Source: Actinomycetota bacterium
GTDB taxonomy: Bacteria; Actinomycetota; Acidimicrobiia; Acidimicrobiales; Iamiaceae
DNA: 36,952 bases
Direction: 5' to 3'
Assembly: GCA_019639095.1 (NCBI GenBank)
Contig: JAHBSN010000005.1
Location: 1 to 36,952, forward strand
Each line of letters starts with the position of its first letter. The first letter of the stretch is position 1. Under the pieces are notes generated by a model, which worked only from the letters and a program-made list of their open reading frames with translations, made no database searches and was not told where the DNA came from. This document shows positions 1 through 36,952 of this stretch, piece by piece. A program made the translations under genes and the position numbers.

Positions 1-1
1 G

Positions 2-805
2 AAGCGGCTCCCGGCGGGCAGCGACGTCGGCCGCAACCAGACCGACCTCACCGTGGCCACCGCCGACGTCCATGCCCGCCACCTGGCGGCCACGTGGGGC
101 CTGCGGGCCGACCAGGTGGCCGTCACCGGCCTGCCCCGCAACGACGTCCTGGTCTCGTCGGCGAGCGCCCCGGTGCCCGCCGCGGTGCGGGCGATCACCG
201 GCGGGCGACCCCTGGTGGTCTGGCTCCCCACGTACCGGCGCTCGGCCGGCGAGGACGGCGTCGACGGCGTCGACACCGGCACCGCCACCCAGTTCGCCGG
301 CGGCACCCCCGAGGCGGTCAACGCCGCCATGGCGCGCCTCGGCGCCCACGCGGTGGTGAAGTCCCACCCGCTCGCCCCCCGGCCCGACGTGGCCCGCCTG
401 TCGAACCTCGACGTGTGGAGCGAGGACGACCTGGACGCCTCGGGCCTGACCCTCTACGAGCTCCTGGCCCACGCCGACGTGCTGGTCTCCGACCACTCGT
501 CGGTGTGGATCGACTTCCTCCTCACCGGGCGGCCGGTGGTGTTCGCGGTGTCGGACCTCGAGGCCTACGAGGAGTCGCGCGGGTTCTACTTCGATCCCGT
601 CACCGACCTGTTCCCGGGGCCGCTCGTCACCGACCTCGACGCGCTCGAGCGCGAGCTCGGCGAGCTGCTCGCCGGCCACGACGCGTGGGCCGAGCGCCGG
701 CGGGAGTCCCTCGAGCTCCACCACCTGCACCGCGACGCCGGTGCCGCCGATCGGGTGGCCCGGCTGGTGATCGACGCCGTCGGCGCTGGTGGCGCCACGA
801 GCTGA
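2..805 (+). CDS. CDP-glycerol glycerophosphotransferase-like protein (5' truncated by window edge)
   Basis: The frame is open from the window edge, so the N-terminus is missing; 267 residues are visible. The family (TagB/TagF, Glyphos_transf) transfers polyol-phosphate units from CDP-activated donors onto wall or surface polymers on the cytoplasmic side of the membrane. Visible family marks are GLPRND (the usual G-x-PRND turn), VVKSHPL (normally K-x-HP), the conserved SDHSSVWIDF segment near visible residue 163 (normally TDYSS..FD), RPVVF, and a downstream D-x-x-x-Y-x-x-x-RGFYFD stretch. It ends 16 bp before the convergent O-antigen ligase-like gene. Its place at the edge of a sugar-polymer cluster fits teichoic-acid-like or phosphopolyol decoration of the exopolymer. 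The family assignment is firm; the exact substrate cannot be read from the sequence. Confidence 0.85.
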   Translation, partial: KRLPAGSDVGRNQTDLTVATADVHARHLAATWGLRADQVAVTGLPRNDVLVSSASAPVPAAVRAITGGRPLVVWLPTYRRSAGEDGVDGVDTGTATQFAGGTPEAVNAAMARLGAHAVVKSHPLAPRPDVARLSNLDVWSEDDLDASGLTLYELLAHADVLVSDHSSVWIDFLLTGRPVVFAVSDLEAYEESRGFYFDPVTDLFPGPLVTDLDALERELGELLAGHDAWAERRRESLELHHLHRDAGAADRVARLVIDAVGAGGATS

Positions 806-821
806 GCGCGGCGGCGCTCCC

Positions 822-2213
822 TCAGCGCGTGGCCGACTCCTGCTGCTCGGGCGCGGCGGCCGCCTCCTCGTCGTCCGACCCGTCGATCGCGGGCCACCGC
901 TCCCCCTGGCAGGCGATGACGGCGATGAGCAGCATCGAGAAGCGCGGCAAGCCCGTGAAGGGCCCACCGGTCTCGGTGAGCGTGTTGCCGAACATCGCCG
1001 CGCACAGCGCGAGGCCCAGCCAGGCCTCGGGCCGGCGGCCCACCGGCCCGCGCAGGATCACCCGCGCCAGGCACCAGAGCAGGTACATGGCCACCGCGAA
1101 CGGGACCACGCCGGCGGTGATGCCGGCCTCGAGCGGCAGGAAGTGCGGGGCGAGGCCGAACTCGTCCTCGAAGTTGGTGCGCCCCACGCCCACCAGCGGG
1201 TGTTCGGCGAGCTTGCGGGCGCCCTCCTCGGCGACGGTCCAGCGCGCCGTCTCGTTGCGGTAGCCGCCGACGCCGCGCAACCCATCGATGGTGGGGGTCT
1301 TGATGTGGCCCGCCACGACCAGGGCGCCGATCACCACCACCACGCCCAGCGCCGGGGCGCCGTAGCGGACCAGGTTCTTCGGGGTGATCGACCGCCAACC
1401 GAACGCGAGCATCGCCAGGGCGGCACAGGCCAGGCCCAGCAGGCCGCCCTGGGCCCCGTTGCCCACCAGGGCGGCGAGGCCGACCGGGATGGTGACGGCG
1501 GCGAGGATCCGGTGGAACCGGGGCTCGGACCGCTGGCTGAGGAAGTACACCGCCACGATCAGGGCGAAGGCCAGGTGCCAGGTGATCAGCATCGTGCTCG
1601 ACGCCAGGCCCGGGAAGCGGTTGCCCTCCTGGTTGCCGTACTGGAGCGTGGGGATGTCGGCGCCCTGCATGAGCGACACGACCGCGCTGAGCAGCACGCC
1701 GCCCAGGAAGCCGGCGAGGATCGTGCGGTGCGTGCGGACGCGCCACGCCACGAACGGGGCGGTGAGGGCGCCCACCACCATGACGGCGGCGATCATCATG
1801 CCGAACCGGTCGGTCCGGGCCACCGAGGCCAGGCCCCGGATGGTTCCCACCACGGCCACGAGCGTGGCGAGGCGCACCACGATCGGGCGCCTCGCCTCCG
1901 ACAGGTCGGGCAGGAACCGCAGGCACATCCAGATGACGGCGCCGTACCGGGCGGCGTCGAGGAGGCCGCTCGGCACGCCGGCCACGTAGTCGATGGGGAT
2001 CAGGAAGCCCCACCACCAGGCCAGGCGGTCGCGGTTGCCGATGCAGGAGAGCGCCATGAGGGCCACCGCGAGCACCCCGCCGCTGAAGCGGGCCGTGAGC
2101 GGCGTGAAGCGCGTGAGCGGCAGGGCCACGATCACGAGGGCCAGTGAGGCCCACCGGGTCCACTGCCCCGGCGGCAGGCGGAGGGCACGACGCACGAGGC
2201 GGAATCTACACAC
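822..2213 (-). CDS. O-antigen ligase / polymerase-like (Wzy_C-type) membrane protein
   Basis: A 463-residue, strongly hydrophobic protein with about ten membrane segments. A long soluble loop lies in the second half (around residues 300-370) and contains EHPLVGVGRTNFEDEF, the 'HP..GvG..nf' signature of the O-antigen ligase/Wzy_C superfamily. The family joins or polymerises lipid-linked glycans on the outer face of the membrane. The GTG start at 2213 was chosen because GGGAG lies 5 bases upstream; a second in-frame GTG lies 18 bases further in. The tail is acidic and rich in Ala, Glu and Gln. It is divergent from the dehydrogenase at 2307 and convergent with the glycerophosphotransferase-like gene. 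Ligase versus polymerase cannot be decided by reading. Confidence 0.8.
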   Translation of the reverse strand: MCRFRLVRRALRLPPGQWTRWASLALVIVALPLTRFTPLTARFSGGVLAVALMALSCIGNRDRLAWWWGFLIPIDYVAGVPSGLLDAARYGAVIWMCLRFLPDLSEARRPIVVRLATLVAVVGTIRGLASVARTDRFGMMIAAVMVVGALTAPFVAWRVRTHRTILAGFLGGVLLSAVVSLMQGADIPTLQYGNQEGNRFPGLASSTMLITWHLAFALIVAVYFLSQRSEPRFHRILAAVTIPVGLAALVGNGAQGGLLGLACAALAMLAFGWRSITPKNLVRYGAPALGVVVVIGALVVAGHIKTPTIDGLRGVGGYRNETARWTVAEEGARKLAEHPLVGVGRTNFEDEFGLAPHFLPLEAGITAGVVPFAVAMYLLWCLARVILRGPVGRRPEAWLGLALCAAMFGNTLTETGGPFTGLPRFSMLLIAVIACQGERWPAIDGSDDEEAAAAPEQQESATR

Positions 2214-2270
2214 CGAGGCTCCCGGGAGGTCGCCGCGACCGGGCCGCGGAACCGTCTTGGCCCGGTTCAG

Positions 2271-2276
2271 TAGGAT
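2271..2276 (+). promoter_or_regulatory. possible -10 box (TAGGAT) for the polysaccharide dehydrogenase operon
   Basis: TAGGAT fits the actinobacterial TANNNT -10 consensus. It lies 30 bases before the ATG at 2307, whose own ribosome site is GGGGAG. No convincing -35 hexamer is visible. Confidence 0.3.
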
Positions 2277-2306
2277 GCGCCCTCGCACCGGACCAGGGGA
2301 GCGTGC

Positions 2307-4448
2307 ATGTCGAGGGTTGTCCTCCAGGACCTGTCGGACGGATCCACCCGGCTGGTCGCGGCGCCGGCCCCGGCGGTGGGCCGCTCGGGGGTGCTCATCG
2401 CCACCCAGGCGTCGCTCGTATCGGCAGGCACCGAGCGGATGCTGGTCGACTTCGGCCGGGCCAGCCTGCTCGGCAAGGTGCGGAGCCAGCCCCAGCGCGT
2501 GGGCGAGGTGATCGACAAGGCCCGGACCGACGGCATCGGCGTCACCGTCGACGCCGTGCGCTCCAAGCTGGCCCAGCCGATCCCGCTCGGCTACTCGAGC
2601 GCCGGTGTGGTCCTCGAGGTCGGTCGCGACGTGCGCGGCCTGGCCGTGGGCGACCTCGTGGCCGCCGCGGGGCCCCACGCCGAGACCGCCACCGTCCCGG
2701 TCAACCTCACCGCCGTGGTGCCCGCCGGGGTGGCCCCCGTCGATGCCGCCTTCGCCACCGTCGGCAGCATCGCCCTCCAGGGCCTGCGGCTCGCGAACCC
2801 CACGGTGGGCGAGCGGGTGGTGGTCATCGGCCTCGGGCTGATCGGCCTCCTCGCCGTGCAGCTCCTGCAGGCCCAGGGCTGCCTCGTGCTCGGCATCGAC
2901 CCCAACCCGGATCGGCGTCGCCTGGCCGAGGGCTTCGGTGCCGCCACGGTGGCTCCGGGCGACGACGTGGAGCAGGCGGCGGCGGCCCACTCCCACGGTC
3001 GCGGCGTCGACGCGGTGCTCGTGTGCGCGTCCACCACGTCGAGCGAGCCGATCCACCAGGCGGCCCAGATGTGCCGCCAGCGGGGCCGCATCGTGCTCGT
3101 GGGCGTGACCGGGCTGGAGCTGGATCGGGCCGACTTCTACGAGAAGGAGCTCACGTTCCAGGTGTCGGCGGCCTACGGGCCCGGGCGCTACGACCCCACC
3201 TACGAATCGGGGGGCATCGACTACCCGGTGGGCTTCGTGCGGTGGACCGCCGGGCGCAACATGGAGGCCGTGCTCGACCTGATCGGCTCGGGCCGGCTCG
3301 ACGTGGCGTCGCTCGTGACGCATCGCTTCGCCTTCGACGACGCCCCCGACGCGTACCAGGCACTGGTCACCGACCGCGACGCGCTGGGCATCGTGCTCAC
3401 CTATCCGGAGCGGGCGGCCACCGAGCCGGCCGCGGGGGAGCTGGTGGCCCGGCGCCTCGACGTGCGCACCGGTCGGGCGGCGTCGGGCCAGGCCCGCCTC
3501 GGCGTGCTCGGTGCGGGCAACTTCGCCACGCAGGTGCTGCTGCCGGCGTTCCGCGACGCGGGGGCAACGGTGGACACCATCGTCTCGCGCGGGGGCACGT
3601 CGGCCGCGGTGGCCGCCGCCACCTTCGGCGCCCGGCACGCCAGCAGCGACGCCGCCGACGTGTTCGACCGGCCCGAGATCGACACCGTGGTGGTCGCCAC
3701 CCGCCACGACACCCACGCCGGGTACGTCGAGCGGGCGCTGCGCGCCGGCAAGCACGTGTTCGTGGAGAAGCCGGTGGCCATCGACGCCGAGCAGCTCGCC
3801 GACCTGCGCGGCTGCATCGAGGAGCTGTCGACCGCTGGCGGCCCGCTGCCGCTGCTCGGCGTGGGCTTCAACCGGCGGTTCGCCCCGGTCACCCGGCGCA
3901 TGGTCGAGCTGCTCGCCACCCGAACCGGGCCCAAGGCGCTCACCCTCACCATGAACGCCGGGGCGATCCCCGCCAACCACTGGACCCAGGACCGCGCCGA
4001 GGGCGGTGGCCGGCTCGTGGGCGAGGCCTGCCACCTCATCGACCTGGCCCGCTTCCTCGTCGGCTCGCCGATCGCGAGCCTGGCCAGCGTGGGCCTGGAC
4101 CAGCCGGGCCACGATGGCCCCACCGACACGGCGAGCATCCTGCTCACCTTCGACGACGGCTCGATCGCCACGGTGAACTACTTCGCCAACGGCTCGAAGC
4201 GCTACCCCAAGGAGCGGGTGGAGGTGTTCGCCGGCGGCCGGGTGCTCGTCAACGACAACTTCCGCACGCTGCGGGCCTACGGCTGGCCCGGGGTCCGCAC
4301 CTCCCGCGTCCGCGGGCTCGACAAGGGCCACGCCGCGTGCGCGGCGGCGTTCGTGGCCGCCGTGCGCGCCGGCGGCCCGCCGCCCATCCCGCTCGCCGAG
4401 GTCCTCGAGGTCACCGAGGTCTCGCTGCGCGCCGCCCAGCTGCATTGA
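2307..4448 (+). CDS. bi-domain oxidoreductase: MDR alcohol dehydrogenase fused to Gfo/Idh/MocA dehydrogenase
   Basis: A 713-residue fusion. Residues ~1-370 are a zinc-alcohol-dehydrogenase/MDR domain with Rossmann motif VVVIGLGLIG (about 171-180); the catalytic-zinc cysteines of classical ADHs are not evident. Residues ~395-713 are a Gfo/Idh/MocA domain with LGVLGAGNFA at its start and the diagnostic EKP (VFVEKPVAID, about 484-493). Such fusions are found in surface-glycan clusters and are thought to oxidise or epimerise nucleotide sugars, but the substrate is not established here. The ATG at 2307 has GGGGAG upstream. The heparinase-like gene starts 11 bases after its stop, so the two are probably co-transcribed. 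Confidence 0.85.
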   Translation: MSRVVLQDLSDGSTRLVAAPAPAVGRSGVLIATQASLVSAGTERMLVDFGRASLLGKVRSQPQRVGEVIDKARTDGIGVTVDAVRSKLAQPIPLGYSSAGVVLEVGRDVRGLAVGDLVAAAGPHAETATVPVNLTAVVPAGVAPVDAAFATVGSIALQGLRLANPTVGERVVVIGLGLIGLLAVQLLQAQGCLVLGIDPNPDRRRLAEGFGAATVAPGDDVEQAAAAHSHGRGVDAVLVCASTTSSEPIHQAAQMCRQRGRIVLVGVTGLELDRADFYEKELTFQVSAAYGPGRYDPTYESGGIDYPVGFVRWTAGRNMEAVLDLIGSGRLDVASLVTHRFAFDDAPDAYQALVTDRDALGIVLTYPERAATEPAAGELVARRLDVRTGRAASGQARLGVLGAGNFATQVLLPAFRDAGATVDTIVSRGGTSAAVAAATFGARHASSDAADVFDRPEIDTVVVATRHDTHAGYVERALRAGKHVFVEKPVAIDAEQLADLRGCIEELSTAGGPLPLLGVGFNRRFAPVTRRMVELLATRTGPKALTLTMNAGAIPANHWTQDRAEGGGRLVGEACHLIDLARFLVGSPIASLASVGLDQPGHDGPTDTASILLTFDDGSIATVNYFANGSKRYPKERVEVFAGGRVLVNDNFRTLRAYGWPGVRTSRVRGLDKGHAACAAAFVAAVRAGGPPPIPLAEVLEVTEVSLRAAQLH

Positions 4449-4459
4449 GCTCGCGGTCG

Positions 4460-6451
4460 ATGCCGCGCTTGGCCGACGGACGCTCCCTGGTGCGGGCCAC
4501 GTGGCGGACCTGGGGCGTGCGGGGCGTGGTGCGTCGGGCCGGGTACGAGGCCTCGCGCCGGGCCGGCTCCTACCGCACCGCCGAGCAGCGCTGGGCCGAG
4601 TCGACCTCCGCCTCGGGCGGGGTGCTGCGCTCGGCGGGCGTGGTCGTGCCGGCGTCGGTCACCCCGCCGCCCCCCGAGCTCGGCCGGCCCATGGATCGGC
4701 TGCGCCTCTACGGGGGCCTGTGGGTCACGTCCCCCGTGCCGCCGTCGTGGCACGAGCACCCCGTCACCGGCCACGCCTACCCGGCCGACGCCCACTGGTC
4801 CGAGCTGAGCGACGCCGTGGCCGCCGCGGGCGACATCAAGGACGTGTGGGAGCCGGCGCGGCTGGGGTGGCTCCAGCCCGTGCTGCGCCACGCGGTGAGC
4901 GCGGGCGATCACGAGGCGGCCGAGCTCGTCTGGGCCACCCTGGAGTCCTGGCACGCCGCCAACCCGCCGTACCGGGGGGTCCACTGGATGTCGGGCCAGG
5001 AGGCGGCGCTGCGAGCCATCGCCGCGATGTTCCTGGCCGACGCCCTCGACGACCACCCCGCCACCACCCAGGACCGTCGCCTGCTCGTGGGGGCGCTGGT
5101 GCAGGACGCGGTGGGCCGGGTGGTCCCCTCGCTCGGCTACGCCCTCTCGCAGCGCAACAACCACGCCACCTCCGAGGCCGGATTCCTCTGGACGGCATCG
5201 CTCCTCGCGCCGTGGCTGCCGGGCGCCGCCACGCTGCGCCAGCGGGCGGCGCGCGCCCTCGCCGAGGCCACCGCCGACCAGTTCGCCGCCGACGGGTCCT
5301 ACGCCCAGCACTCGCCCACCTACCACCGCGTGGCGCTGCACGTGCTGCTCTGGGTGCTCGCGGTGTCGCGCGCCACCGGGGAGCCCCCGCCGCCGGGCGT
5401 GGCCGATGCGGTGGGCCGAAGCGTCCCGCACCTGCACTCGCTCGTGGCACCCGGCAGCGGGGGCCGCGTGCCGAACCTGGGCGGCAACGACGGGGCGCTC
5501 GTGTTCGACCTCGCCCCGTGCGCCATCGGCGACCTCCGCCCGCTGCTGGCCCACGCCGCCGCCGCCACGGGCCAGGCCACCGACCTCGGGCCCGGTCCCT
5601 GGGACGAGGAGGCGGCCTGGTTCGGCCTCGCGCCGGTCCACGGGGTCCCCCGGCCGCCGCGGCGCGCCACCACCACCCACGCACTCACCCGCGGGGGCGC
5701 CCACGCGGTGGTCCGAGCCGGCCACCTCCGACACCGTCCCGCCCACGCCGACCAGCTCCACGTCGACGTGTGGCTCGACGGCACGCCAGTGGCCGTCGAC
5801 GCGGGCGCGTACCGCTACACCGCCCCCGAGCCGTGGGCCAACGCCCTGGCCGGCGACGACGTGCACAACGTGCCCCGACGACCCGGCTCGCCTCAGGCCC
5901 AGCGGGCCGGGCGGTTCTCCTGGCGTCGCTGGCAGGAGGCCACCGTGGTCCGCCAGGTGGAGACGGCCCAGCTGGCGGCGCTGGTCGGGCGGCTCCTGCT
6001 GCCCGACGGCACGGTCCTGCTGCGGCTCGTGGCGGTGGCCCCCGACGTGGTGGCGGTGGCCGACGCCGTCAACGCGCCGCACCGAGCCGTCGGCGACGTG
6101 GAGGTCCGCTGGAACCTGCCGGCTGACGCGGAGGTCCACCACGCGGGCGCCGGTGCCTCGTCGGCGGGCGGCGCGGGGTGGCGGGCCCACGTCCTGCACG
6201 GCGGGCCGGCCCGGATGCCCGACGCCGACCCCGACCTCCCCGCCTCGGGCTGGCTGGCCCCCACCTACGCCGTGCTCGAACCGTGCCGGCCGCTGGTGGT
6301 GGGAGCGGGCGCCACCGGGGCGGTCACCTCGGCGTTCGTGGTCGGTGCCGACCCCGGCCGGGCCGAGGCGGTGGCGACGGCCGTGGCCGCCCTCGATCCC
6401 CGGCGCTTCCCCGTGGCCGACCTGGCCGCGGCCCTCTCAGCGGGCGTCTGA
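4460..6451 (+). CDS. heparinase II/III family polysaccharide lyase-like protein
   Basis: 663 residues. The N-terminal half is an alpha-helical toroid with QRNNHATSEAGFLW, the N-N-H-x-x-x-E signature of the alginate lyase/heparinase group, and DGSYAQHSPTYHR. The C-terminal half contains HRPAHADQLHVDVWLDGTPVAVDAGAYRYT, abbreviated here as H-AHAD-L then VDAGAY, the usual heparinase II/III core. No signal peptide is evident, so it may act in the cytoplasm or be wrongly started; the ATG at 4460 lacks a clear Shine-Dalgarno. It follows the dehydrogenase by 11 bases. In polysaccharide loci such proteins trim or edit uronate-containing polymers; that role is inferred. Its 3' end overlaps the convergent glycosyltransferase by 15 bases. 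Confidence 0.8.
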   Translation: MPRLADGRSLVRATWRTWGVRGVVRRAGYEASRRAGSYRTAEQRWAESTSASGGVLRSAGVVVPASVTPPPPELGRPMDRLRLYGGLWVTSPVPPSWHEHPVTGHAYPADAHWSELSDAVAAAGDIKDVWEPARLGWLQPVLRHAVSAGDHEAAELVWATLESWHAANPPYRGVHWMSGQEAALRAIAAMFLADALDDHPATTQDRRLLVGALVQDAVGRVVPSLGYALSQRNNHATSEAGFLWTASLLAPWLPGAATLRQRAARALAEATADQFAADGSYAQHSPTYHRVALHVLLWVLAVSRATGEPPPPGVADAVGRSVPHLHSLVAPGSGGRVPNLGGNDGALVFDLAPCAIGDLRPLLAHAAAATGQATDLGPGPWDEEAAWFGLAPVHGVPRPPRRATTTHALTRGGAHAVVRAGHLRHRPAHADQLHVDVWLDGTPVAVDAGAYRYTAPEPWANALAGDDVHNVPRRPGSPQAQRAGRFSWRRWQEATVVRQVETAQLAALVGRLLLPDGTVLLRLVAVAPDVVAVADAVNAPHRAVGDVEVRWNLPADAEVHHAGAGASSAGGAGWRAHVLHGGPARMPDADPDLPASGWLAPTYAVLEPCRPLVVGAGATGAVTSAFVVGADPGRAEAVATAVAALDPRRFPVADLAAALSAGV

Positions 6452-7699
6452 GAGCAGCGACGACAGCAGGTCCTCCACCCGGGTGGCCAGCGTGCGCCGG
6501 TCGTAGTGGGCCCGGATGAACGCCTCGCCGCGCTCGGACGCGTCGGCCGGTGGATCGTCGGCCATGGCCTCCATGCCCTTGGCCAGCGCCAGCGGGTCGC
6601 CGGGGCGGACCGTGGATCCCACGCCGGCCTGGTGCACGAGGTCCGACACCATCCCGGCCACGTTGGTGAGCACCGGCAGCCCGGCGCCCATGTAGTCGAA
6701 GAGCTTGTTGGGGCTCACGCCGTAGGTGAACAGGTCCACCGGCGCCAGGATCATGAGCCCGGCGTCGGCGGTGCGCAGGGTGGCGGCGATCTCGTCCTTG
6801 GACACGGGATCCACGAACCGCACGTTCGAGACGCCGAGGTCCTCGCAGAGGGCGATGAGGCCCTCCTTGGTGGACCCGTCGCCGAGCAGGACCACGGCGA
6901 TGTCGTCTCGGCCGCGCTGCTCGAGGTCGTGGGCGGCGCGCACCACGGTCTCGAGGTCGTTGGCGGGACCGTGGGCTCCGGCGTACACGAACGTGAACGC
7001 TCCCGGGGTCGAGAGGTCGATGCCGCCCTTCGCCTCGGCGAACCCGCTCAGGTCGACGCCGTTCGGGATCGTCACGATCTTCGAGCGGCTGATGCCGCGC
7101 TCGCAGATGCGGTCGACGTTCGACGGGGCCAAGACGATGATGGCGGTGGCCTGCTTGTAGAGCAGGTCGGAGATCCAGCGAAGCAGCGCCACCTCGGGGC
7201 CGTTGTCGCGGCCCGAGACCTCCGAGTACGACTCGGGCCACATGTCGCGCACCTCGAACACGAACGGCACCCGGCGGATGCGGGCGGCCGCCCACGTGCC
7301 CAGGGCGGCGAAGAGGTGGGGCGACGAGCCCACGAACACGGTGGACCGATCCCGCTCCACCCGCACCAGGTGGTGGAACGTGGCCAGCCCGAACACCACC
7401 ATCGACGCCACCCGGCGCCAGTTGTTGCCCCGGTAGGCGCCGGCGGTGAGCCACGTGAAGCGCACGCCCCGGATGCTCTCGGTGATGGGCTTGATGTCGG
7501 TGGTGCCCTTGCGCCGCGAGTAGGTGCGGGTGGCCAGGTTGAGGTCGCTGGCGATGAGCCGCACCCGGTGGCCCCGGCGCTGCAGCTCGGTGGCGAAGTC
7601 GAAGTGGCGGGTGCCGCCGGGCTGGTCGGGAGGCACGGCGAACTGGTTGACCCAGTAGATCTGGAGCGATTCGACGTCGGGGGTGCGCTCGGCGGTCAC
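6437..7699 (-). CDS. GT4 glycosyltransferase, WbuB-like
   Basis: 420 residues with GT-B fold features: an N-terminal donor-independent half beginning WVNQFAVPPDQPGGTRH (typical of WbuB-like enzymes), FVFEVRDMWPES near 147-158, the linker IPNGVD near 211-216, and the C-terminal SPNKLFDYMGAG (329-340) that holds the nucleotide-sugar-binding acidic motif. It transfers a sugar, perhaps an N-acetyl amino sugar, to a lipid-linked acceptor. The GTG start at 7699 overlaps the epimerase stop as GTGA, which indicates translational coupling and a shared operon. The stop overlaps the 3' end of the heparinase-like gene on the other strand. The WbuB resemblance suggests, but does not prove, a FucNAc-type donor. 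Confidence 0.85.
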   Translation of the reverse strand: MTAERTPDVESLQIYWVNQFAVPPDQPGGTRHFDFATELQRRGHRVRLIASDLNLATRTYSRRKGTTDIKPITESIRGVRFTWLTAGAYRGNNWRRVASMVVFGLATFHHLVRVERDRSTVFVGSSPHLFAALGTWAAARIRRVPFVFEVRDMWPESYSEVSGRDNGPEVALLRWISDLLYKQATAIIVLAPSNVDRICERGISRSKIVTIPNGVDLSGFAEAKGGIDLSTPGAFTFVYAGAHGPANDLETVVRAAHDLEQRGRDDIAVVLLGDGSTKEGLIALCEDLGVSNVRFVDPVSKDEIAATLRTADAGLMILAPVDLFTYGVSPNKLFDYMGAGLPVLTNVAGMVSDLVHQAGVGSTVRPGDPLALAKGMEAMADDPPADASERGEAFIRAHYDRRTLATRVEDLLSSLLSDAR

Positions 7700-8805
7700 G
7701 ACCCGTGGCCCTCGATGGCGTCCACCACGCGACCCGCGGTGCGACCGTCCCACAGCGGCGGGCGACGCCCCTCGATCGCTCCGGCGCGGATGCGGCCCAC
7801 GGCGTGCAGGATCGCCTCGGGGTCGGTGCCCACCAGCTGGTTGGTGCCCTCGGTGACGGTGATCGGTCGCTCCGTGGTGGTCCGCAAGGTCACGCACGGT
7901 ACCCCGAGCACGGTGGTCTCCTCCTGCACCCCGCCGGAGTCGGTGAGGACCATCTGGGCGTCGGCCTGCAGCGCCACCGAGTCCAGGTAGCCGACGGGGG
8001 CCACGGTGCGGATCCCGGGCCGGGCCGGGCCCAGGCGGGAGGCCACCCGGGGGTGCACCGGCCACACGAGCGGCAGGTCCCGCGCCACGTGCTCGAGCAC
8101 GTCGAGCAGGCGGTCGAGGGTGGCCGGGTCGTCCACGTTGCTCGGGCGGTGCAGCGTGACCACGCCGTAGCCGCCGGGGTCCAGGCCCAGGTCGGCGAGC
8201 ACCGGTCGGGCCCTCGCCCGCTCGAGGTTGGCCAGGAGCGTGTCGGCCATGATGTTGCCCACCAGCGCCACGGACCGCTCCGGGTAGCCCTCGGCGAGCA
8301 GGTTCTCCACGGCGTCGGCCGACGGGGCGAGCAGGAGGTCGCTCACCCGATCGGTCACCACCCGGTTGATCTCCTCGGGCATGGTCCAGTCACGGCTGCG
8401 GAGGCCGGCCTCGAGGTGGGCCACCTTGGCGCCCAGCTTGGCCGCCACCAGGCTCGCCGCCATGGTGGAGTTCACGTCGCCGGGCACCACCACCCACGAG
8501 GGTCGCTCGGCCAGCACCACCCCCTCGAACGCCTCCATGATGCGGGCGGTCTGCACCGCGTGCGACGCCGAGCCGACGCCCAGGTGGTGCTCGGGGGCGC
8601 GGATGCCCAGCTCATCGAAGAACACGTCGCTCATGGCGGGGTCGTAGTGCTGGCCGGTGTGCACGAGGATCGACCGGAGCCCGCGCCGGTCGAGCTCCGC
8701 CTGCAGCGGCGCGACCTTCACGAAGTTCGGTCGGGCGCCCACCACCAGCGCGATGGGGCCGGATCGGGGGGCATCGAAGCCCTGCGTCGCCGCGCCCGGT
8801 GCCAC
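7696..8805 (-). CDS. wecB: UDP-N-acetylglucosamine 2-epimerase (non-hydrolysing)
   Basis: 369 residues. Interconverts UDP-GlcNAc and UDP-ManNAc in the cytoplasm. Seen directly: VVGARPNFVKVAP at 21-33 (the GTRPE-type N-terminal loop in its GARPN form), PGDVNST with Asp110, HLEAGLRS with Glu132, MPEEINR (Glu144/145) and TLHRPSNVD with His219, matching the catalytic/substrate residues of the WecB family; DSGGVQEE lies near the C-terminus. The GTG start at 8805 gives the usual family length and has purine-rich sequence upstream, though the Shine-Dalgarno spacing is poor. It is coupled by a GTGA overlap to the glycosyltransferase, so UDP-ManNAc or a product of it is probably the precursor used in this locus. 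Confidence 0.92.
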   Translation of the reverse strand: MAPGAATQGFDAPRSGPIALVVGARPNFVKVAPLQAELDRRGLRSILVHTGQHYDPAMSDVFFDELGIRAPEHHLGVGSASHAVQTARIMEAFEGVVLAERPSWVVVPGDVNSTMAASLVAAKLGAKVAHLEAGLRSRDWTMPEEINRVVTDRVSDLLLAPSADAVENLLAEGYPERSVALVGNIMADTLLANLERARARPVLADLGLDPGGYGVVTLHRPSNVDDPATLDRLLDVLEHVARDLPLVWPVHPRVASRLGPARPGIRTVAPVGYLDSVALQADAQMVLTDSGGVQEETTVLGVPCVTLRTTTERPITVTEGTNQLVGTDPEAILHAVGRIRAGAIEGRRPPLWDGRTAGRVVDAIEGHGS

Positions 8806-8873
8806 GTTCTCCCGTACCTCCGTGCGGTCTCCGGGGCACAGTGTGCCATGCGCCCCGATGCGGACCGGGCCGA

Positions 8874-9746
8874 TCAGTCGGGCGACTCGGCGGTGACCTC
8901 GACCCGGTCCTGCGGCCACTCCTTGGCCAGCTCCAACGCCGCGTTCGCCTGCGCCACCAGCTGCTCGGCATCGAACCCGTACGCCGGGTAGCAGCTCACC
9001 CCGGCCCAGGTGGTGTGGTTGGGGAGGGTCTCGGAGACCCGTCGGCGCAGGCGCTCCAGGCTCCACACCGCACCGTTCTCGGGTGTGTCCTCCAGCAGCA
9101 GCAGGTAGAGGCCCTCGGGCGTGCGGGCGATGGTGTCGGCCTCGCGGAACACCTCGAGCAGCACCTCCGCCACCGGCGTCGTGGGTGCCTGGCGGGAGTC
9201 GAGCGACCCGAAGTCGACCCACACGTCGAGCACCGCCACCGACAGGGGCCGCAGCCCGCGGCGCGCCGCCGACACCCGCTTGGCCAGCGAGGCGCCGAAG
9301 AACACCTCGCTGAACAGGCCGCTCTCCTCGTCGATGATGGCGTCCACCGGCGGGGCCGTGCCGGGGGCGGCGGCCTGGGCCGGCTCCCGATCGTCGGCCG
9401 CGGTGGCGGCCCGGTACTGCTGCTCGTCGCGCATCAGCGCCACGAGCTCCTCTCGGGCCCGGATGGCGTCGGCCTCGAAGCGGGCGGCGGCCTCACGGGC
9501 GCCGTCGTCGACGGCGGCCTCGGGGTCGACGGGATCGGGCGGGGCCACCCGTCCGATCGCCCGGGCGGCGTTGCGGGCCTCGGCGGCCTCGCGGTGGCGG
9601 GCCTGGAGGAGGAGGGCCACCGAGAGGATGGCCACGGCGGCGGCCACCAGGACCAGCCACTCCTGATCGGTGAACGCCGCCACCACCGCGCCGACGAGCG
9701 CGAGGATCCCCAGCGCGGTGGAGGTGCGCGCCGTGGGACCGTTCAT
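8874..9746 (-). CDS. membrane protein with degenerate GGDEF-like domain
   Basis: 290 residues. Two membrane segments lie near 11-26 and 30-48, then a helical, Ala/Glu-rich linker (50-130), then a domain from about 138 that follows the GGDEF fold (DEESGLFSEVFF, PLSVAVLDVWVDF). The GGDEF tetrad is replaced by TPEGL at 209-213, and the metal-binding acidic residues at the usual spots are not preserved. It is therefore unlikely to make c-di-GMP and may sense or bind a nucleotide, or act only structurally. The ATG at 9746 follows AGGG very closely, a weak ribosome site. It lies 92 bases after the mutase stop on the same strand. The GGDEF relationship is by pattern only. Confidence 0.6.
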   Translation of the reverse strand: MNGPTARTSTALGILALVGAVVAAFTDQEWLVLVAAAVAILSVALLLQARHREAAEARNAARAIGRVAPPDPVDPEAAVDDGAREAAARFEADAIRAREELVALMRDEQQYRAATAADDREPAQAAAPGTAPPVDAIIDEESGLFSEVFFGASLAKRVSAARRGLRPLSVAVLDVWVDFGSLDSRQAPTTPVAEVLLEVFREADTIARTPEGLYLLLLEDTPENGAVWSLERLRRRVSETLPNHTTWAGVSCYPAYGFDAEQLVAQANAALELAKEWPQDRVEVTAESPD

Positions 9747-9758
9747 CCCTGCACTGTC

Positions 9759-9834
9759 GGCCGGATCTGGTCGGTCCAAAGGAACCAGCGGCAACTCGTG
9801 GTCGCGGGTGGGCGTCACGGTCGCCGATCCGGCC
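9759..9834 (-). promoter_or_regulatory. long-range inverted repeat in the leader of the GGDEF-like gene
   Basis: GGCCGGATC (9759-9767) and GATCCGGCC (9826-9834) are perfect 9-bp complements 58 bases apart. They fill almost the whole gap between the mutase stop and the GGDEF-like start. This could be a structured leader or a weak terminator; no known riboswitch was recognised. Confidence 0.3.
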
Positions 9835-9838
9835 CTGG

Positions 9839-11800
9839 TCAGCGGGCGCCGGCGGCGTCGACGAGGTCGGCCACCTCGCCCATGATCTTGGCGATCTCGA
9901 AGTCCTTGGGGGTGTACACGGCGGCCACCCCGGCGCCGAGCAGGCGGGGCCGGTCGTCCTCGGGGATGATGCCGCCGGCGATGACGGGTGCCGCCACGCC
10001 GGCCTCGCGCAGGAGCCGCACGACCTCGGGCACGAGCTCGAGGTGGCTGCCCGACAGGATCGACAGGCCCACCACGTCGACGTCCTCGTCGCGCGCCACC
10101 GCCGCGATCTGCTCGGGGGTGAGGCGGATGCCCTGGTAGATGACCTCGAAGCCGGCGTCGCGCGCCGCCACGGCGATCTGCTCGGCGCCGTTGGAGTGGC
10201 CGTCGAGGCCGGGCTTGGCCACGAGGAACCGGGGCGGACCGCCGGCCCGGGACTGCAGGCGCTCGGCCACGGCCCGCAGGCCCTGGCTGCCGCCGCCCGC
10301 ACCGGTGGCGGCGGCCACGCCGGTGGGGGCCCGGTACTCGCCGAACTCCTCGCGCAGCACCGCCGCCCACTCGCCGGTGGTGCCGCCGGCGTGGGCCAGG
10401 TCGATGCTGGCCGGCATGATGTTCTCGCCCGAGCGGGCCACCCGGCGCAGCTCGTCGAGGCTGCGCTTCACGGCGTCGTTGTCGCGGTTCGAGCGCCACT
10501 CGGCCAGCTCGGCCACCGCCACCTCGGCCACGCCGGGGTCCACCCGCAGGATGTTGTCGTCGCCGTCGAGGGGCGACGGGGCGGTCTCGGTGAACACGTT
10601 GACGCCCACGATCTTGAGCTCGCCGGACTCGATGCGGCGCATGCGCTCGGCGTGGCTGCGCACGAGGCGACCCTTCAGCTCGTCGATCGCCTCGAAGGCG
10701 CCACCGAGGGCCTGCACGTCGTCGAGCTCGGCCTGGGCGGCGTCGATCAGCTCGGCGGTCTTGGCCTCCACCACCTTCGAGCCCTCGAACAGGTCGTCGT
10801 ACTCGAGCAGGTCGGTCTCGTAGGCCAGGACCTGCTGGATGCGCAGGGCCCACTGCTGGTCCCAGGGGCGGGGCAGGCCGAGGGCCTCGTTCCACGCCGG
10901 GAGCTGGAGCGAGCGGGCCCGGGCGCTCTTGGAGAGGGTGACGCCGAGGGCCTCGAGCACGATGCGCTGGACGTTGTTCTCGGGCTGGGCCTCGGTGAGC
11001 CCGAGGCTGTTGACCTGCACGCCGTAGCGGAACCGCCGGGCCTTGGGGTCGGTGATGCCGTAGCGCTCCTCGCAGATGCGGTCCCACATCTGGGTGAAGG
11101 CCCGCATCTTGCAGGTCTCCTCCACGAAGCGGATGCCGGCGTTGACGAAGAAGCTGATCGACGCCACCACGTTGACCATGCGGTCCTCGGGCACCTGGCC
11201 GGAGTCGCGCACGGCGTCGAGCACGTCGATGGCGGTGGCCAGCGAGTACGCGATCTCCTGCACCGGCGTGGCCCCGGCCTCCTGCAGGTGGTAGCTGCAG
11301 ACGTTCATCGGGTTCCAGTGGGGGATCCACTCCTGGCAGAACGCGAACATGTCGACGATCAGCCGGCGCGACGGCAGCGGCGGGTAGATGTAGGTGCCGC
11401 GGCTCAGGTACTCCTTCACGATGTCGTTCTGGGTGGTGCCGCGGAGCTGCTGGCTCTTCACCCCCTGGCGCTCGGCGTTGGCGGTGTAGAGGCCGAGCAT
11501 CCACGCCGCCACGGCGTTGATGGTCATCGACGTGTTCATCTCGCCCACGGGGATGCCGTCGAGCAGCTGCTCCATGTGGCCGAGGTGGCTCACGGGCACG
11601 CCCACCTTGCCCACCTCGCCGCGGGCCATCGGGTCGTCGCTGTCGTAGCCGGTCTGGGTGGGCAGGTCGAAGGCGATCGAGAGCCCGGTCTGGCCCTTGG
11701 CCAGGTTGGTGCGGTACAGCTCGTTGGAGGCCTTCGCCGTGGAGTGGCCCGAGTAGGTCCGCATCATCCACGGGCGGTCCGGCTGGCGCGAGTCGGTCAT
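9839..11800 (-). CDS. B12-dependent acyl-CoA mutase, MeaA / ethylmalonyl-CoA mutase-like
   Basis: 653 residues in the single-chain arrangement: a TIM-barrel acyl-CoA mutase domain (1-~500) and a C-terminal cobalamin domain. The N-terminus (RTYSGHSTAKASNELYRTN, then KGQTGLSIAFDLPTQTGYDSD in separate parts) is the form typical of MeaA/ethylmalonyl-CoA mutases rather than of classical methylmalonyl-CoA mutase. The B12 motif is complete: DGHSNG with axial His535, then LSILSGSHLEL and AGGIIP. The enzyme converts (2R)-ethylmalonyl-CoA to methylsuccinyl-CoA in the ethylmalonyl-CoA route for acetyl-CoA assimilation. No crotonyl-CoA carboxylase/reductase is in the window. The ATG at 11800 was chosen. 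Exact substrate class is the main uncertainty; methylmalonyl- or isobutyryl-CoA mutase are alternatives. Confidence 0.85.
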   Translation of the reverse strand: MTDSRQPDRPWMMRTYSGHSTAKASNELYRTNLAKGQTGLSIAFDLPTQTGYDSDDPMARGEVGKVGVPVSHLGHMEQLLDGIPVGEMNTSMTINAVAAWMLGLYTANAERQGVKSQQLRGTTQNDIVKEYLSRGTYIYPPLPSRRLIVDMFAFCQEWIPHWNPMNVCSYHLQEAGATPVQEIAYSLATAIDVLDAVRDSGQVPEDRMVNVVASISFFVNAGIRFVEETCKMRAFTQMWDRICEERYGITDPKARRFRYGVQVNSLGLTEAQPENNVQRIVLEALGVTLSKSARARSLQLPAWNEALGLPRPWDQQWALRIQQVLAYETDLLEYDDLFEGSKVVEAKTAELIDAAQAELDDVQALGGAFEAIDELKGRLVRSHAERMRRIESGELKIVGVNVFTETAPSPLDGDDNILRVDPGVAEVAVAELAEWRSNRDNDAVKRSLDELRRVARSGENIMPASIDLAHAGGTTGEWAAVLREEFGEYRAPTGVAAATGAGGGSQGLRAVAERLQSRAGGPPRFLVAKPGLDGHSNGAEQIAVAARDAGFEVIYQGIRLTPEQIAAVARDEDVDVVGLSILSGSHLELVPEVVRLLREAGVAAPVIAGGIIPEDDRPRLLGAGVAAVYTPKDFEIAKIMGEVADLVDAAGAR

Positions 11801-11853
11801 GCCCCATTCTCCGCCAGCGCCCCACCCCCTGTCACGCCAGCCCGGCGGGCCAG

Positions 11854-11912
11854 CCCCGGCGAATGTGCGGTACGGGAGCCGCGTTCGTGCCGGTTTCGCG
11901 CGTGGAGTTCGC
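11854..11912 (+). repeat. ~59-bp intergenic repeat, copy A
   Basis: Begins CCCCGGCGAATGTGCGGTAC and ends TTTCGCGCGTGGAGTTCGCG. It aligns without gaps with copies at 13661-13717 and 15899-15958, which are in the opposite orientation. It sits between the mutase start (11800) and the 3' end of the SRPBCC gene (11946). This copy has lost the central perfect palindrome. Confidence 0.75.
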
Positions 11913-11945
11913 GACTGGCGCAGTCGGCGGGCGCAGGTCCGGCGG

Positions 11946-12716
11946 TCAGCGGCGGACGACGGCCCAGCGGGAAACGGTCACGTCCAGCAGGCCGCGCACC
12001 ACGCTCTGGTCGTCGGTGCGGGCGAGGTCGGCGAAGCGGTCGACGTCGGCCGCCGGCACCCGTACCACGGTCATGCCGCGAGCGCCGTCGGGCACGTCGT
12101 CGATGGGCGACAGGGGGCCGGCCGCCACCAGCACACCGAGCCCGGCGAGCCGATCCAGGAAGGCGACGTGCTCGGCGAAGTCGGGGTGCGCGAACAGGGG
12201 GCCGTCGACGGGAGCCGCCGGCCCGGCCGTGTGGGCGAGGACCAGCCACACGTCGTCCGCGCGAGCCGCATCGCCGAAGCGGCCCAGCACGCCGATCCAC
12301 CCCCGGCCGTACTCGGCTCGAGCGGCCGATCCGTCGGGATGGCGCTCCCAGCCGCGGTGCTCGATCGTGACGAGGGTGTGCCCGCGGCCCCCGCCCGCCA
12401 CGTCGACCGCCTCGAAGCGCACCTCGACCTCGGTCGCCTCATCGGCGGTCCGACCGGGGTGCCAGGTGAGCTGCACCCGGGCTCCCGGCTCCCAGGCGAG
12501 CACCGATCCCCACGAGCACTGCTCCCCGCTCGGCCCCCGCTCCACCAGCTCGCCGTCGACGAAGGCCACCGTGCCCCCGGCACCGTGCACGCTGTGCGGA
12601 TCGAGGGGCCACCAGGCGCCGATGTCGTCGGTCCAGAGCCGGAACGCGTCGTCGGGCGACGTCGGTACCACGATCGAGCGGCGGATCGGCGGCAGGGCAC
12701 CGGGGTCAGGCGCCAT
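11946..12716 (-). CDS. SRPBCC (AHSA1-like) domain fused to YCII-related domain
   Basis: 256 residues. Residues ~10-150 read as an SRPBCC/Aha1-type ligand-binding fold (DDAFRLWTDDIGAWWPLD, WGSVLAWEPGARVQLTWHPG, VTIEHRGWERH). Residues ~160-250 read as a YCII-related domain (FAHPDFAEHVAFLDRLAGLG, then AAGPL and a VRVPAADVDRFADL segment). Both modules commonly occur as separate small proteins; here they are joined. The start ATG at 12716 lies inside the end of the arsR gene (11-base overlap), so the two are translationally coupled and form one operon. Pairs of AHSA1-like proteins with ArsR regulators are common in actinobacteria; the ligand or reaction is unknown. Confidence 0.75.
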   Translation of the reverse strand: MAPDPGALPPIRRSIVVPTSPDDAFRLWTDDIGAWWPLDPHSVHGAGGTVAFVDGELVERGPSGEQCSWGSVLAWEPGARVQLTWHPGRTADEATEVEVRFEAVDVAGGGRGHTLVTIEHRGWERHPDGSAARAEYGRGWIGVLGRFGDAARADDVWLVLAHTAGPAAPVDGPLFAHPDFAEHVAFLDRLAGLGVLVAAGPLSPIDDVPDGARGMTVVRVPAADVDRFADLARTDDQSVVRGLLDVTVSRWAVVRR

Positions 12717-13044
12717 CGGGCTCCTCCTGTGGTCGGTGGGTGCGGACGTGCTCGGCGAACGCATCGAGCGAGGCATCCCAGGTGTCAACGAGCCAGCGCT
12801 GCAGCGGGACGAGGGCATCGGGTGCGAGGGCGTAGAGGTTGCGGGTGCCCACCGAGCGGTGGCTCACGAGGCCCGCACCCTCGAGCACCTTCAGGTGCTT
12901 GCTCACCGCCGGGCGGCCGATGGGGAGCTGCTCGGCGAGGGCGCCCACCGGGGTGGGGCCGGTTCGCAGGGCACGCACGATGGCGCGGCGCTGGGGATCT
13001 CCGAGGGCGTCGAGGACCCGGTCAGCAGCGCTTCGGTCGTTCAT
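12706..13044 (-). CDS. ArsR-family winged-helix transcriptional regulator
   Basis: 112 residues. The winged helix is clear: DALGDPQRRAIVRAL, then VGALAEQLPIGRPAVSKHLKVLEGAGLV as the recognition region, then a short wing and a C-terminal helix. No metal-binding CVC motif is present, so this belongs to the non-metal ArsR group that usually regulates an adjacent SRPBCC gene. ATG at 13044 was preferred to TTG at 13050 because a promoter (TTGCCC, 17 bp, TAGAGT) places transcription start only a few bases upstream. Three repeat sites overlap that promoter, so autorepression is likely. It overlaps the SRPBCC-YCII start by 11 bases. Confidence 0.85.
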   Translation of the reverse strand: MNDRSAADRVLDALGDPQRRAIVRALRTGPTPVGALAEQLPIGRPAVSKHLKVLEGAGLVSHRSVGTRNLYALAPDALVPLQRWLVDTWDASLDAFAEHVRTHRPQEEPDGA

Positions 13045-13046
13045 GG

Positions 13047-13086
13047 GCAACCGTTACTCTAGAGCAACCGTTACCTTGGGGCAACC
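13047..13086 (-). promoter_or_regulatory. three tandem operator-like repeats upstream of arsR
   Basis: On the + strand GCAACCGTTAC occurs at 13047-13057 and again exactly 17 bp later at 13064-13074; a third, decayed copy (GCAACC then ATCGT) starts 17 bp further at 13081. Each 11-mer is itself an imperfect palindrome (GCAAC-C-GTTAC, one mismatch). They overlap the arsR -10 and -35 boxes, which suggests autoregulation. Confidence 0.65.
13056..13084 (-). promoter_or_regulatory. arsR promoter
   Basis: Read on the minus strand: -35 TTGCCC (13084-13079), spacer of exactly 17 bp, -10 TAGAGT (13061-13056), then 11 bases to the ATG at 13044. The transcript would be nearly leaderless. Confidence 0.6.
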
Positions 13087-13102
13087 ATCGTCGAGGCGAC
13101 CA

Positions 13103-13648
13103 TCACCCGAGCGCAACGTCGGCGAGGTAGCGGTCGACGTCGGCCGGAGATCGCAGGCGCACCCACCGGGGGCCGTCGGCGCGCTCGCCGGCCTCGGCCA
13201 TCGCCGCCTCGTAGCGCTCGCGCAGGGGACCGTGGCCGACCCACGCCCAGCGCACCACCGAACGCTTCGGATCGGGCGAGAGCACCGACCGCAGCGTCTC
13301 GCGGTTGCCGTTCCAGAGCTCCTCCCGGCGGAGCACCCGGCCGATCGAACGCCACGTCACCCGGCGGACGACCGTGCGCCGGGGAAGGTCCAGCCACACC
13401 ACGACGTCGGCACGACCCCACACGAGGTCCGGCACGACGGCCCCGTAGTTGCCGTCGACGACCCACCGCTCCTGCTCGACGAACCGGCCGACCTCGGCTC
13501 GGAAGGCCTCCGCCCCGATCGGCTCCCACCCGGGAAGGTGGTGGACGGCGTCGAGCTCCAGGAGGGGCACGTCCGACCGCGTTGCGAGCCGACGCGCCAG
13601 CGTCGACTTGCCGGCACCCGAGATGCCCACCACCGACACCCGCTCCAC
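13103..13648 (-). CDS. P-loop kinase of the adenylate-kinase/topology-modulation (FlaR-like) type
   Basis: 181 residues from the GTG at 13648. Walker A GISGAGKS/T lies at residues 8-15, followed by an LELDAVHHLPGW segment and a DGNYG motif; VVWLDLPRRTV looks like the Walker B strand followed by the usual R-x-x-V-x-R-R stretch. This is the pattern of small NMP-kinase-like proteins annotated as 'DNA topology modulation' or AAA ATPases. The function is unproven. A longer start at 13672 exists, but that GTG lies inside repeat copy B, whereas 13648 has GAGG upstream and puts the P-loop at the usual distance from the N-terminus. Confidence 0.75.
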   Translation of the reverse strand: MERVSVVGISGAGKSTLARRLATRSDVPLLELDAVHHLPGWEPIGAEAFRAEVGRFVEQERWVVDGNYGAVVPDLVWGRADVVVWLDLPRRTVVRRVTWRSIGRVLRREELWNGNRETLRSVLSPDPKRSVVRWAWVGHGPLRERYEAAMAEAGERADGPRWVRLRSPADVDRYLADVALG

Positions 13649-13660
13649 GGTCGCATCCTC

Positions 13661-13717
13661 GCCGAACTCCACGCGCGAAACCGGCGCGAACGCGTCTGGG
13701 GTACCGCACGTTCGACC
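13661..13717 (-). repeat. ~59-bp intergenic repeat, copy B
   Basis: Minus-strand reading contains GTGCGGTACCCC, then the near-palindrome ACGCGTTCGCGCC, and ends CGCGTGGAGTTCGGC. Same repeat as 11854-11912 (inverted relative to it) and 15899-15958. It lies in the divergent gap between the kinase (13648) and the zinc-ribbon gene (13766). Confidence 0.75.
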
Positions 13718-13765
13718 GCGGGCCGGAACCCTTCAGGTCTCGGGGGGAGCGGCCGATGGAGGACC

Positions 13766-14338
13766 GTGGCCCCCACCGCGAACTGCCCCACCTGCAACGC
13801 CTCCCTGCAGCTGACGCCCCACGGATCGTTCGACTCGTGGATCTGCCCGGCCGGTCACGGCTTGGCCGCCACGCTGTCCGAGCTCTACGAGGAGGCGCAG
13901 GAGGACGAGGCCCGTCGCCTGTGGGCGCTGGCGCGCGCCGCGACGCCCGCCGGGCCCGACGGCCGTCCCTGCCCCATGTGCACCCGCCCGATGGTGGCGG
14001 TCACCGTGCCGACCGATGCCGACGAGGCGCTCGAGGGCGAGCCCGGCGACACCCCCGACACCGGCGAGGTCCCCGTCGACGTGTGCGTCGCCGACCAGGT
14101 GATCTGGTTCGACGTGGCCGAGCTCGACGCGTTCCCCGACGACCTGCCCGACCCCCAGCCCACCGCCGAGCAGGAGGCCGCCCTCGCCGACATCCGGCGG
14201 ACCTTCGGCGACGAGATCGTGGCGGCCATGGAGGAGGAGGCCGGCGCTGCCGACCGCCTCGCCGGGCGGCTCGTCGATCGCATCGGGCGCAGTTCGAGGG
14301 CGTTCCGCCAGCTGGCGGAGAAGACCCCCGCTCCCTGA
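13766..14338 (+). CDS. zinc-ribbon (zf-TFIIB-like) protein
   Basis: 190 residues. Two possible zinc sites are visible: CPTC at 7-10 paired with C27 and H31 (CPAGHG), and CPMC at 69-72 followed by VDVC and IWFDVAEL, the 'C..C..WfD..EL' pattern of zf-TFIIB domains with one cysteine pair partly lost. The C-terminal ~60 residues are an acidic helical tail. The GTG at 13766 was chosen because GGAGG lies just upstream. It probably binds nucleic acid or protein, but no function is known. Convergent with the ABC1 kinase. Confidence 0.65.
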   Translation: MAPTANCPTCNASLQLTPHGSFDSWICPAGHGLAATLSELYEEAQEDEARRLWALARAATPAGPDGRPCPMCTRPMVAVTVPTDADEALEGEPGDTPDTGEVPVDVCVADQVIWFDVAELDAFPDDLPDPQPTAEQEAALADIRRTFGDEIVAAMEEEAGAADRLAGRLVDRIGRSSRAFRQLAEKTPAP

Positions 14339-14344
14339 CCGGGT

Positions 14345-14364
14345 GCCGGTCAACGGCGACCGGC
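14345..14364. terminator. possible bidirectional terminator hairpin
   Basis: GCCGGTC (14345-14351), a 6-base loop and GACCGGC (14358-14364) form a perfect 7-bp stem between two convergent genes. There is no T-run, as usual in high-GC actinobacteria. Confidence 0.45.
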
Positions 14365-14386
14365 CCCGGTCAGCCGGGCGAGCCCG

Positions 14387-15844
14387 TCAGTCGGGCAGCG
14401 TGATGCCCCGCTCGGCGGCGGCCGCCGCCACCTCCTCGGGGAACACGTTCTTCAGCAGGTACAGGTCCCGCGCCAGCACGTAGTCGGGCGCCAGGGTCTT
14501 GGCGTAGCGCTCGAAGTAGAGGAGCTGCTTGGACACGAGCACCAGCTCCCGAGGCGCGGTGGCGCCGAACTGGTCGGCCAGCTCCAGGTTCGTCTTCAGG
14601 GTCTCGCCGAGGCTCACCGATCCGAGGCCCTTGTTGAGCATCGGCTCCATCACCATGGCGATGGCCGGGCCGGCCACCTCGGGATCGACGTCGGGCGACA
14701 TCACGCCCACCCGCTGGTAGGCCCGCACCACCCGTCGGTAGTCCTGGTCGATCATCGAGGTGTAGAGGATGTCCCGCATGGCCGAGCGCCACTCGTCGGG
14801 GAGCTCGCCCATGATCCCGAAGTCGAGGTAGGTGGCCCGGCCGTCGTCGAGCACCCAGAGGTTGCCGGCGTGCACGTCGCCGTGGAACGGCCCGTGTACC
14901 AGCGCCGCCTCGATCCACACCTTGATGCCGCGGCGCAGCACGAGCTCGCCGTCGACCTCGCGCTCGGCCAGCACGTCGAACGCGTCCATCGGCACGCCCG
15001 ACATCCGCTCCATGCAGATCAGGTGGGGCCCGCAGTGGTCCCAGTAGATCTCCGGCGCGGTGATGCCGTCGTTGTCGCCGAAGTGGCCGATGCCGTCGCG
15101 GAACCGCATCTGGCGGTGCGCCTCGAGGGCGGCGTTGAGCTCCTGGTTGGTGACCTCGTGGAGGTCCTCCACCATGGCCACGACGTTGGCGCGACGAGCG
15201 GCCTCGAACCGGCTGAGCAGCCGCGTGGCGAAGAAGTACTGGATCCGCAGGTCGGTGTTCATGCGGTGGGCGATGTCGGGCCGCTGGAGCTTGATCACCG
15301 CCTCGCGCCCGTCGGGCAGCGTGCAGGCGTGGACCTGGGCGATCGACGCGGCCGAGAGCGGCACGTCGTCGAAGTGGCGGAAGAGCTGGCCGACGGGCCG
15401 GCCGAGCTCCTCGGCCACGAGGCGACGGACCGTCTCGGGCGGGAACGGCCGCACCTCGTCGAGGGTGCGCAGGCAGGCGTCGGCCAGCGGGGCGGGGAAG
15501 AGGCTGGGCGACGAGGCGATGAGCTGGCCGAGCTTCACGAAGGTGGGACCGAGCTGCTCGAACCCCTCCACCAGCCCCTCCGACGCCGCGGTGGCGAGCG
15601 AGCGACCCCTCCGGCGCACCACCCATGCGGCCACGGCCCGGAGCACCGCGGCGAGCAGCACCACGTGGGTGACGATCAGCCGCCGCACCTCGTCGACCCC
15701 GAACCGGTCGAGCGGCGGCGCGTGGATCTCGAGCGCCTCGGGTGGCGGACCGTCGGCGTAGGGCCCGCGGAAGTGGGCCAGGACCCCCGCGGCATCGCTG
15801 CCGCCGGCGGCGGTGGCGAGCGGATCCACCGGTTCGGTCGTCAC
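14387..15844 (-). CDS. ABC1/UbiB-family atypical kinase
   Basis: 485 residues. All hallmark motifs are present: KLGQ at 104-107 (the K-x-G-Q motif), the Ala-rich loop AASIAQVH near 165-172, the lysine of VIKLQRP (185), HGDVHAGN at 321-328 and DFG at 341-343. A hydrophobic helix near 59-76 may anchor it to the membrane. In bacteria these atypical kinases/ATPases are linked to isoprenoid quinone or lipid metabolism; the substrate of this one is not known. The GTG at 15844 has GGGG upstream and gives a normal length. It follows repeat copy C by 54 bases and stands alone. Confidence 0.85.
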   Translation of the reverse strand: MTTEPVDPLATAAGGSDAAGVLAHFRGPYADGPPPEALEIHAPPLDRFGVDEVRRLIVTHVVLLAAVLRAVAAWVVRRRGRSLATAASEGLVEGFEQLGPTFVKLGQLIASSPSLFPAPLADACLRTLDEVRPFPPETVRRLVAEELGRPVGQLFRHFDDVPLSAASIAQVHACTLPDGREAVIKLQRPDIAHRMNTDLRIQYFFATRLLSRFEAARRANVVAMVEDLHEVTNQELNAALEAHRQMRFRDGIGHFGDNDGITAPEIYWDHCGPHLICMERMSGVPMDAFDVLAEREVDGELVLRRGIKVWIEAALVHGPFHGDVHAGNLWVLDDGRATYLDFGIMGELPDEWRSAMRDILYTSMIDQDYRRVVRAYQRVGVMSPDVDPEVAGPAIAMVMEPMLNKGLGSVSLGETLKTNLELADQFGATAPRELVLVSKQLLYFERYAKTLAPDYVLARDLYLLKNVFPEEVAAAAAERGITLPD

Positions 15845-15898
15845 GACCCCATGTTGGCCCCTGGCCGGGTGCCCGCCTGCACCGGTGGGCCCGTTCCC

Positions 15899-15958
15899 GC
15901 CGAACCTCACGCGCGAGATCGGCGCGAACGCGCCTGGGGTACCGCACATTCGCCGGGG
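15899..15958 (-). repeat. ~59-bp intergenic repeat, copy C
   Basis: Minus-strand reading begins CCCCGGCGAATGTGCGGTAC, identical to copy A over those 20 bases, then continues through the perfect palindrome GGCGCG-TT-CGCGCC to GAGGTTCGGC. It lies in the 119-bp gap between aat and the ABC1 kinase. Confidence 0.75.
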
Positions 15959-15963
15959 TGGGG

Positions 15964-16647
15964 TCAGGGGGGCGGGGGGCCGCCGAAGGCGGGGGGGAGG
16001 GGGCGCTCGAGCGCCACCGCGAGGCGGGCGAGGTACTCGGGGCGGGGCACGTCGACGGCGCCGAGCGAGCGGAGGTGGTCGGTGGTCCACTGCACGTCGA
16101 GGAGCGTGGCGCCGCCCGAGCGCAGCAGGTCGACGAGGTGCACGAGCGCCACCTTGGAGGCGTCCACCCGGTGGTGGAACATCGACTCCCCGGCGAAGAG
16201 GCCGCCCACCGCCACGCCGTAGAGGCCGCCGGCCAGGTCGCCCTCGGGCGTCCACGCCTCCACGCTGTGCGCCCAGCCGAGTCGGTGCAGGCGCCGGTAC
16301 GCGTCGGCGATGCGCTGGTCGATCCACCCGTGCTCGCGCCGGGGGTCGGCGCAGGCGGAGATCACCGCGTCGAACGCCGTGTCCACGCGGACCTCGTACC
16401 GGGCGCACGAGCGGCGCAGCGAGCGGCTGACGCGGAGGCCGTCGAGCGGCAGGATCCCCCGGGGGTCGGGCGACCACCACGCCAAGGTGCGGCGCCGCAC
16501 GGGCATGGGGAACAGCCCGGCGCGGTAGGCGGCCAGGAGCGTCCCGGCCTCGAGGTCGGCACCCACGGCGACGATGCCCGCGTCGTCGGCCTGCGCCGGA
16601 TCGGGCATCTCCCAGGGCGAGGGAGGTGGCTCGACGGGCGGCCTCAC
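15964..16647 (-). CDS. aat: leucyl/phenylalanyl-tRNA--protein transferase
   Basis: 227 residues. Adds Leu or Phe from tRNA to proteins with N-terminal Arg or Lys, marking them for ClpAP/ClpS degradation in the cytoplasm. Family motifs seen: GLFPMP near the N-terminus, WWSPDPRGILPLD, HGWIDQRIADAYRRLH, GWAHSVE.W, GGLYGVAVGGLFAGESMF, then D-x-Q and HLRSLGA. The C-terminal end is Pro-rich. Its GTG start overlaps the stop of the preceding 32-residue gene as GTGA, so it is translated as the last gene of a three-gene operon. Confidence 0.92.
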   Translation of the reverse strand: MRPPVEPPPSPWEMPDPAQADDAGIVAVGADLEAGTLLAAYRAGLFPMPVRRRTLAWWSPDPRGILPLDGLRVSRSLRRSCARYEVRVDTAFDAVISACADPRREHGWIDQRIADAYRRLHRLGWAHSVEAWTPEGDLAGGLYGVAVGGLFAGESMFHHRVDASKVALVHLVDLLRSGGATLLDVQWTTDHLRSLGAVDVPRPEYLARLAVALERPLPPAFGGPPPP

Positions 16648-16742
16648 CGGGTGACGGCGTCGAACAGGGCGCTGGCGCCGACGATGCCGGCGGCCGCGGC
16701 GGCCAGGTAGAAGGCGGCCCACCGGAGCCGTTCCCAGCTCAC
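16644..16742 (-). CDS. 32-residue single-pass membrane peptide
   Basis: This very short gene is supported by its architecture. Its GTG start (16742) overlaps the stop of the upstream SHOCT-domain gene as GTGA, and its TGA overlaps the aat start as GTGA. The product starts MSWERLRW, has a hydrophobic Ala-rich segment from residue ~9 to 27, and ends FDAVTR. It would be a small integral membrane protein. No function can be assigned; because of its coupling it may tune translation of aat or be part of a membrane complex with its upstream neighbour. Confidence 0.65.
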   Translation of the reverse strand: MSWERLRWAAFYLAAAAAGIVGASALFDAVTR

Positions 16743-17386
16743 CGGCCACCGCCCAGGAGGACCCGCTTCGCCGCGGCGTGCTCCTCGTCGGTGAGCCCGC
16801 CGGAGCGGTGCAGGGCGTCGAGGCGCTCGAGCTCGTCCACCAGGCCGGGCCCCGGCCGGAACGGCGGTGGGGTCGTGGTGGCCCGGACCCGGGTGCCCAG
16901 CGCCGTGGCCCGGGCCACGGACCCCGACGGGGCGCGGCCCTCCGAGGACACGGCGGCGAGCAGCACGGGTGCCGCGCCCATCGCCACGAACATGGCGCCG
17001 CACACGATCCAGCCCCAGACCACGCCGTCGCCCGACGGCGGGTCGAGGCCGAACTCCCAGAAGTTCCAGCCGAGCGACAGGAACAGGCCGGGCCACGCCA
17101 GCCATGCCACCTCGGGCGCGCCCACCCGCGAGGCGGACACCGACACCACCAGGGCCAGCGCGAGGCCGCCCCAGATCGACCCCACCAGCAGCCACGGCAC
17201 GCCCTTCGGGCACGGGGTGGCCGCCACGTAGGGCCCGCCGCTCGCGCACGAGCCGCCGATCTCCATGACCGAGCGGGCCGAGCGGAAGATCAGCGTGAGC
17301 GCGCCGACGAGGCCGGCGGTGGCGGCGAAGAGCACGGCGTGGCCGACGACGTCGACACCGCGGTGTGCCTCCCCCGATGGATCCAC
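16739..17386 (-). CDS. four-helix membrane protein with C-terminal SHOCT-like domain
   Basis: 215 residues. Hydrophobic segments lie near 13-33, 62-84, 90-107 and 124-145. Between the first two is a Cys-containing loop (SCASGGPYVAATPCP) that could form a disulphide outside the cell. The tail (LVDELERLDALHRSGGLTDEEHAAAKRVLL) is cut here into its core, LERLDALHRSGGLTDEE: the 'L..L..L...G.lt.eEf...K..lL' pattern of SHOCT domains. The GTG start at 17386 has GGGGG upstream. First gene of the operon leading to aat; function unknown. Confidence 0.65.
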   Translation of the reverse strand: MDPSGEAHRGVDVVGHAVLFAATAGLVGALTLIFRSARSVMEIGGSCASGGPYVAATPCPKGVPWLLVGSIWGGLALALVVSVSASRVGAPEVAWLAWPGLFLSLGWNFWEFGLDPPSGDGVVWGWIVCGAMFVAMGAAPVLLAAVSSEGRAPSGSVARATALGTRVRATTTPPPFRPGPGLVDELERLDALHRSGGLTDEEHAAAKRVLLGGGR

Positions 17387-17425
17387 GAGCCCGACGGTAC
17401 GAGACGGGCGGGGAACGCTGCGGGA

Positions 17426-18283
17426 CTACTTCTTGGCGTAGTCGTAGAAGCCGAGGCCCGACTTCCGGCCGAGCTGGCCGGCGGTCACCATGCGGCGCAG
17501 GGCGGGCACGGCGGCGTAGTTCGGGTCGCGGAACTCGGCGTAGAGGGCGTCGAGGATCGACAGCGACGTGTCGAGGCCCACGAGGTCGAGCAGGGCGAGC
17601 GGGCCCATGGGGAAGTTGCAGCCGCCCTTCATGGCGGTGTCGATGTCGTCGCGGCTGGCCGTGCCGTTCTCGAGCATCCGCACGGCGTTGTTCAGGTAGG
17701 GGAACAGCAGCGCGTTCACGATGAACCCGGCGCGGTCCTTCACCTCCACCGGATCCTTGCCGCAGGTGCGGGCGAAGGCGGTGACGGCGGCCACGGTCTC
17801 GTCCGACGCGGTGAGCGGCCGCACGATCTCCACCAGGGACATCATCGGCGCCGGGTTGAAGAAGTGCACGCCCACGACGCGGTCGGGGCGGTCGGTGACC
17901 ACGGCCATGTCGATCACCGGGAGGGTGGAGGTGTTGGTGGCGAGGATGCCGCCGGCCTTCACCACCAGGTCGAGCTCCTTGAACAGCTCGGTCTTGACGG
18001 CGAGGTCCTCCACCACCGACTCGATCACGAGGTCGCAGTCGGCGAGCTCGTGCAGGTTGGCGGTGGCGCTCACGCGGCCGCGCACCGCCTGGCTCTCCTC
18101 TTCGGTGAGCTTGCCCCGCTCCACCTGCTTGGCGAGCGACTTCTCGAGGGCGGCGACCATGGCGTCGGCCGACTCCTGCTTGCGGGACCGCAGGACCACC
18201 TCGTGGCCGGTCTTGGCCGCCACCTCGGCGATGCCGGACCCCATGATCCCCGAACCCAAGATTCCCACGCGCTTGATCGTCAT
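17426..18283 (-). CDS. 3-hydroxyacyl-CoA (3-hydroxybutyryl-CoA) dehydrogenase
   Basis: 285 residues. NAD-dependent oxidation of (S)-3-hydroxyacyl-CoA, or the reverse reduction of acetoacetyl-CoA. The N-terminal Rossmann domain has GILGSGIMGSGIA at 7-19, and IESVVEDLAVKTELF; the catalytic His140 is in HFFNPAPMM with Glu152 (LVEIV) forming the His-Glu pair. The C-terminal helical domain carries DRAGFIVNALLFPYLNNAV and PMGPLALLDLVGLD. The length is that of single-domain Hbd/PaaH/FadB2 proteins. It begins at ATG 18283, 8 bases after a -10-like TAGCTT, so the message is probably leaderless. It is likely used in fatty-acid or butyrate metabolism. Confidence 0.9.
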   Translation of the reverse strand: MTIKRVGILGSGIMGSGIAEVAAKTGHEVVLRSRKQESADAMVAALEKSLAKQVERGKLTEEESQAVRGRVSATANLHELADCDLVIESVVEDLAVKTELFKELDLVVKAGGILATNTSTLPVIDMAVVTDRPDRVVGVHFFNPAPMMSLVEIVRPLTASDETVAAVTAFARTCGKDPVEVKDRAGFIVNALLFPYLNNAVRMLENGTASRDDIDTAMKGGCNFPMGPLALLDLVGLDTSLSILDALYAEFRDPNYAAVPALRRMVTAGQLGRKSGLGFYDYAKK

Positions 18284-18291
18284 GGGCGGTC

Positions 18292-18297
18292 AAGCTA
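18292..18297 (-). promoter_or_regulatory. -10 box (TAGCTT) of the 3-hydroxyacyl-CoA dehydrogenase gene
   Basis: TAGCTT on the minus strand, 8 bases before the ATG, implies leaderless transcription. No clear -35. Confidence 0.4.
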
Positions 18298-18362
18298 CCG
18301 AGCACCGCCCGCCATCGCCCAAACCGGACCGCCCGCCGGACCGCGCGTCGCCGTGCCGTCAC

Positions 18363-18368
18363 TAGGGT
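18363..18368 (+). promoter_or_regulatory. -10 box (TAGGGT) of the S51 peptidase gene
   Basis: TAGGGT lies 8 bases before the ATG at 18377, in the divergent gap with the dehydrogenase. Probable leaderless start. Confidence 0.4.
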
Positions 18369-18376
18369 CGCGGGCC

Positions 18377-19048
18377 ATGGCAGGACACCTGGCCCTGATC
18401 GGTGGCGGCGAGTTCGGCGAGGGCTGCTCGTTCGACGCCGCCCTGCTGGAGGCGAGTGGGGCCGAGGAGGTGCTGGTCCTGCCCACCGGGGCCGCCTACG
18501 AGCACCCGCACCGTTCCGTGGAGCAGGCCGCCGGCTGGTTCGACCGCCTCGGGGTCCGCGCCCGCGGCCTCGACGTGCTGGCCCGCCCCGACGCCCTGAG
18601 CCCCGAGCACGCCGAGGCGGTGGCCGGGTCGCGGTTCACCTACCTGGTGGGCGGTTCGCCCATGCACCTCCGGTCGGTCCTCAAGGACTCGCTGGTGTGG
18701 GACGCGCTGGTGGCGGCGTGGCAGCGCGGCGGGACCCTCGCCGGCTCCTCGGCCGGCGCCCAGGTCCTGTGCGACCCGATGGTGGACCCCCGGGGTGGCG
18801 CGTTCACGCTGGGCCTCGGCCTGCTCACCGGCGTGGCCGTGATCCCCGCGCACGACACGTGGTCCGAGGACGCCGCGCACCGCACGCTCAAGATGAGCCC
18901 GCCCGAGCTGGTGCTGGCGGGGGTCGACTCGCGCACGGCGCTCATCCGCGAGCCCGACGGCACGTGGCGGGCCGAGGGCGCCGGCCAGGTGGCGGTGTTC
19001 CTGGGCGGCCGGCCGGCCGACCTCTCGGTGCTGCCCGTCGAGGTCTGA
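18377..19048 (+). CDS. peptidase S51 / cyanophycinase-like protein
   Basis: 223 residues. A class I glutamine-amidotransferase-like fold with the S51 nucleophile elbow AGSSAGAQ; Ser125 is the likely nucleophile. IGGGEFGEG at the N-terminus, LPTGAAYEHP and YLVGGSPMHLRSVL are also typical. S51 enzymes are cytoplasmic dipeptidases (Asp-X) or cyanophycinases. No cyanophycin synthetase is in the window, so a dipeptidase or uncharacterised role is equally likely. It ends 6 bases before the convergent cyclophilin gene, leaving no room for a separate terminator. Confidence 0.8.
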   Translation: MAGHLALIGGGEFGEGCSFDAALLEASGAEEVLVLPTGAAYEHPHRSVEQAAGWFDRLGVRARGLDVLARPDALSPEHAEAVAGSRFTYLVGGSPMHLRSVLKDSLVWDALVAAWQRGGTLAGSSAGAQVLCDPMVDPRGGAFTLGLGLLTGVAVIPAHDTWSEDAAHRTLKMSPPELVLAGVDSRTALIREPDGTWRAEGAGQVAVFLGGRPADLSVLPVEV

Positions 19049-19054
19049 GCGCGC

Positions 19055-19921
19055 TCAGCGCTCGGTGATGGTCACCCTGGTGATCGACACGGGCGTGGAC
19101 GGGGCGCCGGAGCCGTCGTCGAGCGCGGCGATCTTCTCGAGCACGTCGAGCCCGGCCGTGGTGCGCCCGAACACCACGTAGCTGCCGGCCGACTCGCCCA
19201 GCTGGGCCTGGTCGCCCAGGTAGGCGCCGCCCTCATTGGCGAGGAGGAAGAACTGCGCGCCGGCGCTGTCGGGCGCGGCGGTGCGGGCCATGGCGAGCGC
19301 ACCCGGGGCGTAGTCGGCCGACGAGAACGGCAGCGACTCGTCGGGGATCGTGTAGCCGGGACCGGGGTCGGTGTTGTCCTGGGTGTGGGGCGAGCCGCCC
19401 TGGATGATCCCGGTGCGCGCCTCGGTGCGGAACAGTGTGGTGCCGTCGTAGTAGCCGAACCGCGAGAGGGCCACGAAGTTGTTGGTGGTGAGCGGCGTCC
19501 GGTCGGTGTCGAGCTCCACGGTGACACGGCCGAGGCTGGTCTCGATCTCGGCCACGTAGGCCTTGTCGGGATCGATGCAGCGCTGGGGGGCGTCGTCGAA
19601 GTCGATCACCGGCTCGTCCACCCCGTCGGCCGGCGGGCACTCGCCGGTGCCGAAGGCCAGCCCGTCGGCGGTCTCGCTCGCGGTGCCGCCGTCGCCGGGG
19701 GCGGCGGTGGTCGAGCCACCGTCGGTGCCCACCCCCTCGCTGTCGCTCGACGAGCAGCCGCTCAGCGCCGAGAGGAGGAACCCGGTGACGATGATGGCGG
19801 CCACCAGGATCACCACGTTGCGGATGAACCGGATCCGCTTCTGCTTGGCCTCCTCGGCGGCCTGGGCGGCCAGCTTCGCCTCGCGGTTGGCCTTCTGTCG
19901 TTCGCGCTTCTCGGTTCCCAT
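19055..19921 (-). CDS. membrane-anchored cyclophilin-type peptidyl-prolyl isomerase
   Basis: 288 residues. The N-terminus is a charged Lys/Arg/Glu/Ala helix (1-30), then a single membrane segment (about 34-54), then a Ser/Gly/Thr-rich linker, then the cyclophilin domain (about 120-287). That domain shows VTVELDTDRTPLTTNNFVAL, GTTLFRTEARTGIIQGG (here the usual F-H-R is F-R-T), AMARTAAPDSAGAQFF and VVFGRTTAGLDVL. It helps proline isomerisation of exported proteins on the outer face. LSGC at 53-56 resembles a lipobox but is too far from the N-terminus for an ordinary lipoprotein signal. ATG 19921 lies 9 bases after TAGGGT. Confidence 0.85.
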   Translation of the reverse strand: MGTEKRERQKANREAKLAAQAAEEAKQKRIRFIRNVVILVAAIIVTGFLLSALSGCSSSDSEGVGTDGGSTTAAPGDGGTASETADGLAFGTGECPPADGVDEPVIDFDDAPQRCIDPDKAYVAEIETSLGRVTVELDTDRTPLTTNNFVALSRFGYYDGTTLFRTEARTGIIQGGSPHTQDNTDPGPGYTIPDESLPFSSADYAPGALAMARTAAPDSAGAQFFLLANEGGAYLGDQAQLGESAGSYVVFGRTTAGLDVLEKIAALDDGSGAPSTPVSITRVTITER

Positions 19922-19930
19922 CGGGGCCGC

Positions 19931-19936
19931 ACCCTA
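19931..19936 (-). promoter_or_regulatory. -10 box (TAGGGT) of the cyclophilin gene
   Basis: TAGGGT on the minus strand, 9 bases before the ATG at 19921. Probable leaderless start. Confidence 0.4.
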
Positions 19937-20010
19937 CCGGCCGTCGGCAGGTGGGAACGGGCGCCGACGACCCCGCATCCGCCCTGCGGGCGGGCCCGTC
20001 GGGGACGCAC

Positions 20011-20031
20011 CGGAGCGGTGAGGTCGCTCCG
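20011..20031 (+). promoter_or_regulatory. inverted repeat upstream of the bldD-like gene
   Basis: CGGAGCG (20011-20017) and CGCTCCG (20025-20031) are perfect 7-bp complements around GTGAGGT. The repeat lies 20 bases before the bldD-like start, so it could be an operator or a leader hairpin. It does not clearly match the published BldD box. Confidence 0.4.
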
Positions 20032-20051
20032 CGTGGTCGTCGCACACCACA

Positions 20052-20621
20052 ATGGGGGACATGGTGGGCGACGGGCCCGAGCCCGGCGAGGAGATCGACC
20101 CCGACGAGGGTCCGGCCGACGAGGACGACCGCGAGTTCACGCGCTCGGTCGGCCAGCGCCTGCGCGCCGTGCGCCAGGCGCAGGGGCTGTCGCTGGCCGA
20201 GGTCGAGACCCGGTCCGAGGGCCGGTGGAGCGCATCGGCCGTCGGCGCCTACGAGCGGGGCTTCCGCACGCTGTCGCTGCCGCGCCTCAAGGCCCTGGCC
20301 GACTTCTACAAGGTGCCGGTGGGCGTGATGCTGGGCGAACCCGCCCCCCTGCCCGATGCGCCCGAGCACCACAAGATCGTGCTCGACCTCGAGGCGCTGA
20401 GCCTGATCGACCCGGCGGCCCCGATCCGCCGGTTCGTGCAGTCGATCATCGAGTCCCGCGGCGACTTCAACGGCAAGGTCCTCTCGTTGCGCCACGACGA
20501 CCTCAAGGCGCTGTGCACCCTGGCCGGGGGCGACATCCCCACCGGAATCGCCCAGCTGCGCTCGTGGAACGTGATGATCAAGGGCCCCGAGATCCCGGGC
20601 GACCCGATCCGCGACCTCTGA
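20052..20621 (+). CDS. bldD: BldD-like XRE transcriptional regulator with c-di-GMP-binding signature
   Basis: 189 residues. After an acidic N-terminal extension (1-28) comes an XRE helix-turn-helix domain (29-95): QRLRAVRQAQGLSLAEVE, then GRWSASAVGAYERGFRTLS and LADFYKVPV, closely matching Streptomyces BldD. The C-terminal domain (107-189) carries RGD at 136-138, eight residues, then RHDD at 147-150, which satisfies the RXD-X8-RXXD motif by which BldD binds the c-di-GMP tetramer (Streptomyces has RQDD). BldD homologues are dimerised by c-di-GMP and control development genes in Streptomyces; the regulon here is unknown. ATG 20061 is an alternative start. A 7-bp inverted repeat lies upstream. 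Confidence 0.88.
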   Translation: MGDMVGDGPEPGEEIDPDEGPADEDDREFTRSVGQRLRAVRQAQGLSLAEVETRSEGRWSASAVGAYERGFRTLSLPRLKALADFYKVPVGVMLGEPAPLPDAPEHHKIVLDLEALSLIDPAAPIRRFVQSIIESRGDFNGKVLSLRHDDLKALCTLAGGDIPTGIAQLRSWNVMIKGPEIPGDPIRDL

Positions 20622-20669
20622 GGCGTCCAGGCCGCTCGCGCCGGTTGGAGGTCGCCGACGGGCAGCCGG

Positions 20670-20675
20670 TACCGT
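20670..20675 (+). promoter_or_regulatory. -10 box (TACCGT) of the aspartokinase gene
   Basis: TACCGT lies 8 bases before the GTG at 20684, consistent with a leaderless message. The bldD-like stop is only 49 bases upstream of it, so read-through is also possible. Confidence 0.35.
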
Positions 20676-20683
20676 CGCAGGTC

Positions 20684-21904
20684 GTGGGCGTCGTCGTGCA
20701 GAAGTTCGGGGGCACCTCCGTCGCCGATCCGGAGCGGATCCGCGAGGTGGCCGACCACGTCCAGCGCACCATGCGCCGCGGCGACCAGGTCGTGGTGGTG
20801 GTCTCGGCCATGGGCAAGGAGACCGACGAGCTGCTCCACCTGGCCAGCCAGGTGTCGCGCACCCGGCCGGGCCGGGAGATGGACATGCTCATCACCGCCG
20901 GCGAGCGCAAGGCCACCGCCCTGCTGTGCATGGCCCTCCACGACCTCGGCGTGCCGGCCGACTCCTTCACCGGCAGCCAGGCCGGGTTCCTCACCGACAC
21001 CACCCACATGAACGCCAAGATCCTCGAGGTGCGCGCCGACCGCGTGCGCGAGGCGGTGGAGGCCGGCCGGGTGCCGGTGGTGGGCGGCGCCCAGGGCGTG
21101 TCCACCAACCGAGACGTCACGTTCCTCGGCCGCGGCGGCTCCGACACCACCGCGGTGGCCCTCGCCGAGGCGCTCGGCGGCGTGTGCGAGCTCTACACCG
21201 ACGTGTCCGGCGTGTTCACCACCGACCCCCGGGTGGTGGCGGCGGCCCGGCGGATCAACCGCATCTCCTTCGACGAGATGCTCGAGATGTGCGCGGCGGG
21301 CTGCCCGAAGCCGGCCATGCGGGCCGTGGAGTTCGCCCGCACTCACGGCGTGCGGCTGCACGTGCGCTCGGCCTTCACCTGGGAGCCGGGCACCTGGATC
21401 ACCGAGGAGGAGTCCGACATGGAAGACGCCATCGTGTCCGGGGTGGTGGGCGACGCCTCCGAGGCCAAGATCACCATCAGCAGCGTGCCCGACCAGCCCG
21501 GCGTGGCCGCCCGCATCTTCCGGGCGCTGGCCTCGGCCGACATCAACGTCGACATGATCGTCCAGAACGTGTCCGAGGCCGGGATCACCGACATCTCGTT
21601 CACCCTGCCCTCCGACGACCTGAAGAAGGCGCAGGAGCTGCTCGACGGGCTGGCCTCGGAGATCGGCGCCGACCGGGTCACCCCCGACGACTCGGTGGCC
21701 AAGGTGTCCCTCGTCGGTGCCGGCATGAAGACCAACCCGGGCGTGGCGGCCACCGTGTTCGAGACGCTCGCCTCCAACGGCATCAACATCGAGATGATCT
21801 CCACCTCGGCCATCCGCATCTCCTGCGTGGTGGCGGGCGACGAGTGCGACCGGGCCGTGGCCGTGCTCCACACCGCCTTCGGCCTCGACGCCCCCGACCG
21901 CTGA
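20684..21904 (+). CDS. lysC: aspartokinase with two ACT domains
   Basis: 406 residues. Phosphorylates aspartate with ATP, the first step towards Lys, Thr, Met and diaminopimelate. The kinase domain starts VVQKFGGTSVADPER and includes VVVVSAMGKETD, ITAGERKATALL, SFTGSQAGFLTD and LGRGGSDTTAVALA; ELYTDVSGVFTTDPR is also typical. Two ACT modules follow, around 265-335 (ISSVPDQPGVAARIFRAL) and 345-406 (LVGAGMKTNPGVAATVF), as in feedback-regulated enzymes. The GTG at 20684 gives an N-terminus (MGVVVQKFGG) like that of other actinobacterial enzymes. An internal start for a separate beta subunit, known in corynebacteria, cannot be excluded. It works with asd 0.9 kb downstream. Confidence 0.95.
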   Translation: MGVVVQKFGGTSVADPERIREVADHVQRTMRRGDQVVVVVSAMGKETDELLHLASQVSRTRPGREMDMLITAGERKATALLCMALHDLGVPADSFTGSQAGFLTDTTHMNAKILEVRADRVREAVEAGRVPVVGGAQGVSTNRDVTFLGRGGSDTTAVALAEALGGVCELYTDVSGVFTTDPRVVAAARRINRISFDEMLEMCAAGCPKPAMRAVEFARTHGVRLHVRSAFTWEPGTWITEEESDMEDAIVSGVVGDASEAKITISSVPDQPGVAARIFRALASADINVDMIVQNVSEAGITDISFTLPSDDLKKAQELLDGLASEIGADRVTPDDSVAKVSLVGAGMKTNPGVAATVFETLASNGINIEMISTSAIRISCVVAGDECDRAVAVLHTAFGLDAPDR

Positions 21905-21973
21905 CGCTCCGGCGCTCCGACGGCCCTCGGGGTCGGCGCGCATGACCGACGTCACACCGTCGGCACCGGGGCC

Positions 21974-21979
21974 TACGCT
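21974..21979 (+). promoter_or_regulatory. -10 box (TACGCT) of the DUF4349 gene
   Basis: TACGCT lies 6 bases before the ATG at 21986, consistent with a leaderless start. Confidence 0.4.
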
Positions 21980-21985
21980 CCCGCG

Positions 21986-22744
21986 ATGGTCGGTCGACGG
22001 TGGGTGTTGGCGGTCGGGCTGCTCGCGGCGGTGGTGCCCGTCGCGTCGTGCTCGGACGGTGGGGGGTCGGACCCGGCGGCCAGGGCGCCGGCGTCGGGCG
22101 GCTCGAGCGGACTCGCCACCGGCGAGCAGGCCGGCGGCCCGTCTGCCCGTCCGGTCGAGGACCGCCGCATCGCCTACACGGCCGACCTGACGGTGCGGGT
22201 GCCCGACGCCGAGGCGGCCTCGTCGCGAGCCACCGCCATCGCCGAGCGCGCCGGTGGCTACCTCGCCGGGCAGGAGGCCGACCTCGCCGGGGCCGAGGCG
22301 AGCGCCGGCCGGCTTCGGGGGCTGCTCGCCGAGGCGCCGTCCACCTCGGACCTCGTGGCGATCGAGCACGAGCTCGCCGACCGCGAGCAGGAGGTGGAGT
22401 CGCTCCAGGGCAAGCTGCGCGTGCTCGACGACCAGACGAGCCTGGCCACGATCACCGCTGAGCTCGGCGAGGACGTGGCCGCTCCGGCCGACGACGATCC
22501 GCCCAGCTTCCTGGCGGCGCTGAAGGCTGGGACGCACAGCGTCTACCGGCTGGGCCAGGTCCTGGCGGCCGCCGTCGGCTTCCTGCTCCCCTTCGTGCCG
22601 ATCGCCCTGCTGGTGGCCCTGGGGGTGCGCTGGTGGCGCCGTCGCCACCGCCGGCGCCCGACGGGAACGCTCGGATCGGGCGGGCCGGGCGGGCCGCCGG
22701 TGGCGCCGCACCTGCCGCCGCCCCCGGGCGTGGCCGGCCCCTGA
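21986..22744 (+). CDS. DUF4349 lipoprotein with internally shortened domain
   Basis: 252 residues. A signal peptide ends in the lipobox VASC (Cys22), so it should be a lipoprotein. A low-complexity linker precedes the DUF4349 domain (about 60-160): IAYTADLTVRVPDAEAA, AERAGGYLAG, then IEHELADREQEVESLQGKLRVLDDQ. A C-terminal membrane helix (about 190-214) is followed by a basic and Gly/Pro-rich cytoplasmic tail. Compared with the usual DUF4349 layout, the central part between the 'GGY' segment and the long helix (normally a 'LRVP' strand and a 'VT..YVDLEARL' stretch, about 50-60 residues) is missing, in frame. The family function is unknown. It lies between the two aspartate-pathway genes. Confidence 0.75.
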   Translation: MVGRRWVLAVGLLAAVVPVASCSDGGGSDPAARAPASGGSSGLATGEQAGGPSARPVEDRRIAYTADLTVRVPDAEAASSRATAIAERAGGYLAGQEADLAGAEASAGRLRGLLAEAPSTSDLVAIEHELADREQEVESLQGKLRVLDDQTSLATITAELGEDVAAPADDDPPSFLAALKAGTHSVYRLGQVLAAAVGFLLPFVPIALLVALGVRWWRRRHRRRPTGTLGSGGPGGPPVAPHLPPPPGVAGP

Positions 22745-23836
<1,092 letters not shown>

Positions 23837-23843
23837 GGCCCTC

Positions 23844-23857
23844 GCCCCGTCAGGGGC
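23844..23857. terminator. short hairpin between convergent asd and mazG-like genes
   Basis: GCCCC, loop GTCA, GGGGC. It overlaps the stop codon of the mazG-like gene and could serve both strands. The stem is only 5 bp. Confidence 0.3.
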
Positions 23858-24131
23858 AGGCGCAGGGGATGGCGGCGCAGCGTGGGCAGCCCCCGGCGTA
23901 GCGCGCCGCGGCGTCCTCGAGCGACAGGTCGAGCTGGTGGGCCAGCGAGGCCAGCCAGGCCAGGACGTCGGAGAGCTCGTGGCGCTGCTCGGCCACCGTG
24001 CCCTTGCGCACCGCCTGGGCCAGCTCGCCGAGCTCCTCGCACAGCCAGGCCACGGTGGCCGCCTGCCCTCGGGCCCGGTCTCGTTCGCCGTAGGTGCGGG
24101 CGATCACGTCCTGGAACTCGTCGAGCTGCAC
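23850..24131 (-). CDS. MazG-like protein with cysteine-rich tail
   Basis: 93 residues. The helical MazG/all-alpha NTP-PPase pattern is visible: AWLCEELGELAQAVRKG (acidic residues 32, 33 and 36) and RHELSDVLAWLASLA (Glu52, Asp55), giving the EExxE ... ExxD metal site. Members hydrolyse nucleotide triphosphates to monophosphates, often cleaning up abnormal nucleotides. The tail has CPRCAAIPCACP (82-93), four cysteines that could bind zinc. The GTG start at 24131 is 6 bases after TAGGCT, so the message is probably leaderless. It faces away from the IS110 element. Confidence 0.75.
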   Translation of the reverse strand: MQLDEFQDVIARTYGERDRARGQAATVAWLCEELGELAQAVRKGTVAEQRHELSDVLAWLASLAHQLDLSLEDAAARYAGGCPRCAAIPCACP

Positions 24132-24137
24132 GCGGGG

Positions 24138-24143
24138 AGCCTA
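24138..24143 (-). promoter_or_regulatory. -10 box (TAGGCT) of the mazG-like gene
   Basis: TAGGCT on the minus strand, 6 bases before the GTG at 24131; leaderless arrangement. Confidence 0.4.
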
Positions 24144-24161
24144 CGGCCCGGTCGTCGGCCC

Positions 24162-24172
24162 TAACCTCCGCA
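24162..24172 (+). other. left target half-site and core of the IS110 insertion
   Basis: TAACCTCCG (24162-24170) lies just outside the element and is repeated exactly in the left-target-guide position of the bridge RNA (24211-24219). CA at 24171-24172 is the proposed core, repeated at the other end (25441-25442). The first six bases, TAACCT, also fit a -10 box. Joining the flanks (…TAACCTCCG-CA-AAGCC then ATG) would place this box 10 bases before the pemK-like start. Confidence 0.65.
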
Positions 24173-24178
24173 TCAGTG

Positions 24179-24345
24179 TCACGCTGGTGGTTGCCCGGGA
24201 GCTTGGCTCGTAACCTCCGTGCCGTTGATGGCAGTCATGCTTTCTGCCGGCTCCCGGACGCGCAGAACCGGCCGGCGTGGCTTGATAGGAGCGTGGCATC
24301 GCCCCCACTGAGGTGTGCCCACCGACCGGTTCTGGTCCGGATCAC
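24179..24345 (+). ncRNA. predicted bridge RNA of the IS110 element
   Basis: Two stem-loops are visible. Target loop: CCGGGAGC (24195-24202) pairs with GCTCCCGG (24250-24257); inside, TAACCTCCG (24211-24219) equals the left flank, a TGCC/GGCA hairpin follows (24220-24233), and GCTTT (24239-24243) is complementary to AAAGC at the right flank. Donor loop: CAGAACCGG (24263-24271) pairs with CCGGTTCTG (24326-24334); inside, ATAGGAGC (24285-24292) equals the right end plus the first core base (25434-25441), and CACTGA (24306-24311) is complementary to the left end TCAGTG. The order of the four guides matches known IS110 bridge RNAs. Exact 5' and 3' ends are approximate. Confidence 0.8.
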
Positions 24346-24370
24346 CAACGTGAAAGGCGACCAGAGCCCC

Positions 24371-25432
24371 ATGATCACCCTCGGAATCGATGCGCACAAG
24401 CGCACCCACACCGTCGTCGCGGTCGACGACGTTGGACGCCAGCTCGGCACCAAGACCACCACCGCCACGACCAGCGAAGACCACTTGGAGATCATCCGGT
24501 GGGCCGACCGATTCGGCCCGGACCGCAGGTGGGCGGTCGAGGACTGCCGGCATCTGTCGCGGCGTCTTGAGTCCGACATGCTCGCCGCTGGTGAATGCAT
24601 CGTCCGGGTGCCACCGAAGTTGATGGCCCATGCCCGTGACTCGGCGCGCACCTACGGCAAGTCCGACCCGATCGACGCCTTGGCGGTCGCTCATGCGGCG
24701 TTGCGCAACCCGGACCTGCCGGTCGCTCAGCTCGACGGCCCAGCTCGTGAGCTTCGCCTGCTGGTCGATCACCGTGAGGACCTGGTCGCGGAGCGGACCC
24801 GTTGCCTCAACAGGCTTCGCTGGCATCTCCATGAGCTCGATGCGTCGTGGGACCCGCCAGCGCGTTCGCTCACCGCGGTGAAGAACCTCGACGCGATCGC
24901 TGTCCGGTTGGCGAGCTTCGATGGTCCCGTCGCGCGCATCGCCGCAGAGATCGTCGAACACGCCCGCAACCTGACCGTTCGCGAACGAGCGCTGGAACGC
25001 GAGATCACCGACATCGTCAACGAGCTTGCTCCGACGCTGCTCGCCCTCGTCGGGGTCGGAGCGCTCACCGCCGCCAAGATCGTGGCCGAGACCGCGGATG
25101 TCCGCCGGTTCAAGCACAAAGACGCCTACGCCCGTCACAACGGCACCGCCCCCCTGCCGGTGTGGTCAGGCAACCGCGACCGGCATCGGCTCTCCCGCGC
25201 CGGGAACCGACAGCTCAACGCCGCGATCCACCGCATCGCGATCACCCAGATGCGCTGCCACGACGACGCCATCGACTACCTCGAGCGGCGCATGACCCAG
25301 GACCACAAGACCAAGACCGAAGCACTCCGAACCCTCAAGCGAAAGCTCTCCGACGTCGTCTACCGGGCCCTGCTCGCCGACGCCCAACCCGCCCGAACAG
25401 CCCCCGCAGACTTGCTCGCGGCCGCCGCTTGA
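24371..25432 (+). CDS. IS110-family transposase (DEDD RuvC-like plus serine domain)
   Basis: 353 residues. The N-terminal DEDD RuvC-like domain has Asp7 (LGIDAHK), Glu57 (AVEDCRH), and Asp99 and Asp102 (GKSDPIDALAVA). The C-terminal Transposase_20 domain has the LLALVGVGALTAAKIVAE hairpin region and the serine-containing WSGNRDRHRLSRAGNRQLN, with Ser266 the probable nucleophile. Such recombinases use a bridge RNA from the left end to join donor and target at a dinucleotide core. No frameshift or stop interrupts it, so it may be active. The stop codon lies in TTGA of the right-end motif, 8 bases inside the element boundary. Confidence 0.95.
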   Translation: MITLGIDAHKRTHTVVAVDDVGRQLGTKTTTATTSEDHLEIIRWADRFGPDRRWAVEDCRHLSRRLESDMLAAGECIVRVPPKLMAHARDSARTYGKSDPIDALAVAHAALRNPDLPVAQLDGPARELRLLVDHREDLVAERTRCLNRLRWHLHELDASWDPPARSLTAVKNLDAIAVRLASFDGPVARIAAEIVEHARNLTVRERALEREITDIVNELAPTLLALVGVGALTAAKIVAETADVRRFKHKDAYARHNGTAPLPVWSGNRDRHRLSRAGNRQLNAAIHRIAITQMRCHDDAIDYLERRMTQDHKTKTEALRTLKRKLSDVVYRALLADAQPARTAPADLLAAAA

Positions 25433-25442
25433 CATAGGAGCA
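25427..25442 (+). other. right end of IS110 element with embedded ribosome-binding site
   Basis: GCTTGA-CATAGGAG then core CA. The bridge RNA carries GCTTGA-TAGGAGC at 24280-24292. AGGAG (25436-25440) sits 7 bases before the ATG of the pemK-like gene, so the mobile element itself now supplies that gene's Shine-Dalgarno. Confidence 0.65.
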
Positions 25443-25447
25443 AAGCC

Positions 25448-25900
25448 ATGGCTCCCCTCGGCTCGCTCCGTCGCCTGAAGGATCGGGTCGCCTCCTCGCT
25501 GCGCAACCGCACGGAGGCGTCGGGAGGCATCGTCGTCTCCTACGCCCCCGAGCGCGACGGCGACGCCGATCCGGGTGAGGTGGTCTGGACGTGGGTGGCC
25601 TACGAGGACGACCCGTCGCAGGGCAAGGACCGGCCGGTGCTCGTGCTCGGTTGGGACGGGCCCCTGCTCGCGGCGGTGCCGCTGTCGAGCAAGGACCACG
25701 CCAGCCGGCGCGACGCCCACGAGTGGGTGCCGGTGGGCACCGGCGCGTGGGACCGGGACGCCCGGCCCTCCTACGCCGACGCCTCGCGCCTGTTGCGGGT
25801 GCCGCCCGACGCCGTGCGCCGTGAGGGCTCGGCGCTGGACGAGGTCCGCTTCCGCGAGGTGCTGGCCCGCGTGGCCGACCTGCACGGCTGGCGCGCCTAG
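25448..25900 (+). CDS. PemK/MazF-like toxin-family protein
   Basis: 150 residues. An N-terminal basic helix (RRLKDRVASSLRNR) precedes the PemK-like core: GEVVWTWVAYEDDPSQGKDRPVLVLGW and LAAVPLSSKDHASR, the 'G.V.w....d...gK.RP.lVl' pattern of the family. Classical MazF/PemK proteins are mRNA endonucleases held by an antitoxin; this actinobacterial branch is often found alone, and no antitoxin gene is seen beside it. The ATG at 25448 is 5 bases after the IS110 core, and its ribosome site (AGGAG) belongs to the element. Its presumed original -10 box is now about 1.27 kb away. Confidence 0.75.
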   Translation: MAPLGSLRRLKDRVASSLRNRTEASGGIVVSYAPERDGDADPGEVVWTWVAYEDDPSQGKDRPVLVLGWDGPLLAAVPLSSKDHASRRDAHEWVPVGTGAWDRDARPSYADASRLLRVPPDAVRREGSALDEVRFREVLARVADLHGWRA

Positions 25901-26057
25901 GGGCGGCCGGAGAAGAGCGATGCCCCCGCCTCGATCCGGGGCGGGATCCGGAGAGGCGGAGGCACCGACGGTCACGATACCAACCGCGGAGGCGGCTTCC
26001 GAAACCTGACCCTGCGGTCAAGTGTCACGTCGTTCGGAGGGTGCGTCCGGCTCTCGC

Positions 26058-26945
26058 TCAGCCGCCGCCCACCGGCGCCGGGGTGGCGTCGGCGGTCACC
26101 GTGGCCCCCACGCCGGCCGTCACGACCAGGGCGATGGCCAGCAGCGAGGCGGCGCCCAGGTGCTGGTCCAGCAGGACGAACCCGACCACCGAGCCGACCG
26201 CCGGCTCCAGCGCCACCAGGATGCTGAACGTCTTGCGCTGGAGGTGGCGCAGGGCCCGCAGCTCGAGCGTGTAGGGGATCACCGAGGCGAGCACGGCCAT
26301 GGCCAGGCCGAGCCCGAGCACCGAGGCGTCCAGCAGCGCGCGCCCGCCCCGGAGGACCCCGAAGGGCAGGGTGAGGGCGGCGGCCACCAGGCTGGCGCCG
26401 GCCAGGCCACCGCGAGCCGGCCCCTGCGTGGCCACGCGCGCCCCGGCCACGATGTAGCCGGCCCAGAACAGGGCGGCCACCAGCGCGAGCACCACGCCCA
26501 CCGGATCGAGCCCGTCCACCGACCCCTGCTCGCTCAGCCCGAGCAGGGTCACCCCGGCGAGGGCGAGCACCACCCAGAGGCCGTCGCGCAGCCGGCGGGA
26601 CAGCACCGCGGCCAGGCCGAGCGGACCGAGGAACTCGATCGTGATGGCCGCGCCCAGGGGGAGCCGGGCCACGGCGCCGTAGAACGCCGAGTTCATGGCG
26701 GCGAGCGTGACGCCGAGCAGGGCCACGGCCCGACGCTGGGGCGCGGTCCACGATCGGATCCTCGGGCGCTCGGCGAGCGTGAGCACCACCGCCGAGAGGT
26801 TGAGCCGCAACATCGTGGCCCCGGCCGCGCCCACCCGGTCGAACAGGCGGCTGGCCAGGGCGGCACCGAGCTGCAGCGACGTGATCGAGCCCAGCACCTG
26901 GAGCACGGGCACCGAGCGCCGCAGCGGTGGCTCGGGTTCGTGCAC
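26058..26945 (-). CDS. EamA/DMT-superfamily transporter (RhtA-like exporter)
   Basis: 295 residues with about ten membrane segments in two EamA repeats (roughly 10-140 and 150-288). SITSLQLGAALASRLFDRVGAAGATMLR and the SVIPYTLELRALRHLQ.KTFSILVALEPAVG motif in the second half resemble RhtA-type threonine/homoserine exporters of the inner membrane. The substrate is inferred by similarity only. The GTG at 26945 has GGAG 6 bases upstream. It is convergent with the pemK-like gene, with a 157-bp gap in which no clear element was found apart from a weak CCCGCC/GGCGGG pairing near 25924-25949. Confidence 0.8.
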   Translation of the reverse strand: MHEPEPPLRRSVPVLQVLGSITSLQLGAALASRLFDRVGAAGATMLRLNLSAVVLTLAERPRIRSWTAPQRRAVALLGVTLAAMNSAFYGAVARLPLGAAITIEFLGPLGLAAVLSRRLRDGLWVVLALAGVTLLGLSEQGSVDGLDPVGVVLALVAALFWAGYIVAGARVATQGPARGGLAGASLVAAALTLPFGVLRGGRALLDASVLGLGLAMAVLASVIPYTLELRALRHLQRKTFSILVALEPAVGSVVGFVLLDQHLGAASLLAIALVVTAGVGATVTADATPAPVGGG

Positions 26946-27048
26946 GTGGGCTCCTCGGGACGGATCGGCCGCCCAGTCTGGTGGATGCCCGTGGTCGCAA
27001 GGGCGGGCGAGCCTCAAGTCGGGCTCCCCTCCGACCGATCTGGAGAGG

Positions 27049-27663
27049 ATGACCGACCTCGTCGCCGGCCACGGCACCGACCGCCGCCACGCCGATCTGC
27101 TCGCGTTCGATCCGGTGGCCCGGCGCCTCTCCATCGGCTCGGCCCATCGCGTGGTGCCCGGCAGCGGTGGCAACGCCGCGGTCCTGGCCGCGTTCGTGGA
27201 GCTGGTGGGCTCATCACGGGGGGTGCCGCCGGCCGACCTCGTGGAGGTCCGCGAGACCGATCTGGACGCGCTGTGCGAGGCCCTGGACCTCGGCGCCGCC
27301 GACCTGCGCGACCAGCTGCAGGCCCGGTTGGGGCTCTCGCGGGTGGTGTCGCGCCAGCTCATCACCCGCCTGCGACAGCGGCGAGTGCTGCGGGGCGTGG
27401 CCGCCACCGCTGCCGGGATCGCCGTGCTGGGCGGGGTGGCGGCGGGCGCCGCGGCCGCCTCGCCGACACCGGATCGGGAGCCGAGGGCCGCCGTGGCGCG
27501 CGACGCGGCGCCCGATCCCGAGGCGCCCACGGTGGATGGCCCGCTGACCGAGACGCCCGAGGGCGTCGGGCTGATCCCACCCCTCGAGGTGGAGGCCGAC
27601 GGCACGATGCTCGTGCCGCCCGTGCAGATCGATCGGGGGGCGGGGGAGGGCGCCGGGGACTGA
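27049..27663 (+). CDS. single-pass membrane protein of unknown function
   Basis: 204 residues; I do not recognise a family. Residues 1-115 are soluble and acidic/helical, with repeated Leu-rich segments (DLDALCEALDLGAADLRDQL). A basic stretch (TRLRQRRVLRG) precedes a membrane segment (about 117-138), followed by a Pro/Asp/Glu-rich outer tail of about 65 residues ending in VPPVQIDRGAGEGAGD. The ATG at 27049 has GGAG nearby. The layout (cytoplasmic helical domain, one membrane helix, outer tail) recalls anti-sigma factors. A sigma-region-4-like gene follows 90 bases downstream, which makes a regulatory pair possible but unproven. Confidence 0.6.
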   Translation: MTDLVAGHGTDRRHADLLAFDPVARRLSIGSAHRVVPGSGGNAAVLAAFVELVGSSRGVPPADLVEVRETDLDALCEALDLGAADLRDQLQARLGLSRVVSRQLITRLRQRRVLRGVAATAAGIAVLGGVAAGAAAASPTPDREPRAAVARDAAPDPEAPTVDGPLTETPEGVGLIPPLEVEADGTMLVPPVQIDRGAGEGAGD

Positions 27664-27753
27664 ACGAGGTGCGGCGTGGGGATCGGCGTCATGGCCGGGC
27701 CCCAGGGACGTCTCGGCACCGGACGGCATGTCCGAGATGTCGGGAGGGGAACG

Positions 27754-27999
27754 ATGGCGGACGATCTGGCGGAACCGGTGCTCGAGCACCTCGTGGAGGC
27801 GTGGCGCACGCTGCCGCCGCGCCAGAAGCTGCTGTTGTGGCACCACACGGTGCTCGGCGAGACCGACGACCAGCTGGCCCGGCGCCTCGGCGTGGCGGCG
27901 ACGGCCCTGCCCGTCCTGCTGGAGCGGGCGCGCCTCGAGCTCGGCGTTCGCTACCGAGAGGTGGCGTACGGGGCCGACCGCCCACGCGCTGAGCGCTAG
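27754..27999 (+). CDS. 81-residue sigma-70 region-4-like HTH protein
   Basis: WRTLPPRQKLLLWHHTVLGETDDQLARRLGVAATALPVLLERARLELG has the sigma-70 region 4 plan: a 'LP.rqr' helix, then a helix-turn-helix (abbreviated core TDDQLARRLGVAATAL), then 'R.r..L'. No region 2 is encoded upstream in frame, so it could not act alone as a normal ECF sigma factor. The ATG at 27754 was chosen because of the strong GGGAGGGG ribosome site; a longer in-frame ORF lacks one. Its TAG stop overlaps the convergent rskA stop in CTAG. It could be a decayed sigma factor or an accessory DNA-binding protein. Confidence 0.6.
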   Translation: MADDLAEPVLEHLVEAWRTLPPRQKLLLWHHTVLGETDDQLARRLGVAATALPVLLERARLELGVRYREVAYGADRPRAER

Positions 28000-28760
28000 G
28001 ACACCGTGGAGCTCAGGAGGATGGGCGTGGTCGGCGCCTCGGAGCCGCCGGCCGGCTCCACGGTGACGCCCACGGCATCGGCCCGACGGAGGTCGGTGGC
28101 GAAGTGGGAGCGCACGACCCCGCGCTCGTCGGGGCGGAAGAGGGCGACCTGGGCGGGCTCGCCGTCGGCGATGGCCCACAGCTCGTAGGTCTCGTCCTCG
28201 TCCACGGCGGCGAGGTCGTCGCCCAGCACGGCGCCCTCGCCGGCGCTCGGCGACCACACCAGCTTGAGCGGCGCGCGGTCCTCGCCCTTGAGGGTGATCA
28301 CCCGGGCGTCGGCCCGGGCGAGGACGCCGGCCACGAGCTCGGCCTCGGTGGGGTCGGACGAGCCGCGCCCGGAGAGCAGCACGCCCAGGCCGCCGAGGAG
28401 GAGGACCGCGGCGGCCGCCGCCACCAGCCAGCGGGCGACCCGACGGCGGCCCGGCCGGGCCAGCGGCACCACGGTCGGCTCGTGGTGGAGGTCGTCGGCG
28501 TCGCCGGCCTCGTGGTCGGGGGCCGGGGGCGGGTCCTGGCGGGTGGTGGCCACCTCGGCCAGCACCCGGGCACGCACCTCCGACGACGGCGCCGTGGCCA
28601 CGGCCGCCGCCAGCAGCGCGGCGGTGTCGTGGAAGCCGGCCACCTCGGCGCGGCAGTCGGGGCAGCCGGCGAGGTGCTCCTCGTAGCGGGCGCGCTCGTC
28701 GGCGGTGAGGGCATCGGTGGCGTAGAGCCCCGACCAGAGGTGGAGGTCGTCGTCGTTCAT
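27996..28760 (-). CDS. rskA: anti-sigma-K factor RskA
   Basis: 254 residues. The cytoplasmic N-terminus has the zinc-associated anti-sigma motif H29-x3-C33-x2-C36 (EEHLAGCPDC); one membrane helix lies at about 111-130; the outer RskA domain (135-254) ends in a beta-rich part (ETYELWAIADGEPAQVALFRPDE). It binds and inactivates SigK at the membrane and in mycobacteria is cleaved by regulated proteolysis; that mechanism is known there, inferred here. Its ATG overlaps the sigK stop as ATGA, so the two are co-translated. The gene end shares CTAG with the converging small HTH gene. Confidence 0.92.
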   Translation of the reverse strand: MNDDDLHLWSGLYATDALTADERARYEEHLAGCPDCRAEVAGFHDTAALLAAAVATAPSSEVRARVLAEVATTRQDPPPAPDHEAGDADDLHHEPTVVPLARPGRRRVARWLVAAAAAVLLLGGLGVLLSGRGSSDPTEAELVAGVLARADARVITLKGEDRAPLKLVWSPSAGEGAVLGDDLAAVDEDETYELWAIADGEPAQVALFRPDERGVVRSHFATDLRRADAVGVTVEPAGGSEAPTTPILLSSTVS

Positions 28761-29401
28761 GATGCGGCTCCCAGGCCGTCTCGCAGACGGATCATGCCGT
28801 CTCGGATCCTCGTCTTCACGGTGCCGAGGGGGAGGTCCAGCAGTCGTGCCACCTCGGCGTGGGTGTGGCCGCCGTAGTAGGCCAGCTCGATCGACTCGCG
28901 TTGGGTGTCGGTGAGGCGGGCGAGCGCTCCGGCCACGCGCTCGCGCTCCGCCTCGCGGTGGAGCGACTCGGTCACGTCGTCACCCACGTCGGGGGCCACG
29001 AGGGCGGCCCCCTGCTGGTCCTGCTCGGTTCGCCGGCGCGACGACTGCTCGCTGCGGACCCGGTCCACCGCCCGCCGGTGCGCCATGGTGGCCACCCACG
29101 TGGACACCGACCCGCGGTCGGGGTCGAAGCGGGTGGCGGTGCGCCAGACCTCCACCATCACCTCCTGCACGACCTCCTCGGACTGGCTCGGGTCCCGCAG
29201 CACTCGACGGATCACCCCGAAGGCCAGGGGCGAGATCGCGTCGTAGACCACGGCGAAGGCCGCCTCGTCGCCCCGGGCCACGCGGGCCATGAGCGCGGCG
29301 AGGGCGGTCGGGTCGGGGCCGGGCATTGCCGAGGGGTGCCCGCTCACCAGCCGGAGCCGGTCGCTCGGGCGGTCACCTCGGAGTCCGTCGTGGGAGGCCA
29401 T
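28757..29401 (-). CDS. sigK: ECF RNA polymerase sigma factor SigK
   Basis: 214 residues. Region 2 (about 47-115) contains AFAVVYDAISPLAFGVIRRVLRD, SEEVVQEVMVEVWR and STWVATMAHRRAVDRVR; region 4 (about 155-208) contains LARLTDTQRESIELAYYGG, HAEVARLLDLPLGTVKTRIRDGMIRLR. This is the SigK-type ECF pattern, confirmed by the coupled rskA. A promoter with CCAATC, 16 bp and CCGAAT ends 8 bases before the ATG at 29401, so the gene is probably autoregulated and leaderless. The first ~25 residues are poorly conserved-looking, and an internal start (ATG at residue 26) is possible. Confidence 0.93.
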   Translation of the reverse strand: MASHDGLRGDRPSDRLRLVSGHPSAMPGPDPTALAALMARVARGDEAAFAVVYDAISPLAFGVIRRVLRDPSQSEEVVQEVMVEVWRTATRFDPDRGSVSTWVATMAHRRAVDRVRSEQSSRRRTEQDQQGAALVAPDVGDDVTESLHREAERERVAGALARLTDTQRESIELAYYGGHTHAEVARLLDLPLGTVKTRIRDGMIRLRDGLGAAS

Positions 29402-29409
29402 CGATCAGC

Positions 29410-29437
29410 ATTCGGAGCCCATCCTGGCGCGGATTGG
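29410..29437 (-). promoter_or_regulatory. SigK-type promoter of sigK-rskA
   Basis: Minus strand: -35 CCAATC (29437-29432), 16-bp spacer, -10 CCGAAT (29415-29410), then 8 bases to the sigK ATG. CCGAAT is the -10 reported for mycobacterial SigK (whose -35 is CCATCC). The same arrangement occurs at 31833-31860. Confidence 0.75.
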
Positions 29438-29477
29438 TCGGACGGGCCGCCATGGGCCCACCCGACCCCGGACGCGC

Positions 29478-29512
29478 CGGTGGGGAGGGCAACCAGGGTG
29501 CCCTCCCCACCG
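29478..29512 (-). terminator. strong hairpin terminator downstream of the fasciclin gene
   Basis: CGGTGGGGAGGGCA (29478-29491) and TGCCCTCCCCACCG (29499-29512) are a perfect 14-bp stem with a 7-base loop. It lies 44 bases after the fasciclin stop and before the sigK promoter. It lacks a T-run. It would insulate sigK from upstream transcription. Confidence 0.65.
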
Positions 29513-29555
29513 AGCCTGGGGGATCCGCCGCCCCGTCGGCGGCTCCGGCCAGGGA

Positions 29556-30182
29556 TCAGCTGCTCGGCATCAGGACCGAGTCGATGATGAAGACGGTGGC
29601 GTTGGCGGTGGGCACGTCCTGGCACACCACGTTGGCGCCGTTCACCGTGAAGGTGTCGCCGGACTTCTCGATCTTGAGGTCCTCGCCCTCGATCGAGGTC
29701 ACCGTGCCGGCCTCCTCGAGGTCGGCCGAGCTCATCCGCCCGCTGGCCACGTGCAGCGTGAGGATCTTGGTGAGGGTGTCCTTGTCGGCGAGGACGGCGT
29801 TGAGGTCGGCCTCGGGGATCTTGGCGAAGGCGTCGTTGGTGGGGGCGAAGATCGTGAAGGGCCCGGGGCCGTTCAGCGTGTCGACCAGGTCGGCCTTGCC
29901 CACGGCGGTCACCAGGGTGGACAGCAGCGGGTTGTTCGAGGCCGCCGTGGCGGCGGGGTCCTGGGCCATGCCGGCGAAGCTGCCGTCACCGTCCTTCGGG
30001 ACGGCGGCGCAACCGGGTCCGGTGGGCGAGAGGGCCTCGTCTCCCGATGCTGCGGTCGTGGTGGCCGCCTCGGTGGTCGGCGACGAGGAGCCGCCGTCGG
30101 AGTCGCTGCCGCAGGCGGCGACGCTGAGGGTGAGGGCCAGGGCGATGCCGATGGCACCGGCTCGGTTCCGGGTGATGCGCAT
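29556..30182 (-). CDS. fasciclin-domain lipoprotein, MPT70/MPT83-like
   Basis: 208 residues. A lipoprotein signal ends in the lipobox VAAC (Cys24), followed by a Ser/Thr/Ala linker. One FAS1 domain spans about 72-206, with LLSTLVTAVGKADLVDTLNGPGPFTIFAPTNDAFAKIP (core FTIFAPTNDAFAKIP), LTLHVASGRM and a C-terminal TANATVFIIDSVLMP. In Mycobacterium the homologous MPT70 and MPT83 are main targets of SigK, and the adjacency to sigK-rskA here is the same theme. The gene follows the molybdopterin oxidoreductase by 62 bases. No separate SigK-type promoter was found in that gap, so it is probably read from the promoter at 31833-31860. Confidence 0.9.
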   Translation of the reverse strand: MRITRNRAGAIGIALALTLSVAACGSDSDGGSSSPTTEAATTTAASGDEALSPTGPGCAAVPKDGDGSFAGMAQDPAATAASNNPLLSTLVTAVGKADLVDTLNGPGPFTIFAPTNDAFAKIPEADLNAVLADKDTLTKILTLHVASGRMSSADLEEAGTVTSIEGEDLKIEKSGDTFTVNGANVVCQDVPTANATVFIIDSVLMPSS

Positions 30183-30244
30183 GGTGGAGCTCGCTTTCGT
30201 TGCGTTGGGTGGGGGGTGGGGAGATGGGTCGGGCGCTTGGCGGA

Positions 30245-31825
30245 TCACGGCACGATCACCACGATCGAGTGCCATCCGGTGGCGCCGTCGGGCAGGGGTT
30301 CGGAGCGCTCCTGGGTCTGGATTGCTCCGGTGCCGTCGGTGGCGCGGCACTCGATGGTGTGGCGGCCGCTCGTGAAGTCCCACGGGAGGACCCACTGTCG
30401 CCAGGTCTGGTCGTTGAGCTCGTCGGCGAGGCGCGCCTCGTGCCACTCGCCGCCGTCGATGCGGACCTCGACGCGCTGGATGCCGCGCGTCTGGGCCCAC
30501 GCCACGCCGGCGATGGGGTGCGGCCCGGCGTCGATCGAGCCGAGGGCGCGGGGGGTGTCGATGCGGGAGAAGGTCTTGATCGGTGCCTGCACGGCGTAGC
30601 CGCGCGTGGTCCAGTAGGCGCCGAAGCGCTCGAAGGTGGTCAGCTCGATCTCGGTGAGCCACTTGGTGGCGGAGACGTAGCCGTAGAGGCCGGGGGTCAC
30701 GAGGCGGGCCGGGTAGCCGTGGCGGGTGGGGAGCGGCTCGCCGTTCATGCCGATGGCCACCAGGGCGCCGCGCCCGTCGAAGGCGGCCTCCACCGGGAAC
30801 CCGGCGGTGTAGCCGTCGGTGGATCGGCCGACGATCTGGTCGGCGCCGTCCTGGACGCCGGCCTCGCGCAGCAGCTCCTCGAGCGGCACGCCGAGCCAGC
30901 GGGCATTGCCGGCGAGCCGGCCGCCCACCTCGTTCGACACGCAGGTGAGCGTGATGTCGGCCTCCACGAGGTCCCGTTCCAGCAGCTCGTCGAAGGTGAA
31001 GGTGAGCTCGCGATCGACCATCCCGGTCACGCGCAGCCGCCACGAATCGATGGGCACCTGCGGCACCACGAGGGCGGTGTCGATCCGGTAGAAGTCCGCG
31101 TTCGGGGTCACGAAGGGGGTCAGCCCGGGCACGTCGAGCATGGCGTCGTCGGGGACGGGGGCGAGCGCTCGCTTGGCCTTGGGCAGGACGATGCCGGCCC
31201 GGGTGGCGGCCACGTCGAAGCGCCGCGACAGCCAGCGGCCGGCCCCGCCGGCTGCTGCGGCCGTGGCGGCGAGCGCGGCGCTGCCGGCCAGGAACGCCCG
31301 CCGTCCGCCGAGCGCGGCGAGGGCGCCGCTCGGCGGGGGCGTGCGACCGGGCGCGCCGCCCTCGGTGGAGATCGCCTGCTCGGTCGCCGCCGCCAGCCCG
31401 CTCAGGATCCACATCGCGCCGGCGCCGGCGATCGTGCCCACGAGCGTGGGCAGCACCGCCCAGGGACCGTGGACGCCGCCGAGCGATGCGTAGGTGCCGA
31501 TGGCCCCGAAGAGGACCACCCCGGCCACGCCGACCCACCGGTGACGGGTGGCGGCGATGCCGATGCCGATGCCGTAGAGCACGAGCACGACGCCGATGCC
31601 CACGAGGAGGGCCAGCTTGTCGTTGGTGCCGAACTGCTCGATGGCGAAGTCCTTCAGCCATGCGGGCGTGTGGTCGACGAAGCGGGCGCCGACGTCGAAG
31701 ATCGGCGAGCGCAGGTCGCGGCGCGTCGCCGCCACCAGCTCGGCCGACCCGAGCGCCACCCCGGTGGACACCAACCCGGCCACCGCCCCCCGGAGGAGGC
31801 GGCGGGCGTCGGGGTGGGGGTCCAT
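30245..31825 (-). CDS. membrane-bound molybdopterin oxidoreductase (sulfite oxidase-like)
   Basis: 526 residues. Four membrane segments occupy the N-terminal ~150 residues. A twin-arginine-like motif GGRRAFLAG (173-181) with a hydrophobic stretch follows, then the sulfite-oxidase-type molybdopterin domain (about 225-400): Cys295 in LTCVSNEVGG is the expected molybdenum ligand, and GYPARLVTPGLYG and VSATKWLTEIELT follow. A Mo-co dimerisation-like domain ends the protein (about 410-526). The catalytic part should be outside the membrane; the substrate is unknown. A SigK-type promoter lies 7 bases before the ATG, so the message would be leaderless. Probably co-transcribed with the fasciclin gene. 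Confidence 0.88.
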   Translation of the reverse strand: MDPHPDARRLLRGAVAGLVSTGVALGSAELVAATRRDLRSPIFDVGARFVDHTPAWLKDFAIEQFGTNDKLALLVGIGVVLVLYGIGIGIAATRHRWVGVAGVVLFGAIGTYASLGGVHGPWAVLPTLVGTIAGAGAMWILSGLAAATEQAISTEGGAPGRTPPPSGALAALGGRRAFLAGSAALAATAAAAGGAGRWLSRRFDVAATRAGIVLPKAKRALAPVPDDAMLDVPGLTPFVTPNADFYRIDTALVVPQVPIDSWRLRVTGMVDRELTFTFDELLERDLVEADITLTCVSNEVGGRLAGNARWLGVPLEELLREAGVQDGADQIVGRSTDGYTAGFPVEAAFDGRGALVAIGMNGEPLPTRHGYPARLVTPGLYGYVSATKWLTEIELTTFERFGAYWTTRGYAVQAPIKTFSRIDTPRALGSIDAGPHPIAGVAWAQTRGIQRVEVRIDGGEWHEARLADELNDQTWRQWVLPWDFTSGRHTIECRATDGTGAIQTQERSEPLPDGATGWHSIVVIVP

Positions 31826-31832
31826 GACCGGG

Positions 31833-31860
31833 GTTCGGAGCCGGGAGGACGCCAGATTGG
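31833..31860 (-). promoter_or_regulatory. SigK-type promoter of the oxidoreductase-fasciclin unit
   Basis: Minus strand: CCAATC (31860-31855), 16-bp spacer, CCGAAC (31838-31833), then 7 bases to the ATG at 31825. The -35 and spacing equal those of the sigK promoter, and both spacers end GGCT. Confidence 0.72.
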
Positions 31861-31875
31861 CGGGCGGTCAGCCCA

Positions 31876-32181
31876 TCAGTAGATGACCTCGGCCTCCAGG
31901 CGGCCGTCGGGCCGGGCCACCACCACCATCCGGGACATGCAGGGCATGCAGTACACCTTGTCGCCGGGGCGCAGCTCGCGGTGCGAGCGGATCACCACCT
32001 TGCAGACGGGGCACACGACCTCGTTCGGTCCCAGCTCGTCGTCGGGCCCGCCCCAGTGGCGGTAGAACCTCCGCCACCGCTTGGGCACCTCGAGGAACCC
32101 GGTGTCCTCCAGCTCGAAGGTCCGCCGCGGCGCGGCGCCGTCGCCGGCCGCCTCCACCAGGGCTTCGGCGGCGTCGCTCAC
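31876..32181 (-). CDS. small zinc-ribbon protein linked to the diiron proteins
   Basis: 101 residues; no named family recognised. A helical N-terminus is followed by a Trp/Arg-rich segment (PKRWRRFYRHWGG) and one zinc-ribbon: CPVC at 57-60 and CMPC at 78-81. The GTG start (32181) overlaps the stop of the diiron protein as GTGA, so it is made together with the two ferritin-like proteins. It may be a chaperone or electron-transfer partner for the diiron pair, or a nucleic-acid-binding protein; this is inference from position only. Confidence 0.65.
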   Translation of the reverse strand: MSDAAEALVEAAGDGAAPRRTFELEDTGFLEVPKRWRRFYRHWGGPDDELGPNEVVCPVCKVVIRSHRELRPGDKVYCMPCMSRMVVVARPDGRLEAEVIY

Positions 32182-32960
32182 GCCGTCAGCCCCAGGCGCT
32201 CCACGGAGTGGAGGTAGTCCCGCCCGAGCGACGGCCGGTCGTCTCGGCCCAGGCCGAGCGCCTCGTAGGCCTCCTCGAACGATCGCAGGACCAGCGGGTC
32301 GAGCTCGGCGCGCACCGCGGCGAGGCGCTCGCGGTCCTCGGGGTGGCGGGCCAGGCGTCGGCCCAGGTCGTTCTCGCCGAAGCCGAGGTGGCGGCGCTCG
32401 TCGGCCACCACGCCCTCGAGGACCTGCTGGGTCTTGGGGTCTGCCACCGAGGCGTGGAACCGGAAGACCGTGTCCTCCATCGACTCCAGCACGACGTTCT
32501 GGGCGAACACGGCCGCCTCCCAGTCACCTGCGTCGACGAAGCGCAGCAGGCGCTCCTTGAACGCCAGCAGGCCGGGGTTGGCCCGCCGCTCCACCTCGGC
32601 GCGGGCGTCGGTGATGCCGAGCTCGGCCAGCCGGTGCAGGAAGACCTCGAGGTGGCGGGCCTCGTCGGCCACCTGGGTGGCCAGGAAGATCTGGGCGTGG
32701 TGGTTCGGCGCCAGGCGCACCAGCCCGCTCGACGCCTCGAGCGCGGCCGCCTCGCCCACGCAGTAGTTGCACAGCGTGGTCACGAGGGCGTCGCGCTCGA
32801 GGTCGTCGAGGGGCGGCTCGGGAACCTCGGCGTCGCGGCCGTAGGGCTTGTCGCCCAGGTAGCCCTCCACCGCCTCGAACCAGAACTCGAACGACTGCAC
32901 CTGGGCGATGAAGTCGTCCTGGTCGAGCTCGTGGGGCTCCACGTCGGCCGGTGGCGCCAC
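32178..32960 (-). CDS. diiron ferritin-like / R2-like protein, second paralogue
   Basis: 260 residues of four-helix-bundle type. A complete carboxylate-bridged diiron site can be read: Glu70 (CVGEAAALEASSGL), Glu100-x-x-His103 (ADEARH), Glu159 (QNVVLESME) and Glu188-x-x-His191 (ADERRHLGFGEN). It is clearly paralogous to the gene just upstream (shared ASSGLV, FLATQ..DEARH, GEN..G). R2-like diiron proteins activate O2 for oxygenation or radical formation; the reaction here is unknown. The GTG start lies one base after the upstream stop, and the zinc-ribbon gene overlaps its end as GTGA. Together with the two neighbours it forms a three-gene operon. Confidence 0.8.
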   Translation of the reverse strand: MAPPADVEPHELDQDDFIAQVQSFEFWFEAVEGYLGDKPYGRDAEVPEPPLDDLERDALVTTLCNYCVGEAAALEASSGLVRLAPNHHAQIFLATQVADEARHLEVFLHRLAELGITDARAEVERRANPGLLAFKERLLRFVDAGDWEAAVFAQNVVLESMEDTVFRFHASVADPKTQQVLEGVVADERRHLGFGENDLGRRLARHPEDRERLAAVRAELDPLVLRSFEEAYEALGLGRDDRPSLGRDYLHSVERLGLTA

Positions 32961-32961
32961 C

Positions 32962-33849
32962 TCAGGCCGGGACCTTGGGCGACTGGTACTCGAGGCCGAT
33001 CCGCCCCAGGCGGACCTTGAACTCCTTCAGCACCGTGTCCGACAGCACCGCCTCCATCTCCTCGGCCGAGGCGTGGGCGAGGTCGGCGCCGTGCCAGGTG
33101 GCCTCGGGCTCGACGCCGTGCGCCTCGGCCATCTTGCGGCCCTCGTCCATGGACTCGCCGGAGGCGCCGAACACGTCGGCGAAGGTGGCGAGCATGTGGT
33201 AGCTCATCTCGCCTTGCATGCGCTCGATCTCGGCCCGCTTCTCGGGGTGCTGGCGGATGAGCGAGCCGATCCGGTTCTCGCCGAAGCCGACGTGGCGCCG
33301 CTCGTCGGCGATGGTGCCCGCCAACGTGTGCGCGAACTTCGGGTTGGCCTCCACCGACGTGGCCTGGAGCAGCTCGAACACGGTGAAGGCCATGCCCTCG
33401 AGCACGATGTTCTGGCCCACCACGCCGGCCACGAAGTCGCCGTCGGCCACCTTCTCGAGCAGCACCTCGGCGAACTTCACCAGGTTGGGGTTCGTGTACG
33501 CCTGGATGGTCGACTCGAGGTCGTCCTTCTTCACCCCCAGGTCGAACAGCCGCTGGGTGAAGATCTCCACGTGGCGGGCCTCGTCCAGGGTCTGGGTGGC
33601 GAGGAACCGCTTGCTCGGGTAGTCCGGCGCGGCGTTGACCAGGCCCGACGACGCCGCCAGGGCGCAGCGCTCGCCCGCCACCAGCTGGACGGTGACGGCG
33701 ATGGAGGCCTCGCGGAGCACCTCGTTGTCGAGGAGCTCCTCGGGCTCGTGCTGGTCGGGTCCGTGCCCGTAGACGGTGTCCTCCAGGTAGCCCTGGGGGC
33801 ACATCTCCAGCCAGCGCTGGATGGAGTACTGCGAGAGGAAGTCGGTCAT
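32962..33849 (-). CDS. diiron ferritin-like / R2-like protein, first paralogue
   Basis: 295 residues. Diiron ligands in order: Glu60 (AGERCALAASSGL), Glu90-x-x-His93 (LDEARH), Glu151 (QNIVLEGMA) and Glu183-x-x-His186 (ADERRHVGFGEN). It is about 35 residues longer than its neighbour, mainly by a C-terminal extension. There is no C-terminal Tyr/Leu peptide like that of NrdF/NrdB, and no ribonucleotide reductase large subunit is nearby, so a ribonucleotide reductase role is unlikely. The ATG at 33849 has AGGGGG 6 bases upstream. First gene of the diiron operon; a two-subunit complex with the next gene is plausible. Confidence 0.8.
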   Translation of the reverse strand: MTDFLSQYSIQRWLEMCPQGYLEDTVYGHGPDQHEPEELLDNEVLREASIAVTVQLVAGERCALAASSGLVNAAPDYPSKRFLATQTLDEARHVEIFTQRLFDLGVKKDDLESTIQAYTNPNLVKFAEVLLEKVADGDFVAGVVGQNIVLEGMAFTVFELLQATSVEANPKFAHTLAGTIADERRHVGFGENRIGSLIRQHPEKRAEIERMQGEMSYHMLATFADVFGASGESMDEGRKMAEAHGVEPEATWHGADLAHASAEEMEAVLSDTVLKEFKVRLGRIGLEYQSPKVPA

Positions 33850-33964
33850 CGGTGCCCCCTGAGGCTCGGCGCTTCCCTCGAACGCTGCGCCCGGGCCGAT
33901 CGGCCGAACAGGGACCAAGGTCCCAAGGCGCCGAGACGGGCGCCACCCGTGCCGGGACCGCCCC

Positions 33965-34570
33965 TCAGGCGAGCCGTAGCACGGTCACGAGGAAGTCGGC
34001 ATCGGCGGTGTGGGGGTGCAGGTGCCAGGTGGAGAGCTCGAGGTCGGCCCGCAGGCCGGCCTCGGCGGCGTCGCCCCGGAACTCGTCGACGTCGTAGCCG
34101 CGACCGGCGCCGAACCCCACCACCAGGCGGCCGTCGGGGGCGAGGTGGCGGGCCAGGTTGGCGAGCACGGTGCGGCGCGTGCCGGGGGCGAGGAAGGTGA
34201 CCACGTTGCCGGCGCTGACGATCACGTCGAACGGGTCGGCGATGCCCCGCGCCGGGAGGTCGAGCTCGGCGAGGTCGCCGACCAGCCACGTGGGCCCGGG
34301 GTGGTCGTGCTCGGCCGCCTCGATCAGCACCGGGTCGAGGTCGACGCCCACCACCCGGTGGCCGGCCCGGTGCAGGAAGCCGCCCACGCGGCCCGGCCCG
34401 CAGCCGGCGTCGAGGAGGTGCGCGCCCCGGGGCGCCATGGCGTCGATGAAGCGGGCCTCGCCCTCGATGTCCTGGCCGGCCGCCGCCATCGAGCGGAACC
34501 GCTCCACGTAGCGCGCGGAGTGCTCCGGGTCGGCGGTGGTGATCTCGGTCCACGTCTGCTGCTCGGCCAC
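33965..34570 (-). CDS. class I SAM-dependent methyltransferase
   Basis: 201 residues. The SAM-binding motif I is HLLDAGCGPGRVGGFL (about 52-67) followed by VVGVDLDPVLIEAAE (motif with the acidic residue for the ribose) and FDVIVSAGNVVTFL. Rossmann-like class I fold; substrate unknown. The GTG at 34570 is supported by GGAGGAG about 6 bases upstream. A -10-like TACGGT lies at 34605-34600, giving a leader of roughly 20-25 bases. It is separated from the diiron operon by 115 bases and from the MMPL gene by 106 bases holding two hairpins. Confidence 0.85.
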   Translation of the reverse strand: MAEQQTWTEITTADPEHSARYVERFRSMAAAGQDIEGEARFIDAMAPRGAHLLDAGCGPGRVGGFLHRAGHRVVGVDLDPVLIEAAEHDHPGPTWLVGDLAELDLPARGIADPFDVIVSAGNVVTFLAPGTRRTVLANLARHLAPDGRLVVGFGAGRGYDVDEFRGDAAEAGLRADLELSTWHLHPHTADADFLVTVLRLA

Positions 34571-34633
34571 GGCGGTCTCCTCCTGCTGCCTGCGCGGCCA
34601 CCGTAGGCGCCGTCTCGTGCGGCGCTGCCCACC

Positions 34634-34670
34634 CGTTGCCGATCCGGCAACGAGCCGCGCCGGGGCGCGG
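34634..34670 (-). terminator. tandem hairpins between MMPL and methyltransferase genes
   Basis: First after the MMPL stop: CCGCGCC/GGCGCGG (34655-34670, 2-base loop). Then CGTTGCCG-ATC-CGGCAACG (34634-34652), a perfect 8-bp stem. They may terminate the MMPL transcript. The second palindrome, about 30 bases before the methyltransferase -10, could instead be an operator. Confidence 0.45.
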
Positions 34671-34676
34671 GTGCGG

Positions 34677-36920
34677 CTAGTCGGTGGTGCCCGGCTCCTC
34701 GGCGGGGCCCGGGGCCGCAGCGCTCGACACGCGCCGGTCGAGCACCGCGATCGGCTCGTTCTCCCAGATGCCGTACCGCAGGTGGAAGCGCCGCAGCGGG
34801 CGGGGAGCCCACCAGTTGGCTCGGCCGGCCAGGCTCATGAGGGCGGGCACGAGCGTGGCGCGGATGAGGAAGGCGTCCACCAGCACGGCCACCATCAGGC
34901 CGACCCCGAACAGCTTCACCACCGCCACCTCCGAGGTGGACAGGGCCACGAAGACGATCGAGAGGAGCAGGGCGGCGGCGGTGACCACCCGCCCGGTGCG
35001 GTCGAGGCCCACCACGATCGCCGCCTCGTTGTCCCGCTCCAGGTCGTACTCCTCCTTCATGCGGCTGAGGAGGAACACCTCGTAGTCCATGGAGAGCCCG
35101 AACGCGATGCAGAACATGAGCACCGGGGTGAACGAGTCCAGCGACCCCGTGGCGGTGAAGCCGAGGACGCCGTCGAAGTGGCCCTCCTGGAACACCCAGA
35201 CCATGCCGCCGAAGGTCGCGGTCAGGCTGAGGATGTTGAGCGCCAGCGCCTTCACGGGCACCAGCAGGCTGCCGGTCATGAGGAAGAGCAGGAGGAGGGT
35301 GCTGACCGCCACCACCAGCAGCGCCCACGGGAGGGTGGAGCCGATGGCCGACTTGGTGTCCACCAGCTCCGCCGACGCGCCGCCCACCAGGACCGGCACC
35401 TCGGCGGTGGACAGCGCGCGCACGTCGGCCACCACCCGCTCGGCCTCGAGCGACACCGGCTCCACCGACGGCACGACGCTCATCCAGGTGCCGGGGCCGC
35501 CACCGAAGCGCGCCTCGGAGAGGTCGTCGGGCGGCACCGACACCCCATCGAGGTACGAGCCGGTCACCGCATCGACCCTGGCCACCCCGGGGATCGCCAG
35601 GATCTCTCGTGCCAGCTGCGACACCTGCTCGTCGGTCACGTCGGCGTCCACGAGCACCTCGAGGGGCTCGGACTCGCCGAGGGTGAAGTTCCGCCGGAGG
35701 TCGTCGGTGGCCTGGCGGGCCGGGTTCGACGTCGGCAGGACGCGGTCGTCGATGCGACCGGACTCGAAGTTGCGGAACGGCAGCGCCAGCACCAGCAGCA
35801 CCGCGGTGACCACCACCACGTAGGGCCACGGCGAGCGGACCACCCGCTGGGCCTGGCGGCCCCAGAAGCCCGGCACCCGCTGCTCGCGCTCGCGCCGCAC
35901 GAGGCGGCCGGCCTCCACCCGCGGCCCGAGCACGGCGAGCAGCGCCGGGAGCACCACGATGGCGGTGGCCGCGGCCAGCGGCACCACGATCAGGCCGGCG
36001 TACCCGAACGACCGCAGGTAGGTGATGGGGAACAGCAGCAGGGCCAGCATCGACACCATGACCGTGCCGGCGCTGAACGCCACGGTCCGGCCGGCGGTCT
36101 GCATCGCCCGGGCCAGCGCCGGCTCCACGTCGTGGCCGAGGGCCAGCTCCTCGCGGTAGCGGGCCACCACGAACAGGCTGTAGTCGATGGCGAGCCCGAG
36201 GCCGAGACCGGTGGTCAGGTTGAGCGCGAACACCGACACGTCGGTGACGCCGGTGAGGAGGGTGAGGGCGAGGAACGTGCCGAGCACGGTGACGACGGCG
36301 ACCGACAGCGGCAGCAGCGCCGCCACCAGGCTCCCGAAGACGATCACGAGGGCCACGAACGTGAACGGGGCGCTCAGCAGCTCCGACGTGTGCAGGTCCT
36401 CCTCGGCCTGGCGGCTTGCGGCCTCGGCCACCGCGGCCTGGCCCGAGAACCCCACCTCCAGGGGCTCGGCCACCGGCGCGATCTCCTCGGCGAGGTCGGC
36501 GGCGCGCGCCACCCGCTGGTCGTAGTCGCCGGCGAGGCGGGCGGCGATGATCGCCTGGCGCCCGTCCTCGCCGCGCAGCGGCGGCAGCCGACCGTCGGCC
36601 CAGTACGACAGCACGTCGGCCACGCCCGGTGCGTCGCGCAGGGCGTCGGTGACCGCCAGCCCCACCTCGGACACGTCGTCGTCGTCCACGTCGCCCTCGG
36701 GCGTGCCGAGGATCACCACGAAGTCGAAGCGGCCCGCGTCGAACCGGCGCTCCAGCTCCTGGTGCACCCAGGTGGACTCCGAGCTCGGGTCGTCGAACCC
36801 GCCGTGGGTGAGGCGGGTGGCGACGCCGCCTCCGAACGCAGCGCAGATCGGGAGGAAGAGCAGCGCCGCCAAGAGCACGGCCCGACGGCGGCGCACGGTG
36901 AACGCGGCCAGCCGCCTCAC
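34677..36920 (-). CDS. MMPL/RND-family transporter
   Basis: 747 residues with the RND plan: one N-terminal membrane helix (14-33), an outer domain (~34-185), a six-helix bundle (~186-370), a second single helix (~372-390), a second outer domain and a final bundle (~545-720). GLGLAIDYSLFVVARYREE and GLSMDYEVFLLSRMKEEYDLE are the twin 'G-x-x-x-DY' segments of MMPL proteins that carry the proton-relay aspartates. It probably exports lipids or hydrophobic compounds using the proton gradient; the cargo is not known. The GTG at 36920 has GGGGAG upstream. It begins only 32 bases from the window edge, so its upstream partner is not visible. Confidence 0.9.
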   Translation of the reverse strand: MRRLAAFTVRRRRAVLLAALLFLPICAAFGGGVATRLTHGGFDDPSSESTWVHQELERRFDAGRFDFVVILGTPEGDVDDDDVSEVGLAVTDALRDAPGVADVLSYWADGRLPPLRGEDGRQAIIAARLAGDYDQRVARAADLAEEIAPVAEPLEVGFSGQAAVAEAASRQAEEDLHTSELLSAPFTFVALVIVFGSLVAALLPLSVAVVTVLGTFLALTLLTGVTDVSVFALNLTTGLGLGLAIDYSLFVVARYREELALGHDVEPALARAMQTAGRTVAFSAGTVMVSMLALLLFPITYLRSFGYAGLIVVPLAAATAIVVLPALLAVLGPRVEAGRLVRREREQRVPGFWGRQAQRVVRSPWPYVVVVTAVLLVLALPFRNFESGRIDDRVLPTSNPARQATDDLRRNFTLGESEPLEVLVDADVTDEQVSQLAREILAIPGVARVDAVTGSYLDGVSVPPDDLSEARFGGGPGTWMSVVPSVEPVSLEAERVVADVRALSTAEVPVLVGGASAELVDTKSAIGSTLPWALLVVAVSTLLLLFLMTGSLLVPVKALALNILSLTATFGGMVWVFQEGHFDGVLGFTATGSLDSFTPVLMFCIAFGLSMDYEVFLLSRMKEEYDLERDNEAAIVVGLDRTGRVVTAAALLLSIVFVALSTSEVAVVKLFGVGLMVAVLVDAFLIRATLVPALMSLAGRANWWAPRPLRRFHLRYGIWENEPIAVLDRRVSSAAAPGPAEEPGTTD

Positions 36921-36952
36921 GATCCCGGCTCCCCGGGTCCCCCGATGACGTC

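What the first reader, a model, noticed from the sequence alone, without database searches (positions are those of the whole stretch)
24162..25447. IS110 element whose bridge RNA can be decoded: all four guides matched to ends and flanks
The left non-coding region holds two long-range stem-loops in tandem (24195-24257 and 24263-24334). In the first, TAACCTCCG (24211-24219) is identical to the left flank 24162-24170, and GCTTT (24239-24243) is complementary to AAAGC at 25442-25446 on the right flank. In the second, ATAGGAGC (24285-24292) is identical to the right end 25434-25441, and CACTGA (24306-24311) is complementary to the left end 24173-24178. This is the order left-target, right-target, left-donor, right-donor guide of the bridge RNA mechanism established for IS621. 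The inferred core is CA (within GCA), not the common CT. The element has an intact DEDD-Ser transposase, so it could be a working programmable recombinase.
Basis: partly seen in the sequence, partly recalled or inferred. Interest (0 to 1): 0.9.

Follow-up and report, generated by a model that had tools for sequence, protein, structure and literature searches.

The report
Jumping gene aimed at start codons
This is a jumping gene whose own guide RNA matches the promoter box and the start codon of host genes, so that it and its relatives slot in exactly between the two and supply a new ribosome-binding site for the gene they land in front of.

Summary
The element is an intact IS110 with a two-loop bridge RNA whose stems covary across 33 relatives. 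Left target guides match their own left flank in 53 insertions (mean 7.4 of 8 bases; shuffled pairs 4.7; 0 of 20,000 shuffles reach this). The 'CA core' is wrong: multi-copy relatives and uninterrupted orthologous sites show that the bases after TAGGAG (here CAAA) belong to the element, so it spans 24173-25444 and the inferred empty site is TAACCTCCGCA|GCCATG. Targets share no core dinucleotide with the donor. What the guides address is new to me: the left guide reads a -10 box (TANNNT), the right guide the start codon. Of 75 distinct insertions 62 lie at an ATG/GTG; 59 open at least 80 codons. Reconstructed empty sites have 6-8 nt between -10 box and start, as in leaderless genes. The right end places AGGAG 6-7 nt before the host start codon, just after the transposase stop. 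I infer that the host promoter drives the guide RNA while the gene keeps a translation start.

The parts
24162..24172 (+). Left target in the host: TAACCT = -10-like box (24162-24167) plus CCGCA; immediately precedes the element
   Evidence: Identical to the left target guide over 24162-24170. 42 of 43 insertions whose left guide is of the TANNNT type have a TANNNT box within 13 nt of the element
24173..25444 (+). The whole IS110 element (1272 bp), first base T of TCAGTG, last base A of CAAA
   Evidence: Left boundary constant in relatives. Right boundary inferred from the constant tail CAAA in 6 copies of the same type in genome G627, in a truncated copy of the same bacterial family (G017), and by analogy with four empty sites of the mycobacterial type
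24173..24178 (+). Left end, right-donor half-site TCAGTG
   Evidence: Complementary to the right donor guide; covaries: TGAGTG with CACTCA in L009/L071/L081, CCAGTG with CACTGG in Rhodococcus L189, TCAATG with ATTGA in L196
24195..24257 (+). Bridge RNA target-binding loop (stem CCGGGAGC/GCTCCCGG)
   Evidence: Covariation, helices 2 and 3: 9 of 14 pairs with compensatory changes, 96-97% of cells paired
24211..24219 (+). Left target guide TAACCTCCG
   Evidence: Match to the flank; family permutation test, 0 of 20,000 shuffles
24236..24243 (+). Right target guide CATGCTTT: CATGC complementary to GCATG (host start codon), TTT complementary to the AAA of the element's right-end tail (handshake part)
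   Evidence: Right guide vs right junction, 31 elements: 7.9 of 9 bases vs 6.4 +/- 0.2 shuffled, 0 of 5,000. In the window the host has one extra C (GCCATG), so the match is GC plus CATG with a 1-nt offset
24263..24334 (+). Bridge RNA donor-binding loop (stem AGAACCGG/CCGGTTCT)
   Evidence: RNAalifold and pair counts: helix 5 98% paired, mostly invariant
24285..24292 (+). Left donor guide ATAGGAGC
   Evidence: Identical to the right end 25434-25441; covaries with it: AGAGGAGC with AGAGGAGC in Rhodococcus, ATAGAAGC with ATAGAAGC in L196
24306..24311 (+). Right donor guide CACTGA
   Evidence: Complementary to 24173-24178; covariation as above
24371..25432 (+). IS110 transposase/recombinase, DEDD plus catalytic Ser, intact (353 aa)
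   Evidence: Pfam; alignment with ISCro4 9t56
25429..25444 (+). Right end TTGACATAGGAGCAAA: overlaps the transposase stop (TGA 25430-25432), carries the left-donor site and an SD-like AGGAG (25436-25440)
   Evidence: Constant among relatives; AGGAG stands 6-7 nt before the host start codon in 62 of 75 insertions
25445..25450 (+). Right target in the host, GCC then the start codon ATG (25448-25450)
   Evidence: Orthologous uninterrupted sites in the same genus: TAGCCTGCCGGGCC-GTG (G007) and TAGTCTCCGGCG-ATG (G010)
25448..25900 (+). Host gene whose start codon was targeted (PemK/MazF-like protein, 150 aa)
   Evidence: Pfam PemK_toxin 1.2e-8

Best explanation
An IS110 insertion sequence of a group found mainly in Actinomycetota. 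Its bridge RNA carries a left target guide that copies a -10 promoter box and a right target guide complementary to the start codon and the base(s) before it, so the recombinase inserts the circular element between promoter and start codon of leaderless genes, always in the gene's own direction. Shown by sequence: guide-to-flank matching and covariation; location at start codons; -10 to start spacing of 6-8 nt; empty sites; a right end that brings AGGAG 6-7 nt before the host start codon and 14-15 nt after the transposase stop. Inferred: the host promoter, left just upstream of the left end, transcribes bridge RNA and transposase; the interrupted gene is translated from the element's Shine-Dalgarno sequence as the last gene of that transcript, so the insertion does little harm. 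Crossover is at a single position (donor A|T or C|T, target variable), without a shared core dinucleotide.
For: Guide-flank permutation tests. The signal persists inside the TANNNT class when only NNN and the next two bases are scored: 183 of 210 vs 96 +/- 7. Start codon at +6 or +7 after TAGGAG in 62 of 75 distinct insertions, 59 with at least 80 open codons, vs 1.3% at random positions. Twenty of 20 sampled downstream proteins have a Pfam domain. TANNNT-type left guides: start codon in 26 of 28; other left guides: 1 of 10 (Fisher 3e-6). Empty sites of L012, L016, L072, L079. Spacing 6/7/8 nt in 15/9/5 reconstructed sites; SD-like tetramer in 3 of 31. TANNNT is the preferred -10 and about a quarter of transcripts are leaderless in mycobacteria (PMC6448022).
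Against: No RNA data: bridge RNA, host-promoter use, and translation from the element's AGGAG are inferred. The empty site of the window itself is inferred from orthologues about 77% identical, not from a strain without the insertion. In the window the right guide matches the host with a 1-nt offset. About 13 of 75 insertions (10 with a different guide type, others unresolved or not read) are not at start codons. Leaderlessness is deduced from spacing.
Confidence: 0.83

Rival explanations
1. One reading: an IS110 with a CA core inserted at TAACCTCCG-CA-AAGCC, target not special.
For: GCA stands at both junctions of this copy.
Against: The tail after TAGGAG is constant within multi-copy genomes while left flanks vary; empty sites lack the tail; left flank and right end agree in only 4 of 31.
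Confidence: 0.06
2. Start-codon location reflects survival only: insertions elsewhere were lost because they damage genes, and the guides do not choose the site.
For: In-phase insertion with a restored SD would be tolerated; purifying selection on insertions is general knowledge.
Against: Guides covary base by base with individual flanks, also within the -10 class, and elements with other guides sit at other sites.
Confidence: 0.07
3. The right end's AGGAG serves only donor recognition; its position before the host ATG is a by-product and the interrupted gene is silenced or only read at low level.
For: AGGAG is part of the left-donor site paired by the donor guide, so its conservation has another cause.
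Against: The guide places the start codon at the exact distance needed (6-7 nt), and there is no stop or terminator between transposase and host gene. A different RTG register would break this, yet three tail types keep the same spacing.
Confidence: 0.3

Closest known systems
IS621 / IS110 bridge RNA system (PMC11208160, PMC11208158)
   Same: DEDD plus Ser recombinase, left-end ncRNA with target loop then donor loop, four guides in the same order and strands, handshake pairing of the right target guide with the incoming donor strand.
   Different: Target is -10 box plus start codon rather than a repeat; no shared CT core; 2-6 nt lie between the left-guide match and the crossover, in variable number; no -10 box of the TANNNT type at the right spacing from TTGACA in the RE-LE junction by eye, the -10 being in the host target.
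IS900 of Mycobacterium avium subsp. paratuberculosis
   Same: IS110 family; target motif CATGNNNNNNTCTCCTT (PMC8141618), i.e. SD plus start codon; Doran et al. 1997 is titled 'IS900 targets translation initiation signals'.
   Different: IS900's target already contains the SD; here targets lack an SD (28 of 31), carry a -10 box instead, and the element brings the SD. No guide RNA reading of IS900 was found in the papers searched.
ISEc21 and IS1111/IS110 seekRNA elements (PMC11187229)
   Same: Non-coding guide RNA selects target by two matches.
   Different: Targets are inside coding or repeat sequences, not promoter/start-codon junctions.
ISCro4 transposase (PDB 9t56)
   Same: Only solved-structure relative by sequence (E 3.9e-7).
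   Different: Distant in sequence.

Membership tests
IS110 family (IS110 group) | DEDD RuvC-like domain plus Transposase_20 domain with catalytic Ser | tested here: met
IS110 family (IS110 group) | No terminal inverted repeats, long non-coding left end upstream of tnp | tested here: met
   173-198 nt left end holding the loops; ends TCAGTG / GGAGCAAA
Bridge RNA mechanism | Two loops with LTG/RTG and LDG/RDG matching target and donor | tested here: met
Bridge RNA mechanism | RTG pairs with donor top strand after exchange (handshake) | tested here: met
   RTG tail TTT / GTTT / GTTG follows right-end tail AAA / AAAC / CAAC
Bridge RNA mechanism | Same core dinucleotide (typically CT) in donor and target | tested here: not met
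   4 of 31 insertions share the dinucleotide; empty sites GG|CC, TC|CC, GC|CC
Bridge RNA mechanism | RNA expressed and bound by the recombinase; RNA-directed recombination | not testable with these tools
   Needs RNA sequencing and recombination assay
IS1111 group | Non-coding guide in the right end, subterminal inverted repeats | tested here: not met
   Right end after the tnp stop is 12 nt (25433-25444)

The most novel reading that the evidence does not exclude
An RNA-guided transposon lineage whose guides are programmed for the core promoter and start codon of leaderless genes: it takes over the host promoter for its own guide RNA and recombinase, hands the host gene a Shine-Dalgarno sequence in exchange, and recombines without a shared core dinucleotide and with a flexible gap between left guide and crossover.
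Probability: 0.55. Interest if true: 0.85.

Novelty: new variant of a known kind. Interest (0 to 1): 0.74.

Why it matters
It shows a natural bridge RNA aimed at a gene-expression signal rather than a repeat, which explains how such an element can insert in front of many different genes without breaking them and still be transcribed. It gives a natural experiment on guide rules (many guides, many flanks, empty sites). It points to IS110 recombinases that do not need matching CT cores, which bears on their use as programmable tools. It also gives a mechanism for older reports that IS900 prefers translation starts.

Tried and rejected
Single-protein scan of genome contigs found nothing, so the conserved donor loop was used as a DNA pattern. 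No second complete copy in the own genome; only left-end fragments at contig ends. First automatic reading of right guides was wrong for many elements and was redone from the alignment. Helix 6 of my hand-drawn structure (193-196/231-234) was mis-registered (54% paired) and is not claimed. No Rfam family matches. Literature searches for IS110 with leaderless or start-codon targets found nothing on point; preprints and most subscription journals are not in the library.

Full report
1. What was checked. All coordinates in the finding were read back from the sequence and are right. The transposase is complete and has both IS110 domains; by sequence its only relative among solved structures is ISCro4. 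The window lies in a fragmented 4.0 Mb genome assembly of 475 contigs. It contains this one complete copy plus three contig-end fragments of sister elements. Two of these reach the left guide, which is different from the window's (TAGGTTC), and all three have TAGGTTC in their left flank.

2. Relatives. A DNA pattern from the donor loop found 50 loci in species genomes, mostly Actinomycetota. Right-end searches in 21 genomes added more insertions. In an even sample of 396 genomes of the phylum, 27 carry the 13-mer CTTGACATAGGAG (42 places), and 19 of the 42 places have [AG]TG exactly 6 nt on; the window's is 7 nt on.

3. The RNA. Thirty-three distinct leaders align over both loops. RNAalifold finds 45 pairs, 16 with changes on both sides. 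My 35-pair structure has 14 pairs with compensatory change against 6.9 +/- 1.5 in shuffles and 2-6 when slid. The target-loop stem carries most of this; the donor-loop stem is nearly invariant.

4. Left target guide. In 53 distinct insertions the guide matches its own left flank at 7.4 of 8 bases on average against 4.7 for shuffled pairs (0 of 20,000). In 43 of 53 the guide has the form TANNNT. Within that class the variable bases alone still match (183 of 210 vs 96 +/- 7; 0 of 20,000). So this is not just a shared promoter motif.

5. Right side. In mycobacterial copies the sequence after TTGACATAGGAG is AAAC followed by NC[AG]TG or similar. In genome G627, whose elements resemble the window's, it is CAAA then [GC]C[AG]TG (6 copies). 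In G638 it is CAAC then NC[AG]TG (6 copies). Uninterrupted orthologous sites lack the tail: CTACCGTTTT-CCCATG for L072, TACCGTCGAG-CCCATG for L079, TAGTCTCAC-CCTATG and TAGTCTCAG-CCCATG for L016, TAGGATCGGG-CCATG and TAGTATCAGG-CCATG for L012. Hence the tail is part of the element, and the junction of the window is TAACCTCCGCA|GCCATG by inference. The window's own orthologous sites, TAGCCTGCCGGGCC-GTG and TAGTCTCCGGCG-ATG, fit: 8 and 6 nt between box and start codon, 8 in the window.

6. Right target guide and handshake. Its reverse complement matches tail plus host, for example AAAC+CCATG. In IS621 the target loop pairs after strand exchange with the incoming donor bases (PMC11208158), which is what the tail part would do here. 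Right guides containing CAT go with start-codon sites in 24 of 25; guides without it, 0 of 6.

7. What is targeted. Of 75 distinct right flanks 59 have ATG/GTG at +6 and 3 at +7; 59 open at least 80 codons; the rate at random positions is 1.3%. Twenty of 20 sampled products have a Pfam domain: kinase, nitroreductase, phosphoglucose isomerase, aldehyde dehydrogenase and so on. Reconstructed sites have 6, 7 or 8 nt from -10 box to start in 15, 9 and 5 cases, and an SD-like tetramer in only 3 of 31. That is the anatomy of leaderless genes, about a quarter of transcripts in M. smegmatis, where TANNNT is the preferred -10 (PMC6448022).

8. Mechanism. Shown: guides and sites covary; insertions fall between -10 box and start codon, same direction as the gene; the right end puts AGGAG 6-7 nt before the start codon and right after the transposase stop. 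Inferred: transcription from the host's -10 box would begin at about the first bases of the left end and give bridge RNA and transposase; the host gene becomes the last gene of that transcript and is translated from the element's AGGAG. In the RE-LE junction (TTGACA-TAGGAGCAAATCAGTGTCACGCTGG) I see no TANNNT at a usable distance, unlike the junction promoter of IS621; this was read by eye only.

9. Crossover. Left flank and right end share the last dinucleotide in 4 of 31 cases. In the four empty sites the product keeps the target's bases on the left and the donor's on the right. So a common core is not needed, or repair is strongly one-sided. The gap between the left-guide match and the crossover varies from 2 to about 6 nt. 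Both differ from the IS621 rules.

10. Donor guides. They covary with the ends in more distant relatives: AGAGGAGC with AGAGGAGC and CACTGG with CCAGTG in Rhodococcus plasmids; ATAGAAGC with ATAGAAGC and ATTGA with TCAAT in L196.

11. Known or new. The family and the RNA mechanism are known. Precedent for translation-start targeting exists in IS900 (PMC8141618, which cites Doran et al. 1997). I found no report of promoter-plus-start-codon guides, within the limits of the library. I file it as a new variant of a known kind.

Noticed in passing
own genome contigs C265, C227, C445 (L002, L003, L004): Left-end fragments of sister IS110 elements at contig ends; TAGGTTC in the left flank of all three, and a left guide TAGGTTC in the two that reach it. 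Probably collapsed repeats; right halves not assembled.
   Followed up: partly
L017, L018, L050 (mycobacteria): Same element group with guides CAAACCGAC and sites CAAACCGAC|...AATNTTTGG...GCGAGTAAATC: an intergenic repeated sequence, not a start codon.
   Followed up: no
L054, L058 (Ilumatobacter, Acidimicrobiales): Left ends with a partly duplicated TCAGTGTGATG start and guide CCACGCC/CCACTCC; right flank GGGGGCACGG; tail AGAG or similar. Another target class.
   Followed up: no
L010, L196, L197: Relatives whose left flank resembles the end of an IS3-family orfA and, in L197, whose next gene is annotated IS3 family transposase: probably IS110 elements aimed at IS3 elements, as reported for ISEc21.
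   Followed up: no
25448-25900: Gene behind the insertion is PemK/MazF-like (Pfam 1.2e-8) and the gene on the other side is MazG-like (23850-24131, minus strand); both neighbours are conserved in the genus.
   Followed up: partly
L179, L064 and the window: Three insertions have the start codon at +7 instead of +6, i.e. one extra host base between the guide-matched base and ATG, so the right match tolerates an offset.
   Followed up: no
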